A stretch of DNA of 55,859 nucleotides from Alphaproteobacteria bacterium (GTDB lineage Bacteria > Pseudomonadota > Alphaproteobacteria > Micavibrionales > Micavibrionaceae), in contig WGMJ01000006.1 in the NCBI GenBank assembly GCA_016125135.1, positions 1 through 55,859 of the forward strand, in the 5' to 3' direction. The position numbers and the translations under genes are program-made. Positions 1 through 55,859 of this stretch are shown here, piece by piece. Numbering within the stretch: position 1 is the stretch's first letter; the number at the start of each line of letters is the position of its first letter. The notes under the pieces are model-generated. The model was not told the DNA's origin and made no database searches. It saw only the letters and a program-made list of their open reading frames with translations.

Positions 1-381
1 CATCACTCACGCGGCATGGCTGGATCAGGCTTGCGCCCATTGTCCAATATTCCTAACTGCTGCCTCCCGTAGGAGTCTGGACCGTGTCTCAGTTCCAGTG
101 TGGGGGATCATCCTCTGAGACCCCCTACTGATCGTCGCCTTGGTGAGCTTTTACCTCACCAACTAGCTAATCAGACGCGGGCTGATCCTTGGGCGATAAA
201 TCTTTGGACCGGAGTCATTATGCGGTATTAGCGTAAGTTTCCCTACGTTATTCCGCACCCAAGGGCACATTCCCACGCGTTACGCACCCGTGCGCCACTC
301 TCTATTGCTAGAGCGTTCGACTTGCATGTTTTAGGCCTGCCGCCAGCGTTCGTTCTGAGCCAGGATCAAACTCTTAAGTTT
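1..381 (-). rRNA. rrs: 16S ribosomal RNA, 5' part (truncated by window edge)
   Basis: Read on the minus strand this begins near 381 and contains the universal 5' block AGAGTTTGATCCTGGCTCAG (about 375-356) and the conserved ACTCCTACGGGAGGCAGCAG block close to the left edge. About the first 380 nt of the gene are present and the rest lies outside the window. The short helix around 300-320 and the block GGCGCACGGGTGCGTAACGCGT are typical of Alphaproteobacteria. The 5' end was placed by alignment to the start of known 16S genes and may be off by a few bases. Confidence 0.97.
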
Positions 382-508
382 AATCCCATTTAGTATCAAA
401 GTACTAAAAGTCATATTAACGTTGACCTGCTATTTGCGTATAAATATCACACATCATAGATGTGTGAATGCGTCATAGAAATATGATGCTTATAACAAAC
501 AACAGATC

Positions 509-520
509 GTTTAAAGGGCA
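509..520 (-). promoter_or_regulatory. boxA-like antitermination site in the rRNA leader
   Basis: On the minus strand this reads TGCCCTTTAAAC, matching 9 of 12 positions of the E. coli rrn boxA TGCTCTTTAACA. It lies in the transcribed leader, about 140 nt after the predicted start and 130 nt before mature 16S. That is where NusB/S10-dependent antitermination complexes load on rRNA operons. The role is inferred from position and similarity. Confidence 0.5.
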
Positions 521-663
521 TCCAATGCCTTTTTAATCTGCTGCCTGCGCATCTTTTCTTTTCAAAACCACGATGTCCAAGAACAAAATTCCGGCACAAA
601 AGAACGCCTTGCAGCGAAGCATTTCTGCCAAAAGGTATTTCCATTTTCAGGAAGGTGAGCGAG

Positions 664-692
664 CTAATACAAATTAGTTCCGCTCTTGTCAA
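664..692 (-). promoter_or_regulatory. Promoter of the 16S rRNA operon
   Basis: On the minus strand there is a perfect -35 box TTGACA (692-687), a 17-nt spacer and the -10 box TATTAG (669-664). Transcription would start near 657 and give a leader of about 275 nt before 16S. A GANTC site (702-706) lies just upstream. Confidence 0.7.
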
Positions 693-723
693 CTGCTATG
701 TGAATCTTTTTTCAAAAACCCTC

Positions 724-746
724 ATAACAAAGCCCCCTCGCGGGGG
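724..746 (-). terminator. Possible terminator downstream of the lipoprotein genes
   Basis: The sequence CCCCCGCGAGGGGG forms a short GC hairpin at 733-746. On the minus strand it is followed by a weak T-rich run, TTTGTTATG. It lies about 155 nt past the stop of the lipoprotein gene ending at 903 and just ahead of the rRNA promoter, so it may shield the rRNA unit from read-through. The T tract is poor, so the call is tentative. Confidence 0.4.
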
Positions 747-902
747 AACGTGCTTTATAGGGCACAGCCGCTCATAATGTCAAACTTTATTTTAAAAAAA
801 CGTTAAAAACATGGCATGGGAGGCTTGCATTTTGCGCATGACCGCTATAGCCCACACCTCACGACCATTTTTTATATAATTAAATCAATAAGTTAAGCCA
901 AA

Positions 903-1502
903 TCACTTGATGTATTGGCCACCCGAAGACGCGCGGGAAGGCGAAGAAGGCAGACTTTGCTGTTCTACTTTTTCAGGCACTGCTGGCGCTTCTGGGGCCG
1001 GCATAGAATTTTGCGCCTGTTTTTTCGGCTTGATCGGGCGCACCAGATCACGCACTTCGGAATTCATCGGCAGGATATAATCGTAAGTGCCAAGAATTTC
1101 GTTTTTCTCGAGATCAATCACGCGCAAGCTGATATCAACCTTCTCGTAATTATCATTGTAATGGCCTGTCAAAAGATAGCGTGCGGATTGCCCCGGCCCT
1201 TCCATCATACGAATGCCAAGCTGTACAAAACGTGATGCAATCTGGTGAACAACAACAGTTTGTATTGCTGCTGGCGCTTCAATCGGCTTCATGGGCTGCA
1301 GCGGCGCAACGCCCATGGTGCCACGCCAGTGCAAACGCCCCTTGACTTGCTGGCCGAGAATATCTGCAGCAGCGTAATTCATTGCTGTGAGGTTTATTTC
1401 TTCTTCGCCGGAGAGTGAATCCCATGTGTTTTGTACAAAATCACCACTGCATGATGTGAGCAAAAGTAGTGATGAAAAAAGTGCGATAAACTGCTTATTC
1501 AT
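903..1502 (-). CDS. Lipoprotein with FlgO-like domain
   Basis: This 199-residue protein has a lipoprotein signal: a hydrophobic stretch from residue 5, then LLTSC with the lipid-bearing cysteine at 18. The middle (about 35-150) resembles FlgO-type outer-membrane lipoproteins, with a segment on retrieving assembled protein (VVVHQIASRFVQLG) followed by a beta-rich part (YLLTGHY...ISLRVIDLEKNEI). The C-terminus (about 160-199) is proline- and serine-rich and looks disordered. The start overlaps the end of the upstream lipoprotein gene by 8 nt, so the two are translated together. No flagellar genes are nearby, so a flagellar role is not supported by context. The FlgO resemblance was judged by eye only. 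Confidence 0.75.
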   Translation of the reverse strand: MNKQFIALFSSLLLLTSCSGDFVQNTWDSLSGEEEINLTAMNYAAADILGQQVKGRLHWRGTMGVAPLQPMKPIEAPAAIQTVVVHQIASRFVQLGIRMMEGPGQSARYLLTGHYNDNYEKVDISLRVIDLEKNEILGTYDYILPMNSEVRDLVRPIKPKKQAQNSMPAPEAPAVPEKVEQQSLPSSPSRASSGGQYIK

Positions 1503-2085
1503 ACTGCTTTACCAGCGCATAAACGCCCATACGCTCTGCGAGTAAACGACCCGCTGAATCAGTGAGCGAAAGCCTGACAATGTATGGCGCATAAGGCTTT
1601 TTGATATGGTCGGCTTTCATCAATGTGCCCTTTGAAACCTCTTGTAAAGCGGCTGGTGTGGCCTCACGGATCTCGTAATTGAGCGTCAGTGATTTTGTTT
1701 TATCCGTGCCAATATAATAGCCGGCATCAACAAGTTTTTCGCCCATGAATAATTCAAACTCGTTGTTCAACCCCGTTCTCTCATGCGCACGGCTTAAGGG
1801 CTGCAGGAATAAGGTTTGCTCGAGCGCAAGGCCACGTGATTGAAGCCAAGCAAGTGCATCTGCGGACATGACATCCCACTGCTCCTGCACAGCAGCGCTA
1901 CGCTCTTCACGGTATTTTGATTGATCGTCCCACGGCGAAGTATGCACGCGGTTTTCCTCACGTAATTCCTGATGCGGCATATAACCACGCGGCATCCAGT
2001 TATAGCCATTGCCGAAGTAGTTATTACACGCGGCAAGAAGGGCCAGCACAGGAACAAAAGTCAGGATAAAAAGGGCACGATTCAT
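1495..2085 (-). CDS. Lipoprotein, unknown function
   Basis: A 196-residue protein with signal sequence and lipobox LLAAC (cysteine 20), so probably anchored to the outer membrane from the periplasmic side. Residues about 75-190 follow the same rough pattern as the neighbouring lipoprotein: a helix (ELFMGEKLVDAGYYI), then strands (LTLNYEIRE ... IVRLSLTDSAGRLL). The two may be tandem relatives. It lies between the NYN-domain gene (78-nt gap) and the second lipoprotein gene (8-nt overlap). The start codon has no clear ribosome binding site but fits the signal peptide. I do not recognise a specific function. Confidence 0.75.
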   Translation of the reverse strand: MNRALFILTFVPVLALLAACNNYFGNGYNWMPRGYMPHQELREENRVHTSPWDDQSKYREERSAAVQEQWDVMSADALAWLQSRGLALEQTLFLQPLSRAHERTGLNNEFELFMGEKLVDAGYYIGTDKTKSLTLNYEIREATPAALQEVSKGTLMKADHIKKPYAPYIVRLSLTDSAGRLLAERMGVYALVKQYE

Positions 2086-2163
2086 ATGGCTATTAGGGTA
2101 TCAAAAAAGCCCGCGCCCGCAAACCGCCTAATTTTAATGGTTTTACCGGAATCGGGGGAACTT

Positions 2164-2781
2164 TTATGTTGCTATTTTTGCCGGACGCAGCTCATTCCCG
2201 TCCTGTTGCGCAAGCTCGCGCCCTTCGCGGCGGATAAATCTGGCCAGATTGGCCAGATCAATGAAATGGTCGGCCTGACGCCGGAGCTCATCTGACATCA
2301 TGGGCGGATTTGACTGGATGGTCCCGACAGCCGTGACGCGCACGCCTTTTCTTTGAAGGGCTGCGACAAGTTTCGAGAAATCGCCATCGCCCGAGAAAAT
2401 GACGGCATGGTCGATCTGGTCAGCCAGTTCAAGCGCATCAACCGTTAGGTCCACATCGAAATGTGCTTTAGTTTTGCGTCGTGTGGCACCCTCACCGACT
2501 TCGCGCACAGCCTTCGTAACCATTGTAAAACCGTTATAATCAAGCCAGTCAACGAGCGGGCGAAGCGGTGAATATTCGGCATCTTCCAGCAGCGCGGTGT
2601 AGTAAAAAGCGCGGACAAGGTGGCTTCGCTCGGCAACCCAGCGCAGCAATAATCTATAATCTATGTCAAACTCTAATGCTTTGGCCGCGCCGTATAAATT
2701 CGCCCCATCAATGAAAAGGGCTACTTTTTCATCGGGGTAAAACGGGTAGCTTGTTTTAGCCGTGGTGGGCTCTGTTTTCAT
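2164..2781 (-). CDS. NYN-domain (LabA/DUF88-type) putative ribonuclease
   Basis: A 205-residue protein with a PIN-like NYN fold. The first acidic motif is LFIDGANLYG near the N-terminus, and KTKAHFDVDLTVDAL and IFSGDGDFSKLV supply the further aspartates that normally bind a metal ion. Family members are thought to cleave RNA, but substrates are mostly unknown. I chose the ATG at 2781 because AAAGGA lies 8 nt upstream; an in-frame ATG at 2844 has no ribosome binding site. The gene is divergent from rpoZ, and the two promoters share a short inverted repeat. The extra C-terminal part (about 185-205) is charged. Confidence 0.85.
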   Translation of the reverse strand: MKTEPTTAKTSYPFYPDEKVALFIDGANLYGAAKALEFDIDYRLLLRWVAERSHLVRAFYYTALLEDAEYSPLRPLVDWLDYNGFTMVTKAVREVGEGATRRKTKAHFDVDLTVDALELADQIDHAVIFSGDGDFSKLVAALQRKGVRVTAVGTIQSNPPMMSDELRRQADHFIDLANLARFIRREGRELAQQDGNELRPAKIAT

Positions 2782-2854
2782 GTGATATTCCTTTACGCAG
2801 TGTACGCAGGCCTTAAAAATGGCCCCTTTATGCGTATTATTCATATATTTTTTA

Positions 2855-2871
2855 GCTTGATGTTTTCAAGC
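2855..2871. repeat. Inverted repeat between the NYN gene and rpoZ
   Basis: GCTTGA-TGTTT-TCAAGC is a perfect 6-bp dyad with a 5-bp spacer. Its left arm contains the rpoZ -35 box, and its right arm, read on the other strand, contains TTGAAA, a candidate -35 for the NYN gene. It could be an operator acting on both promoters. No matching regulator is identified. Confidence 0.4.
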
Positions 2872-2885
2872 ATTATTCCTATAAA
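2857..2885 (+). promoter_or_regulatory. rpoZ promoter
   Basis: TTGATG (2857-2862), a 17-nt spacer and TATAAA (2880-2885) form a good sigma-70-type promoter. The start would be near 2892, leaving a 44-nt leader that contains the rpoZ ribosome binding site. Confidence 0.6.
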
Positions 2886-2935
2886 TGGCCCTTAAATATT
2901 TTCCCTGCTGAAGGGAACCAAAGAAGGATGGAGCT

Positions 2936-3346
2936 ATGGCCCGCGTAACCGTTGAAGATTGTGTCACTATTGTCCCGAACCGTTTCGAGCTTGTTATGGT
3001 TGCAGCGCAGCGCGCTCGCCGTATCGGCACCGGTGCATCGCTGACAATTGAACGCGACAATGACAAGAACCCTGTTGTTTCCCTGCGCGAGATTGCAGAA
3101 GAAACTGTTGTTGTTGATGATTTGAAAGAAGATCTGGTGAAAAGCCACCAGCGCCTGCTGCACATTGCCGAAGATGATAACGAGAAAATCGACAATATGG
3201 ACGGTGAAGAAGAATGGTCAGCTCTTGTATCGCAATCATCGCCAAAAGGCTTTGAAGATATCGATATGAGCGGTGATGACGATAGTGACGACGAGGCCGG
3301 CATGGAAGATCTGGCTGGTATCGGCGGCGACACCGACGAAGAATAA
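2936..3346 (+). CDS. rpoZ: RNA polymerase omega subunit
   Basis: A 136-residue protein. The N-terminal 60 or so residues carry the omega signature, including [23 protein letters not shown] and the helix with [11 protein letters not shown]. Omega binds the beta' subunit and aids polymerase assembly, and in many bacteria it forms part of a ppGpp site, which fits its place before the rsh gene. Residues 75-136 are an acidic tail rich in Asp and Glu, as in many alphaproteobacterial omegas, which makes the protein longer than E. coli omega (91 residues). A strong AAGAAGGA ribosome binding site precedes the ATG, and a terminator follows. Confidence 0.97.
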
Positions 3347-3378
3347 GAACTTTTTAATCTAAAAAAGACAAAATTAAG

Positions 3379-3412
3379 CCTCCCGCCATATATCAAGAGC
3401 GGGAGGTTTTTT
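3379..3412 (+). terminator. Rho-independent terminator after rpoZ
   Basis: An 8-bp stem CCTCCCGC / GCGGGAGG with a 12-nt loop is followed by six T residues (3407-3412). It ends the rpoZ transcript. A perfect TATAAT begins only two bases after the T tract, so the downstream rsh gene appears to have its own promoter here. Confidence 0.9.
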
Positions 3413-3413
3413 G

Positions 3414-3419
3414 TATAAT
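3414..3419 (+). promoter_or_regulatory. Candidate -10 box of rsh, directly behind the rpoZ terminator
   Basis: This is a perfect TATAAT whose last base is 10 bases before the A of the ATG at 3429. A start 6-7 nt downstream of the box would give a leader of 3-4 nt. No good -35 box is seen; the matching position lies inside the terminator stem-loop. The assignment rests on the -10 match and the lack of a ribosome binding site. Confidence 0.4.
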
Positions 3420-3428
3420 AGTTTTGAA

Positions 3429-5597
3429 ATGGTCACCGCCGCCGCCCTTGCCGATAAAATTAAAGCGTACAACCCCGCCGTTGATGCCGAGAGTATCCAG
3501 CGTGCAGAGGATTTCGCCAAAAAAATGCATGAGGGGCAAACACGTTCATCGGGCGAACCTTACTACACACACCCGATGGAGGTGGCGTCCATCCTTGCAG
3601 ACTTGAAGCTGGACCAAGGCAGTATTGTTACAGCGATTTTACATGACACACTGGAAGATACTGCTGCCACCAATGACGATCTTGAAAAGAATTTCGGCAA
3701 GGAAGTTGCCATCCTTGTGAACGGCGTCAGCAAGCTCACCAAGATTGAAAGCCAGACAGTTGAAGGCAAGCAGGCCGAGAATTTCCGCAAGCTTGTGCTT
3801 GCCATGTCGGAAGACATCCGTGTGCTTCTCGTAAAACTTGCAGACCGTTTGCACAATATGCGCACACTTGAGCACGTCAAGCCCGAGAAGCGCCGCCGTA
3901 TTGCACGTGAAACACTCGAGATTTACGCGCCCCTTGCCGAGCGTATCGGTGTGCACCGTATCAAGGAAGAGCTGGAAGATCTTGCTTTCAGTAGTCTGAA
4001 CCCTGAAGCGCGGGAAAGTATAACAAACAGGCTTGATTTCTTGCGTTCCGAAGGCTCGAACCTCGTGAGCGAGATTATTGGTCAACTCACAAAAGTTTCA
4101 AAAGAAGCCGGCATCGAAGCTGAGATTACCGGCCGTGAAAAGACCCGCTATTCCATCTGGAAGAAGATGCAGCGGAAAAATATTTCGTTTGAACAGCTTT
4201 CCGACATTATGGCGTTCCGGATTGTCGTGAAAGACATTGCTGAATGCTACCACATGCTGGGCATCATCCACTCGAAATACCCGACTGTGCCAGGGCGTTT
4301 TAAAGATTTTATTTCCACCCCGAAACCCAACGGCTATCGCTCCATCCACACAACCGTTATCGGGCCTGATAATAACCGCATTGAAATTCAAATCCGTACT
4401 AGCGATATGCATGAGGAAGCAGACCTTGGTGTGGCTGCACACTGGGCCTACAAGCAGGACTCGCTTGCTGCCACATTGAAGGATGCCAAGAAATACCGCT
4501 GGCTGCGCGAACTACTTGATATTATCGAGCAGGACCAGAAACCAGAAGATTTCCTAGAAAACACAAAGCTGGAGCTATTTCAGGATCAGGTTTACGTGTT
4601 CACGCCCAAAGGTGATCTTATTGAACTGCCAAGCGGTTCGACCCCTGTTGATTTCGCCTATGCGATCCACTCGAATGTAGGCGATAAAACAGTCGCCTCG
4701 AAAATAAACGGTCGTATTGCACCACTGAATACCAAATTGCAAAATGGTGATCAGGTAGAAGTTACAACCACCAAAAACGGCACGCCCTCACCAACGTGGG
4801 AGCGTTTTGTTGTTACAGGAAAAGCAAAATCGCATATACGCCGCTATGTCCGCGCGCAGCAGCGCATCGAGTATATCAGCCTTGGTAAGGCGCTGCTGCA
4901 AAAGACCTTCCGTACGGAAGGATACGAATTTACCGAGAAAGCTGTTGCAGGTGTTGTACAACAACTTGAAATGGAAGAGCTGGATGATGTTTATGCTGGC
5001 ATTGGTTCCGGCAACCTGACAGCACGCGCGGTTTTCCTGACAATCTTCCCCGGCCATATTGAAACTGAATATAAAAAAGATGTTCTCTCCGAAGCCGAGC
5101 TTGGCAATATGGGGCCAGCAAAAAGGGCCTCGGGCAAAGAGCCGCCAATGCCGATTGTGGGGCTGGTGCCCGGCATGGCCGTGCATTATGCGCGTTGTTG
5201 CCACCCGCTGCCGGGGGATCGTATTGTCGGCATTGTAACAACAGGCAAGGGCATTACTATTCATACAAATGATTGTGAGACGCTAGAGCAATTTGCTGAT
5301 ACGCCTGAACGCTGGATTGATGTGTCATGGGGTGAAGGAAAAGATACGCCTGAGTCCCATGTTGGCCGTTTACTTGTGACCATTAACAATAAACCAGGCG
5401 CACTGGGCACACTCTCGACCGTCATTGCAAAAAGTGCTGGCAATATCACGAATTTGAAAATCACAAACCGGACAATTGATTTCTGGGATATGCTGATTGA
5501 TGTTTACGTGACCGATATCAAGCACTTGAATAATGTTATCGCTGCCTTGCGGGCAACGAACGCAGTTGTATCGGTTGAGCGGGCGCGGGGCCGCTAA
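3429..5597 (+). CDS. rsh: Bifunctional (p)ppGpp synthetase/hydrolase
   Basis: A 722-residue RelA/SpoT homologue that makes and breaks down the alarmone (p)ppGpp. The hydrolase motif HDTLEDT is intact (H72, D73, E76, D77). The synthetase domain (about 230-340) has RFKD at 290-293, the charge pattern of bifunctional enzymes rather than the EXDD of RelA-only synthetases, followed by YRSIHTTV. A TGS domain (about 386-447) and a C-terminal ACT domain (about 645-722) complete the usual long form. I use the ATG at 3429; a TTG at 3411 would extend the frame into the terminator T tract and matches no family sequence. No Shine-Dalgarno site precedes the ATG. It overlaps acpS by one base (TAATG). Confidence 0.97.
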   Translation: MVTAAALADKIKAYNPAVDAESIQRAEDFAKKMHEGQTRSSGEPYYTHPMEVASILADLKLDQGSIVTAILHDTLEDTAATNDDLEKNFGKEVAILVNGVSKLTKIESQTVEGKQAENFRKLVLAMSEDIRVLLVKLADRLHNMRTLEHVKPEKRRRIARETLEIYAPLAERIGVHRIKEELEDLAFSSLNPEARESITNRLDFLRSEGSNLVSEIIGQLTKVSKEAGIEAEITGREKTRYSIWKKMQRKNISFEQLSDIMAFRIVVKDIAECYHMLGIIHSKYPTVPGRFKDFISTPKPNGYRSIHTTVIGPDNNRIEIQIRTSDMHEEADLGVAAHWAYKQDSLAATLKDAKKYRWLRELLDIIEQDQKPEDFLENTKLELFQDQVYVFTPKGDLIELPSGSTPVDFAYAIHSNVGDKTVASKINGRIAPLNTKLQNGDQVEVTTTKNGTPSPTWERFVVTGKAKSHIRRYVRAQQRIEYISLGKALLQKTFRTEGYEFTEKAVAGVVQQLEMEELDDVYAGIGSGNLTARAVFLTIFPGHIETEYKKDVLSEAELGNMGPAKRASGKEPPMPIVGLVPGMAVHYARCCHPLPGDRIVGIVTTGKGITIHTNDCETLEQFADTPERWIDVSWGEGKDTPESHVGRLLVTINNKPGALGTLSTVIAKSAGNITNLKITNRTIDFWDMLIDVYVTDIKHLNNVIAALRATNAVVSVERARGR

Positions 5598-5962
5598 TGC
5601 CTATTCAAGGTATCGGCACGGATATGGTAGAGGTCGCACGCATCGAGAAGTTGCTGCAAAACAAGGCCAAAAGATTCCTCGAGAAAGTTTTTACATCTGC
5701 CGAGATAAAAGAAGGCGCTTCGGCGAACCACTATGCGAAGCGTTTTGCTGCGAAAGAGGCATGCCTGAAGGCCTTAGGCACCGGCATGCGCGAAGGCTTG
5801 CGCTGGCATGACATGGAAATAACCAATGATGCACTGGGGTGCCCACACTTAAGCCTTTCAGGCGAGGCGTTGCGCTTGACGGGCACAGAAACGCCACGCA
5901 TTCACGTAAGCCTGAGCGATGAAACACATTATGCGCTGGCTTTTGTAATTATTGAGGGCTAA
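5597..5962 (+). CDS. acpS: Holo-[acyl-carrier-protein] synthase
   Basis: A 121-residue enzyme that transfers phosphopantetheine from CoA to the serine of apo-ACP, activating fatty acid synthesis. The family motifs are present: GIGTDMVEVARIE with the Mg-binding Asp 9, and RFAAKEACLKALG (49-61) with Glu 54 and Lys 58. Length matches the family. The ATG shares its A with the rsh stop, so translation is probably coupled. The gene sits in the common alphaproteobacterial order rsh-acpS-lepB-rnc-era (pdxJ, often present here, is missing). Confidence 0.96.
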   Translation: MPIQGIGTDMVEVARIEKLLQNKAKRFLEKVFTSAEIKEGASANHYAKRFAAKEACLKALGTGMREGLRWHDMEITNDALGCPHLSLSGEALRLTGTETPRIHVSLSDETHYALAFVIIEG

Positions 5963-5971
5963 AGTCCCTCC

Positions 5972-6766
5972 ATGAGTAATAACGAAGCCACCATGGATAA
6001 TACCGAAAACAAGGATATCAAGCAGGAAAAGCCGAAGGAGAAAGAGAGCTTCGGCGAGCTGGCTAAAACCGCGCTTATTGCAATTGTTCTCGCCCTCCTT
6101 ATCCGTTCACTTGCTTTCGAACCCTTCAATATCCCATCCGGCTCGATGGTGCCTACATTACTTGTCGGCGATTATCTGTTTATTTCAAAATATTCATACG
6201 GCTATAGCCGTTATTCATTTCCATTCGGGCTTGGCGGGTTTTCAGGGCGCATATTCGAAAAATCGCCGGAGCGTGGCGATGTAATTGTGTTCAAACTGCC
6301 AACCAACCGCTCTGTTGATTACATCAAAAGGCTTGTCGGTATGCCGGGTGATACAATTCAGGTTATCAATGGCCGGCTTTATATTAATGATACGCTTGTA
6401 GAGCGTGAAAGTGTTGGCTACAAGCGCTACAGCTCGGACGGACGTTCAGCTGTGCTGGTAAAAGAATATATTGAAACACTGCCAGGTGGCCGCAAACATT
6501 CTATATATGAAGAAACCGACAACGGGCCGTTTGATAACACAGAGAAGTTTTCTGTACCCGAAGGTCACTACTTCATGATGGGTGATAACCGTGATAATTC
6601 GCGCGACAGCCGCGCGACAGATTTTGTTGGCTTTGTTCCAGCCGACTTATTACTGGGCCGTGCCGAGCGTATTTTCTTCTCGGTTGATGGTTCGGCACAA
6701 TTTTTCGAATTTTGGAAGTGGCCCTTTGTGATCCGCTATGACAGGCTTTTTGACGCGATCCGATGA
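5972..6766 (+). CDS. lepB: Signal peptidase I
   Basis: A 264-residue inner-membrane protease that removes signal peptides from exported proteins. The cytoplasmic N-terminus is charged, and one membrane segment lies at about 31-48. The catalytic serine is S58 in IPSGSMVPTL and the catalytic lysine is K119 in DYIKRLVGMPGD. The late box GDNRDNSRDSR is present. There is a single predicted membrane span at the N-terminus, as in other alphaproteobacterial enzymes. The start at 5972 has no strong ribosome binding site, and an ATG at 5993 is an alternative. It overlaps rnc by four bases (ATGA). Confidence 0.96.
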   Translation: MSNNEATMDNTENKDIKQEKPKEKESFGELAKTALIAIVLALLIRSLAFEPFNIPSGSMVPTLLVGDYLFISKYSYGYSRYSFPFGLGGFSGRIFEKSPERGDVIVFKLPTNRSVDYIKRLVGMPGDTIQVINGRLYINDTLVERESVGYKRYSSDGRSAVLVKEYIETLPGGRKHSIYEETDNGPFDNTEKFSVPEGHYFMMGDNRDNSRDSRATDFVGFVPADLLLGRAERIFFSVDGSAQFFEFWKWPFVIRYDRLFDAIR

Positions 6767-7419
6767 GCACCTCTGAAAATTTCTGCAAAAAACTAGGCAT
6801 CTCTTTCAAGAGCCAATCACTGCTGGAGCAAGCGCTTACACACTCCTCACTTAAACAAGATGAGAATAACGAACGACTTGAATTTCTAGGGGACCGTGTT
6901 CTCTCGCTAGTACTTGCGCACGCACTTTTTACCCTGTTCAGGGATGAAAGCGAGGGGGAACTGGCAAAACGTCATGCGTCCCTTGTCCGTGGTGAGCTTT
7001 TAGCTGATATCGGCCGTGAAATCGGGCTGCCGGAAATTATAAAAATCGGGGGCGAAGCCTCCAACATCAATACCAATATCATTGCCGATGCTTTTGAGGC
7101 GCTTGTTGGCGCGCTTTATCTTGATAGTGGTTATCCGCCTTGCGAGAAACTGATTTTACAGCTTTGGGCAGAAAGACTGGCCGAGCACAACCCAATCCCT
7201 GAAGATCCGAAAACCAGCTTGCAGGAATGGGCGCAAAAACTAGGCAAGGGCTTGCCGCTTTACGAGATCACAAAACGCGAAGGCCCTGACCACGCCCCTG
7301 TTTTTACCATATCGGTTTCAGTTAAAGGCCTGCCTTCAATGCAGGGCATAGGCGCTTCGCGCAGGCTTGCTGAAAAAGAAGCCGCTAAGAATCTTTTGGC
7401 GCATATTCAGAAAAGCTGA
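6763..7419 (+). CDS. rnc: Ribonuclease III
   Basis: A 218-residue double-strand-specific endoribonuclease that processes rRNA precursors and some mRNAs. The signature NERLEFLGDRVL (36-47) carries catalytic Glu 40 and Asp 44. The second acidic site lies in ADAFEALVGALYLDSG. A double-stranded RNA-binding domain fills about 150-218 (DPKTSLQEWAQ to ASRRLAEKEAAKNLL). The start overlaps the lepB stop (ATGA) and the stop overlaps the era start (TGATG), so lepB, rnc and era are probably translated as a coupled set. Confidence 0.97.
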   Translation: MSTSENFCKKLGISFKSQSLLEQALTHSSLKQDENNERLEFLGDRVLSLVLAHALFTLFRDESEGELAKRHASLVRGELLADIGREIGLPEIIKIGGEASNINTNIIADAFEALVGALYLDSGYPPCEKLILQLWAERLAEHNPIPEDPKTSLQEWAQKLGKGLPLYEITKREGPDHAPVFTISVSVKGLPSMQGIGASRRLAEKEAAKNLLAHIQKS

Positions 7420-8315
7420 TGACAGATAAAAACCCACGCTATGGTCATGTTGCCGTGTTCGGCTTACCAAATGCTGGCAAGTCAACACTTGTAAACACGC
7501 TGGTGGGTGAAAAAGTCAGTATCGTTACACCAAAGGTGCAGACAACGCGAAACCGCATTACAGCCATTCTTACAGAAGGTAGAGCACAAATTGTCCTGAT
7601 CGATACGCCGGGCATTTTTGAGGGGCGCAACCAGTTTGATGCGCAAATGAGTGAAGCCGCGTGGCAATCGGTTGAGGATTGCGACTATGCACTGCTTATT
7701 GTTGACGCCGCGGGGCAAGACCCGCTTGAGCGGCACGAGAAACTCCTAAAACGCCTGCCCCGCAATAAAAGCACCCGCATTGCACTTGTCCTGAATAAAA
7801 TCGACAAGCTGGAAAAAGAGCGGGTCTTATCGCTTATTTCAGCGTTTACAGCACTTTATCCATTTGCCGATGTTTTTCCGCTTTCAGCCCGCAAGGCCGG
7901 TGATGTGCATGATTTGAAAAAAACGATCGCAATGCAAATTCCGGAAGGGCCGTGGGCTTATGATGAAGACCAGATCAGCACGCTCCCGCAGCGTTTTCTG
8001 GCAGCAGAGATAACGCGTGAAAAAATATTTCTGCAAACTTTTGCCGAAATCCCCTACGCAATCGCCGTTGAAACAGAGCTATGGGAAGAACGTGATGATA
8101 ACTCGCTTTTCCTACAGCAAGTCATTTATGTGGATAAAGAAAAATTAAAGTCAATTTTGCTCGGCGCACGTGGGCAGAAAATAAAAACGATTGGCCAATC
8201 ATCACGCATCGAGATGGCAAAAATATATGGCCGTCCCGTTCACCTCAAATTATTTGTGAAGGTGAACCCAAAGTGGCGTGATGACCCACAGTTTTTTCCC
8301 AACCGTTACGCATGA
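7419..8315 (+). CDS. era: GTPase Era, ribosome assembly
   Basis: A 298-residue GTPase that binds the 3' end of 16S rRNA and helps mature the 30S subunit. G1 is GLPNAGKST (15-23), G3 is DTPG (62-65) and G4 is NKID (126-129). The C-terminal KH domain is seen around 230-298, with the loop GARGQKIKTIG. Length is as usual. It shares bases with the rnc stop. Neighbouring rnc acts on the same rRNA precursor, and the pairing is conserved across bacteria. No terminator is visible before gcrA. Confidence 0.97.
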   Translation: MTDKNPRYGHVAVFGLPNAGKSTLVNTLVGEKVSIVTPKVQTTRNRITAILTEGRAQIVLIDTPGIFEGRNQFDAQMSEAAWQSVEDCDYALLIVDAAGQDPLERHEKLLKRLPRNKSTRIALVLNKIDKLEKERVLSLISAFTALYPFADVFPLSARKAGDVHDLKKTIAMQIPEGPWAYDEDQISTLPQRFLAAEITREKIFLQTFAEIPYAIAVETELWEERDDNSLFLQQVIYVDKEKLKSILLGARGQKIKTIGQSSRIEMAKIYGRPVHLKLFVKVNPKWRDDPQFFPNRYA

Positions 8316-8329
8316 TTTTTTCAAGCAAA

Positions 8330-8398
8330 GAATCAACAGTTTTATTTTGTGTGGATAAAAGCGCCCCCTGATTCGCGGGACTCTTTCGCCCCCGATTC
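8330..8398 (+). promoter_or_regulatory. gcrA control region: four GANTC sites and one DnaA box
   Basis: GANTC sites, the CcrM methylation target, lie at 8330-8334, 8370-8374, 8379-8383 and 8394-8398. A perfect DnaA box (TGTGGATAA, the complement of TTATCCACA) lies at 8350-8358. The cluster ends 46 bp before the gcrA ATG. In Caulobacter, DnaA activates gcrA and GcrA acts at methylated GANTC promoters, so this suggests the same cell-cycle wiring. I could not place the -35 and -10 boxes with confidence. Confidence 0.65.
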
Positions 8399-8444
8399 GC
8401 ACGTGTTACAGATGGGTCATTCAAGACATTTTGTGGGAGATAAC

Positions 8445-8963
8445 ATGAGTTGGACCGATGAACGTATTGCCCTTTTGAAAAAGCTTTGGGGCGAAGGCAA
8501 AACGGCCGCAGAAATTGCCAAAACACTGGGCGATGTTACCCGCAACGCTGTTATTGGTAAGGCACACCGCCTGAAACTGGCGAGCCGTATTTCACCGATA
8601 CAGCAGAATAAAAAGCCACGGGCTGAAAAAGTTGCAAAACTTGGCGCTAAAAAGCCCCGTGAACCGCGTCCGGTTTCTGCTCCGCGCATTAATATTGATG
8701 ATATCAAAATCCTGAACGGCACCGGCGTAACATTGCTTGAGCTAACAGAAAGCATGTGCCGTTGGCCCGTAGGTGACCCGAAGAGCAAAGATTTCCGTTA
8801 TTGCGGCTGTTCTTCTGTACCGGGCTTGCCATACTGCCCTGACCATGCACGCGCTGCATTCCAGCCGCAAGGCAAAGGCCGCTCGGTCTTTGTTAAAGAA
8901 GACAGTGGTGAAGTTGCAGATATTCTAAAAGACGATGTTCTTATGAAAGTAGCGAATTCCTGA
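8445..8963 (+). CDS. gcrA: Cell-cycle regulator GcrA
   Basis: A 172-residue protein, close to the length of Caulobacter GcrA. The N-terminal helix-turn-helix (1-48) reads MSWTDERIALLKKLWGEG and then NAVIGKAHRLKL, which is diagnostic of the family. A basic linker follows, then a C-terminal domain with conserved cysteines and CRWPVGDP, the part that contacts sigma-70 region 2 in Caulobacter. GcrA raises transcription at promoters carrying methylated GANTC sites. The ATG at 8445 has GGGAGA 5 nt upstream; the frame is open back to 8349, but that part does not match the family. Four GANTC sites lie in its own upstream region, suggesting self-regulation. Confidence 0.96.
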   Translation: MSWTDERIALLKKLWGEGKTAAEIAKTLGDVTRNAVIGKAHRLKLASRISPIQQNKKPRAEKVAKLGAKKPREPRPVSAPRINIDDIKILNGTGVTLLELTESMCRWPVGDPKSKDFRYCGCSSVPGLPYCPDHARAAFQPQGKGRSVFVKEDSGEVADILKDDVLMKVANS

Positions 8964-8969
8964 TATTGA

Positions 8970-9491
8970 TCAGGCAGGCGCGCCCCCTTCAACAATAGAA
9001 ACCGATACAGCTTCGCGGCCTTTGGGCGCGAGACGGTAAGCGACTTCAACAAACTGGCCAGGAATAAGGGCCGCAAGCCCTGATTTTTCTACGCAGCTTT
9101 TATGAACAAAGATATCTTTCTCGCCGTCTTGCGGGAAAATAAAGCCAAATCCTTTTTCGGAGCAATAGCCCTTCACAGAACCCTTTGTCCGGAAAAGCTC
9201 TGCAGCTTCTTCTTCTGTTACTTCGGCGGGAACTGTTTCCTTGGAAACTTCATATATCTCTTTTACGGTTGCACCCTTGTCGCCGTAATCAATGCGACAA
9301 ATAACAAGTGTACCTTCGGAAAGAAAAAAATGGCCGTTCTTCTGCAATGTTGTTATATGCAGAAAGGCATCTTCTTTATTATTACCTTCAATTGGAACGA
9401 CGAAACCAAACCCTTTCTGGGCGTTAAACCATTTTACACGCGCTTTAACGGGGTTCTCTTTGGCTACGTCATCAACAGCAGCCGTGCACAT
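8970..9491 (-). CDS. Two-domain cold-shock protein
   Basis: A 173-residue protein made of two cold-shock domains joined by an acidic linker (about 83-100). Domain 1 (about 15-80) has RNP1 KGFGFV (26-31) and RNP2 DAFLHI (41-46). Domain 2 (about 103-168) has KGFGFIF (113-119) and DIFVH (126-130). Such double proteins are common in Alphaproteobacteria (CspC/CspD of Caulobacter) and bind single-stranded RNA or DNA, often in stationary phase or cold. GGAGATTTT directly precedes the ATG at 9491. It converges on gcrA with only six bases between the two stops. Confidence 0.94.
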   Translation of the reverse strand: MCTAAVDDVAKENPVKARVKWFNAQKGFGFVVPIEGNNKEDAFLHITTLQKNGHFFLSEGTLVICRIDYGDKGATVKEIYEVSKETVPAEVTEEEAAELFRTKGSVKGYCSEKGFGFIFPQDGEKDIFVHKSCVEKSGLAALIPGQFVEVAYRLAPKGREAVSVSIVEGGAPA

Positions 9492-9700
9492 AAAATCTCC
9501 AGCTATCTCCCAAAAATAATTTAATTACAAAATATAGTGCTACGCAGAAAAATATTGCTCGATTTTTAGCCCAGCCTTATCTTTTTCGCAAGCTTTATTT
9601 CTTAATCGCAACCGTTCCTATTTTTCATATTTTGCGGCGCACAAACTGCTGGTTTTGATAAATCATGAAATTTTGATACGCTGGAAATCTAGATTACTTC

Positions 9701-11380
9701 ATGATTTCAAACTCTTCCTCTAGCTCCCGCCCTTGGCTCAATCTCTACCCGCCCGAATTTAAATGGAGCGCGGCAGAGTGGCGCAGGCCTGTTTACTCGC
9801 TGCTGGACGAGATTGTAAAGAAATATGGCTCTTCATCTGCCATGGACTTTATGGGTAATACGACAAGCTGGCGCGAAATCCACAAACTAAGCTGTCAGTT
9901 GGCGCGCGGGTTGCAGGATCTAGGCATGGGGCGCGGAACACGCATTGGCATCTGCTTGCCAAACACGCCTTATTTTCTGGCGGCCTATTACGGCATTTTG
10001 CGCACCGGTGCCACGGCTGTACATATCAACCCGCTTTACCCCGAACGCGAGCTTGCACATATTATTGAGGATAGCGGTATCGATGTGCTGATTACACTCG
10101 ACCTGAAATTCATCCATGACAAAATGCTGGTAATGCTGCAACAAACGCGGCTGAACCAGATTATCGTCTGCCCGATGGCGGATGCATTGCCGCTCAAAAA
10201 GAAGATCCTCTTCAGTCTTTTTAAAAGCAGCGAGCTGGCGCGTATTCCCAATGATGACAAGCACCTGCCGTGGGAGCGTATGATTGATAATAACGGACAC
10301 TATGAATATGTTGATGTTGCACCTGATGATATTGCCTTGCTGCAATATACAGGCGGCACAACAGGCGCGCCCAAAGGCGCTATGCTGACCCACGCCAATA
10401 TTGTAGCCAACACAGAACAAGCTGCACTCTGGTTTTATAATGTCCACCCCGGGCAGGATAAAATGCTGGGCGTCATTCCATTTTTCCATGTGTTTGCCAT
10501 GACGGCTGTTATGAATCTGGCGGTACGGTTTGGCCTTGAAATTATTGCCCTGCCACGTTTCGACCTCGAGCAAACGCTAGACACAATAACAAAAGAGAAA
10601 CCGACCGTTTTTCCGGCCGTGCCCGCCATTTTCAATGCTATCAACCATGCCGATTTAAAAGGCCATGACCTCTCTTCCCTGCGTTACTGTGTTTCTGGGG
10701 GTGCATCGCTTCCGGTTGAAACAAAAAAATCATTCGAAGGTAAAACGGGTTGTATTCTCGTTGAAGGCTACGGACTGACCGAAGCCTCGCCGGTTGTGTG
10801 CGTAAACCCGCTTTGGGCTGAAAACAAGCCCGGTTCTATTGGTTTGCCACTACCAGAAACTGATGTTTCACTGCGTGACCCCGAAACACTGAAAGAAATG
10901 GCTAAAGGTGAACGTGGCGAATTGTGGGTCAAAGGACCGCAAATCATGAAAGGCTATTGGCGTAAGCCGGAAGATACCGAAAAAACATTCCATGATGGCT
11001 GGCTGCGCACAGGCGACATCGCGATAATTGATGAACAGGGCTATGTTTTCATTGTCGACCGGTTGAAAGATATGATCATTACAAACGGTTATAATGTTTA
11101 CCCACGCAACGTCGAGGAAGTCATCTACCTACACCCTGCCGTAGAAGAATGCGTTGTTGCCGGCATCCCAGATGAATCACGCGGCGAGATTGTGAAGGCG
11201 TGGATCAAACTAAAAGACGGCGCCAGCCTGACACAAGACAAGCTGAAAGAGTTTATGAAAGACAAGCTTTCGCCCATGGAAATTCCGAAACTGATCGAGA
11301 TCCGCAACCAGCCCTTGCCTAAAACCATGATCGGCAAGCTTTCGAAAAAAGATTTATTGGCCGAAGAAAAACAAAAGTAA
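9701..11380 (+). CDS. Long-chain acyl-CoA ligase (AMP-forming)
   Basis: A 559-residue member of the ANL superfamily that activates fatty acids to acyl-CoA through an acyl-adenylate. The P-loop motif YTGGTTGAPKGA lies at 216-227, GYGLTEASPV supplies the adenine-binding aromatic region, and DGWLRTGDIA and VDRLKDMIITNGYNVYP are the hinge motifs. The C-terminal catalytic lysine is in KTMIGKLSK. Length and motif order fit FadD. It stands alone, with no beta-oxidation genes nearby. There is no clear ribosome binding site before the ATG. Two copies of TTTTGATA (9653-9660, 9671-9678) lie upstream and could bind a regulator. Exact chain-length preference cannot be read from the sequence. Confidence 0.92.
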   Translation: MISNSSSSSRPWLNLYPPEFKWSAAEWRRPVYSLLDEIVKKYGSSSAMDFMGNTTSWREIHKLSCQLARGLQDLGMGRGTRIGICLPNTPYFLAAYYGILRTGATAVHINPLYPERELAHIIEDSGIDVLITLDLKFIHDKMLVMLQQTRLNQIIVCPMADALPLKKKILFSLFKSSELARIPNDDKHLPWERMIDNNGHYEYVDVAPDDIALLQYTGGTTGAPKGAMLTHANIVANTEQAALWFYNVHPGQDKMLGVIPFFHVFAMTAVMNLAVRFGLEIIALPRFDLEQTLDTITKEKPTVFPAVPAIFNAINHADLKGHDLSSLRYCVSGGASLPVETKKSFEGKTGCILVEGYGLTEASPVVCVNPLWAENKPGSIGLPLPETDVSLRDPETLKEMAKGERGELWVKGPQIMKGYWRKPEDTEKTFHDGWLRTGDIAIIDEQGYVFIVDRLKDMIITNGYNVYPRNVEEVIYLHPAVEECVVAGIPDESRGEIVKAWIKLKDGASLTQDKLKEFMKDKLSPMEIPKLIEIRNQPLPKTMIGKLSKKDLLAEEKQK

Positions 11381-11383
11381 TTC

Positions 11384-12199
11384 TTACCAGTCCTTCTTGG
11401 GCAATATAATCGAATTCGGATGGTCTTCCATAAATTGCGCGGTCAGCGCTTCTGTTTTACCGGTGTCTTTCATATACTCAATCGCTGTATCAAGCATCTC
11501 TTTTAAAGCACTATCGGTAATATTTACCGCAAGGCTATTGGCAAAAACGGCCAGCGGCTCCTTGAAGAGAATTCTTTCCAACTGGTCTTTATTGTTCTTG
11601 TTAAAATCTTCTACGCCCACATTCTCGTAAAACATCACATCGGCTTTGCCCGTAGTCACATTCAACATTTTATCAGCTTCCGAGGCTGTCATTGGCAAGG
11701 TCACCAAAATTGCTTTGGGTAAAACCCTTTTTGCAAAATCATAGGTATAATCCCCATCCTGCGCGACAACACGCACGGCAGGGTCATTCAGCTCTTCAAT
11801 TTTCCCGGTAAAGCGCTTATCCCCCTTACGCATATAGGCGTGCATACCCATGTAAAAAAGCGGCTTTGTGAATGCAACCTGTTTACCGCGGATCGGGTCG
11901 CGCCACATTGTTGAGCAAGCAACATCGATTTTCCCTGAACGCAAAGCCTCGGGCAGGTTTGCCCAGCCTGTTTCTTCCGGCCATTCTGTTTTCAAGGTGA
12001 GGGTGCGCGCCAGCTCTTCCACCAGACCAACAATTACGCCTTCCATCTTTCCTGTTTCAAGATTCTTATAAACCCATGGCTTCCATTCGCCGTAGCCGCA
12101 ATTAATGCTTTGCGTTTTCATGACCCGATCATAAGCGCTTCCTGCAAACGCAGGGGTGACGACAATGCAGAGTAAAAATGTGAAAAGAAAAGCGCGCAT
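11384..12199 (-). CDS. Periplasmic solute-binding protein (SBP_bac_3 type)
   Basis: A 271-residue protein with a clear signal peptide (about 1-19, ending AFA) and the fold of amino-acid-type ABC transporter binding proteins: KPWVYKNLETGKMEGVIVGLVEELAR, the LRSGKIDVACSTM segment and the later lobe with KADVMFYE. No permease or ATPase gene is adjacent, so it may feed a distant transporter or act as a sensor. I use the ATG at 12199, preceded by AAAGGA; the frame is open further upstream into the neighbouring gene. It follows the SLBB gene by 22 nt on the same strand, which suggests cotranscription. The ligand is unknown. Confidence 0.88.
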   Translation of the reverse strand: MRAFLFTFLLCIVVTPAFAGSAYDRVMKTQSINCGYGEWKPWVYKNLETGKMEGVIVGLVEELARTLTLKTEWPEETGWANLPEALRSGKIDVACSTMWRDPIRGKQVAFTKPLFYMGMHAYMRKGDKRFTGKIEELNDPAVRVVAQDGDYTYDFAKRVLPKAILVTLPMTASEADKMLNVTTGKADVMFYENVGVEDFNKNNKDQLERILFKEPLAVFANSLAVNITDSALKEMLDTAIEYMKDTGKTEALTAQFMEDHPNSIILPKKDW

Positions 12200-12221
12200 G
12201 CAAAATCCTTTATTGAGGTTT

Positions 12222-14834
12222 TTAGTAGCCATCACTGCTACGATTACGCATATCCTCGATAAAGAAGCCCGTAATCGCCAGATTACTGAGTATTTGCGAG
12301 ATTTCACGCGCCGAGTCAATAAAGTTAAATGGTTTGGGGTCACGCGGGATGAAAATAATCGACCCTGGCGGCACATCGCGCCCATCACTACCAAAACCGA
12401 AGCTGATATCGAACCAGCGATCAAGGTCAAACGGCTTGGCGCTGCCATCAGGCATCACAACGAAGGCGCGGTCATCATCGGCATAGTAGGTCATACCGCC
12501 TGCTTCGTTCACGTACTCCTTAACGGTCTTGTCGCTCTTATACATAGCAGCAACAGGTGACAAAACTTCACCAGCGATACGCACAGTCGAAGGACGTTGT
12601 GGAATAAAGATACGGTCACCCGCTTCCAGCAGCAAATCTGTTTCGGGATCCCATTTCAAACGTTCGGGGTTTGCTTCAACTGTAATGCGCCCCAACGGTT
12701 CGGCTTCTTTTAACTGCGCGATAAGGCCACGGGTTGACTCAATCTCTTCATCGGAAGGTTTTTTATCGTCATCCTTTGACGCCATCAGCGAGGAGAGGCG
12801 TAATTCCAGCTCACGTGCCGAGCTTTGGTAGCGCAACGCTTCGCGCTTTCTTTCAGACTCGCGGCTAAAAACTGTGCCAAACGGATACGCATTTTCTTTC
12901 AAACCTCCTGCGCGCTCTAAAAGGGACGAGAGCCTGTCACCCTCTTGCAAATCATAGCGGCCCGGGCTTTTCACTGCACCACCGATAATCACAAAATCCT
13001 CGCCCTTTTTACGCCGCTCTTCAAACACACGCGCCGTGTCACCGGCATTCAGATTTACATTGAGCGCTGTTTGTAATTTGTGCGTATGGCGCACGGTTTT
13101 TTTGATGTTTGCAGGCTCTTTTAAAAGCGCTTTTACCGCATCGCCGCCTTCTGCGAAGAAGTTAACCGGCGTAAAGTCGGATTCAGTTGTAAGCCTTGTA
13201 ATCTCTATATGGTCTTTATCTGCTTGCCGCGTGAGACCGCCCGCCACTTTGACAATATCGGCAAACGGTGTATTGGGCGCAACAGGGTAAAGGGCCGGGG
13301 TGCGGACACCACCCTGCAGAGAGACAACATTCTCCCGCAGGAATTCAGCAATTGCAGCTGGCACTCTGTCATGCACACCCATATCTTCTTCGCTGTACCT
13401 TTCTTTCTCTTGCAACATTGCAATCTGGTCATTCGAGAAGAAATGGATTTTGTCATTCTCTTCTAAAAACACATCATCCTGCCCACCGGTTACAAGCAGA
13501 GGCGAAAAGGCAATCATAGCGTTACTTAAATCATCTTTCCTAAAGCGGCTGATAACCCCGATCAGCGGGTAGGTTTCAACCAGAATATCAGGACGCGTCA
13601 GAAGTGATGAAAGGCGTGTCTCTTTATCGACCAGATGAAACCCTGCATTCCGCACAGGCCCTTCGAATGAAACGGTTTTATATTTTTGTAAATTTTCCTG
13701 CTGGAAGAATAAAATTGTCCCGTCCCGTACAGGGGGCAGGTTTTGTGTGGCGGCACCAATAGTAAGGTTAATGCCGTTCTCACCACCGTTTTTATCGGGC
13801 ATATAGGCAATCACACGTTGCCCTGCCCGTTTGGCGGCAGCGCCTGCATAGCGCATGGCCTCGATAAGCCCCATGCTTGCGTCGGGCATTTCAAAAATGC
13901 CTTTTTGCATGGTGCTGCCAGACAAAGCAAATGTCTTACCCAAGGGCGGGATAATGATTTTATCCCCGTCTTGTAGCTGGATATTCTCGGCCACACCACC
14001 TTGCCCGAGTAGAAACGGGTACATATCAACCAGCCTTGTTTCACCGGCGCGCACAAGCTTTACACTACGCCATGAGCCTGTATCGCGAATACCACCTGCG
14101 GCTTCAACAGCTTCCCAGACGGTGCTATAGGCCGACAATTTTTTCTGCCCCGGCTTTTCAACATGGCCCAGCACAAGCGCACTAACCTGCCGCAAGCCAT
14201 ATACATTCGCATAAAGTTCAAGACCGGCGCGTTTTTGGGCTTCGGCTTCAAGCATGCTCCTGAATTGTTGCAAGCTATTGCCCGCAACGGCCATGGGCGG
14301 CAGATCGGCAATCGTTACGGTGCCATCAGCATTGATAGTTGTAATGATGCGGTCATTCAGCGCGCCACGCCTGACAATTTCAAGCTGGTCACCAGGCTGG
14401 AGGATATAGTTGCCATCAACCCGCCCGACAGGTTTTTCACTTTGCAATCTTGTTTCGTTTGAACTCACAGGCGCACTAGCTACAACCCCGCCATGCAGCA
14501 AAAGCGTTTCACCGGCGCGGGCGCTATAGTCCTTTTCAAGCTGATTGAGCGCGCGGGCGGGTTGTGTAGAAAACTCGCCCGAGACAGATAAAACTGCGGA
14601 TTGCCCTGCTTGGACATTTTGCAGCTTTTCTTTTGTCAGCATAACAGGCGGTAACTGCGAATTTGCAGCGGGCTGATGCAAATAACTCTTTTGCAAAAGT
14701 CCGTATGATTCCTCGGCTTTGAGCACATGCGGGTTCCGGACACCGGGCCAGTAAGCCATATCGTCCTGTGCCTGCCCTATAGCAGGAGTCAGGGACAGCA
14801 AGGCCACCAGAAATAGCGTCAAATATCTGTTCAA
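12222..14834 (-). CDS. Large polysaccharide-export-type protein with several SLBB domains
   Basis: An 870-residue secreted protein, more than twice the length of Wza-type export proteins. The signal peptide ends near residue 22 (AIGQAQ). A polysaccharide-export N-domain starts near 145 (YILQPGDQLEIV). It is followed by about six SLBB-like repeats with phrases such as VLGHVEKPGQ, FALSGSTMQKG, VSFEGPVRNAG, VSLQGGVRTPA, IIGGAVKSPGRY and IAGEVLSPV. The C-terminus is hydrophilic apart from the last turn. Starts appear to use TTG at 14834, since the signal peptide begins there and no in-frame ATG exists; no Shine-Dalgarno site is seen. No capsule, Wzc or glycosyltransferase gene is nearby, so the exported polymer is unknown. 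Confidence 0.85.
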   Translation of the reverse strand: MNRYLTLFLVALLSLTPAIGQAQDDMAYWPGVRNPHVLKAEESYGLLQKSYLHQPAANSQLPPVMLTKEKLQNVQAGQSAVLSVSGEFSTQPARALNQLEKDYSARAGETLLLHGGVVASAPVSSNETRLQSEKPVGRVDGNYILQPGDQLEIVRRGALNDRIITTINADGTVTIADLPPMAVAGNSLQQFRSMLEAEAQKRAGLELYANVYGLRQVSALVLGHVEKPGQKKLSAYSTVWEAVEAAGGIRDTGSWRSVKLVRAGETRLVDMYPFLLGQGGVAENIQLQDGDKIIIPPLGKTFALSGSTMQKGIFEMPDASMGLIEAMRYAGAAAKRAGQRVIAYMPDKNGGENGINLTIGAATQNLPPVRDGTILFFQQENLQKYKTVSFEGPVRNAGFHLVDKETRLSSLLTRPDILVETYPLIGVISRFRKDDLSNAMIAFSPLLVTGGQDDVFLEENDKIHFFSNDQIAMLQEKERYSEEDMGVHDRVPAAIAEFLRENVVSLQGGVRTPALYPVAPNTPFADIVKVAGGLTRQADKDHIEITRLTTESDFTPVNFFAEGGDAVKALLKEPANIKKTVRHTHKLQTALNVNLNAGDTARVFEERRKKGEDFVIIGGAVKSPGRYDLQEGDRLSSLLERAGGLKENAYPFGTVFSRESERKREALRYQSSARELELRLSSLMASKDDDKKPSDEEIESTRGLIAQLKEAEPLGRITVEANPERLKWDPETDLLLEAGDRIFIPQRPSTVRIAGEVLSPVAAMYKSDKTVKEYVNEAGGMTYYADDDRAFVVMPDGSAKPFDLDRWFDISFGFGSDGRDVPPGSIIFIPRDPKPFNFIDSAREISQILSNLAITGFFIEDMRNRSSDGY

Positions 14835-14940
14835 AATATAAAGCCGGAATAAAGATAAGAATCGCCCGAACGGACCTGTTTATTGTGCGTGTATTCGCTG
14901 ATTCTGTACAGATTTTCGTGACAAAAAGCCGTAAAAACAG

Positions 14941-16308
14941 CTAGCGAACAGTAGAAACGCTATCGGAAATCGGCGCTATAGGCACACAGTCGGTGAAATA
15001 GGCGCAAGCGGCGTAGGCTTTGTCACGCTCGAAACCAGTCAGGCGGGCACGGTATATCCATGATTTTTCTGTCAGACGGAGCGGGACAATTTGTGGCGCA
15101 GCGCGGCCCATGCTTGAGGGCAGCTTGCGCATGGCTCCGTTCAGGGCCTGCTCCCCCATTGCCTTACTGGTGAAAGCGCCGATCTGGATAGACCACCCCC
15201 CCTGTAAAAGCGGGGCTGCAGCCTTGCCCTCATCAAGGCGTAAATTCAGGCTTTCAAGCGAGGTAAATTTCGGGTCTTCCTTGGGGGCAGGCGCAGCTTG
15301 CTGTGTGGGAGGTAACGCTGCCACGACAATAGGGGCATCTGCCCTGATTACAGCCTCCGGTTTTGCGCTGGGCGCAGGTGGTGCACCATAGTCGGATTCT
15401 GTGTCACCCTGCTCGAACCCGCCTTCCTCAGGCACTGGCCTTGCTGCAGCATAACGGACATCTGCCAGCTTCTTGAAACCATCATTCAGAATACTCGCCA
15501 TGTGATCATTTCGCGTCTGGGTTGACCGGCCACCAAATACAACGCCGATCAGCCTGCGGCCATTACGTTTAGCCGAAGCCACAAGGTTAAAACCGGAAGG
15601 GATTGTGTATCCTGTTTTAAAGCCGTCCATGCCCACATAGCTGCTCATGAGCCTGTTGTGATTATGATAGTTTCTGCCCTGATAGGTGAAGTTTTTGATC
15701 GAGAAATAATGGTAGTGGTGTGACTTGTATTTCAGGATATAGGCCGCCAAAGTTGCCATGTCACGGGCCGAGGAAACCTGCCCCGCATTATGCAGACCCG
15801 AGGCATTGTAAAACCGGCTATTTGTCATACCGATCTGGCGCGCACGAGCCGTCATCATTTTCGCAAAATTACTCTCGGACCCACCGATTTTTTCACCCAC
15901 GGCGGCAGCGATATCATTCGCTGATTTTGTGACCATAGCCTTGATAGCATCACGCACCCTGATAGACCCCCCCGGCTGGATGCCGATTTTACTCGGCGGC
16001 ATAGAGGCCGCATGGCGCGACATGTAGATACGGTCATCAAGCTTGAGCGCACCGGAATCAAGCGCATCAAAGACCATCAGAAGGGTCATGATTTTGGTAA
16101 GGGATGCAGGGTGCAAAGCTTTGTCGGCATAACGGCTAAAAAGCACATCACCCGTATCGGCATCCATCACAAAAGCGGCGTATTTATTGTTCGGTCCGCT
16201 ACTCCCTTTTTGCTTCATTTTAGCCGCTTGCGCCTGCGAAGCAGCCCCGAGCAAAACCCCTGCCATAAGCAGAATAACCATAAGAATGTGGCGGGTTTTT
16301 TGTCTCAT
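14941..16308 (-). CDS. dacA: D-alanyl-D-alanine carboxypeptidase (DacA type) with SPOR domain
   Basis: A 455-residue periplasmic penicillin-binding protein that trims the pentapeptide of peptidoglycan. The signal peptide covers about 1-28. The three active-site motifs are intact: SLTK (69-72), SAN (129-131) and KTG (231-233). After the transpeptidase fold (to about 270) comes a Pro/Ala-rich linker. A C-terminal SPOR domain (about 370-440, WSIQIGAFTSKAMGEQAL) binds denuded glycan at the division site. The DacA-SPOR arrangement is common in Alphaproteobacteria. There is no clear ribosome binding site. The gene diverges from the phasin gene. Confidence 0.94.
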   Translation of the reverse strand: MRQKTRHILMVILLMAGVLLGAASQAQAAKMKQKGSSGPNNKYAAFVMDADTGDVLFSRYADKALHPASLTKIMTLLMVFDALDSGALKLDDRIYMSRHAASMPPSKIGIQPGGSIRVRDAIKAMVTKSANDIAAAVGEKIGGSESNFAKMMTARARQIGMTNSRFYNASGLHNAGQVSSARDMATLAAYILKYKSHHYHYFSIKNFTYQGRNYHNHNRLMSSYVGMDGFKTGYTIPSGFNLVASAKRNGRRLIGVVFGGRSTQTRNDHMASILNDGFKKLADVRYAAARPVPEEGGFEQGDTESDYGAPPAPSAKPEAVIRADAPIVVAALPPTQQAAPAPKEDPKFTSLESLNLRLDEGKAAAPLLQGGWSIQIGAFTSKAMGEQALNGAMRKLPSSMGRAAPQIVPLRLTEKSWIYRARLTGFERDKAYAACAYFTDCVPIAPISDSVSTVR

Positions 16309-16457
16309 TCAGCTTTTCTAGGGTTTAAAGTTCCGGTTTCAAGAACCAGCTCAAAAAAGGAGGATCCTCTATTTTTATGGTATCGTTTTCCCGAAACCCT
16401 GTCCAGTTTTAACCCTTTGTAAAAGTTCCGTTTTCCTTGCCATTTTTCTCCCACTTT

Positions 16458-16478
16458 TTGTGCAATGCAAAAAAATAT
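16458..16478 (+). promoter_or_regulatory. Upstream operator-like repeat of the phasin promoter
   Basis: First copy of the 21-bp direct repeat TTGTGCAATGCAAAAAAATAT. It ends on the first base of the -35 box. The core TGCAATGCA resembles the recognition motif I recall for PhaR, the polyhydroxyalkanoate-responsive repressor of Alphaproteobacteria (TGC-N3-GCA type). Confidence 0.6.
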
Positions 16479-16505
16479 TGACATTTCGCAAGTATGGGTT
16501 AAATT
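16478..16505 (+). promoter_or_regulatory. Phasin gene promoter
   Basis: A perfect -35 TTGACA (16478-16483), a 16-nt spacer and a weaker -10 TAAATT (16500-16505). The start would be near 16512, inside the second repeat, leaving a leader of about 100 nt. Confidence 0.5.
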
Positions 16506-16510
16506 GGGTA

Positions 16511-16531
16511 TTGTGCAATGCAAAAAAATAT
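16511..16531 (+). promoter_or_regulatory. Downstream operator-like repeat of the phasin promoter
   Basis: Second, identical copy of the 21-bp repeat, 53 bp after the first and covering the predicted transcription start. A repressor bound at both copies would enclose the promoter. Confidence 0.6.
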
Positions 16532-16614
16532 GCTTGTATGCAACCATTGTTTAGGTGGCACGTAAGTGCTTTTTTATAACCGATAACATTCAATTTTTGG
16601 GAAGGAGAAACCCT

Positions 16615-17118
16615 ATGGCTAGTAAGAAATCGACTGCACGTAAAGCAAAGGCCACAACCTGGACAGCAGGTGAAGGCGAGTACACAGCAAAAGCTGCAAA
16701 CTGGACAAACCCTGCCAACTTCAAGTCTGTAGAAGACTTCGTACAAGGTAGCAAATCACAGCTGGATAAAGCCGCGCAAGACGCAGCGAACGTAAGCCGT
16801 GAAGCCATGGAAACAGCCATGAAATCAGGCAATATCTTCGCCCGTTGGGTAGAAGAAGCTTCAAAAATGTGCATGAGCGTAGCGCAGGAAACAACAGAGA
16901 AAAACTCTGAAGCTTTCAAAGCCCTTCTAAGCTGCAAAACAATCAACGAGCTGACAGAAACACAAAACCGTCTGGCCCAGCAAAACTTTGACAGCATGAT
17001 GAGCAATGTAACGCGCTTCTCTGAAATGAGCATCCGCGCTGCAACTGATTGTTTCGAGCCAATCAACGACCAGTTCAGCAAAGCCATGAAAAAGGCGAGC
17101 GATAATATGGCCGCTTAA
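16615..17118 (+). CDS. Phasin, polyhydroxyalkanoate granule protein
   Basis: A 167-residue, mostly helical protein with the phasin family pattern: NFKSVEDFVQGSKSQLDKAAQ, then repeated amphipathic helices, KALLSCKTINELTETQNRLAQQNFDSMMS and a Lys-rich end. Phasins coat storage granules and control their size and number. The N-terminus is Lys/Ala-rich. The ATG at 16615 has a strong GGAAGGAG site; upstream in-frame codons are not needed. A twin repeat lies around its promoter and a terminator follows, so it is a single-gene unit. No phaC, phaA or phaB lies in the window, though they should exist elsewhere in the genome if the protein has its usual role. Confidence 0.9.
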   Translation: MASKKSTARKAKATTWTAGEGEYTAKAANWTNPANFKSVEDFVQGSKSQLDKAAQDAANVSREAMETAMKSGNIFARWVEEASKMCMSVAQETTEKNSEAFKALLSCKTINELTETQNRLAQQNFDSMMSNVTRFSEMSIRAATDCFEPINDQFSKAMKKASDNMAA

Positions 17119-17141
17119 TTCAGGCTGATTGTCTGGATAAT

Positions 17142-17170
17142 AAAAACCCCGCTTAAAGCGGGGTTTTTTC
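17142..17170. terminator. Bidirectional terminator between phasin and EF-hand genes
   Basis: The stem ACCCCGCTT / AAGCGGGGT (17146-17164) is flanked by A residues on the left and six T residues on the right. It can stop both the phasin transcript and the converging EF-hand transcript. Confidence 0.88.
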
Positions 17171-17192
17171 TTACCTATGCCAATGTAAGAGA

Positions 17193-17732
17193 TTAGGGGT
17201 TATAGCGGAATTGGTCTGCACTTAAAGCCTTCACGCGGGCGATATAGGCAGCCTTCCATTCCTCCGGCTCCACAACCTTGGATTTGTTTGTATCAAGCTC
17301 GAGGATGCTCATATCAAGGAATTCCTCGGCCGACAGCCCATCATGGTCTTTATCGAAGCGGGCCAACATTGAAAACTCGGCAAAATCCTGACTCTTGATA
17401 TCCACCACATCGGCAAGACCGTCATCGTTAAAGTCAATCATCGTCAGCTCTTTTTTCTCGAGCGGGATAAAGGTCCAGACACGCTTTTTGCCAATCTCGA
17501 TATTATCGATCAACTTGTTGTCATCCGTGTCATAAAGGTAAAACAGCGTTTCACCCACTTCGGCACGACTCAGGATTCCATCATGGTTAATATCCATATC
17601 TACGAAACGTACCTTCTGCAGGTCAGGCATATCCTTTTGCTTTACTGTTGTTTGTGTTGTGATTGTCTCGGCGCTGGCAAGACCTGCGGTTAACAGGACA
17701 GCTGAAGCGGCAAGCAGGGCTAATTTTTTCAT
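17193..17732 (-). CDS. Secreted EF-hand protein
   Basis: A 179-residue protein with a signal peptide (about 1-21, ending ASA) and calcium-binding-type loops at about 47-58 (DINHDGILSRAE), 68-79 (DTDDNKLIDNIE), 100-111 (DFNDDGLADVVD), 127-137 (DKDHDGLSAEE, one residue short) and 147-158. The number of loops suggests a periplasmic or outer-surface Ca-binding protein. The ligand cannot be confirmed by reading; some loops lack the usual glycine. AAGGAGA lies 7 nt before the ATG. It converges on the phasin gene and shares its terminator. No partner gene is obvious. Confidence 0.85.
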   Translation of the reverse strand: MKKLALLAASAVLLTAGLASAETITTQTTVKQKDMPDLQKVRFVDMDINHDGILSRAEVGETLFYLYDTDDNKLIDNIEIGKKRVWTFIPLEKKELTMIDFNDDGLADVVDIKSQDFAEFSMLARFDKDHDGLSAEEFLDMSILELDTNKSKVVEPEEWKAAYIARVKALSADQFRYNP

Positions 17733-17859
17733 TTTTATATCTCCTTGGTTTATAAGCCCATGCAGGTTAATCCGGCATGGTTAAAATTCATCCCATCCAC
17801 CCCCGCGGACTTGTCAATAGTTATGGCAAGATCATATGGTTGAAATGCGGATAAAATGT

Positions 17860-17865
17860 TATAAT
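17860..17865 (+). promoter_or_regulatory. Candidate -10 box of clpS
   Basis: A perfect TATAAT ending 12 bases before the clpS ATG, which has no Shine-Dalgarno site. The nearest -35-like box, TTGAAA at 17840-17845, is only 14 nt away, so the pairing is poor. The start would give a leader of about 5 nt. Confidence 0.3.
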
Positions 17866-17876
17866 TATAACTAATA

Positions 17877-18212
17877 ATGAGCGAACAAGTTCCTCCTGAT
17901 CCCTCTGAACCGAACGGCCCGCAAACGGGTACGCTACTGAAAACACGTACAAAAACGGCCAAACCCGCCATGTACAAGGTTCTTATTCTGAATGACGACT
18001 ACACCCCCATGGAGTTTGTTGTTCATATTTTGGAAACCTTTTTTAACAAGAATAAACAAGAGGCGATTGATATTATGATGCATGTCCATCGTCGCGGTGT
18101 CGGGCTTTGCGGGATTTTCACCTGCGAGGTCGCTGAAACCAAGGTCACACAAGTGCTTGAATACGCTAAAGCACATGACCAGCCCCTCCAATGCATCATG
18201 GAACGCGAATAG
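17877..18212 (+). CDS. clpS: ClpS adaptor protein
   Basis: A 111-residue adaptor that delivers N-degron substrates to ClpAP. The binding-pocket segment [15 protein letters not shown] (about 40-54) and the HVHRRGVG segment are intact. The N-terminal 30 residues are Pro/Thr-rich and flexible, as required for ClpA unfolding of the adaptor. The clpA gene follows with only 7 nt between stop and start. No Shine-Dalgarno site precedes the ATG. Confidence 0.96.
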
Positions 18213-18219
18213 GACCAGA

Positions 18220-20526
18220 ATGTTATCACGCAGTCTTGAGCAGACATTACACCGCGCTATTGGTTATGCATCACAGCGGAACCACGAATTCGCGACACTT
18301 GAACATCTGCTCTTTGCTTTAACTGAAGATCAGGATGCGATGAGCGTGCTTCGTTCATGTGGTGTGGAGCTGGACGAACTACGTGAACAGCTAGCACATT
18401 ACCTTGATCATGAATTAAAAGAGCTTGTGAATTTTGCGGTGAGTGAACCCAAGCCTACAACAGCTTTACAGCGTGTTTTGCAGCGCGCTGCTATTCACGT
18501 GCAATCATCGGGCCGTGAGGAAGTAACGGGCGCCAACGTGCTTGTTGCGCTGTTCTCGGAGCGTGAAAGCAATGCAGTTTACTTCCTGCAGCAGCAGGAT
18601 ATGACGCGTTTTGATGCGGTCAATTATATTTCACACGGTATTGCCAAAGTACCGGGAATGGAAAGCGATACAAAAACACCACGTGGCGTTGAAGAGGGCG
18701 AAGCTGGTGGCCCTGCCAAAACAGGGGGCGAAGCATTAGCCGCCTATTGCGCAAACCTGAATGAGAAAGCAAAGAAGGGTAAAATTGACCCGCTGATTGG
18801 CCGCTTGAAAGAAGTTGAGCGCACAATACAGGTGCTTTGCCGCCGTACAAAAAACAATGCGCTTTATGTGGGTGACCCGGGTGTTGGTAAAACGGCGATT
18901 GCCGAAGGACTTGCAAAAATGATTGTGGAGGGGAATGTGCCCGAAGTGCTGAAGGGCGCAACCATTTACGCGCTTGATATGGGCGCCTTGCTAGCTGGCA
19001 CGCGCTACCGCGGCGATTTTGAAGAACGGTTAAAGGCCGTGATCCGCGAGATCCAGAAAAATACGCGCGCCGTTCTTTTTATTGACGAGATCCATACAAT
19101 TGTTGGCGCAGGCGCAACAACAGGCGGTGCAATGGATGCTTCGAACCTGTTAAAACCTGCCCTTGCCAACGGCACGCTACGTTGTATCGGCTCGACCACT
19201 TACAAAGAATATAAAAACTATTTCGAGAAAGACCGTGCGCTTGCACGCCGATTCCAGAAGATTGATGTAAACGAGCCTTCGATTGAAGATTCAATCGAGA
19301 TTATCAAAGGCCTGCGTCCGATTTACGAGAAGCATCATGAGCTTTCATACACTGATGACGCTGTGAAGGTTGCGGTTGAACTTTCAACCCGTTATATCCA
19401 TGACCGCAAGCTGCCTGATAAAGCGATTGATGTGATTGACGAAGCGGGCGCTGCGCAAATGCTGCTGCCCGAAGATAAGCGCAAGAAAACAATTGGTGCC
19501 GTTGAAATTGAAGAGATTATCGCATCGATTGCCCGCGTGCCTGCGAAATCCGTCAGCCGTGATGACCGCACAGTGCTGGCAAATCTCGAGCGTGACTTGA
19601 AAACATTGGTATTTGACCAAGATGATGCGATCACTCAAGTATGCGATGCGATTAAAATGGCACGCGCAGGACTTCGTGACCCTGAAAAGCCGATTGGTTC
19701 ATACATGTTTGCTGGCCCCACAGGCGTTGGTAAAACAGAAGTCGTGCGCCAGCTTGCAACAGCGCTTGGTGTACAACTTATCCGCTTTGACATGTCGGAA
19801 TATATGGAGCGCCACTCGGTTTCACGCCTTATCGGTTCGCCGCCCGGTTATGTTGGTTTTGACCAAGGCGGATTGCTAACAGATAAGGTTGATCAAAACC
19901 CTTTCTGCGTATTGTTGCTTGATGAAATTGAAAAAGCGCACCCGGATGTTTTTAACCTTCTTTTGCAAGTTATGGACTACGGGAAGCTAACAGACAATAA
20001 CGGCAAAACCGTTGATTTCCGCAATGTTATTCTGGTGATGACAACAAACGCAGGTGCTGCGCAACTCGCCAAGGCCCCCATGGGCTTCGAACGTGAAGCA
20101 CGTATGGAAGATGACCAGGAAGAAATTAAACGCCAGTTTACACCTGAATTCAGAAACCGTTTGGACGCAATTATTTCCTTCAAGGCGCTCGCCCCGTCAA
20201 CAATTGGCCGTGTGGTTGATAAATTTGTGATGCAACTGGAAGCACAGCTTTCTGATCGCCACGTGTCGATCGAACTCACTGAAGCTGCCCGTAAATATTT
20301 AGGCGAGATTGGTTACGATGTTTCGATGGGCGCAAGACCACTAGCGCGTGTGATACAAGATAAAATCAAGAAACCACTCGCCGAGGAATTATTGTTCGGC
20401 CAATTGCAGGAGGGCGGTACAGTCCGCGTTGATCATGCAGATGGAAAATTGGTTTTCACCTACCCCGCCAGCAAGGCCAAACGCCTGCCCGCACCACCAA
20501 AATCAGCCGAAAAAGAAGAAGCTTGA
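18220..20526 (+). CDS. clpA: ATP-dependent Clp protease ATPase subunit ClpA
   Basis: A 768-residue AAA+ unfoldase that feeds substrates into ClpP. The N-domain (about 1-145) is a Clp repeat pair (LEQTLHRAIGYASQRNHEF...). The first ATPase module has Walker A GDPGVGKTAIAEGLA and Walker B VLFIDEIHT, and the second has GPTGVGKTEVVRQLA and LLLDEIEKAHP. The C-terminus carries the arginine-containing sensor region ARPLARVIQDKIK. The ATG at 18220 has AGGA from the clpS stop region as ribosome binding site, so clpS-clpA are coupled. The frame is open earlier, over clpS, but those residues do not belong to ClpA. Confidence 0.97.
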   Translation: MLSRSLEQTLHRAIGYASQRNHEFATLEHLLFALTEDQDAMSVLRSCGVELDELREQLAHYLDHELKELVNFAVSEPKPTTALQRVLQRAAIHVQSSGREEVTGANVLVALFSERESNAVYFLQQQDMTRFDAVNYISHGIAKVPGMESDTKTPRGVEEGEAGGPAKTGGEALAAYCANLNEKAKKGKIDPLIGRLKEVERTIQVLCRRTKNNALYVGDPGVGKTAIAEGLAKMIVEGNVPEVLKGATIYALDMGALLAGTRYRGDFEERLKAVIREIQKNTRAVLFIDEIHTIVGAGATTGGAMDASNLLKPALANGTLRCIGSTTYKEYKNYFEKDRALARRFQKIDVNEPSIEDSIEIIKGLRPIYEKHHELSYTDDAVKVAVELSTRYIHDRKLPDKAIDVIDEAGAAQMLLPEDKRKKTIGAVEIEEIIASIARVPAKSVSRDDRTVLANLERDLKTLVFDQDDAITQVCDAIKMARAGLRDPEKPIGSYMFAGPTGVGKTEVVRQLATALGVQLIRFDMSEYMERHSVSRLIGSPPGYVGFDQGGLLTDKVDQNPFCVLLLDEIEKAHPDVFNLLLQVMDYGKLTDNNGKTVDFRNVILVMTTNAGAAQLAKAPMGFEREARMEDDQEEIKRQFTPEFRNRLDAIISFKALAPSTIGRVVDKFVMQLEAQLSDRHVSIELTEAARKYLGEIGYDVSMGARPLARVIQDKIKKPLAEELLFGQLQEGGTVRVDHADGKLVFTYPASKAKRLPAPPKSAEKEEA

Positions 20527-20545
20527 GCTTTAAAAGCTTAATTTC

Positions 20546-20575
20546 TTGACTCAACCTTAAAATATTCTGTAAATA
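20546..20575 (+). promoter_or_regulatory. Candidate promoter of the 392-residue protein gene
   Basis: TTGACT (20546-20551), an 18-nt spacer and TAAATA (20570-20575). The ATG at 20581 would be at or next to the transcription start. The -35 box overlaps a GANTC site (20548-20552). The -10 match is weak. Confidence 0.3.
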
Positions 20576-20580
20576 GGGTC

Positions 20581-21759
20581 ATGCAAGTGACCCGCCGTAA
20601 TGTTTTGGAAGCAGGCGCCAGCGTTATCGCTGCGCCAAGCAAAACAGCACCAACTGCTGTTTTCCAGGCCGCCGCTGAAACGGCAACACCACTCTTAAAA
20701 TTTGCGACAGGCGCCAGCAATGTAAGCCTAGGCTTTGAATACCTCTTTGGCATTATGGGCAACCTACTAAAAGATAGAAAAAGCAGCAGTCTTTTCGAAG
20801 ACGCAACCGATGCTTACAAATTTACTTTAATTACCGACATTTTCGAAGGCCGTGTTTTCAACCTTATGCGGCTACTCATTTCTACAGAAGACGAGCGCCG
20901 TGAAATCATAAAACTAGGCAAACAGTATTTTCCAGATTTTGACGTTCCAAATATTGAAGCCTTCTACGATGATGAAAGTATACGACAAAAAATTTGGGAG
21001 GAGGTCGAGTCTTTACAGGCTGATTTTGAAAAACTAACCCCTTTTGGTGCGAAAGCTCCTGAAGCGTTTGAGAGAATGTCCGCATGGTGCACTGGCACCT
21101 TTCATATAGGTTGGGCCGGAAAGGCGCGGCAGGCCATTTTGGAGAAGCTCTCTCTAAAAGATCGTATATTTGCACATCTTGAAACCCAATTTTACTGCAC
21201 AAACCGCGTTATCAACGGGAAGCTGCTTAACCCCAAAACACCAGAAGCGCTTCAAATACTGCATAGCCTGGTCAGCCCATTTGGCAACAATGTACCAGCT
21301 CAGAAAGGCGTTATGCGTGACCTTCGCCTTTTCGAACATGACCACGGAGGCTTTATGTCCCCCCTGCACAGCCACATAGATACATCACTGTTCGGTGGTG
21401 AAACTTCCTTGCGTGATAGTGTAACAAGAACAACACGCTTGATTGTTGAAAATCATGGATATTCCCCCGACACCGCTGAAACATTTGCAGAAAGTTGGCT
21501 GGAGCAGTTGCCCACAAAATTTAGGGCATTAGGCAATGTTTACACACCGGAAGCCTACGCCGAGGTGCGTGAACAACGTGATTTAATGGATAGACTTATG
21601 AATGCTATGCGAACCAGCCCTACAACAAAAATTGATGAAGATGGCGATGAAAATATTCACACTAATCAGGACCTTCCCATGGCCGCCTGCTTAGACCACA
21701 TACGCTGGACACCTTACGGATTACAGGTTCGCAGCTATAAAAAGCCGGAATTTGTTTGA
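20581..21759 (+). CDS. Unknown protein, possible Tat-type signal
   Basis: A 392-residue protein that I do not recognise. The N-terminus TRRNVLEAGASVIAAP resembles a twin-arginine signal (T-R-R-x-x-L, then a mildly hydrophobic Ala-rich stretch), but no firm cleavage site is seen and the hydrophobic part is short. Residues about 85-200 are helical with charged stretches (STEDERREIIKLGKQYF). A later part has histidines in LFEHDHGGFMSPLHSHID. There is no recognisable catalytic motif. It lies alone between clpA and rimO, with 54 bp upstream and 33 bp downstream. A lone gene within conserved neighbours suggests lineage-specific insertion. Confidence 0.75.
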   Translation: MQVTRRNVLEAGASVIAAPSKTAPTAVFQAAAETATPLLKFATGASNVSLGFEYLFGIMGNLLKDRKSSSLFEDATDAYKFTLITDIFEGRVFNLMRLLISTEDERREIIKLGKQYFPDFDVPNIEAFYDDESIRQKIWEEVESLQADFEKLTPFGAKAPEAFERMSAWCTGTFHIGWAGKARQAILEKLSLKDRIFAHLETQFYCTNRVINGKLLNPKTPEALQILHSLVSPFGNNVPAQKGVMRDLRLFEHDHGGFMSPLHSHIDTSLFGGETSLRDSVTRTTRLIVENHGYSPDTAETFAESWLEQLPTKFRALGNVYTPEAYAEVREQRDLMDRLMNAMRTSPTTKIDEDGDENIHTNQDLPMAACLDHIRWTPYGLQVRSYKKPEFV

Positions 21760-21792
21760 ATTTAACCCCCTTTCCCCTGTATAAAACCACCC

Positions 21793-23127
21793 ATGAGTAC
21801 CGCCTCTAAAAAAATTAACCCGCCCAAAGTCGGTGTTGTCTCGCTCGGTTGCCCCAAGGCGCTGGTGGATAGCGAACGCATTATGACGCGCCTCCGCGCG
21901 GAAGGGTATGTTTTCTCGCCCACGCATGAAGATGCCGATGTGGTACTGGTAAATACATGCGGGTTTATTGACAGCGCACGTGAAGAAAGCCTCACCGCCA
22001 TTGGTGATGCCATGGCAGAGAACGGCAAGGTGATTGTGACCGGATGCCTTGGGGCCGAACCAGAGAAAATCCGCGAGCGCCACCCGAATGTTCTGGCCAT
22101 TACCGGCCCGCATAAATACGAAGAGGTGCTGGCTGCCGTGCACGAAGCTGTACCGCCTGTACATGAGCCGTTTATTGACCTTGTACCCGAGCAAGGTTTG
22201 AAACTAACACCGCGCCACTATGCTTACCTGAAAATCTCGGAAGGCTGCAATAACCGCTGCACGTTTTGCATTATCCCGAAACTGCGCGGCGATCTCGTCA
22301 GCCGTCCAATCCACCACGTGATGACGGAAGCACAACAACTGGCGAAAGCAGGCGTAAAAGAGATTCTGATTATCTCGCAGGATACTTCTGCTTACGGTGT
22401 GGATGTGAAATACGCCGAATACCCTTGGCAGGGAAAGAAACGCAAAACAAAATTCTATGATATGTGCGAAGCGCTTGGTGAACTTGGCATCTGGGTGCGT
22501 TTGCACTATGTGTACCCCTATCCGCATGTTGACGAGGCCATTCACTTGATGGCGGAGGGCAAAATACTCCCCTATCTCGATATTCCATTACAACACGCCA
22601 GCCCGAATGTATTAAAGGCAATGAAGCGCCCTGCCGCACAGGAAAAAACACTGGAGCGTATTAAAAAATGGCGCGATATATGCCCGGAGCTCACCATCCG
22701 CTCAACCTTTATCGTGGGCTTTCCTGGTGAGACGAAAGAAGATTTTGAATTCCTCCTTAACTGGCTTGATGAAGCACAGCTCGACCGCGTGGGTTGCTTC
22801 AAGTATGAGAATGTCGAGAATGCAACCTCACGTGACTTACCGAACCATGTACCTGAAGATGTGAAGCAAGAACGCTATGAACGCTTCATGGAAAAACAAC
22901 AGGTCATTAGTGCCGCACGATTACAGTTAAAAATAGGCAAAACGCTTAATGTGCTGATTGACGAGATCGATGAAGACGGTATGACGGGCCGCTCTTATGC
23001 CGATGCGCCCGAGATTGATGGCAATGTATTCCTGAACGTGACAGATGGCGTGAAGGTTGGCGATATCGTAAAGGCGCGTATTATTGATGCTGATGAATAT
23101 GATTTGTGGGGTACCACAGAAATATAG
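21793..23127 (+). CDS. rimO: Ribosomal protein S12 methylthiotransferase
   Basis: A 444-residue radical-SAM enzyme that adds a methylthio group to the conserved aspartate of ribosomal protein S12. The N-terminal cluster is held by C20 ([13 protein letters not shown]), C56 (NTCGFID) and C85 (TGCLGAEP). The radical-SAM CxxxCxxC lies at C152, C156 and C159 ([13 protein letters not shown]). A C-terminal TRAM domain (about 375-440) follows. [12 protein letters not shown] distinguishes RimO from MiaB. There is no strong ribosome binding site. Confidence 0.97.
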
Positions 23128-23177
23128 TGGACAGCGGCACAGCGTCTTCCTATAAATAGTGACAAGGGAGATCAATA

Positions 23178-23825
23178 ATGAATAGTAACATTACACACTA
23201 TAGCGAGAACGCCGCAAAATTGGCCGCACAATACAATACACTCCGGACTGAAAATTACCTCCCCTCGTTCGCGTTGGTTGCTCAACAGGCTTTTGCCAAG
23301 AACGCGTCAATGCATGTCCTTGACTTGGGATGCGGCAGTGGCCGCGAAGCGATGTGGCTCGCCGAGCATGGCTGTAACGTTGTGGCAGTTGATGGTAGCG
23401 AGCCCATGTTGGCTGAGGCAGCAAAACATAAATCACACCTCGCTATCACATACTTACAAGATATGGCACCACAGTTAGACAACGTGCAGGCGCGTGGCGA
23501 GAAATTTGATATCGCGCTTCTCTCCGCATTTATTTTTCATCTTGATGAAGCTGAGCGTGCAGAATTAATGGAGACCATTATCCCCCTACTCAAAGACGAT
23601 GCACTTGTACATGTTAATTTGCGCCATGGCCCTGTACCAGCGGGACGCACAATGTATGATGTGCCCGACAGCGAGATGGAAGGGTTTGCCAAAAAATTTG
23701 GCCTCAACCATGTTTTCCACGGCGTTGCAGCAGATGAATTGGGACGCGCTGATGTTTCATGGGCCTACCATTCGCTCTGGCGCGGCGATACATGGTCACA
23801 TACGCCAGATTTTTTAATGAAATAA
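23178..23825 (+). CDS. Class I SAM-dependent methyltransferase
   Basis: A 215-residue methyltransferase of the common Rossmann type. The SAM-binding motif is VLDLGCGSGRE (47-57), followed by the acidic end of strand 2 (VVAVDGSEPML). The substrate is not readable; length and form fit small-molecule methyltransferases. GGGAG lies 8 nt before the ATG, and rimO ends 50 nt upstream on the same strand, so the two may share a transcript. Its last 12 bases overlap the end of the converging LysR gene. Confidence 0.88.
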   Translation: MNSNITHYSENAAKLAAQYNTLRTENYLPSFALVAQQAFAKNASMHVLDLGCGSGREAMWLAEHGCNVVAVDGSEPMLAEAAKHKSHLAITYLQDMAPQLDNVQARGEKFDIALLSAFIFHLDEAERAELMETIIPLLKDDALVHVNLRHGPVPAGRTMYDVPDSEMEGFAKKFGLNHVFHGVAADELGRADVSWAYHSLWRGDTWSHTPDFLMK

Positions 23826-24725
23826 ACTTTTAATTTCTTCGCGCAAAAACTGATGGCCGGCGTCATTCTCGAACCTGCGGTGCCAGCTAATACTAATCGG
23901 CATGGGCCTGTATTCAAAAGGCGCTTTATGAACAAGTAAATTATATTGTTTGGCGTATCTATCGCAGATACTTTTTGGTAATGTTCCGATGAGGTCGGGC
24001 CGGTCACGCAAGATCTCCAGCGCTATTGTGTAGTCAACCAGTGATACAACTGTATGGCGATGATGCCCATGCTTCTCGAGGATAGCATCAACAAAATTTT
24101 GTCGTTCACCCCCCAGGGACATCGTAACGTGGCGCGCTGCCAGATAGTCTTTTAATGACAGAGATTTTTTGCGCATCAGTACATTATTTTTATGCCCGGC
24201 CACAACAGCATAATCTTGATAAATCGCTTCCTGATTATAGTGCTTATAGAGGCTTGGTAGCCCGCCGATAAGCATGTCGGCACGCAGACGTTCTATCTCT
24301 TCCATTGATTCATACGGACTCACATAAATCGTTGTAATCGTAATGTCAGGCGCACTATTACGTAGCTTTACAATCAAATCTGGTAGAACGCTATAAGCGG
24401 AATGCGCCATCACAGCCACAAGAAAATGCCGCGTTGATTTTAACGGGTCAAACCCTACACCACCACGCACAAGGGCCGACGCATCCTCAAGCAGGTCATG
24501 AAGGCTTTTGCGCAGCCGCTCGGCTTTTTCAGTTGGTAACAAGCCTTGCGGTGTACGGATAAAAAGTGCGTCATCAAACATATGACGCAAACGGGCAAGA
24601 GCATGGCTGACAGCAGACTGCGTCAAATTAAGCTGGCTTGCGGCTACGGAAACGCTCCGTGTTTCAAAAAGTACCTGTAAAACAACAAGCAGGTTGAGGT
24701 CAATCTTGCGCAAATTCTGAAGCAT
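23814..24725 (-). CDS. LysR-family transcriptional regulator
   Basis: A 303-residue regulator. The winged helix-turn-helix (about 8-68) reads NLLVVLQVLFETRSVSVAASQLNLTQSAVSHALARLR, and the rest is the periplasmic-binding-protein-like effector domain. The N-terminal form resembles the NodD/PcpR side of the family. The effector is unknown. The gene is divergent from the 438-residue unknown gene with only 91 bp of very AT-rich DNA between the starts, the classic arrangement of a LysR regulator and its target. An inverted repeat (24731-24746) lies just upstream of its own start. It converges on the methyltransferase gene with a 12-bp overlap. Confidence 0.92.
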   Translation of the reverse strand: MLQNLRKIDLNLLVVLQVLFETRSVSVAASQLNLTQSAVSHALARLRHMFDDALFIRTPQGLLPTEKAERLRKSLHDLLEDASALVRGGVGFDPLKSTRHFLVAVMAHSAYSVLPDLIVKLRNSAPDITITTIYVSPYESMEEIERLRADMLIGGLPSLYKHYNQEAIYQDYAVVAGHKNNVLMRKKSLSLKDYLAARHVTMSLGGERQNFVDAILEKHGHHRHTVVSLVDYTIALEILRDRPDLIGTLPKSICDRYAKQYNLLVHKAPFEYRPMPISISWHRRFENDAGHQFLREEIKSLFH

Positions 24726-24730
24726 ATGAA

Positions 24731-24746
24731 TTATATTAATATATAA
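24731..24746. promoter_or_regulatory. Candidate LysR operator
   Basis: TTATAT-TAAT-ATATAA is a perfect 6-bp dyad with a 4-bp spacer and contains a T-N11-A pattern (24731 to 24743), the general LysR box. It lies 5 bp upstream of the LysR start codon, between the two divergent genes. The region is very AT-rich, so chance occurrence is possible. Confidence 0.4.
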
Positions 24747-24816
24747 TATCTAATAATTCAATTTTATTCATATTTTGTTTTGTGTTTTTCTTTTTTTTGT
24801 AAAAGAGGAGAAAATA

Positions 24817-26133
24817 ATGCGCGAACATCTAAAAACCCTTTGTGCGCTTCATGAACTGGCCTTCCGTATCGCCTGTGAAGATTTACAAGCAGGCCTTTTA
24901 ACTCCCGAAACAGAAGAAAAAGCGCTGAATATCCTTAATGCCCTGCAAGTGGATCTGCACTCCATGCCATGGGACAACACGGACGAAAATCAGGAAGAAC
25001 AATTGAAGAAAATTCAGGAAACAAATCTGTTTTCCAGACTGGTTGTTATTTTATCTTATACGGAAGACGGGTTTAAACTTTTAGAACATTGGTTTCAAGC
25101 GCGTGGCCTGATTAAGCGCTATCGTGAAGGCTCAACGGCACCAGCGCCCTTCCTGCAAAGGGCCCTAATTCCTGAAATGACCGCGGTTTTTGATAAAGAG
25201 TTAGAGACTTTTAAAAACGCCTTAGACGATAAAGCGCCCTATGTTGGTTACTTACGAGAGTTTCCACCATTGCCGCCACCGCCGCCACCGGTCCCCGCAA
25301 AACTGAAATACGATTTCGATGTTGCAGTTCACCCTTGCGCGGATGGCTATGTGCAACGTGAAAACTGGAAGCTTTTTTATGAGGCTCTGGACGAAGTGTG
25401 TAAAGAAGACCTTGACCGGGAAGGCGCAAGAGCACTCCGCGAGTTTGGCCCTTCCGCACCACCTTCATTGGAATGGCTTCTTGAAAAGTCCGGAAGTGCC
25501 GACACTGCAGCACGCACCAGATTAATGAAGGCCTTTGCCGATAAACTGCCAGATGTTTATGAAGCCTTGGTAGAAAGCAGACTTGGGAATATCACAGATT
25601 TCTCCGGATACGAATATAAACATGCAATTTCATTCTTCCATCGTTACTGCGAGCGCCACCCGAATACATTGATTTTCAACCACACACCGGAAGGTCTTCA
25701 GCACTTCCTAAGCATGCCGCTCTTTCATGAGGTTTTGCACCCCTGTACCGGTATTCGCACAGGCCATGAGCCAGAAACCGGCCCGGCAATTCTGCCAAGT
25801 GCACTGCTTAACATCACGGTTGGTGATGCGCTTTATAAGCCGGAACTGCACGGAGACCCGCTAGTCGGCAACCGCTTACTGCGTATTATACGCCGTGATT
25901 GCTACCCCGTTCTTGTCAACGCGCTCTACGAGCAAGATGAAGATGGTTGTATAGGCTGGGAGACAGAGTTATGGACGCTTGAAAGAGATATTGATACCGA
26001 TGTTGCTAGAATGACGTTGGGCACTTGGGGCGGTGGAGAAAGCCCGTACTTCTCGGACATACAGCGCCATATTGCGAAGTATTTTAACCAACCGGAAATA
26101 CCGCGTCACCAACCGCAAACGCCCACGCCTTAA
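24817..26133 (+). CDS. Unknown 438-residue protein
   Basis: I do not recognise this protein. It has no signal peptide or membrane segment and looks cytoplasmic. An N-terminal helical part (about 1-145) is joined by a run of prolines, FPPLPPPPPPVP (about 149-160), to a C-terminal part (about 165-425) with mixed charge and several Cys and His residues. The polyproline run implies that EF-P is needed for smooth translation. The tail is Pro/Gln/Thr-rich. The ATG at 24817 has GAGGAG 8 nt upstream, which I prefer to an ATG at 24775. It is divergent from a LysR gene, a likely regulator. Its stop shares the four bases TTAA with that of the converging SdhAF4-like gene. Confidence 0.8.
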   Translation: MREHLKTLCALHELAFRIACEDLQAGLLTPETEEKALNILNALQVDLHSMPWDNTDENQEEQLKKIQETNLFSRLVVILSYTEDGFKLLEHWFQARGLIKRYREGSTAPAPFLQRALIPEMTAVFDKELETFKNALDDKAPYVGYLREFPPLPPPPPPVPAKLKYDFDVAVHPCADGYVQRENWKLFYEALDEVCKEDLDREGARALREFGPSAPPSLEWLLEKSGSADTAARTRLMKAFADKLPDVYEALVESRLGNITDFSGYEYKHAISFFHRYCERHPNTLIFNHTPEGLQHFLSMPLFHEVLHPCTGIRTGHEPETGPAILPSALLNITVGDALYKPELHGDPLVGNRLLRIIRRDCYPVLVNALYEQDEDGCIGWETELWTLERDIDTDVARMTLGTWGGGESPYFSDIQRHIAKYFNQPEIPRHQPQTPTP

Positions 26134-26276
26134 AAATCAACGCATTTACCGGCCAGCTCCCAGTCGCCAAAGCGGGTTGGCTCGGGGCCGTCGCGGCCAC
26201 CATGCTCTTGTGGCTTTGCAACCTCTTGGGGAGTGGCTTTTTTTATTTTTTCGGGGTTTTTCTTTTGTGTATCCAT
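26130..26276 (-). CDS. DUF1674/SdhAF4-like succinate dehydrogenase assembly factor
   Basis: A 48-residue protein ending in GGRDGPEPTRFGDWE and LAGKCVDF, the diagnostic C-terminus of DUF1674. The mitochondrial relative Sdh8/SDHAF4 binds flavinylated SdhA and guards it until the complex forms. The N-terminus is Lys-rich. Only one Met exists in the plausible frame, so the ATG at 26276 is taken. The gene starts 16 bp from the divergent chorismate mutase, leaving no normal room for two promoters. The sdh genes are not in the window. Its stop overlaps that of the 438-residue gene. Confidence 0.88.
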   Translation of the reverse strand: MDTQKKNPEKIKKATPQEVAKPQEHGGRDGPEPTRFGDWELAGKCVDF

Positions 26277-26308
26277 GCTAGAAATATGGCTTATGGACAC
26301 AGCAAAAG
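26262..26308. repeat. Imperfect inverted repeat holding two divergent start codons
   Basis: Arms 26262-26276 (CTTTTGTGTATCCAT) and 26293-26308 (ATGGACACAGCAAAAG) are nearly complementary, with 16 bp between them. Each arm contains the start codon and first codons of one gene, so both proteins begin Met-Asp-Thr. Confidence 0.6.
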
Positions 26309-26604
26309 CAATAAGCTCTGAAACAAAAGAAATTATGGCGCCCTTCCGTGCGCGTATTGATGCGCTGGATGATGTGTTGGTGGATTTAATCGCAAAGCGC
26401 TTTGATATTATGCGTGAAGTTGCGGTTATTAAAATAAAACACGGCATACCCGCCACTATCAACGAACGGGTTATTGAAGTGCGTGAGCGCAATGTGAAGC
26501 ACGGCGCAGAAAAAGGGGTAGACCCTGATTTTATGCGTGAGCTTTACCAACGCATGATTGATGAAAGCTGTAAGCTTGAAGAAACCTTAGGCGCACCTAA
26601 ATAG
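26293..26604 (+). CDS. Chorismate mutase (AroQ type, single domain)
   Basis: A 103-residue all-helical protein converting chorismate to prephenate, the first step toward Phe and Tyr. The signature is RARIDALDDVLVDLIAKRFDIM with later VAVIKIKHG and the C-terminal helix ELYQRMIDESCKLEE. Arg 21, Arg 36 and the lysines near 47-49 match the usual substrate-binding positions. It is a stand-alone enzyme rather than a PheA fusion. The start is uncertain: 26293 is taken, while the ATG at 26335 (MAPFRARID) would also give a full domain. Neither has a good ribosome binding site. htpX follows six bases downstream. Confidence 0.9.
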   Translation: MDTAKAISSETKEIMAPFRARIDALDDVLVDLIAKRFDIMREVAVIKIKHGIPATINERVIEVRERNVKHGAEKGVDPDFMRELYQRMIDESCKLEETLGAPK

Positions 26605-26610
26605 ATAGCC

Positions 26611-27480
26611 ATGAAAACAACCTACTTAAAAACCACCATTTTACTGGCGGGCATGACTGCCCTTTTTGGCGCTGCGGGTTTTGCGCTTGGTGGGCAAAGC
26701 GGCATGGTAATTGCCCTTGTTTTCGCAGCAGGGATGAATTTATTTGCCTATTGGAATTCCGATAAAATGATTTTGCGCCAGTTCAAAGCACAGCCCGTTG
26801 CCGAGGGCGCATTTTACAGTATGGTAGCCCGGCTTGCCGCCAACGCGGGACTACCCATGCCCAGGGTTTATATTTTGCCCAACAAACAGCCCAACGCTTT
26901 TGCCACAGGCCGCAACCCCGAAAACGCTGCAGTAGCCGCCACGACTAGTTTGCTCGAAATGCTGAACGAAGACGAGATTGAAGGTGTCATGGCGCATGAG
27001 CTGGCGCATGTTAAAAACCGCGATACGCTTATTATGACGATAACAGCCAGCATCGCTGGTGCGCTATCAATGCTTGCCAATTTTGGCATGATGTTCGGCG
27101 GCGGTACGCATAACGGCCAGCGCGCTGTGCCGCCCGTTGTTGCCATACTCCTGATGATTATTGCGCCGCTTGCTGCCATGATTGTGCAGATGATGATTTC
27201 CCGTACCCGCGAATATGAAGCAGACAGAATAGGCGCGGAGATATGTGGCAAGCCGCGCGCGTTAGCTTCTGCGCTTGAGAAAATTTCTGGCAAAACAAAA
27301 ATAATTGATAATATTGAAGCGGAAGAAAACCCTGCAATGGCGCATATGTTTATTATCAACCCGCTTCATATGCAGGCGATTGATAGTCTGTTTTCAACCC
27401 ACCCGAAAACAGAAGAACGCATCCGCCGCTTACTGGCAATGCAAACCATAGCTCCTGAAAATAATAATCCGTGGAGTTAG
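26611..27480 (+). CDS. htpX: Membrane zinc metalloprotease HtpX
   Basis: A 289-residue M48-family protease that degrades misfolded membrane proteins, working beside FtsH. Two N-terminal membrane segments (about 7-27 and 31-48) and two more (about 141-163 and 174-196) are predicted. The zinc motif is HELAH (129-133), and the third ligand is the Glu of REYEAD (about 201). The C-terminal [11 protein letters not shown] is also typical. It starts six bases after the chorismate mutase stop, so the two are cotranscribed. HflKC, the FtsH modulator, is encoded a little further right. Confidence 0.96.
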
Positions 27481-27492
27481 TTTTAGCGCAAA

Positions 27493-27732
27493 TTACTTTG
27501 GCTGCGCAGCCTGACTTACAGCCATGTTGCCAACATTCCAGGTGACTTCTCCCGTATCGTCATCGAGCTCGAATTCGACTCCCGCATCACCATTAATTAG
27601 GCCCTTGTTACAAAAATCTGCGATTGACTGATACTCTTCATCAATTTGTGTATCCGGTGGGGCGGTAACACCGAAATCCTGTGCGGCCTTCTTGTACTGT
27701 TCTGCAAATTCATCTCTGGACATGAGTGGCAT
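27493..27732 (-). CDS. Small unknown acidic protein
   Basis: A 79-residue protein with no signal peptide, mostly acidic (EFELDDDTGEVTWNVG). I do not recognise a family. GGGAG lies 9 nt before the ATG, which supports translation. It follows the 256-residue unknown gene on the same strand by 61 bp and converges on htpX with 12 bp between stops. Confidence 0.65.
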   Translation of the reverse strand: MPLMSRDEFAEQYKKAAQDFGVTAPPDTQIDEEYQSIADFCNKGLINGDAGVEFELDDDTGEVTWNVGNMAVSQAAQPK

Positions 27733-27793
27733 ATTATTTTCTCCCTTTTAGAGGGAAAGAAATAACATGCCTCCGGTAAAAGCGCAATGAGCG

Positions 27794-28564
27794 TTAAGGC
27801 TTCACAGGCTGTCTATAGCTTGAGCGCGCATCGACAACCATTTGCGGGATGGGATTTGACTTCTCGGGCCAGCCGTGTGCAACAAGAAAAAATAGCGCTT
27901 TTGCAAGGTCTGGCCCTACAAAGAAGCCTGCGCGCAAGAAGCCGTTTGATACAAGCTTTGCAGAATCAAGGTGAACGCGGCATCTGCTTTCTTCAAAAGC
28001 CTTTAATGCACCCAGTGTATTAAATGATGCTTTAACCCCCATATCATGCTGTTCCGTTAGAACCCCAAGATATAGGTCTATAAATTTTCTATTGACACTG
28101 ACACTGCTGAAATCAACAAAGAAGCTATGGCTTGTTTTTTCGTCAGAAATTTTTACTTCCAGCACGCGGCCACGATATTTCTCTTCACGCTCCATCGCAG
28201 CAGGACTTTCTATCAAACGATTTTTTGCGCTTGTTGCCCAAGCTGGCACCCCCACATCCGCGATTTCAAGGGTAAGTTTTATATTATCGCCCATTGGATG
28301 CGTTAGTGATTCCAACATATACCCGACAGATGTTGGATCAATGTCATTCATATCTAGAATATGACTGAGCGCCTGTTTATATCTTATACCGTAGTGGGCG
28401 GCATCAAGATGCCTAAGCGGCGACTCAGAATTACACTCTTCTGACAATCTGATAATTTGATTGATAAGTCCGCCACGGTCTGCACTAACGAGCGCCCTCT
28501 CGTCAGGTAAAAAACGACCGATAACACGATTTATATTCGGCCCGAGTTCGATTTCTGAAATCAT
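27794..28564 (-). CDS. Unknown 256-residue protein
   Basis: No known family is recognised. The protein is soluble with mixed charge; it contains a beta-rich middle (YRGRVLEVKISDEKTSHSFFVDF) and a helix-rich end. I use the ATG at 28564; a GTG two codons earlier (28570) is possible. Neither has a clear ribosome binding site. The gene lies between the small acidic protein and mrp, all on the minus strand, with 60 bp to mrp. Confidence 0.7.
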   Translation of the reverse strand: MISEIELGPNINRVIGRFLPDERALVSADRGGLINQIIRLSEECNSESPLRHLDAAHYGIRYKQALSHILDMNDIDPTSVGYMLESLTHPMGDNIKLTLEIADVGVPAWATSAKNRLIESPAAMEREEKYRGRVLEVKISDEKTSHSFFVDFSSVSVNRKFIDLYLGVLTEQHDMGVKASFNTLGALKAFEESRCRVHLDSAKLVSNGFLRAGFFVGPDLAKALFFLVAHGWPEKSNPIPQMVVDARSSYRQPVKP

Positions 28565-28624
28565 GGCCACATTCTAACATAAGCCTTATATTATGTAAAT
28601 TAGATATTGGTGTATTTTTACTAT

Positions 28625-29605
28625 TTAGTTCAATAGCTTATACGCCATTTCAACAAAAACCGCTTCATTCTGCGGCTTGCCGCTATCGGCCGCATGGCGG
28701 ATCAGCGCATTGAGTGGCACCTCACCAAGGAACGGAACGCCGAGCTTGCCAGCCTCTAGCTGCGCGCCGCCATGGCCGAAAATTTCGTCACGGTGGCCAC
28801 AATTTGTGCAGAGGTGATAACTCATATTCTCGATGATGCCAAGCACAGGTACGTTCACCTTGCGGAACATTTCCAACCCCTTACGCGCATCAATAAGCGC
28901 GATATCTTGCGGCGTTGAAACAACAACCGCGCCCGTGAGTGGTGCTTTTTGTGCAAGGGTTAATTGTGCATCACCTGTGCCGGGCGGCAGGTCAATCAGC
29001 AATATATCACGGTCACTCCAGTCAACATCACGCAGGAGCTGCGTAAGTGCCGTTTGCACCATTGGCCCGCGCCAAATAAGGGGCGCTTCACTATCCACCA
29101 TAAAGCCGATAGACATTACTTTTACGCCGTGCGCTTCAAGGGGGATAATTTTTTTCTCTTTTGAAAATTCGGGCTTTTGCCCCTCAAGCCCGAACATTTT
29201 TGGCTGCGAGGGCCCGTAAATATCAGCATCCAGCAAACCCACTTTTTGGCCCTGTTTTGCAAGTGCAACCGCAAGCCCCGCTGCAACAGTTGATTTACCG
29301 ACCCCACCCTTACCACTTGCAATGGCAATGATATTCTTCACAGGAATTGAAAGCCGTTCCGAGGGCTTCTTTTTTTCATCGGGCATTTTTTGTGCCGTCA
29401 AAATAACCTTCACTGAATCTTGCGTAAAAGTTTGCCGTAAGGCTTTCTCACAATTCTGCCGGATGCCTTCTAGCTGGCTACCCAGCGCTGGATCTGCCAA
29501 CAGAATGACAATAATTTCACCCTCTGAAGTCGTAATATCCTCGACCGCCACCCCTGCCGTTAAAAGAGGCTGTAAAAGATTTTCGATATTCTGTTTTTTG
29601 TCCAT
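28625..29605 (-). CDS. mrp: Iron-sulfur cluster carrier ATPase, Mrp/ApbC/NBP35 family
   Basis: A 326-residue protein. A DUF59/MIP18-like N-terminal domain (about 5-75) precedes the ATPase, whose deviant Walker A reads SGKGGVGKST (97-106). Further motifs are LLDADIYGPSQP and DLPPGTGDAQL. The C-terminal CTNC (C266, C269) is the cluster-binding CxxC. It stores and passes Fe-S clusters to apo-proteins. It is divergent from hflK with 42 bp between starts, a common alphaproteobacterial neighbour. GAAAAATGG context gives no strong ribosome binding site. Confidence 0.96.
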   Translation of the reverse strand: MDKKQNIENLLQPLLTAGVAVEDITTSEGEIIVILLADPALGSQLEGIRQNCEKALRQTFTQDSVKVILTAQKMPDEKKKPSERLSIPVKNIIAIASGKGGVGKSTVAAGLAVALAKQGQKVGLLDADIYGPSQPKMFGLEGQKPEFSKEKKIIPLEAHGVKVMSIGFMVDSEAPLIWRGPMVQTALTQLLRDVDWSDRDILLIDLPPGTGDAQLTLAQKAPLTGAVVVSTPQDIALIDARKGLEMFRKVNVPVLGIIENMSYHLCTNCGHRDEIFGHGGAQLEAGKLGVPFLGEVPLNALIRHAADSGKPQNEAVFVEMAYKLLN

Positions 29606-29647
29606 TTTTCTTTGCTAACTCGCGGTATAACAGCTAAAGTCTTTTCC

Positions 29648-30802
29648 ATGTTTTGGCAACAAATTCTCAATATGGTTCAGCCACCACGTAATCCGTGGGG
29701 TAGTAATAACGGCAACAACCCTGATCGCCCCCCACCTCCACAGAATCCTTTTGGTGGTGGTTATGGCGGCGGCAACAATGATAATGACTGGAACCGCATG
29801 TTCCGTGACGGTTTTGACCGTATGTTGCCACCCGGCAGCAGCCCTATACGTATTTTCATTCTTGCTATCGCTGCTGTGGCAGCCTTGTGGCTGGCAAGCG
29901 GCTTTTACTTTATCCAGCCAAACCAGCACGGCGTTGTTCTCACATTTGGCAAATATACAAAAACAGAAGAAACATCAGGCTTGAAATACCGCCTGCCCGC
30001 ACCATTCCAGACAGCGCAGATTGTTGATGTGACGTCCGAGCGCCGCATTGAAGTTGGTTACCGCGGTGAAGCGAACCGCTCGTCACGCAGTTCAATGGCT
30101 GATATCCTGCATGAAAGCCTGATGCTGACAGGGGATGAAAATATTGTTGATATCAATTTTGTTGTTTTGTGGCGCATTAGTGATGCCCGCAACTACCTTT
30201 TTGAAATTCGTGACCCTGAAGCGACAATCAAAATTGTCGCCGAAAGCGCCATGCGCGAAATTATAGGCCGCACAAAGATCCAGTCAGCACTGACCGAAGC
30301 CCGTACACAAGTACAGGCCGATACGCGCGCCCTGATGCAACAAATTCTTGATGAGTATAAGTCTGGCGTCACAATCAATAACGTACAGCTGCAAAAAGTG
30401 GACCCGCCTGCAGAAGTGGTTGATGCTTTTAACGAGGTACAACGCGCACGCCAACAAAAAGAGGAGCTGCGCAATAAAGCAGAAGCCTACCGCAACGATA
30501 TTATTCCCCGCGCGCGCGGTGAATCCGAGAAATTGAAACAGCAAGCTGAAGGCTACAAACAAGAAGTTATCAGTAAGGCAACCGGTGATGCGGCACGTTT
30601 TACTTCTGTTTATGAAACATACCAGAGCGCCAAAACCGTTACAGCAGAGCGGCTTTACATTGAAACCATGGAAAATATCCTGCAAAACGCAAAAATATTT
30701 GTCATGAGTGATGGCGAGTCGGCATCAAACCTTGTGCCCTACCTGCCCATGGACAAACTTGAGCGCACAACAAGAACCGACAATGCAGGAGCTGCGCCAT
30801 GA
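29648..30802 (+). CDS. hflK: FtsH modulator subunit HflK
   Basis: A 384-residue SPFH/prohibitin protein. The N-terminus is rich in Pro, Gly and Asn (NPWGSNNGNNPDRPPPPQNPF), as in other HflK proteins. One membrane segment follows (about 67-87), then the SPFH domain starting FIQPNQHGVVLTFG. A long coiled coil with ARQQKEELRNKAEAYRND ends in YETYQSAKTVTAERLYIETME. With HflC it forms a large cage around FtsH. The start is uncertain: the ATG at 29648 or 29672; no ribosome binding site marks either. A TATAAC (29626-29631) may be its -10 box. It overlaps hflC by four bases. Confidence 0.95.
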   Translation: MFWQQILNMVQPPRNPWGSNNGNNPDRPPPPQNPFGGGYGGGNNDNDWNRMFRDGFDRMLPPGSSPIRIFILAIAAVAALWLASGFYFIQPNQHGVVLTFGKYTKTEETSGLKYRLPAPFQTAQIVDVTSERRIEVGYRGEANRSSRSSMADILHESLMLTGDENIVDINFVVLWRISDARNYLFEIRDPEATIKIVAESAMREIIGRTKIQSALTEARTQVQADTRALMQQILDEYKSGVTINNVQLQKVDPPAEVVDAFNEVQRARQQKEELRNKAEAYRNDIIPRARGESEKLKQQAEGYKQEVISKATGDAARFTSVYETYQSAKTVTAERLYIETMENILQNAKIFVMSDGESASNLVPYLPMDKLERTTRTDNAGAAP

Positions 30803-31665
30803 GCAATAACATGAATTATATTATCGCGCTCGCTGCTCTTATTGTTATTCTTATCGGCGGTTCCATTTTCTTTGTAAAAGAAACCGAACAGGTTCTCGTC
30901 CTGCAATTCGGTGAAGTGAAACAGCAAATCGAAAAGCCAGGCATCCATTTTAAAATTCCGCTGATCCAGCAAACGCGAATTTTTGAACGCCGCATTCTGA
31001 ATGTTGACCCGCCAGCAGAAGAATTATTACTTTCCGACCAGAAGCGCTTGGTGGTTGATGTTTTTGCCCGCTACCGCATCAAGGATATGCTGAAATTCTT
31101 CCAGGCCTTGGGCACGGAAACGGCGGCAAACCAGCGTTTAAATACGATTATTAACGCGTCTTTACGTGGTGTGCTGGGTAAAAACTCGCTCGCCTCCATC
31201 CTGTCCGATAAACGTGACGTGTTGATGGCCGAAATCCAGAAGCAGGTCAACGAAGATACAAACCGTTTCGGCCTCGAGATTGTTGATGTGCGTATTGTGC
31301 GTGCCGACCTGCCAACACAGGTAACACAAGCAACCTATGCTCGTATGCAGTCCGAGCGGGAGCGTGAGGCGAAAGAGGCGCGCGCGCAGGGTGAAGAGCT
31401 AGCCTTGCAAATCCGCTCGAAAGCCGACAAGGAACGCAGCATCATGCTGGCCGAGGCACAAAAAGAAGCACAAATTGTTCGTGGTGAAGGCGACAAGGAA
31501 GCGATCAAGATTTATGCCGATGCGTTTAACCGTGATCCGCAATTTTATGGGTTCTACCGCTCGATGGAAGCTTACCGTAATGCACTGGCCGACCCCGAGA
31601 CAACGATGGTTCTGACACCGGATAGCGGGTTTTTGCGCTATCTGAAGGCAAAACCGACCCCCTAA
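30799..31665 (+). CDS. hflC: FtsH modulator subunit HflC
   Basis: A 288-residue partner of HflK. A single membrane segment (about 7-27) is followed by an SPFH domain (KETEQVLVLQFGEVKQQIEKPGIHFKIP) and a coiled coil (SEREREAKEARAQGEELALQIRSKADKER). The end, FYRSMEAYRNALADPETTMVLTPDSGFLRYL, is typical. ATGA overlap with hflK indicates coupled translation and equal amounts. The Do-type protease gene follows, as in many Alphaproteobacteria. Confidence 0.96.
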   Translation: MSNNMNYIIALAALIVILIGGSIFFVKETEQVLVLQFGEVKQQIEKPGIHFKIPLIQQTRIFERRILNVDPPAEELLLSDQKRLVVDVFARYRIKDMLKFFQALGTETAANQRLNTIINASLRGVLGKNSLASILSDKRDVLMAEIQKQVNEDTNRFGLEIVDVRIVRADLPTQVTQATYARMQSEREREAKEARAQGEELALQIRSKADKERSIMLAEAQKEAQIVRGEGDKEAIKIYADAFNRDPQFYGFYRSMEAYRNALADPETTMVLTPDSGFLRYLKAKPTP

Positions 31666-31679
31666 TCAGCCTCGCGCCA

Positions 31680-31708
31680 TTGACCGCGCCCTTATATAGG
31701 CCTATTTT
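31680..31708 (+). promoter_or_regulatory. Candidate promoter of the Do protease gene
   Basis: TTGACC (31680-31685), a 17-nt spacer and TATTTT (31703-31708). The start near 31715 leaves a short leader with the GGAGG ribosome binding site. The gene may thus be transcribed separately from hflKC. Confidence 0.45.
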
Positions 31709-31731
31709 AAGGACTTCGGAGGCCCTTTCCC

Positions 31732-33222
31732 ATGTTCGCACGTTCCCTGCTTGGTTTTTTCGCTCTTATTTGCCTGATTTCAACGCCTGCTTTTGCAGTT
31801 GATGTTGTTCCCGCACCAACGCCTGCGCCGCCAAGCTTTGCCGACCTCTCACAAAAACTTATTCCAGCCGTTGTGAATATTTCAACAACGCAGAAAGTTC
31901 ACACTGAACGTGGACCCGTGGGGCCCGAGAGTGCGCCCGAGATTCCAGAATTTCCTGAAGGCTCTCCCTTCAAGGATTTCTTCGAAGAGTTTATGGACAA
32001 GCACCAGGAAGGGCTCCCTGCAATTCCGCAAGCTTCGCTTGGCTCAGGCTTTATTATTGATGCCGATAAAAAACTCGTTGTCACAAATAACCACGTGATC
32101 CGCGACTCAGAAGAAATACGGGTTATCTTCAGCGATGACACAACGGCCGATGCCGAATTGCTGGGCTATGACGAGAAAACAGATGTTGCGATTTTAAAAG
32201 TGAAAACGGAGAAAAAACTGACCGCTGTACAATTTGGTGATAGTGATGAAATGCGTGTTGGTGATTGGGTGCTGGCGATTGGCAACCCGTTCGGCCTTGG
32301 TGGTACAGTGACTGCCGGTATTATTTCTGCCCGCAAGCGTAACATCAATGCAGGGCCTTATGATGATTTCATTCAAACGGATGCATCGATCAACCGCGGC
32401 AACTCGGGCGGTCCGATGTTCAACACCAAGGGGGAAGTGATTGGCATTAACACAGCCATCTTTTCGCCATCAGGTGGCTCTGTTGGGATTGGTTTTGCGA
32501 TCCCTGCCAATATGGCGAAACCTGTTGTCGAGCAGCTACAAAAATACGGTAAGACACGCCGCGGCTGGATTGGTGTGCGTATTCAGGCTGTTACACCTGA
32601 AATTGCCGAAACACTCGGCATGAAAGAAGCCAAGGGCGCACTAATTGCCAGCGTCACCGAAAAGGGGCCCGCTGCTGTAGCAGGCTTGAAAGCTGGTGAC
32701 ATTATTACCGCCTTCAACGGACAGGATGTGAAGGATATGCGCACACTTCCACGTATTGTTGCGGGCACAGAAATTGGCTCGAAAGCGACAGTCACTTTCT
32801 TACGCGACGGCAAACAGCGTGATGAGAAAATCAGCATTGGTGAGCTGGAAAAAGCTGAAGAAGAAGGCTTGCTTGATTCAACGCAAACAGAAGAGCCAGC
32901 AGACAAGGACAGCAAGGAAGTAAAACCCCTTGGTGTTGCGGTAGCGCCGCTGAATGATGTCATCCGCAAAACTTACGGTATTGGCGACAATGTAAAAGGC
33001 GTTCTAATTACCAAAGTCGATACAAAGAGCGATGCAGGCGAGAAGGGCTTGGCAACAGGCGATATTATTGTCGAAGTGAACCAAAGCGCTGTTGCAAGCG
33101 CGGCTGATGTAGAAACAGCTATCGAGCAAGCGCGCAAAGACAAGCGTACCTCGGTACTTATGCTGGTTGACCAGCAAGCATCGGGCAATATGCAATTCGT
33201 TGCTGTGAAGCTTCAGAAATAG
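31732..33222 (+). CDS. degP: Do-type periplasmic serine protease (DegP/HtrA)
   Basis: A 496-residue envelope protease and chaperone. The signal peptide ends near 22 (PAFA). The triad is H121 (NNHVIRD), D151 (KTDVAIL) and S225 (GNSGGPMF). Two PDZ domains follow, at about 278-368 and 398-490; the long PEFPEG-rich loop near 68-100 is the LA-type loop of Do proteases. The two PDZ parts are joined by an acidic linker rich in Glu and Lys. GGAGG lies just before the ATG. It follows hflKC and precedes miaA by 16 bp. Confidence 0.95.
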   Translation: MFARSLLGFFALICLISTPAFAVDVVPAPTPAPPSFADLSQKLIPAVVNISTTQKVHTERGPVGPESAPEIPEFPEGSPFKDFFEEFMDKHQEGLPAIPQASLGSGFIIDADKKLVVTNNHVIRDSEEIRVIFSDDTTADAELLGYDEKTDVAILKVKTEKKLTAVQFGDSDEMRVGDWVLAIGNPFGLGGTVTAGIISARKRNINAGPYDDFIQTDASINRGNSGGPMFNTKGEVIGINTAIFSPSGGSVGIGFAIPANMAKPVVEQLQKYGKTRRGWIGVRIQAVTPEIAETLGMKEAKGALIASVTEKGPAAVAGLKAGDIITAFNGQDVKDMRTLPRIVAGTEIGSKATVTFLRDGKQRDEKISIGELEKAEEEGLLDSTQTEEPADKDSKEVKPLGVAVAPLNDVIRKTYGIGDNVKGVLITKVDTKSDAGEKGLATGDIIVEVNQSAVASAADVETAIEQARKDKRTSVLMLVDQQASGNMQFVAVKLQK

Positions 33223-33238
33223 GCAAGGATGCCGCGGC

Positions 33239-34132
33239 ATGAAGAACGTCCGCGTCATTGCTGGTCCCACTGCTTCGGGTAAATCGGGCTTTGCGCTTGC
33301 AGAGGCGCAGCAGCACAACGGCGTTATTATTAATGCTGACTCACTTCAGCTTTATGAAGACCTCCCCATTTTGACAGCACGACCGACAGCTGAGGAAGAA
33401 GCGCTTGTACCGCATCGCTTATATGGATTCCTCGGGCCTGAGGAAAACATGAATGCGCAGAGCTGGGCAGAGGCTGCAATGGCGGAAATCAATGGGGCTT
33501 TAGCAGCAGGAAATACACCTTATCTTGTCGGCGGGACGGGCTTTTACTTGAAAACGCTTTTCGAAGGCCTCTCGCCCATCCCCGCAATCCCCGATGAAGT
33601 CCGTAGCGAGGTGACAACCCTCTACGAGAAAAACGGACTGTCTTGGTGCTATGAGGAGCTAGAGCGCGTGGACCCGCGCCGTGCCGAGATGCTGGCCCCG
33701 CCCGACAAACAACGTATATTGCGCTCGCTCGAGGTCTTCTATGCCACAGGCAAGCCTTTCTCACACTTCACGTCCCTCCCAAAAGAGAGGCTCTATCAAG
33801 GCCTTCATTTCGATGTGACGATTATTGCCCCTTCCGTTGAAATCCTCTACGCGAACTGTGATAAACGTTTTTTACATATGATTGATATAGGGGGTTGGGA
33901 TGAGGCCACCGAATTATACGGGCGGATTATGAATGGCGAGATCAGCCTCGAAGCGCCGATCACCCGCGCGCTTGGTTACGAGGAGATCCATCTCTGCCTT
34001 GAAGGGATACTTTCGCAGGAGGGGGCCATTAGCCGTGCCCAGCAAAAAACTAGAAACTATGCGAAGCGTCAAAATACATGGCTCAGAAATCAGATGAAAT
34101 CATGTGAAAATATTTCCGTAACTCTAAAATAA
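33239..34132 (+). CDS. miaA: tRNA dimethylallyltransferase
   Basis: A 297-residue enzyme that adds an isopentenyl group to adenosine 37 of tRNAs reading UNN codons. The P-loop is GPTASGKS (9-16). NADSLQLYEDLPILTARPT and VGGTGFYLKTLFEGLSPIP are the expected substrate motifs, and RNYAKRQNTWLRNQ near the C-terminus is also typical. In its product pathway MiaB would come next, but the related gene in this window is rimO. Length is as usual. It probably shares the degP transcript. Confidence 0.96.
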   Translation: MKNVRVIAGPTASGKSGFALAEAQQHNGVIINADSLQLYEDLPILTARPTAEEEALVPHRLYGFLGPEENMNAQSWAEAAMAEINGALAAGNTPYLVGGTGFYLKTLFEGLSPIPAIPDEVRSEVTTLYEKNGLSWCYEELERVDPRRAEMLAPPDKQRILRSLEVFYATGKPFSHFTSLPKERLYQGLHFDVTIIAPSVEILYANCDKRFLHMIDIGGWDEATELYGRIMNGEISLEAPITRALGYEEIHLCLEGILSQEGAISRAQQKTRNYAKRQNTWLRNQMKSCENISVTLK

Positions 34133-34309
34133 GCCTGTACGCGTCCTTGTATGTCTGTTCCTATATTATCGCAAAAACATTCAAAAACAGCTAAAATATT
34201 TGTGTTTTTCTCTATACACCCCATTGCTTTTTAACTTTTTCGGCCCATAAATATAAATCGAAGGAAGTTAACGCCCTTCATAACCCAAACCCCTAGTGGA
34301 GATTATAAA

Positions 34310-34576
34310 ATGAAAAAACTCGTTCTTCTTGCTGCTGTAGCTGCTCTTGTTGGCGCTCCTGTTGCTGGTGCTTTCGCTGAAGAAGCTGTAGCTGCTGCTG
34401 AAGCTCCTGCTGCTATGGAAGCCACACTGAAAGACGGTACAAAAGTATCTGTTGAAGGCGACCATGTATTCGTTGTTGGCGCTGATGGCACAAAAACAGC
34501 TGCTCCAGACGGCACACATGAGCTGGCTGATGGCACAACGCTTGAAACAAAAGACGGCGTTAAAGTAGCCCACTAA
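34310..34576 (+). CDS. Small secreted protein, unknown function
   Basis: An 88-residue protein with a clear signal peptide (about 1-22, cut near AFA) and an Ala-rich start. The mature part (about 35-88) is built of short strands with turn motifs such as LKDGTKVSV, VGADGTKTAAPDGTH and LADGTTLETKDGVKV, suggesting a small beta-sheet domain. It carries no Cys. GGAG lies 7 nt before the ATG and a strong terminator follows, so it is an independent unit. Heavy use of GCT and GAA codons suggests high expression. I do not recognise a family name. Confidence 0.8.
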   Translation: MKKLVLLAAVAALVGAPVAGAFAEEAVAAAEAPAAMEATLKDGTKVSVEGDHVFVVGADGTKTAAPDGTHELADGTTLETKDGVKVAH

Positions 34577-34602
34577 TTAAAGTTTTCTCTCCCCGAGAAG
34601 CG

Positions 34603-34635
34603 AAAAGCCTGCGCTCCCCCGCAGGCTTTTTATTT
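34603..34635 (+). terminator. Rho-independent terminator after the small secreted protein
   Basis: A 10-bp stem AAAAGCCTGC / GCAGGCTTTT with an 8-nt loop, followed by TTTTATTTT. It closes the transcript of the 88-residue protein. Confidence 0.9.
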
Positions 34636-34683
34636 TGCCGGTTTTTTGTTGAGAATGAGGCCCATACCCGATAACTTGCCCGC

Positions 34684-35985
34684 ATGACCCCGTCAGCCCG
34701 CATGCAGACCGTAATTGATATCCTTGAGAGGCTCGAGAACTCGCGCATACCTATGGATTCAACAATCGGCGACTTTATGCGCTTCCGCAAATATATCGGT
34801 GCAAAAGATCGCGCATGGATTGTTGAAACTGTTTACGGCATTGTGCGCCATAAAGCACGCATTGCTTACATACTTGAAAAAGCAGGGGCTGAAGATGCGC
34901 CGCGTAACAAGGCCCTTGTTTATCTAGCGGTTTTCAGGGAAACAAAAAACGATTCACTTGATGAATTTTTTACGGGCGGCAAATACGGCGCACCGGAACT
35001 CACTGATGAAGAACGTGCACTGCCTGCAAAGCCTGCGCCTGAATTTCCCGCCGCTGTTGATGTAGAATGCCCGCCCGAACATGAAGAGCGCTTGAAGAAA
35101 TTATTTGGCTCCTACTTCAAGGCGGAAATGCATGAATTTATTGAGGGTGCAACGCTTGATTTACGCACGAATTGCCTGAAAAGCGACCGCGCGAAACTGA
35201 AATCATTCCTTGAGTCTGACAAAATAAAAACAGATGAAACACCGTACTCACCATGGGGCTTGCGTGTGCAAGGTAAGGCATTCCTTTCCACCAGCAAGGC
35301 ATTTGTGAAAGGCTTCTTTGATATACAGGATGAAGGCTCGCAACTGATCGCCATAGCTTGTGACGCAAAACCTGGTATGCAAGTGCTTGATTATTGTGCG
35401 GGGGCAGGCGGTAAAACACTCGCCCTTGCGGGCGGCATGAAAAATAAAGGCCGTATTGTGGCGATGGATCTCGAGCCTGCGCGGCTTGAGAAAGCCCGCC
35501 CGCGCTTCAAGCGCGCAAGTGTTTCCGACATTATTGAAGTGCGTCCGCTTTCAGACGATAAGCAACGCAAATGGCTAAAGCGCCAGAAAGAAACATTTGA
35601 TGTTGTTCTGGCCGACGTCCCCTGCAGCGGAAGCGGCACATGGCGCAGAAACCCCGATATGCGCTGGCGCACTTACGGGCCGACACTTGAGGAACTAACA
35701 ATCATTCAGGCCGATATTCTTGATAGAACCGCACATGCTGTGAAAGTAGGTGGGCGGCTTGTTTATGCTACTTGTTCGCTTTTTGAAGAAGAAAACGAGA
35801 AACAGGTGCATGCCTTCTTGGCACGCCGCCCTGAATTCAAGCTTCTACCACTTGCCGAAGCGTGGCCTGCAGATCTGCAATGCCCGTGCAAGGGTGATTT
35901 TATGCGCCTGACACCGCGCCAACATAATACGGATGGTTTTTTTGCGGCGGTTCTTACCAAGTCTGTGGCCACTGAAAATAATTGA
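34684..35985 (+). CDS. RsmB/NOP2-family RNA cytosine-5 methyltransferase
   Basis: A 433-residue protein with a NusB-like start (MQTVIDILERL to VRHKARI) and a class I methyltransferase domain from about 215. SAM binding is by LDYCAGAGGKTLALA. The catalytic pair is the Cys in DVPCSGSGTWRRNPD and the Cys in YATCSLFEEEN. It modifies a cytosine of rRNA or tRNA; which one cannot be read. A second, more typical RsmB is encoded at 47328-48668, so this is the divergent paralogue found in many Alphaproteobacteria. It has no clear ribosome binding site. Confidence 0.92.
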   Translation: MTPSARMQTVIDILERLENSRIPMDSTIGDFMRFRKYIGAKDRAWIVETVYGIVRHKARIAYILEKAGAEDAPRNKALVYLAVFRETKNDSLDEFFTGGKYGAPELTDEERALPAKPAPEFPAAVDVECPPEHEERLKKLFGSYFKAEMHEFIEGATLDLRTNCLKSDRAKLKSFLESDKIKTDETPYSPWGLRVQGKAFLSTSKAFVKGFFDIQDEGSQLIAIACDAKPGMQVLDYCAGAGGKTLALAGGMKNKGRIVAMDLEPARLEKARPRFKRASVSDIIEVRPLSDDKQRKWLKRQKETFDVVLADVPCSGSGTWRRNPDMRWRTYGPTLEELTIIQADILDRTAHAVKVGGRLVYATCSLFEEENEKQVHAFLARRPEFKLLPLAEAWPADLQCPCKGDFMRLTPRQHNTDGFFAAVLTKSVATENN

Positions 35986-36008
35986 ATTCTTTGTACAGGA
36001 AATAATAA

Positions 36009-36410
36009 ATGCAATGGGACGTCAAAGAAGCGAAAAAATACGCGCGGGCTGGACAGCTTGAAGCGTGGATTGACTCCTATTTGAGGCAGAAAGACTGGCA
36101 AAACATTGAAATGGCGGAGGGGCTAAAAAAGGCACCGCGCATCTGGGAAGGACCCGTTCTTGTTTCGCTTAAAGATATCGTGCGCCATTGCGGGCCCGAA
36201 GAAACGATGGATTATAAAATCCGCCCTGATTGGTGGGAACACACGATCACCAACATGGCTACAGGATTTTCAGCCCCCGAAACATTACCACCCCTTATTT
36301 TGCAAAGAGTTGATAGTGTTTTGCATGCACGGGACGGCAATCACAGGATTGCCGCCGCGCAATTAAAAGGGTGGGAAGAATTATGGGCGCTGGTCTGGAT
36401 GAACACTTAA
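36009..36410 (+). CDS. Small protein with ParB-like domain
   Basis: A 133-residue protein whose C-terminal half carries HARDGNHRIAAAQLKGW (about 106-122), the DGxHR segment of the ParB/sulfiredoxin fold that binds nucleotides. No DNA-binding domain is attached. Its role is unknown, and partition is unlikely since parA is absent here. It follows the RsmB-family gene by 23 bp. The stop shares TTAA (36407-36410) with that of the converging metE. Confidence 0.75.
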   Translation: MQWDVKEAKKYARAGQLEAWIDSYLRQKDWQNIEMAEGLKKAPRIWEGPVLVSLKDIVRHCGPEETMDYKIRPDWWEHTITNMATGFSAPETLPPLILQRVDSVLHARDGNHRIAAAQLKGWEELWALVWMNT

Positions 36411-38701
36411 GCTGCTTTGCGGGCGTATTTGGCACGGGCGCGTTTGGCGCACTCCACCATGTTCTCCAATGCAGCTTTGGTTTCTTTCCAGCCACGGGTT
36501 TTTAAACCGCAGTCAGGGTTTACCCAGATCTGGTCAACATTCAGTACCTTCACGGCCTTATCAAGGAGTGCATCCATTTCCTCTGTCGGTGGTACGCGCG
36601 GGCTATGAATATCGTAAACGCCAGGGCCGATTTCGTTCGGGTATTTATAGGTCACGAAAGCTTCCAGCAGTTCCATTTGCGAGCGGCTTGTCTCGATTGA
36701 AATCACATCCGCATCCATTTCACCTATCGAGCCGATAATATCGTTAAACTCGGCATAACACATGTGAGTGTGGATTTGCGTTGTATCTTTCACGCATGCT
36801 GCGGAAAGACGGAAGGAATCAACCGCCCAACGCAAATATGCCTGCCAATCAGCGCGGCGCAGTGGCAAACCTTCGCGCACTGCAGGCTCGTCAATTTGAA
36901 TCACCGTGATACCGGCCTTCTCGAGGTCAGCCACCTCATCACGGATCGCAAGACCAATCTGCTTTGCGGTTGTTTCACGTGGTTGATCGTCACGCACAAA
37001 TGACCAGCAAAGAATTGTGATCGGGCCTGTGAGCATCCCCTTCATCGGGCGCTTGGTGAGTGACTGTGCGAAAGAGGACCATTTCACCGTCATCGGTGTT
37101 GGACGCGATACATCACCGAAAATGATCGGCGGCTTCACATAGCGTGAACCGTATGACTGCACCCAGCCATTTTGCGTGAAAGCAAAACCTGAAAGCTGTT
37201 CGCCGAAATATTCGACCATGTCATTACGTTCAGCCTCGCCATGCACCAGCACATCGATATCGGCTTCTTCCTGATAGCGCACAACCAGCTCAATCTCCTT
37301 CTTCATCGCCGCTTCGTAATCAGCGTCGCTTAATGTGCCACTCTTATTGGCAGCACGCGCCTCGCGGATTTCTGTTGTTTGCGGGAAAGAACCGATGGTT
37401 GTTGTCGGGAAATCGGGCAATTTCAATGCGGCATGCTGCACGCCTTTGCGTTTGCTAAACGGCGACGCACGCTCAAACATCGCAGGCTTGATATCAGCTG
37501 TGCGTGTTTTTACTGCGTTATTGTGAATACGTGGAGACGCTTTACGTGACGCCGCTGCTGCATCAGATGCGGCAAGTATATCCTTGATAGCACTCTCGCC
37601 CTCGTTGACAGCCTTGGTAATGGCTGCAATTTCAGCAAGTTTTTGTTTTGCAAAAGCTAGCCAGCCTTTCAGTTCAGCGTCCAGCTTTTTCTCATTATCA
37701 AGGTCGATCGGGCTATGAAGCATTGCGCAAGAAGGCGCAACAAACACGCGATCGCTTCCTAGTTTTGCAACAGCTTTTTTCACTGTTTCAATGGATGTAC
37801 GCAAATCATTGCGCCAGATATTGCGGCCATCAACAACGCCCACCGAGAGAATTTTATCAGCCGGGAAATTTTTCAGCGCTTCTTCAAGCTGGGCTGGGGC
37901 ACGGCGCAAATCAAGATGAAGACCAGCAACAGGCAAGCCAAGTGCTGTGTCCATATTATCGCGCAAGCCATCAAAATAGGTGGTCAGCATGATTTTCAGG
38001 TTCGGCACTGCTGTCGCAATCATTTTATAAGCCGTTTTCATGGCATCGCGGTAGCGATCTTCCAGATCCAGCGCGAGACATGGTTCATCCATTTGCACCC
38101 ATTCAGCGCCCATAGATTCAAGCTTTTTGAGCACTTCGATATAAACTTGTACAGCACCAAGAACGAGTGTACAGCGGCAGAAATCCTGCCCTGTTTTTTT
38201 CTTCGCCATCTTCAGGAACGTGATAGGCCCCACAAGAACGGGGCGCGCAGGAATGCTTTGTGCTTTTGCCTCTGCAAATTCATCAAATATCTTGGTTGAA
38301 GAAAGCTTGAAAGCCTGCCCCTCTTCAAGCTCGGGGACGATATAGTGATAGTTTGTATCAAACCATTTTGTCATTTCCATCGCGCCGACTTTGGCATTGC
38401 CACGCGCCATCGAGAAAAAGGTTTCAAGGCTCACCATGCCGCCATCCCATTCATACCGCTCGGGCACAACACCGAGAAGTGTGCACATATCAAGCATATG
38501 ATCGTAGTAAGAAAAATCGTTACAAGGGATGTGGCTGAGACCCGCTGCTTTTTGTAATTGCCAGTGGCGTGCACGAAGCTCCGTACCTGTTTTCAATAAA
38601 TCTTCTTTGGATGTTTCACCCTTCCAGAAGCTCTCAAGCGCTTTCTTCAGTTCGCGTTTTGCGCCAATGCGCGGGAAGCCAAGATTTGTTGCTAAAACCA
38701 T
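36407..38701 (-). CDS. metE: Cobalamin-independent methionine synthase
   Basis: A 764-residue enzyme that transfers the methyl group of 5-methyltetrahydrofolate (polyglutamate) to homocysteine. Both TIM-barrel halves are present: MVLATNLGFPRIGAKRELKKALE opens the first, and FPTTTIGSFPQT opens the second near 430. Zinc ligands are in HTHMCYAEF and NPDCGLKTRG (Cys 731). AAAGGA precedes the ATG. It lies 45 bp after metF, the enzyme making its folate substrate, so the two form an operon. Because MetE needs no B12, the cell can make methionine without that cofactor. Confidence 0.97.
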   Translation of the reverse strand: MVLATNLGFPRIGAKRELKKALESFWKGETSKEDLLKTGTELRARHWQLQKAAGLSHIPCNDFSYYDHMLDMCTLLGVVPERYEWDGGMVSLETFFSMARGNAKVGAMEMTKWFDTNYHYIVPELEEGQAFKLSSTKIFDEFAEAKAQSIPARPVLVGPITFLKMAKKKTGQDFCRCTLVLGAVQVYIEVLKKLESMGAEWVQMDEPCLALDLEDRYRDAMKTAYKMIATAVPNLKIMLTTYFDGLRDNMDTALGLPVAGLHLDLRRAPAQLEEALKNFPADKILSVGVVDGRNIWRNDLRTSIETVKKAVAKLGSDRVFVAPSCAMLHSPIDLDNEKKLDAELKGWLAFAKQKLAEIAAITKAVNEGESAIKDILAASDAAAASRKASPRIHNNAVKTRTADIKPAMFERASPFSKRKGVQHAALKLPDFPTTTIGSFPQTTEIREARAANKSGTLSDADYEAAMKKEIELVVRYQEEADIDVLVHGEAERNDMVEYFGEQLSGFAFTQNGWVQSYGSRYVKPPIIFGDVSRPTPMTVKWSSFAQSLTKRPMKGMLTGPITILCWSFVRDDQPRETTAKQIGLAIRDEVADLEKAGITVIQIDEPAVREGLPLRRADWQAYLRWAVDSFRLSAACVKDTTQIHTHMCYAEFNDIIGSIGEMDADVISIETSRSQMELLEAFVTYKYPNEIGPGVYDIHSPRVPPTEEMDALLDKAVKVLNVDQIWVNPDCGLKTRGWKETKAALENMVECAKRARAKYARKAA

Positions 38702-38746
38702 GCGTTTTTCCTTTATTTATAGGGGTTTATGATAAAACGGTTATGC

Positions 38747-39616
38747 CTATCTGTCTACCTTACAACAGCTGCAAGCACTCATTTTTTCGTCATTTCCGAG
38801 AGCTGGAACAATGATATCAGCACGGTTGAGTGTATAGAGATGGATATGTTTAACGCCACCACCCTTCAGGTCGTGCACCTGCTGCTGTAAAAGCCTTATT
38901 GACGCCTCGTGCATGGCCTCAGCGTTATCCTGCAAAGGCTCGAAAATCGTATGGATATGCGAAGGCACATCCGTTTGACAAGCCGCGGCAAAGCGTAGCA
39001 TTTTCTGGTAATCAAGGATCGGTAAAATACCCGGCACCAAATTTGTTTGAACGCCTGCGGCTGTAAGCTTGTCACGAAAACGGAAAAATACATCTGCATC
39101 AAAAAAGAATTGCGTAATTGCACGCGCGGCCCCTGCTTCGCATTTATTTTTTAGATGTGTAATATCAGCTTCTAATGAAGCGGCGTCAGGGTGTTTCTCG
39201 GGGTAAGCACCAACACTGATATCAAAAGGGTGAAGCTTTAGCAGCGCTTCAATAAAAGCGGGCGTTGAGGGGTAATAATCAGCAGTTTTGAAGTCAGAAA
39301 AGTTTTTATCTTTTGGCACGTCACCACGAAGCGCTACAACGCGCCTAATGCCCGCTACCCATAATTGATGCGCATATTCTTCCAGCTCACGAATGGGCGT
39401 TGATATGTATGATAAATGCGCGGCTGTTTCGCAGCCCGTTTCACGTTGCAAGGCTGTTGCGGTTTTCAAGGTGCCGTCTTTTGTGCTGCCGCCTGCCCCG
39501 TAAGTGCACGTAACAAAAGCGGGATCAAGTTCTTCTACCATATATTGTGCAGCCTTGATGAGGAGCTGGCTTTGCTCCTCCGATTTCGGGGGGAAGAATT
39601 CAAGTGAAAAGTCCAT
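38747..39616 (-). CDS. metF: Methylenetetrahydrofolate reductase
   Basis: A 289-residue flavoenzyme that makes 5-methyltetrahydrofolate for MetE. SLEFFPPKS near the N-terminus holds the catalytic Glu 6. Later motifs are VTCTYGAGGS, AHLSYI and VVALRGDVP, and QFFFDADVFFRF is the folate site. Two ATGs stand in tandem; I take the one at 39616, because AAGG lies 6 nt ahead, while 39619 is possible. The Cys-rich end SACSCCKVD is unusual. It is first in an operon with metE. No SAM riboswitch is visible in the 113 bp before it. Confidence 0.95.
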   Translation of the reverse strand: MDFSLEFFPPKSEEQSQLLIKAAQYMVEELDPAFVTCTYGAGGSTKDGTLKTATALQRETGCETAAHLSYISTPIRELEEYAHQLWVAGIRRVVALRGDVPKDKNFSDFKTADYYPSTPAFIEALLKLHPFDISVGAYPEKHPDAASLEADITHLKNKCEAGAARAITQFFFDADVFFRFRDKLTAAGVQTNLVPGILPILDYQKMLRFAAACQTDVPSHIHTIFEPLQDNAEAMHEASIRLLQQQVHDLKGGGVKHIHLYTLNRADIIVPALGNDEKMSACSCCKVDR

Positions 39617-39694
39617 CATAGGGCCTTCATTATGCCTATAAATGGTAAACGAATTCAGATAGATAGCCAGAAAAAAATGCCTGTACGCAAGAGG

Positions 39695-39723
39695 TTGAAA
39701 CCCCTTTGAATGAGGCATATATT
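39695..39723 (+). promoter_or_regulatory. Promoter of the M16 peptidase gene
   Basis: TTGAAA (39695-39700), a 17-nt spacer and TATATT (39718-39723). The ATG at 39730 lies 7 bases past the -10 box, at the expected transcription start, so the mRNA is probably leaderless. A dyad TGAAT-N9-ATTCA (39707-39725) overlaps the -10 box and may bind a regulator. Confidence 0.55.
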
Positions 39724-39729
39724 CACTAA

Positions 39730-40989
39730 ATGTCGATTCAAATCTCTACGCTTTCAAGCGGCTTACGCATAATCACCGACCCGATAGACAATGTGGAAAG
39801 TGTTGCCATTGGCATCTACGCCGCTGTTGGCACCCGCCATGAAGATATGCCCGAGAACGGCATCGCGCACATGGTTGAACATATGCTGTTTAAAGGCACG
39901 CCCACACGTAGCGCCAAAGATATCGTGGATATTATTGAAGGGGCTGGTGGTCATATGAATGCCTACACAAGCCGTGAGGTTACGTCATACCATATTCATT
40001 GCCTCAAAGAGCAAGCGCCACTTGCACTCGAAATTCTCTCCGATATGGTGCAGAACCCGACAATGCCGGAGGATGAAATTTCACGTGAGCGCAATGTTAT
40101 TCTGCAAGAAATCGGCATGGTCAATGACAGCCCTGATGAGCTTGTCTTTGACCTGTTTCAGGAAAATGCCTTTCCTGGCCAAGCACTGGGCGCACCGATT
40201 TTAGGGCGCGAAAATATTATCCGTGCCCTGTCCCGCGAGCAGATGATGCATTACGTGCAGACCCACTATGCCGCCGATAATATTGTTGTTTCGGCGGCAG
40301 GTAATGTTTGCCATGACGATATTGTTCTTTGGGCCGAGAAATTTTTCAGGAATCTACCAGAAAAACATTCAAGCGGTACAACCGCTGCCCGCTATAAGGG
40401 CGGCGAAATGCGGATCGAGCGCAAGCTCGAGCAAGCGCATATCGTACTAGGCTTCGAGGGCATGGGGCGTGACAGCAAGCGTGTCGATGCGGTACGCGCG
40501 CTTTCCATGGTACTAGGCGGCGGTATGTCGTCACGCCTCTTTCAGGAAATCCGTGAGAAGCGTGGGCTGGCTTATTCGGTTTATAGTTTTCAGTACCCTT
40601 ATGCTGATTCAGGCCTTTTCGGTATTTATGCAGGGACGGATCCGGAACGCTTGCAAGAACTTGTACCGGCCATTACTGATGTTTTGCGCGGCCTTGCCGA
40701 TACGTTGGCTGATGAGGAGATTGTGAAAGCCAAAACCTTGATGCGTAGTAATTTCCTGATGAGTCGCGAAAGCATGATGACGCGCGCCGACCAGCAGGCA
40801 AAGCATTTGCTACACTTTGGTAAAGCGCTGGATGTCCAGAAACGCCTACAGAAAATAGAAGCACTTGATCGTCACGCCATCATTCAAGCAGCAAATGATA
40901 TTTTCGTGCGCCCACCCACTTTAACAGCACTTGGCCCGGTGAGCGCACTGGAGCCTTACGATAAAATCGAGAAACGTCTGGCGGCATAA
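39730..40989 (+). CDS. M16-family zinc peptidase (processing-peptidase-like)
   Basis: A 419-residue pitrilysin-family protease, close relative of the mitochondrial processing peptidase beta subunit. The inverted zinc motif is HMVEH (47-51), with the distal ligand Glu 127 in RNVILQEI. The glycine-rich loop GGGMSSRLFQEIREKRGLAYSV is present. Bacterial members act on short or signal peptides; the substrate here is unknown. It has no signal peptide. The GNAT gene starts one base after its stop. No Shine-Dalgarno site precedes the ATG, in line with a leaderless transcript. Confidence 0.95.
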   Translation: MSIQISTLSSGLRIITDPIDNVESVAIGIYAAVGTRHEDMPENGIAHMVEHMLFKGTPTRSAKDIVDIIEGAGGHMNAYTSREVTSYHIHCLKEQAPLALEILSDMVQNPTMPEDEISRERNVILQEIGMVNDSPDELVFDLFQENAFPGQALGAPILGRENIIRALSREQMMHYVQTHYAADNIVVSAAGNVCHDDIVLWAEKFFRNLPEKHSSGTTAARYKGGEMRIERKLEQAHIVLGFEGMGRDSKRVDAVRALSMVLGGGMSSRLFQEIREKRGLAYSVYSFQYPYADSGLFGIYAGTDPERLQELVPAITDVLRGLADTLADEEIVKAKTLMRSNFLMSRESMMTRADQQAKHLLHFGKALDVQKRLQKIEALDRHAIIQAANDIFVRPPTLTALGPVSALEPYDKIEKRLAA

Positions 40990-40990
40990 A

Positions 40991-41572
40991 ATGAGCGCGG
41001 ATAAAACCATTCCGCATAAAACACTTTTATTCCCGCCCCTTTTGTTGCAAGGGCCGCGCGTGAATATAAGGCCGCCATGTAGCGACGATAAGCACCATTG
41101 GTTGAGTGTCCGGGCAGAAAACCGTGCCTATCTGGAACCTTTTGAACCACGCTGGGAAACTGACTGCCTGACCGAGCAATATTTTTCCCGCCGCATTGGT
41201 TTTCAGAGTGCTGACTGGTGGGCTGACCGCCATTATGCACTTTATATTGAAGAAGCTAAAACAGCTGCACTTATTGGCGGGATTAATTTAAACTATATTG
41301 CCCGTGGCTCGGCCCAGTTTTGTTCACTGGGTTACTGGATTGCCGAGAGCCGACAGGGGCAAGGCTTGATGCAGGAAAGCCTCTCGTTGGTGCTGGACTG
41401 GGCGAACAGGGGCCTGAAACTGCGGCGCATCAATGCCGCGACTCTACTTGATAATGGGCGCAGCCAGCGCCTGTTGGAAAGACTGGGCTTCCAGCATGAG
41501 GGTATGGCCCCGAAATATCTTGAAATTAACGGCGAGTGGCAGGATCATTTGCTTTTTGGCAAAGTTTTCTAG
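40991..41572 (+). CDS. GNAT-family N-acetyltransferase (RimJ-like)
   Basis: A 193-residue acetyltransferase. The acetyl-CoA loop is in SRQGQGLMQESL, and the segments VNIRPPCSDDKHHWLSVRAENRAYLEPFEP and RINAATLLDNGRSQRLLERLGFQHEG place it with the RimJ/RimL group that acetylates protein N-termini. The exact target cannot be read. It probably shares the transcript of the M16 peptidase. The four bases CTAG (41569-41572) supply its stop and that of the converging YqgE gene. Confidence 0.88.
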   Translation: MSADKTIPHKTLLFPPLLLQGPRVNIRPPCSDDKHHWLSVRAENRAYLEPFEPRWETDCLTEQYFSRRIGFQSADWWADRHYALYIEEAKTAALIGGINLNYIARGSAQFCSLGYWIAESRQGQGLMQESLSLVLDWANRGLKLRRINAATLLDNGRSQRLLERLGFQHEGMAPKYLEINGEWQDHLLFGKVF

Positions 41573-42150
41573 GCATTTCCAGCACTACCAAGTAGCGCTG
41601 GGTCAATGCCGAGCGCTGCCATGGTCGCATCCCATTTATCAAAGAGCGGCGTGTCATAAACTATGGCAGTGCTCGCTTCTGCCACAAGCCAGACATTTTT
41701 CTGCAATTCATCTTCCAGCTGACCTGCTGTCCAGCCCGCATAGCCCATGGCGAATATATATTTTTGTGGGCCATCACCCTCGGCCAGTGCCTTGATGGCC
41801 TGTAATGTACCAGTCATAGAAAATTCAGGCGTAATGGCCGTTGTGTCATGCTGCTTATAATCATTCGTATGAAGTAGAAATCCGCGTGTGCGCTCGACCG
41901 GACCACCACTGAGGATAGGCGTGGAGAGCATTGTTTCATCCAGCAGTACCGTCCCCTGCGGCTCGATTTTGAGTTGGTCAAGCAAGCGGCGAAATTCCCA
42001 CCCCGGTAAGGGATGATTGATGGTAATGCCCATTGCACCCGTTTCGTCATGCGTACAAATGAAAATGACCGCTTTCTCGAAACGCTCGTCATCAATCTGC
42101 GGCATCGCAAGAAGCAGTTTGCCTTTCAGGCTCGGGAATTCTGTACTCAT
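41569..42150 (-). CDS. YqgE/AlgH family protein
   Basis: A 193-residue member of DUF179. The typical start LKGKLLLAMPQIDDERFEKAVIFICTHDETGAMGITIN and the segment SGGPVERTRGFLLH are both present. The function of the family is not settled. A GNAT gene converges on it, and the bidirectional terminator at 42191-42218 separates it from the autotransporter gene upstream on the same strand. No clear ribosome binding site precedes the ATG. Confidence 0.94.
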   Translation of the reverse strand: MSTEFPSLKGKLLLAMPQIDDERFEKAVIFICTHDETGAMGITINHPLPGWEFRRLLDQLKIEPQGTVLLDETMLSTPILSGGPVERTRGFLLHTNDYKQHDTTAITPEFSMTGTLQAIKALAEGDGPQKYIFAMGYAGWTAGQLEDELQKNVWLVAEASTAIVYDTPLFDKWDATMAALGIDPALLGSAGNA

Positions 42151-42190
42151 GCCTAATTAACTAGCATTTTTCCCCGAATAGGCAAAAACA

Positions 42191-42218
42191 AAAAAGCCCC
42201 TCAAAAGAGGGGCTTTTT
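42191..42218 (-). terminator. Rho-independent terminator after the autotransporter gene
   Basis: A perfect 12-bp stem AAAAAGCCCCTC / GAGGGGCTTTTT with a four-base loop. On the minus strand it is followed by further T residues. It lies 29 nt past the autotransporter stop and is symmetrical enough to work in both directions. Confidence 0.92.
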
Positions 42219-42246
42219 GTTAAATCTCATGGCCTAAGCCATCAGA

Positions 42247-45200
42247 TTAGAATTTGAATGACGCACGTACCAGACCGGCGTGAGCATCATAATCTTCTTT
42301 AGCTTCGAAGTTGTAATCTGCACGCAGATCCCAATTGTCGTTGGAGAAGTATGTTACGCCAGCGCCCACATCGAATGTACCTTGGGCAGGATCAGCACCT
42401 TGCGTATTGAACGCGGCACCACCACCTGTAAAGGTGCTTGATGCTTCAACTTCATCACCGATCAGGTCATAACGGTAACCGAAGTGCAGTTTTGGCTGCA
42501 GCATAGAACCGTCATTGTTTGCAACATCCCATGTCAGGTCAGCAGCAACACCCAGTTCGAAGATGTTTACATCATCAACATCAACGTTTGTCAGGCTCAG
42601 ACCACCAGCGCCAGTCTCACTGTATGAGTCTGTGCTTACGTGTACGTAGTTCGCGAGAACTTGTGGTGTGAACTTGAAGCCATAGCCTGTTTCGTAGTCA
42701 CGGCCTGTCGATACGCGCGCCATGAACTGGTCGCTGTCGTAGTCGGCAGAAGCTGTCTGGCCTGTACCACCAACATTGAAGCGATCTTGCTCGATGTTGT
42801 TGCGTGCATAACCAACCATACCGTTTACGAATGTTGCAGGGGCAACATCAAATTCGCCGTAAAGGCTGACTTGGTAGCTATCGATATCTGTTTCAGAACC
42901 GAAACCGGCATCGCCATCAGCTTCTGTGTTTGCGTAGCTCAAAGCCACACCCACAGTTGCGTTGTCGAGCATGTTGTCGGAGTCGATACCGATTGCGCCA
43001 CCGAATGTGTCAGCATCATAACCGTCGATGCCATCACGATCATCTTGTGTCGCTGTACGACCGAAGCCCTGGATCCAGAGTTTACCGTTACCGCCCATAT
43101 CACCAGCAGCAACACCTGAAGTACCATCGCCGCGGAGTGAAGCAAGGCGTGTATCAACCAAGCCAGATACTTGTGAACCAACATCAACCACTGTCGCGAT
43201 TGAAGACCCGTCAATAACCGGAACAACCGATTCAACAACATTGCTCAGCTCTTCATCAGAAGATGCGCCTTGCATGTTACCGTAAGCGGCAGTGATATCA
43301 GCATCAGCTGTACCAGCGAGGATTGTTGCGTTCAGACCATCAAAGGTGTTCCCAACACCACCGAGGTATGATTTAGAACCAGCGCCAGCCACTACATCAG
43401 AAAGGCTGTTCACTGTTGCTGTCAGAACCAAGTCACCGTCAGCCACCGCATCAGCTTCGAAGCTGAGGAGTGAGTTTGGCGAAAGACCGTTCAGCGTGAA
43501 AAGCGCGCCTTCAACGTCAGCGTCACCTGTTGTCAGGATCTGGAATGTATCACCGTCACCGATGGCAGCATCAGATGCAACGCTAATGTTCAGCACTTTG
43601 TTTGTCAGCGTGCGTGCACCTGTGTAGGCCAGTGTACCAAAGTTACCAGCTGTATCGTTGTGAAGAACAAACGTTACAGCAGCTTCTTGCGTGTAATCAC
43701 CAGCGCCCAGATCGATATCGCTGTTGATTGTTACGTTTGAGTCAGCTGCAAACGTTGCGTTTGTGTCTGTTGAAGTCCAGTCACCATTGAAACGCACTGT
43801 ACCTTTTGTGATCGTCAGAACGTTGGCACCACCTGCAACTGCGAATGTATCTTCGAAATTGAATGTGTCTGTCGCGTTTGCCAGGTTTACCGTTACCGTA
43901 TCAGCACCAGCGCCACCGGTGTAAGCGCCTGTGAATGTACCGCCTGTTACAGCAAAGTTGTTTGTACCGGCACCCAGGTTGATATCACCTGTCAATTTAC
44001 CATTAACAAGGTTGATGTCCTGGTTCTCGCCAGCATCAACTTCAACAACGTTGAAATCGTATGTTTTGCCAGAGCCGTTCAGTGTAAGTGTTTTACCACC
44101 ATCAACAGAGATCTGTGTGAAACCAGATACAGCGCCTTTAATTGTAAGGGCACCTTTGTTGATAAGTGTGTTTGCGCCATCACCGCCAACGATATTACCG
44201 TTAACTGTAACTGTACCGCCAACATCAACTGTATCAGCACCAAGACCGAGGCTGAGGTTCGAGTTCAATGTACCACCATTCAGGTTGATATCATCAACAT
44301 CATCACCACCAGTGATCGTGTTGCCTGAAGCGCCCAATGTACCGGCTGTCAACGTTACAACGTTGGCACCGTTACCCAGGTTCATGTTACCCGTGAAAGT
44401 ACCATCAGTTAATGTGAATGTGTTTGCGTTTGCATCACCAGTCACAGTACCTGTGAATGTACCAGCGCCGTTGTTGAAAACAATCGCTGAACCGTTACCA
44501 AGGCTGATAGCAGGCGTACCTGAAAGCGATGTGCCTGTGAAGGTGGCCGTTTTGCCATCTTCAACTGTTACAGTGTTAACACCAGCAACCGTACCGGCAA
44601 TTGTCGCCGAGTTTGTGAACTCGAGGACGTCAGCGCCACCAGCAAGATCAATATCACCTGTGATTGTTACAGCACCGGTAATGTCGATTTTTTGTGCAGC
44701 CGCATTACCTGTGATGTCTGTTGCCTTAACTGTGTGGCCAACGCTGAATGTTTGCGCACCCGTAAGGCTGATCAATTCCAGAGCGTTTGTACCACCGATT
44801 GCAGCGTCTGTTGCATGTGAACCAGCAAGGATCAAAGTACCCTGACCAGCAACTGCACCATCAATTGTGCCGTGGTCAAAATCGTTCGTGTCAGCAACGT
44901 TCAATACCGCACCATCCCCCAAAAGAAGGTCGGAAACTGTTACAGTGTTTGTGCTATCTGTAACATTAATACGACCACCGTCAGCGACGTCAATAACACC
45001 ATCATCAAGGTCAGTAATTGTTACAGCTGCATCAGTACCATCAAGACTCAAGATACCCGATGTGCCGCTGCCAACAAGAATGTTGTTCGCGATAATGCTA
45101 ACGCCATCAACATTCCATGTTGCGCCATCATCAACTGTTACTGTTTCAAGCGCTTCTGTAACACCGATGTCTGCTGTTTGCGTTACGGTTACAGCGCCTG

Positions 45201-45450
45201 AAGTGATCAAATCACCGTCTGGCGTGTCATCGCCATCACCGTCAATTGTGTGGCCGATTGTAACTGATTTTGTAATTGTTACTGTTTTCGCGCTATCGAG
45301 CGTGATTGCGCCTGTTGTGCTTGATTCAAGATCACAGTCTGCAACGATTGCACCTGTTGTCGCACACTGCGCGTTTGCAGCTGTGCCGTATGCTGTTAGC
45401 GCAAGAAATGCGGAACCAGCGAGAAGAACTTTTTTCGCGTTAAAAGACAT
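42247..45450 (-). CDS. Large autotransporter (type Va secretion)
   Basis: A 1067-residue surface protein. The signal peptide covers about 1-27 (ending ANA). The passenger (about 28-770) is a Gly/Thr/Asp-rich beta-helix type with repeated strands such as NLGNGANVVTLTAG, SLGLGADTVDVGG and NLGAGTNNFAVTGG; it has only about 13 lysines. The C-terminal barrel (about 785-1067) opens with KLWIQGFGRT and ends in ASFKF, with the terminal Phe needed for BAM-dependent insertion. The helix before it (VVDVGSQVSGLVDTRLASLRG) resembles rickettsial Sca/OmpB linkers. AAGGAGA lies 7 nt before the ATG. A hairpin sits near the presumed mRNA start. A methyltransferase gene lies divergent, 277 bp away. Confidence 0.94.
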   Translation of the reverse strand: MSFNAKKVLLAGSAFLALTAYGTAANAQCATTGAIVADCDLESSTTGAITLDSAKTVTITKSVTIGHTIDGDGDDTPDGDLITSGAVTVTQTADIGVTEALETVTVDDGATWNVDGVSIIANNILVGSGTSGILSLDGTDAAVTITDLDDGVIDVADGGRINVTDSTNTVTVSDLLLGDGAVLNVADTNDFDHGTIDGAVAGQGTLILAGSHATDAAIGGTNALELISLTGAQTFSVGHTVKATDITGNAAAQKIDITGAVTITGDIDLAGGADVLEFTNSATIAGTVAGVNTVTVEDGKTATFTGTSLSGTPAISLGNGSAIVFNNGAGTFTGTVTGDANANTFTLTDGTFTGNMNLGNGANVVTLTAGTLGASGNTITGGDDVDDINLNGGTLNSNLSLGLGADTVDVGGTVTVNGNIVGGDGANTLINKGALTIKGAVSGFTQISVDGGKTLTLNGSGKTYDFNVVEVDAGENQDINLVNGKLTGDINLGAGTNNFAVTGGTFTGAYTGGAGADTVTVNLANATDTFNFEDTFAVAGGANVLTITKGTVRFNGDWTSTDTNATFAADSNVTINSDIDLGAGDYTQEAAVTFVLHNDTAGNFGTLAYTGARTLTNKVLNISVASDAAIGDGDTFQILTTGDADVEGALFTLNGLSPNSLLSFEADAVADGDLVLTATVNSLSDVVAGAGSKSYLGGVGNTFDGLNATILAGTADADITAAYGNMQGASSDEELSNVVESVVPVIDGSSIATVVDVGSQVSGLVDTRLASLRGDGTSGVAAGDMGGNGKLWIQGFGRTATQDDRDGIDGYDADTFGGAIGIDSDNMLDNATVGVALSYANTEADGDAGFGSETDIDSYQVSLYGEFDVAPATFVNGMVGYARNNIEQDRFNVGGTGQTASADYDSDQFMARVSTGRDYETGYGFKFTPQVLANYVHVSTDSYSETGAGGLSLTNVDVDDVNIFELGVAADLTWDVANNDGSMLQPKLHFGYRYDLIGDEVEASSTFTGGGAAFNTQGADPAQGTFDVGAGVTYFSNDNWDLRADYNFEAKEDYDAHAGLVRASFKF

Positions 45451-45480
45451 TTATTATCTCCTTAAGAAAATCAAATTATT

Positions 45481-45504
45481 GAATAGGGTCTCGAAGCCCT
45501 ATTC
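45481..45504 (-). promoter_or_regulatory. 5' hairpin in the autotransporter leader
   Basis: GAATAGGG / CCCTATTC form a perfect 8-bp stem with an 8-nt loop, 31 bases upstream of the start codon. With the promoter at 45518-45546 the transcript would begin about six bases before it, so it would be a 5'-terminal hairpin like the one that stabilises ompA mRNA in E. coli. It has no T run, so it is not a terminator. Confidence 0.5.
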
Positions 45505-45517
45505 GAGCCTCTTGGAT

Positions 45518-45546
45518 TTTATATGTTAGATTCAGCTATGTGACTA
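45518..45546 (-). promoter_or_regulatory. Candidate promoter of the autotransporter gene
   Basis: On the minus strand TAGTCA (45546-45541), a 17-nt spacer and TATAAA (45523-45518). Transcription would start near 45511. The -35 box matches four of six positions. A dyad at 45555-45577 lies just upstream. Confidence 0.4.
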
Positions 45547-45554
45547 GTGTGGCA

Positions 45555-45577
45555 GGGAAAAATTTTCCTCTTTTCCC
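45555..45577. repeat. Dyad in the autotransporter/methyltransferase intergenic region
   Basis: GGGAAAA-N9-TTTTCCC, with a nested 13-bp palindrome GGAAAAATTTTCC (45556-45568). It is placed just upstream of the candidate autotransporter promoter and could be an operator for either divergent gene. No regulator is assigned. Confidence 0.4.
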
Positions 45578-45727
45578 AACGATGTGATAAAAATGCAACA
45601 ATTAATATTTTATGTCATCATTAAATTGTGGTTATGTATTTTACCGTCTGTGGCTTGTATTTTTGTTATTTTCCCTGTGTTATAGCCGATATTAGCAACA
45701 CATATATATTTAGCCAAGGATCAAGAC

Positions 45728-47317
45728 ATGGCCCAAGCCGCACAAAAGGATATTATGGATAAAGAAACCAAAGCCGCTTACGACAGCGTGCCCTACGAAA
45801 GCTATGCCTACCCTATGACTTTTCCACGCCATACAGGGATGGTTGCCTCACTTTTCGGCATTCCGGTTACGCCACCTGAAAAAGCGCGCATTCTTGAGAT
45901 CGGCTCGGCAGCGGGGGGCAATGTGTTTCCGATTGCCCTGCAATACCCATCAGCAGATATCACCGCAATTGACCTTTCAGCCGTCCAGATTGCGCAGGCG
46001 CAAAAACAACAAGAGGCCATGGGTGTAAAAAACATCAGATTCATCGCGATGGATGTTTGCAATATCGATAAAAGCTTTGGGCAGTTTGACTATATTATAT
46101 GTCATGGCGTTTTCTCGTGGGTGCCCGATCAGGTCCGCGACCGAATACTTGAAATCTGCCGTGATCGTTTAACTGATAACGGCGTTGCCTTTATTAGCTA
46201 CAACACATTGCCCGGCTGGCAGTTTGTCCAATCCCTCCGCGACATGATGCGCTACCATATTGAGCGCTTCGCAACGCCGCGCGAGAAAGTGACACAGGCT
46301 CGTGCCCTTCTTGAGTTCCTGCGCGACAGCGCGCCTTCAAACCGCGAATGGTATAAAAATATTATTCAGGAAGAGTTGAATATTGTTTCCAAAGCCAATG
46401 ACAGCTACTTCTTCCATGACCATTTGGAAGGTAACAACACGCAGTATTACTTGCACCAATTTGTCGAAATGGCCCGCAAGCATAATCTACAGTATCTGGG
46501 GGACACCAATCTGCCGTCCATGTTTGTCGAGAATATGCCCAAAGAAGCAGTCGAGAAACTACGCAGCGTGAATGATATTGTCCGCCAAGAGCAATATATG
46601 GACTTCATTATTAACCGGCGCTTCCGCATGAGTCTTGTTGTAAAAGATACCGCAAAAATTGTGCGTCAAATTCCGCAAGACAAAATCTTTGACTTCTACC
46701 TGAGCACAGCAATGAAACCCAAGGATGCCAAAGCGAATCTAGAAAATGACTTTGCTTTCGAAAAACTTGATGGCGGTGGTTTATTTACAACACACAATCT
46801 GCAATCGGCCGCACTGTTTACAACTTTGTATGAACACGGTGCACGCCCCGTACATGCAGATGCGCTGATCAAAGAAGTGGCTAAAAAGCTGGCCATGACA
46901 GATGATACGCCTTTACGCAAAATTCTATCGGATTATGCGATCAAGTTAGCGTTACATGGCTATATCAATCTTTCAACCGACACCATTAGCTTTACAAAAG
47001 AAATATCCGCTAAACCCGAGATTTACCCACTGGCGCGTTATCAGGCGCAACAACCGAGCGTTAAGATTGTCACAAGTCTGAATGGCAGCGCATTGCCAGT
47101 AGACGCAATTGGTGGACGCGTGATTGCATGCGCCGACGGCAAGAACACACTTGATGACATTGTCAGAATTATTACACAGGACATCAAGACAGGTAAATTG
47201 CAGATACAGCAAAATGGCAAGCCTATTTTAAACGATGCCGAAATAAAACAGGCACTCGAAACCGTTATAAGGAACGTACTTGGCAAGTGTGCAGATAACG
47301 CACTTCTTGTGGCCTGA
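45728..47317 (+). CDS. Methyltransferase with MethyTransf_Reg domain (rickettsial PKMT-like)
   Basis: A 529-residue protein. The N-terminal class I methyltransferase domain has ILEIGSAAGGNVFP (55-68), ITAIDLSAVQI and DYIICHGVFSWVPDQVRD. It is followed by the regulatory domain (about 180-330) typical of PF10119, with SYNTLPGWQFVQSLRDMM, and a C-terminal helical part. This layout matches rickettsial PKMT1 and PKMT2, which methylate lysines of the autotransporter OmpB. Here the neighbouring divergent gene is an autotransporter, which makes that protein a natural candidate substrate. AAGGA lies 7 nt before the ATG. It precedes rsmB by 10 nt. The substrate is inferred. Confidence 0.88.
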   Translation: MAQAAQKDIMDKETKAAYDSVPYESYAYPMTFPRHTGMVASLFGIPVTPPEKARILEIGSAAGGNVFPIALQYPSADITAIDLSAVQIAQAQKQQEAMGVKNIRFIAMDVCNIDKSFGQFDYIICHGVFSWVPDQVRDRILEICRDRLTDNGVAFISYNTLPGWQFVQSLRDMMRYHIERFATPREKVTQARALLEFLRDSAPSNREWYKNIIQEELNIVSKANDSYFFHDHLEGNNTQYYLHQFVEMARKHNLQYLGDTNLPSMFVENMPKEAVEKLRSVNDIVRQEQYMDFIINRRFRMSLVVKDTAKIVRQIPQDKIFDFYLSTAMKPKDAKANLENDFAFEKLDGGGLFTTHNLQSAALFTTLYEHGARPVHADALIKEVAKKLAMTDDTPLRKILSDYAIKLALHGYINLSTDTISFTKEISAKPEIYPLARYQAQQPSVKIVTSLNGSALPVDAIGGRVIACADGKNTLDDIVRIITQDIKTGKLQIQQNGKPILNDAEIKQALETVIRNVLGKCADNALLVA

Positions 47318-47327
47318 TAAGAAGCAC

Positions 47328-48668
47328 ATGGCGCAAGCACCCGAACTTTTCTCGGAAGAAACATTCAAAGCCGTTGAGAGCGCCTTGTGGCCACGCCGCG
47401 TGGCGCTTTCCTTGCTTATAAATGTTCTTGATAAAAATCATACGCTTGACGATACACTGGAAAGCAGCGCTGATTTTTCTAGACTACAGCAGCGCGATCG
47501 CGCGTTCGTGCGCATGTTGGTTACAACAACATTGCGCCGCCTCGGACAAATTGATGATTTGATTGCACACGCGCTTGCAAAGCCTGACGAAGAAATCAAA
47601 CCGCAGGCCCTACTACATATTTTGCGCCTTGGCGTCACGCAGCTTGTTTTTATGAATACGGCAGACTTCGCCGCCGTTGATACATCTGTCGAGCTAGCAA
47701 ATGCCAGTGGCCTTTCACGCCAGAAAGGTTTTGTGAACGGTGTTCTACGCACAATTGGACGCGAGGGAAAAAGCTGGACGAGCGCACAGGATATCCCGCG
47801 CCTGATTACACCTGACTGGCTCCTACGAAGCTGGATCATGGATTACGGCCTACCGCAATCACTCGCCATTGCAAATGCGCATCTACAAGAAGCCGCGCTT
47901 GATATTACGCCATCCAATCCTGCAGAAGCTGCTTCGCTGGCGGAAATTCTACAGGGGCTTGTTTTACCATCGGGCAACATACGTGTTCTGGAACCCGAAG
48001 GCCGTGTTGAAACGCTCCCCGGTTTCAAGGAAGGTGCATGGTGGGTACAAGATGCTGCGAGCGCTTTGCCTGCAAAATTATTCGGCACTATAAGCGGTGA
48101 ACATGTTATTGACCTCTGCGCAGCACCCGGCGGTAAAACCGCACAGCTTGTTGCCATGGGCGCAAACGTAACCGCTATTGACCGTTCGACAAGCCGCCTG
48201 AAACGTCTACATGAAAATATAAAGCGCCTGAATTTTACTTCGCGCGTTGATGTTGTTTGCGTTGATGCCGCCTCATGGCGACCGAAAACACTCGTGCGGC
48301 ATGTACTCGTCGATGCACCCTGTTCTGCAACAGGAACGTTGCGGCGCCACCCTGACCTTGCATGGCTGAAAGGTGAGCGTGATGTTGAGAACCTTATCCA
48401 AGTCCAGCGTAAGCTGATTGATAACGCCCTCAGCATGTTAGAACGCGGCGGTACACTGATTTACTGCACCTGCTCGTTACAAAAATCCGAGGGTGAAGCC
48501 CATTTCCAGAATTTGAATGGCGCCTATATTAAACCAATAGAACGCAGTGAGGTGCCGGGGCTGGAGCAAGCTGTAACCCCTGAAGGGTTTTTACGCATAA
48601 CACCCGCCATGTGGGCTGATAAAGGCGGCATCGATGGATTTTTTATCGCGCGGCTGGTAAAGGAATAG
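47328..48668 (+). CDS. rsmB: 16S rRNA m5C967 methyltransferase RsmB
   Basis: A 446-residue protein with an N-terminal NusB-like RNA-binding domain (about 20-150, including FVRMLVTTTLRRLGQID and KGFVNGVLRTI) and a C-terminal methyltransferase. SAM binding is by IDLCAAPGGKTAQLVAMGA, and the catalytic cysteines lie in DAPCSATGTLRRHPD and YCTCSLQKSEGE. The start is the ATG at 47328, just past the methyltransferase stop, although the frame is open back to 47280. rpe follows one base after the stop. It is the standard RsmB; the paralogue at 34684 is more divergent. Confidence 0.95.
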   Translation: MAQAPELFSEETFKAVESALWPRRVALSLLINVLDKNHTLDDTLESSADFSRLQQRDRAFVRMLVTTTLRRLGQIDDLIAHALAKPDEEIKPQALLHILRLGVTQLVFMNTADFAAVDTSVELANASGLSRQKGFVNGVLRTIGREGKSWTSAQDIPRLITPDWLLRSWIMDYGLPQSLAIANAHLQEAALDITPSNPAEAASLAEILQGLVLPSGNIRVLEPEGRVETLPGFKEGAWWVQDAASALPAKLFGTISGEHVIDLCAAPGGKTAQLVAMGANVTAIDRSTSRLKRLHENIKRLNFTSRVDVVCVDAASWRPKTLVRHVLVDAPCSATGTLRRHPDLAWLKGERDVENLIQVQRKLIDNALSMLERGGTLIYCTCSLQKSEGEAHFQNLNGAYIKPIERSEVPGLEQAVTPEGFLRITPAMWADKGGIDGFFIARLVKE

Positions 48669-48669
48669 C

Positions 48670-49317
48670 ATGATCCAGATTTCCCCCTCTATTCTGAACG
48701 CCGACTACGCCAACCTTGGTGCAGAAATTGGCAAGCTGGACAAAGCTGGTGCCGATTATATCCATTTTGATGTGATGGACGGTCACTTTGTGCCGAACAT
48801 TACCTTTGGTGCCCCGATTGTAAAAGCACTGCGCCCGCACACGAGTAAAACTTTCGATGTTCATCTGATGATTGCACCCGCCGAACACTATTTAAAGGAT
48901 TTCGCAGACGCCGGCGCCGATATCATTACAATTCACCCCGAGGGTGTAAAAGATTTGCCCGCCACTTTAAAAGCCATCCGCGATATGGGCAAGAAAGCAG
49001 GCGTTGCACTAAACCCGGAAACGCCGCTAAGTGCAGCATCTCCTTATATTGACCTGATCGACCTGCTGCTCGTTATGACTGTAAGTCCAGGCTTTGGGGG
49101 CCAACGCTATATGTTCGACATGGAACAAAAAATTAATGATGCGCGCGCACTCATTAATGCACAGAATCGTAAGATTGATTTAGAGGTGGATGGCGGCATT
49201 AATAAAGATACCGCCAAACATGCGCGTGAAGCAGGGGCTGATACATTTGTCGCCGGCGTTGCAATTGTGAAGAGTCCTGATTACGCACAAGCAATCAAAG
49301 AAATTCGGGGCGGCTAA
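48670..49317 (+). CDS. rpe: Ribulose-phosphate 3-epimerase
   Basis: A 215-residue TIM-barrel enzyme of the pentose phosphate pathway that interconverts ribulose-5-phosphate and xylulose-5-phosphate. The metal-binding motif is HFDVMDGHFVPN (32-43), with VHLMI, MTVSPGFGGQ and EVDGGIN (the second acid) following. Length is as usual. It sits between rsmB and radA, which is a frequent alphaproteobacterial neighbourhood. The gap to radA is one base, so the genes are cotranscribed. Confidence 0.97.
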   Translation: MIQISPSILNADYANLGAEIGKLDKAGADYIHFDVMDGHFVPNITFGAPIVKALRPHTSKTFDVHLMIAPAEHYLKDFADAGADIITIHPEGVKDLPATLKAIRDMGKKAGVALNPETPLSAASPYIDLIDLLLVMTVSPGFGGQRYMFDMEQKINDARALINAQNRKIDLEVDGGINKDTAKHAREAGADTFVAGVAIVKSPDYAQAIKEIRGG

Positions 49318-49318
49318 A

Positions 49319-50725
49319 ATGGCAAAAAGCAAAACCAGTTTTGTTTGTCAGGCTTGTGGTAGCGTTTCATCACGTTGGCAGGGAAAGTGTGAGGCCTGCG
49401 GCGGCTGGAATACAGTTGTTGAAGAACGTACCGAGTCTGCTCTGCCCGCTTCAATGGCCCCGCACAAAAAAGGCCAAGCCATCGATTTCCAGACGCTCGA
49501 GAATGCAGAAGATGCGCGCACTATGCCGCGTATGGTTTCAGGTATCGCAGAATTTGACCGTGCGTGCGGCGGCGGACTTGTGCCAGGTTCGGCGCTGCTT
49601 CTGGGCGGCGACCCGGGGATCGGGAAATCAACACTGCTTTTACAAACTGTTTGTGCGCTTGCAAATAAAGGCAAACACTGTGTTTATATTTCGGGTGAAG
49701 AATCCGCAGCACAGGTACGCTTGCGGGCCGAACGCCTTGGCCTTGCAAAAGCACCTGTAAGCCTCGCAAATGCCAATCAGGTGCGCGATATTCTTGCCAC
49801 ACTTGATGATGCGGCAAAAGATTATGATGTTGTGATTATCGACTCCATCCAAACAATGTATCTCGATACGGTTGATAGCGCCCCGGGCACTGTGACACAG
49901 GTACGCATTGCCGCGCATGAAATTATCCGCGTGGCGAAGAAGCGCAATATCTGCGTGATCTTTGTTGGCCACGTCACCAAAGACGGACAAATTGCCGGCC
50001 CGCGCGTTGTCGAGCACATGGTGGATGCCGTTTTATATTTTGAGGGCGAGCGCGGCCATGCATTCCGTATTTTACGTGCGGTCAAAAACCGCTTTGGCCC
50101 AGCAAACGAGATTGGTGTATTCGATATGCAAGGTGCTGGCCTTGTTGAAGTGCCAAACCCCTCTGCGCTTTTCCTGCCGCAGCGTGAGGAAGCGATTACA
50201 GGTAGCGCTATTGTAGCAGCGCTTGAGGGCACGCGCCCGCTGCTTGCCGAAGTACAAGGGCTGATTGTGTCATCACAACTTGCAACACCACGCCGCGCTG
50301 TTGTTGGGTGGGATAATGCACGACTCTCGATGATTCTGGCTGTACTGGAAGCACGCTGTGGTATGTCGTTTTCGAACACTGAAGTTTATCTGAACATGGC
50401 GGGCGGGCTTGATGTCAGCGAGCCAGCCGCTGACCTCGCTGTTGCCGCAGCACTTGTGAGCGCACATACAGGCATTCCAGCACCGCATGATTGCGTGTTC
50501 TTTGGCGAGATCGGACTGAGTGGTGAAATACGCCCTGTACCACAAGCGGAATTGCGCCTGAATGAAGCAAAAAAACTTGGCTTCAAGCGCGCCATTGCTG
50601 CAAAAGGCGCACTGAAGAAGAATGATACGCTCCCCATTACAGAAATTGCACATATCAATGACCTGTTAGCGCTTTTCCCAGCGCAGAAAAAAGGCAATTT
50701 TGCAAAACGTGCGAATGACGTATAG
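49319..50725 (+). CDS. radA: DNA repair protein RadA (Sms)
   Basis: A 468-residue hexameric ATPase that drives branch migration of recombination intermediates. The N-terminal zinc finger holds C10, C13, C24 and C27. Walker A is GDPGIGKST (97-105). The RadA-specific KNRFG lies at 256-260. A Lon-like C-terminal domain (about 290-455) contains AVVGWDNARLSMILAVLEARCG. It is followed by the CvpA-family gene, 27 bp away, as in many relatives. Confidence 0.97.
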   Translation: MAKSKTSFVCQACGSVSSRWQGKCEACGGWNTVVEERTESALPASMAPHKKGQAIDFQTLENAEDARTMPRMVSGIAEFDRACGGGLVPGSALLLGGDPGIGKSTLLLQTVCALANKGKHCVYISGEESAAQVRLRAERLGLAKAPVSLANANQVRDILATLDDAAKDYDVVIIDSIQTMYLDTVDSAPGTVTQVRIAAHEIIRVAKKRNICVIFVGHVTKDGQIAGPRVVEHMVDAVLYFEGERGHAFRILRAVKNRFGPANEIGVFDMQGAGLVEVPNPSALFLPQREEAITGSAIVAALEGTRPLLAEVQGLIVSSQLATPRRAVVGWDNARLSMILAVLEARCGMSFSNTEVYLNMAGGLDVSEPAADLAVAAALVSAHTGIPAPHDCVFFGEIGLSGEIRPVPQAELRLNEAKKLGFKRAIAAKGALKKNDTLPITEIAHINDLLALFPAQKKGNFAKRANDV

Positions 50726-50752
50726 AATACTCACAAATTCTATGTGGCTCCC

Positions 50753-51481
50753 ATGACTGCTTCTCTTATTTTTGATCTTGTTGTTGTCTGTCTGATTTTT
50801 ATTTCAGCCAGTTTTGCGTTTTTCCGCGGACTGATCCATGAAATGCTCTCGCTTTTCGGTATGGCGGGCGGTGCGCTGGCTGCTGTTTTTCTTGGACCGC
50901 TCCTTTTACCAATTATACAAAGCTGGCTGAATGTTAAAGAAGACGACACAGCCTCGGGCGCACTCTTTGGCGTGATCCCTTACGAATATGTTGCTTATGC
51001 TATTGCTTACGGCGGGGTCTTTATTGCCTTTGTTATTCTTCTTAATATTGCGAGCTTCTTTTTATCAAACCTTGTGAAATCAATGGGGCTGGGGCCGGTT
51101 GACCGCACACTCGGTGTATTCTTTGGTGTTGCGCGTGGCGTTCTTTTGCTTGGCGTTTTGTTCCTGCCTTTCCATGTGATCATGAACGGTGAAACCAAAA
51201 CAGAGCTTTTTGGCGCTTCAAAAACCTACCATTATGTTTCAGCAACAGCAGACTGGCTGGGCGGCTTCCTGCCCGGTAATTTGAAGCCGGAGAAAGCCAA
51301 AGAAACGCTCGATAATGCAAACGAAACACGCAAGAAATTACAGGAAATGAAAGTGCTGCATGATGAAATGGTGCGGAAAGACGGGGGCACCCCTGAAAAA
51401 GACGAAAAGCCAAGCTATAACCAGCAAACCAAAGAGCGTATGGATAGTTTGATTGAAAAAACGCTCAGTGAAACGCCTTAA
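50753..51481 (+). CDS. cvpA: CvpA family membrane protein
   Basis: A 242-residue inner-membrane protein with about four membrane segments in the first 165 residues (FDLVVVCLIFISASFAFFRG and later LGVFFGVARGVLLLGVLFL) and a hydrophilic, charged tail. The family is linked to colicin V production and envelope stress in E. coli, with unclear mechanism. I use the ATG at 50753; a GTG three codons earlier is possible. The gene usually follows radA and often precedes purF, which is missing here. It converges on der with 8 bp between stops. Confidence 0.92.
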   Translation: MTASLIFDLVVVCLIFISASFAFFRGLIHEMLSLFGMAGGALAAVFLGPLLLPIIQSWLNVKEDDTASGALFGVIPYEYVAYAIAYGGVFIAFVILLNIASFFLSNLVKSMGLGPVDRTLGVFFGVARGVLLLGVLFLPFHVIMNGETKTELFGASKTYHYVSATADWLGGFLPGNLKPEKAKETLDNANETRKKLQEMKVLHDEMVRKDGGTPEKDEKPSYNQQTKERMDSLIEKTLSETP

Positions 51482-51489
51482 TTAATCCG

Positions 51490-52926
51490 CTAATCGATAT
51501 AGGGGTTTTTCGACTTGCGTAGGTAAAGCCGCAGCGGCACACCCTCAAGGTCAAAATTCTCGGCAAGGGCATTTTTCAGGTAACGCACATATTCATCAGG
51601 TAGTTTTTCAATCTTTGAAGCCCAGATCAGGAATGTCGGCGGGCGCGCTTTAATTTGCGTCATGAAACGGATTTTTACTGTACGCCCGTCAACAAGTGGC
51701 GGGGCATGTTTTTCAAGCGCAAAACCCAGCCACTTATTCAGCTTGCCTGTGCTGATACGCACCTGCCATTTGGCAAAAGCACTAATCACTTCTTCCATCA
51801 AGGCTGACAGGTTTTTATTACGGATGGCTGACATCGTGACAAAACGCAAACCCTTTACCTGTGCGAGCGAGGACATGATTTTAAACTTCACGTCTTCGAG
51901 CGTTTCGGTTTTATCTTCAACGGCATCCCATTTATTGACAGCAATAATAAGCGCGCGGCCCTCATCAAGCACATGCTGCGCAATGGTGAGATCTTGTTTC
52001 TCAAGCGGCATGGTGGCGTCAACAACAAGGATAACAACTTGCGCCAAGCGGATCGCGCGGAGCGAATCCCCGACCGCCATATATTCAAGCCCCTTCTCGA
52101 CCTTTGCTTTTTTGCGGATACCCGCCGTATCAACAAGCCGTATTTTTTTGCCGCCATATTCCCACTGCACGGCAATTGCGTCGCGTGTGATGCCTGCTTC
52201 GGGGCCTGTGAGCACACGCTCATAGCCTAGCAATGCATTCAGCAATGTTGATTTACCGGCGTTCGGACGGCCAACAATTGCCACCTTAATCGGCTTTTCA
52301 GGGTCGAGTTCTTCCTGCTGAAATTCAAAATTCTCATCGCCCTCAAGTGCGTCATAGGAAACATCTTTTGAAAGATCCTCCTCAGGCGCTAACTCATCAT
52401 CTTCTTCATCTTCAGAAAGATGTCCTGCATCACGGGCATGTTCTCTCAACCTCTCATACAAATCATCAAACCCGTGCCCATGCGCGGCAGACATGATGAT
52501 CGGGTCACCCAAGCCTAATTGATAGGCTTCCGCGGCGGCCACATTCGCCGCCTTTTCTGACTCGCATTTATTCGCGAGTAAAATAACAGGCTTGCCGCAT
52601 TTCCGTGCCCATTCACCAAAATGATGATCGTCTGGCAACAAGCCCTGCCGCCCGTCAATAACAAAGAGCACAACTTCAGCCTGCGCAACGCCCGCTTCTG
52701 TACGCTCGCGCATGCGGTCCTGCAACGACCCCTCCTCGGCATCCTCAAGGCCCGCTGTATCAATCAAGCGGAGCGGTAAGTCATAGAGTGTGCCTTCGGT
52801 TTCGCGCCAGTCGCGTGTAACACCGGGTGTATTATCGATGAGCGCCATTTTCTTGCGCGCAAGGCGGTTGAAAATTGTTGATTTGCCGACATTCGGACGG
52901 CCTATAATGGCAATTGAAAGCGGCAT
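51490..52926 (-). CDS. der: GTPase Der (EngA)
   Basis: A 478-residue 50S-assembly GTPase with two tandem G domains. The first has GRPNVGKST (9-17), DTAG and a variant G4 NKCE (119-122). The second has GRPNAGKST (219-227) and NKWD. Between them lies a long acidic linker (about 170-212, SEDEEDDELAPEED). A KH-like domain follows (about 390-478). The length and the NKCE variant agree with alphaproteobacterial Der. It is the third gene of a minus-strand operon with bamB and a TPR-like gene. Confidence 0.96.
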   Translation of the reverse strand: MPLSIAIIGRPNVGKSTIFNRLARKKMALIDNTPGVTRDWRETEGTLYDLPLRLIDTAGLEDAEEGSLQDRMRERTEAGVAQAEVVLFVIDGRQGLLPDDHHFGEWARKCGKPVILLANKCESEKAANVAAAEAYQLGLGDPIIMSAAHGHGFDDLYERLREHARDAGHLSEDEEDDELAPEEDLSKDVSYDALEGDENFEFQQEELDPEKPIKVAIVGRPNAGKSTLLNALLGYERVLTGPEAGITRDAIAVQWEYGGKKIRLVDTAGIRKKAKVEKGLEYMAVGDSLRAIRLAQVVILVVDATMPLEKQDLTIAQHVLDEGRALIIAVNKWDAVEDKTETLEDVKFKIMSSLAQVKGLRFVTMSAIRNKNLSALMEEVISAFAKWQVRISTGKLNKWLGFALEKHAPPLVDGRTVKIRFMTQIKARPPTFLIWASKIEKLPDEYVRYLKNALAENFDLEGVPLRLYLRKSKNPYID

Positions 52927-52936
52927 ATTTAAACTC

Positions 52937-54274
52937 TTACTTATACGCGGTCAGCGTACCTTTATCATTCAGCAGATAAAGCGTTTCTGCTGCAACAATG
53001 AGGGGAACGGAAATGGCGGAGCCGGCATCCCACTGACGTAACGCCTTGCCATCCATCACGCCGACTTCCCATACTTCACCCTCACTATTCGCGAGGAGCA
53101 AACGGTCACCCGCAAGAACAGGGCCTTTAAAGACAATTGGTTTTTTGCGGTCTTTGTCAGTGTAATCAGGTAAAGACAGCGTCCAGCGGATCGCGCCTGT
53201 TGCGCGATCAATTGCCAGCAAACTATTATCTTTTGTCAGGACGAACAGCATGTTGCCTGCAATATAGGGTGTTTCAACGCCGCCTAAATCACGCGCCCAG
53301 ATACGTGACCCACCACGCGCATCAATCGCCACCAGTTTGCCACCGAAGCTAATCGCATAAACAGTACCGCCTTCAATAACGGGCAAAGCGCGGATGTCGG
53401 AAAGCGACGCAAGCCCGCCGATTTTTGTAACGGGGGCCAGTGTATCGGCCCATGCAACGGCGCCGTTTTGCGTTTGTAGCGCAACAAGCTCGCCCGATGA
53501 AAACGCGGCAACCACTAACCCGCCATCAACAGCAGGGCTGGCACCACCAATAACACCAGCGGCCTCCATAATCCCTTGATATTCCCATTGCAACTGGCCG
53601 CTAGAGGCTGAAAGCGTTTGCAGCCTGTTATCAATAGTCACAACATACACACGGTCATCAGCCACAGTTGGTGCTGAACGCGATGGTGCGGGCAATGCAT
53701 GCCGCCAGAGAATTTTGCCAGTCTTGGCATCCATCGAAAGGACTTCACTATAACCGCTGGTCACAAAAATCCTGCCTGAAGCATAGGCAATGCCGCCGGG
53801 GATCACCGCTTCATCTTCACCCTCGGGGCGCGTTTCGGCAGCCCATATTTTTTTACCATCTTCAATTGCAAAGGCGCGCACTTCTGCGTCCGTATCAAGT
53901 GTAAAAATCTTGCCTTCAAAAACAACGGGCGCATTTACAAGCGGAATATTTTTCTGGCGGCCTTCGCCAATGCTTGTGCTCCAGCTTTCTTTCAAGGCAC
54001 TGGCCAGTTTTACATTGTTCATGACATGGCTCGGGTAACCACCCGCCTGTGGCCAGTAATCATTGCGCCAGGGCGATGGCAGGTTTATAGCCGCCAAATT
54101 ATCCGCGTTTGTTGCCACGCGCGTGTCAATTTGCGGGGCCTGAAGAATAGCAATGCGCTCGCCTTTTAAAGGCTCTTTCTTGCTGTCATCACTGTCCATC
54201 CAGCCACCAACTGTGTCACAGCCGGAAAGGATAAAAGCAACAGCCAGCAGCGCGAGCAATTCGTTGGTTCTCAT
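52937..54274 (-). CDS. bamB: Outer-membrane assembly lipoprotein BamB-like (PQQ beta-propeller)
   Basis: A 445-residue lipoprotein with signal and lipobox ILSGC (cysteine 19). It contains repeated propeller blades marked by phrases such as LDTDAEVRAFAIEDGKKIWAAE, MDAKTGKILWRHAL, LSASSGQLQWEYQG and IDRATGAIRWTLSL. BamB helps BamA fold outer-membrane barrels, such as the autotransporter encoded nearby. AAGGA lies just before the ATG. It sits between the TPR-like gene (10-nt gap) and der (10-nt gap), the standard alphaproteobacterial operon. Confidence 0.92.
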   Translation of the reverse strand: MRTNELLALLAVAFILSGCDTVGGWMDSDDSKKEPLKGERIAILQAPQIDTRVATNADNLAAINLPSPWRNDYWPQAGGYPSHVMNNVKLASALKESWSTSIGEGRQKNIPLVNAPVVFEGKIFTLDTDAEVRAFAIEDGKKIWAAETRPEGEDEAVIPGGIAYASGRIFVTSGYSEVLSMDAKTGKILWRHALPAPSRSAPTVADDRVYVVTIDNRLQTLSASSGQLQWEYQGIMEAAGVIGGASPAVDGGLVVAAFSSGELVALQTQNGAVAWADTLAPVTKIGGLASLSDIRALPVIEGGTVYAISFGGKLVAIDARGGSRIWARDLGGVETPYIAGNMLFVLTKDNSLLAIDRATGAIRWTLSLPDYTDKDRKKPIVFKGPVLAGDRLLLANSEGEVWEVGVMDGKALRQWDAGSAISVPLIVAAETLYLLNDKGTLTAYK

Positions 54275-54284
54275 ATATAATTCC

Positions 54285-54947
54285 TTATTTGGATTGTCTG
54301 TAGAGTTCGGTCAGGTCTTTTGCGGTTTTGACAAGAAAAGGTGAAGCGCTTTCCAGTTGCTCGATTTGCGCCAGCTCTTGCAGCGCCGCTTCTTTGCCGT
54401 TTGGTAGTGACGCCTTTATAAGCGCGCTTGTAAGAAGAGCTTGCGCTTGCCACGGGCTCTCTTTTTTTACAGCCAGCGGCGTTACTTCTGTCAACAAAGC
54501 CTTGGCATCTGTTGCCCCTGCATCGAAGCGTGTTTGCACAGAAAGAATAGTCGCGAGATCACGGAATGTGTCCGGCACAGATTTATCTGCAGCAATTTCA
54601 CTATAAGCGGCGGCTTTATCTTGCTTCGCTGCTGCCAGTTTAAAAAGTGCGATGGCTTTGTGCGCACCGTCCAGCTCTGCAAGTTGTGCGTTGTCGGAGC
54701 TTGCCAAGGCTGATGCCAATAAAGCTGTTTGTGCCTGTGTATCACGATGATGGAAATATTTGTAAATCTCCATACCCGCAGCCCCCAGTATAATAACAAG
54801 CGCCGCCAGAATAAGCAGGGGCAACATTGATTTTATATTTTCGTTGAACTCATCTTGTGCGAGCGCATCATTCACGTCGCGCACGGCATTCACACGCGAG
54901 TTATTCTGTAGGATATCGGCTGTTGTCAGGCGTTTCTTCATATTCAT
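54285..54947 (-). CDS. TPR-like membrane protein (YfgM-like)
   Basis: A 220-residue protein with a cytoplasmic N-terminus, one membrane segment (about 41-61, LLILAALVIILGAAG) and a helical periplasmic part similar to the TPR-like domain of YfgM (AIALFKLAAAKQDKAAAYSEIA and LLTSALIKASLPNGKEAALQELAQI). YfgM is linked to periplasmic chaperones in E. coli. The start could also be the second Met (54941), which has a better spacing from GAGGG. It leads the operon with bamB and der. Similarity is by eye. Confidence 0.85.
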   Translation of the reverse strand: MNMKKRLTTADILQNNSRVNAVRDVNDALAQDEFNENIKSMLPLLILAALVIILGAAGMEIYKYFHHRDTQAQTALLASALASSDNAQLAELDGAHKAIALFKLAAAKQDKAAAYSEIAADKSVPDTFRDLATILSVQTRFDAGATDAKALLTEVTPLAVKKESPWQAQALLTSALIKASLPNGKEAALQELAQIEQLESASPFLVKTAKDLTELYRQSK

Positions 54948-55037
54948 GCCCTCATGTCTAAAGTTATATCGAAATCAAGTCAAACGCGCTGTGTATATAA
55001 TTATGAATAATATATTTCCATTCCGGTGCAGGCGCTC

Positions 55038-55706
55038 ATGGCTTATCATTTTTCTATGACGAACAAGCTGTTAACGGGCTTCGAACGCTTCCGCAGTAAA
55101 TATTACGACAAACCAGATTCGCTCATGGAAAAGCTGGTGCAGGAGGGGCAGGCCCCGAAATATTTTATTGTCTCCTGTATCGACTCCCGCTCAAGCCCTG
55201 CCACAATCTTCGATATGGCCCCCGGCACATTCTTTGGCCACAAGGCCATGGGAGCCATTGTACGCCCTTATAATCAGGGCACAGCTCTTAGCGCTGCCTT
55301 ACAATTTACGCTGAACTATAACAAGGTCGAAGAAATCATTGTGTTGGGCCATACGGGCTGTGGCGCTGTGCAGGCGCTTCTCGAAAATATAGAGGATGTA
55401 GAAATTGCGAGCTTTCTGCGCGTTGCACAGCAGGCTGCAGAGAAGGCGCGTGCACAAAAAAGCGATATTGACTTGCAAAGACGTACAGAAGAGGCATTGA
55501 TCCTGCAAAGCGCCGCAAACCTTGAAACCTACCCGAGCGTTGCCAAGGCACTGGCTGAAAATCGTGTGAAAATCCATTCATGGCTTTTTGATATGCATAA
55601 CGGCATTCTGCAGGCCTACCACCCTGCCAAAAAGACCTTCATAACCATTGCCGAACGGGGCTCATGCGAAAATAAGCTGGATTTTTGCTGCCATGGGGGT
55701 TTATAA
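55038..55706 (+). CDS. Beta-type carbonic anhydrase
   Basis: A 222-residue zinc enzyme for CO2/bicarbonate exchange. Metal ligands are in SCIDSR (C47, with D49 and R51 as the catalytic dyad) and GHTGCGAV (H105, C108). The start is uncertain: ATG at 55038 (GCAGG ahead), or 55056; a GTG at 55026 is less likely. It lies just upstream of tRNA-Trp and is divergent from the TPR-like gene. The C-terminus contains an extra Cys pair (LDFCCHGGL) of unknown meaning. Confidence 0.94.
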   Translation: MAYHFSMTNKLLTGFERFRSKYYDKPDSLMEKLVQEGQAPKYFIVSCIDSRSSPATIFDMAPGTFFGHKAMGAIVRPYNQGTALSAALQFTLNYNKVEEIIVLGHTGCGAVQALLENIEDVEIASFLRVAQQAAEKARAQKSDIDLQRRTEEALILQSAANLETYPSVAKALAENRVKIHSWLFDMHNGILQAYHPAKKTFITIAERGSCENKLDFCCHGGL

Positions 55707-55719
55707 CCTTAGAGCCTAA

Positions 55720-55795
55720 AGGGGTATAGCTCAGTTGGTAGAGCGATGGTCTCCAAAACCATAGGTCGCGGGTTCGAGCCCTGCTGCCCCTGCCA
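55720..55795 (+). tRNA. trpT: tRNA-Trp (anticodon CCA)
   Basis: A full cloverleaf of 76 nt. The acceptor stem pairs AGGGGTA with TGCCCCT (one T-G pair), the anticodon stem is ATGGT / ACCAT with the loop CTCCAAA, so the anticodon is CCA. The T arm reads GCGGGTTCGAGCCCTGC (one wobble allowed). The 3' CCA is encoded. In most Alphaproteobacteria tRNA-Trp is followed by secE and nusG, and a strong promoter follows here. Confidence 0.96.
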
Positions 55796-55812
55796 TTAAA
55801 AACCTGAAAAAC

Positions 55813-55842
55813 TTGACAATTTTACATAATAATAGCTATAAT
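55813..55842 (+). promoter_or_regulatory. Strong promoter downstream of tRNA-Trp
   Basis: A perfect TTGACA (55813-55818), an 18-nt spacer and a perfect TATAAT (55837-55842). It probably drives the secE-nusG unit that usually follows tRNA-Trp. An ATG at 55848 lies six bases after the -10 box and could be a leaderless start, but the reading ends at the window edge. Confidence 0.7.
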
Positions 55843-55859
55843 TGGCCATGTTTTCAGTT

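Follow-up and report, generated by a model that had tools for sequence, protein, structure and literature searches.

The gcrA gene in the analysed stretch of DNA (the window, 55,859 bp in its whole length) is preceded by a dense group of GANTC motifs arranged around a DnaA box. This raises the question of whether the gene answers both to DnaA and to methylation by CcrM, with GcrA acting on its own promoter, and whether relatives share such an arrangement. The initial annotation had placed GANTC sites at 8330, 8370, 8379 and 8394 and a DnaA box at 8350-8358, with the cluster ending 46 bp before gcrA, and these positions proved exact (the last site occupies 8394-8398, and the ATG is at 8445). 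The features of the locus are listed below; the GANTC letters and the Shine-Dalgarno sequence were read directly, and the registers of the last three GANTC sites also draw on the register statistics described further on.

7419-8315, plus strand: era (GTPase Era), the upstream neighbour; NCBIfam PRK00089.1 and TIGR00436 above cutoff.
8129-8137, minus strand: second perfect DnaA box, within era, missing from the initial annotation; not conserved.
8330-8334, plus strand: GANTC 5' of the DnaA box, GAATC; its flanks match YGAKTCK on the other strand.
8350-8358, minus strand: perfect DnaA box, TGTGGATAA as written and TTATCCACA on the minus strand; its centre is at about -64/-65 from the inferred start.
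8370-8374, plus strand: GANTC in register -37, tGATTCg; matches YGAKTCK.
8379-8383, plus strand: GANTC in register -28, gGACTCt; does not match YGAKTCK; just 5' of the -35 position.
8394-8398, plus strand: GANTC in register -13, cGATTCg; matches YGAKTCK; between -35 and -10.
8404-8412, plus strand: inferred extended -10, TGT-TACAGA; the hexamer is 8407-8412, and its last base differs from the T of the family.
8435-8439, plus strand: likely Shine-Dalgarno sequence GGGAG.
8445-8963, plus strand: gcrA, 172 aa; Pfam PF07750, E 6.5e-43.

The era stop at 8315 and the gcrA ATG leave a gap of 129 bp. The gene order is spoT/relA-like, acpS (both assigned by eye), lepB, rnc, era, gcrA and a cold-shock-like protein, which has two cold-shock matches, both under the model cutoffs. 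The naming of gcrA was borne out: its product scores 147 bits with the Pfam GcrA model, above cutoff, and 141 bits with the NCBIfam GcrA equivalog, under the strict cutoff of 280, and it can be aligned with the GcrA of PDB 7ye1.

As contig 8, the window belongs to a genome of 2.23 Mb in 23 contigs, which has one GcrA match. The genome is apparently of Micavibrionaceae (Alphaproteobacteria); in the NCBI tree, Micavibrio is still placed in Bdellovibrionota. The initial annotation had made its proposal dependent on a CcrM homologue, and one is present in this genome: a single strong match, with 607 bits for NF050803 (under the strict cutoff of 830) and with PF01555 and a RAMA domain over the Pfam cutoffs. 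The genome also encodes DnaA (two matches). Two full dnaA-dnaN pairs are found in the assembly, on C12 (L279) and on C20 (L280, C20:38752-41955). The C20 pieces have a GC content of 0.518 and a tetranucleotide fit of 0.763, which is the low edge of the 9-kb pieces of the main contigs; the C20 pair is likely, but not proven, to be a binning contaminant. Two full DnaA matches are likewise present in the relative G032. Contamination was also considered for the window contig and rejected, as its composition matches that of the large contigs and gcrA gave one match. A partial 16S rRNA gene lies at the contig edge (window positions 1-381, minus strand).

The GANTC motif was expected in the initial annotation about once per 256 bp. 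This overstates the background, since the window holds 84 sites (one per 665 bp) against 159 expected from dinucleotide shuffles, and the cluster is thus rarer than was supposed; in a 456-kb sample of the genome (20 stretches from larger contigs plus the window) the density is one per 735 bp. GANTC depletion has been reported for CcrM-bearing alphaproteobacteria in general, according to the available part of the source (PMC3973325). The cluster is the only one in the window with four sites in 69 bp. When 84 sites are placed randomly in the window, any such cluster arises with a probability of 0.011, and Markov simulations, which do not include the depletion, produced three clusters per 40 window lengths. 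The gap contains four sites against 0.19 expected; its Poisson probability is 5e-5 for the gap alone, a gap picked after the cluster had been seen. The 456-kb sample has four other places with at least three GANTC in 69 bp, the densest being just 5' of ccrM. The claim of no more than one GANTC in any other intergenic region nearly stands, but the gap 14835-14940 has two; this count covers the 24 gaps longer than 20 bp from a crude ORF caller, which began gcrA at the GTG at 8349 and so left the era-gcrA gap uncounted.

To compare the locus, 58 genomes were searched, including that of the window; a GcrA match was found in 56 of them (none in G014 and G045) and a CcrM match in 57, a few being partial (e.g., G052). 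The gcrA upstream regions were taken from 55 of the 56 genomes (G054 was left out) together with named loci, and duplicates were removed by GcrA protein. The rows L076 and L109 (short upstream), L130 and L131 (partial) were dropped, as was the distant L103, though TGTGGACAA is present there at spacing 43. The working set contains 66 promoters: 36 from the family of the window (f1), 23 from further named Micavibrio-like loci, and five and two from f7 and f2, respectively, f2 to f7 being the other families of the order.

The DnaA box is found in 66 of the 66 promoters, the window included (58 perfect, eight with one mismatch), for a set whose entry required a near-perfect box in the same orientation, and no f1, f2, f7 or named row failed to enter. 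With at most one mismatch allowed, it is present in 36/36 f1 genomes having gcrA. The 66 rows were scanned in a single orientation; of the order's rows, 55 were scanned in both, and there f1, f2 and f7 show only the promoter box, and no box was found in the 12 rows of the families f3, f4, f5 and f6. Beyond 300 bp 5' of gcrA, the 66 loci contain one perfect box in 198 kb. In the region 10-600 bp 5' of the promoter box, none of the other 65 rows has a perfect box except L020, where it is in a different place; the box inside era is probably fortuitous. In a class-wide sample, 125 genomes with a GcrA match gave 70 loci, 13 of them without a readable start. Among the remaining 57, 16 (some of which are close pairs) have a perfect box no more than 300 bp from gcrA, against 0.12 expected; a few of these have a similar spacing, and the others differ in orientation and distance.

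The position of the box relative to the promoter is also conserved. A -10 caller that ignored both GANTC and -35 was run over 35-75 nt beyond the box; in L052, where it had picked elsewhere, the -10 was placed by hand at TGTTAAAGT. The spacing between the box and the extended -10 (TGNTANNNT) is 43-46 nt in 62 of the 66 rows (43 in three, 44 in 30, 45 in 23, 46 in six). Spacings of 34 and 35 occur in one row each, these being two sister genomes about one helical turn shorter; the two rows with 69 belong to f2 and have a perfect box there plus a second box, TGTGGAAAA, at 44. On shuffled downstream sequence the caller returned 43-46 nt in 12% of cases, and a score of 9 was reached by 5% of the shuffles versus 64/66 promoters. 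Of eight DnaA boxes examined in the genome (L062-L069, out of 19 hits genome-wide), the best -10-like match falls at 43-46 nt for the gcrA box only. Thus, the suggestion that the arrangement might be lineage-specific gives way to a geometry fixed across the family, and by these sequence comparisons the gcrA promoter is a fixed-geometry sigma70-like promoter. The window departs from the family consensus in its -10 (TACAGA) and forms a long branch on the tree. The transcription start is inferred at about 8419, which puts the box near -64, a usual position for a class-I activator.

The GANTC sites also keep to particular places. Registers give the position of the GANTC start, counted from the initial base of the -10 hexamer. 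Over the 66 rows, the sites pile up at -13..-15 (38), -28/-29 (25) and -37..-39 (16), and the window occupies all three registers (-13, -28 and -37); given the inferred -10, its site at 8394 is inside the -35/-10 region, and those at 8379 and 8370 are just 5' of it. Between the box and the -10 there are 91 sites versus 4.6 expected from the locus flanks, and in the 64 bp 5' of the box 43 versus 6.3; the leader is near background (13 versus 8.1). The -13..-15 register is filled in 38/66 rows, with a mean of 1.4 and a maximum of five in 300 shuffles. The consensus YGAKTCK, hypothesized for GcrA-activated genes in the accessible part of PMC7987155, is matched by three of the four GANTC sites of the window. 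It is matched by 25/38 sites at -13..-15 and 16/16 at -37..-39, versus 36/322 (11%) in the flanks; at -28/-29 there is no preference (4/25). After thinning of near-identical rows, the counts are 17/27 and 10/10 (Fisher about 3e-9 and 1e-9), and 4/15 at -28/-29 (p 0.09). The bias at two registers favours GcrA itself as the reader of the -37..-39 and -13..-15 registers of its own promoter. A search for a GcrA regulon in the genome of the window by GANTC-N5-7-TGNTANNNT was abandoned as too weak (17 hits versus 9 in the reversed control); the gcrA of the window fails this pattern owing to the final A of its -10. One hit (L133) is followed, 179 nt downstream, by the gene for a ribonucleotide reductase small subunit.

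The distribution of the -13..-15 site was examined on a quick IQ-TREE of Era and GcrA (66 rows, six of them without Era; provisional root). The site is present in 37/42 rows on one side, f7 and f2 included, and in 1/24 on the other (SH-aLRT 96), which takes at least six changes on the tree; among the f1 genomes with gcrA it is found in 18/36. From this distribution we infer one main loss plus sporadic losses. As f7 belongs to the side with the site, its presence is suggested to be ancestral, given that root. The 24-row clade is poor in GANTC despite a CcrM match in 57/58 genomes searched. Thus, alignment of the upstream regions of relatives, proposed earlier as a check, upheld the DnaA box in all 66 promoters and the GANTC part incompletely, as that part is mostly absent from the 24-row clade. 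TTGGCA-like -35 elements are mainly in the same clade: TTG[AG]C at a spacer of 17/18 occurs in 2/38 rows with the -13..-15 site and in 11/28 without it (Fisher p = 0.001, with relatedness ignored). A repeated, independent exchange between this site and a consensus -35 was rejected; it was mainly one clade-level event, and an independent-pairs test (four pairs) gave no support.

What is observed are the sites, how they are spaced and conserved, and that CcrM-like, GcrA and DnaA genes are present. From these we infer protein binding, methylation, a start site and a sign of regulation, and arrive at the following reading, to which we give a probability of about 0.6: DnaA in a class-I position would activate gcrA, and both GcrA and CcrM methylation would act back on the same promoter. 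The gene would be transcribed from a sigma70 promoter whose -10 is extended and whose -35 is poor. DnaA, bound near -64 to the single box and always on the same helical face, may work like a class-I activator, so that the start of replication would trigger gcrA. In its own promoter, GcrA would read CcrM-methylated GANTC in two registers, -37 and -13/-15; it would most likely do so as a sigma70 cofactor, and the outcome would be positive feedback. Passage of the fork would leave the GANTC sites hemimethylated and retune gcrA. A GANTC between -35 and -10, together with the poor -35 and the extended -10, fits a GcrA-type methylated promoter.

The components of this reading are known from other alphaproteobacteria; what follows is limited to the available portions of the sources cited. 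In Caulobacter, DnaA activates the gcrA promoter, which contains one DnaA box (PMC3193534), although a 2010 comparison found no significant DnaA motif there by its matrix and no conservation across alphaproteobacteria (PMC2877005). The present locus resembles that of Caulobacter crescentus in having one DnaA box in the gcrA promoter, in the proposed DnaA activation and in the GcrA/CcrM circuit (PMC3193534, PMC4287350), the comparison being by description. GcrA prefers methylated GANTC and recruits the polymerase (PMC3667746); it is a sigma70 cofactor that binds sigma domain 2 and speeds open-complex formation at methylated promoters (PMC7403470). GANTC between -10 and -35 is associated in Caulobacter with start sites active at 40-60 min, and a GANTC within 50 bp is found at only 31% of GcrA-bound cell-cycle start sites (PMC4287350). 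Caulobacter mipZ, podJ and ctrA P1 likewise have GANTC near the promoter and are bound by GcrA with the aid of CcrM methylation (PMC3667746); unlike them, the putative target here is gcrA itself, with a DnaA box at a fixed position. Agrobacterium tumefaciens is similar in having a GANTC cluster, six sites in 250 bp, 5' of gcrA and an effect of methylation on this gene. Its promoter differs in being less active when methylated, even in E. coli without alphaproteobacterial regulators, and its authors propose that gcrA is activated on hemimethylation; a DnaA box is not mentioned in the available text, nor are registers relative to -10 given there (PMC11514494). Since methylation represses that promoter, its effect here may be either activating or repressing.

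The Agrobacterium result bears on the principal competitor, a methylation gate working without GcrA. Full methylation would hinder sigma70, hemimethylation after the fork would release a burst of gcrA expression, and DnaA would remain the activator. The weaker activity of the methylated A. tumefaciens promoter, also in E. coli (PMC11514494), agrees with such a gate, and so does the flanking of the -35 position by the -28/-29 and -13/-15 sites, the former having no YGAKTCK preference. We nevertheless regard it as unlikely, because a gate blind to sequence predicts no bias toward the GcrA consensus, which is seen at two of the three registers (25/38 and 16/16 versus 11%), and GcrA is itself a sigma70 cofactor in the accessible description (PMC7403470). 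The poor fit of the -28/-29 register to YGAKTCK counts against feedback by GcrA, as does the occurrence of YGAKTCK at ccrM, where it is moderately enriched (66/215) and therefore not unique to gcrA. Moreover, the -13..-15 site is missing in 28/66 rows, and feedback is thus not needed throughout the family. Further points against the preferred reading are the lower activity of the methylated A. tumefaciens promoter, the atypical -10 and long branch of the window, the low share (31%) of GcrA-bound Caulobacter start sites with a nearby GANTC, and the weak enrichment of GANTC-N5-7-TGNTANNNT in this genome.

In another reading, DnaA activation is the sole working input, and the GANTC sites mark an older control that sees little use and is being lost by drift. 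It would account for a box in every f1 genome with gcrA when half of them have the -13..-15 site, and for the TTGGCA-like -35 elements that stand in the GANTC-poor clade instead. Drift would not, however, keep this site in 37/42 rows over long branches with its register and flanks conserved, and we find the reading improbable. Chance clustering, or mere kinship of the compared promoters, is the least credible explanation by far: the 0.011 for the window alone is modest, and ccrM aside the sample has three further places with three sites in 69 bp, but the same registers recur in numerous diverged genera, the sequence between them being little conserved, and their pattern survives the thinning of near-identical rows. 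Feedback by GcrA under DnaA activation is thus kept as the preferred reading.

The ccrM promoters give another view of methylation in these bacteria. The regions upstream of ccrM (up to 300 bp) in 41 genomes add up to about 12 kb and contain 215 GANTC, on average 5.2 per region, with at least two in 40 of the 41 and none in one; several of the starts were estimated, and one region is only 37 bp. In the genome of the window the cluster is at L229:10209-10266 (C17:110209-110266), and those of the relatives are in L239-L278. The ccrM upstream regions are GANTC-rich also in genomes with a GANTC-less gcrA, and GANTC numbers at the two genes show no correlation (Spearman 0.13, p 0.41, 40 genomes). 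Judging by these motifs, methylation control of ccrM looks family-wide and that of gcrA does not. A CtrA site (TTAA-N7-TTAA) within 300 bp 5' of the gene was found in 1/102 rows for gcrA (G034) and in 1/41 for ccrM, the latter being the genome of the window.

Taken across the family, gcrA of Micavibrionaceae may have a fixed two-input promoter, with class-I DnaA and GcrA feedback through methylated GANTC at two registers, from which one large clade dropped the methylation input and gained a consensus-like -35, with CcrM itself and the abundant GANTC of the ccrM promoter retained; we offer this fuller picture tentatively. The separate ingredients are all in print, and the fixed layout with its partial loss in one branch looks new. 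In the open-licence literature searched, we found no description of the fixed geometry, the register-specific GcrA consensus or the clade-level loss, and no statement of direct GcrA autoregulation, which is a testable claim. The 2010 comparison, in its available part, came to the conclusion that conservation of the DnaA-GcrA-CtrA circuit does not extend to all alphaproteobacteria (PMC2877005); in the present set, a DnaA box precedes gcrA in every compared promoter of f1, f2 and f7, and its distance is mostly fixed. A natural test of the contribution of methylation to the cell-cycle circuit is available in the clade whose gcrA has lost GANTC.

In the sister family f3, the GANTC at gcrA adjoins the extended -10 in 5/5 genomes from three genera (G038, G044, G050, G053, G056; loci L043, L038, L053, L050, L054), as in the window. 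The f3 promoters differ in that GANTC starts at -10 and not at -13..-15, and no DnaA box was found in them.

The gcrA leader of the window is only about 26 nt long and has no hairpin. Many relatives have a leader of 60-90 nt with a short hairpin (e.g., L006, L009, L013, L017, L025 and L093); no Rfam match at the gathering threshold was obtained for the seven relative loci tried. The hairpin loop is often TTAG-like (of the CAGGC-GCTTAG-CCTG type), and the mean folding z-score over 59 leaders is -1.3.
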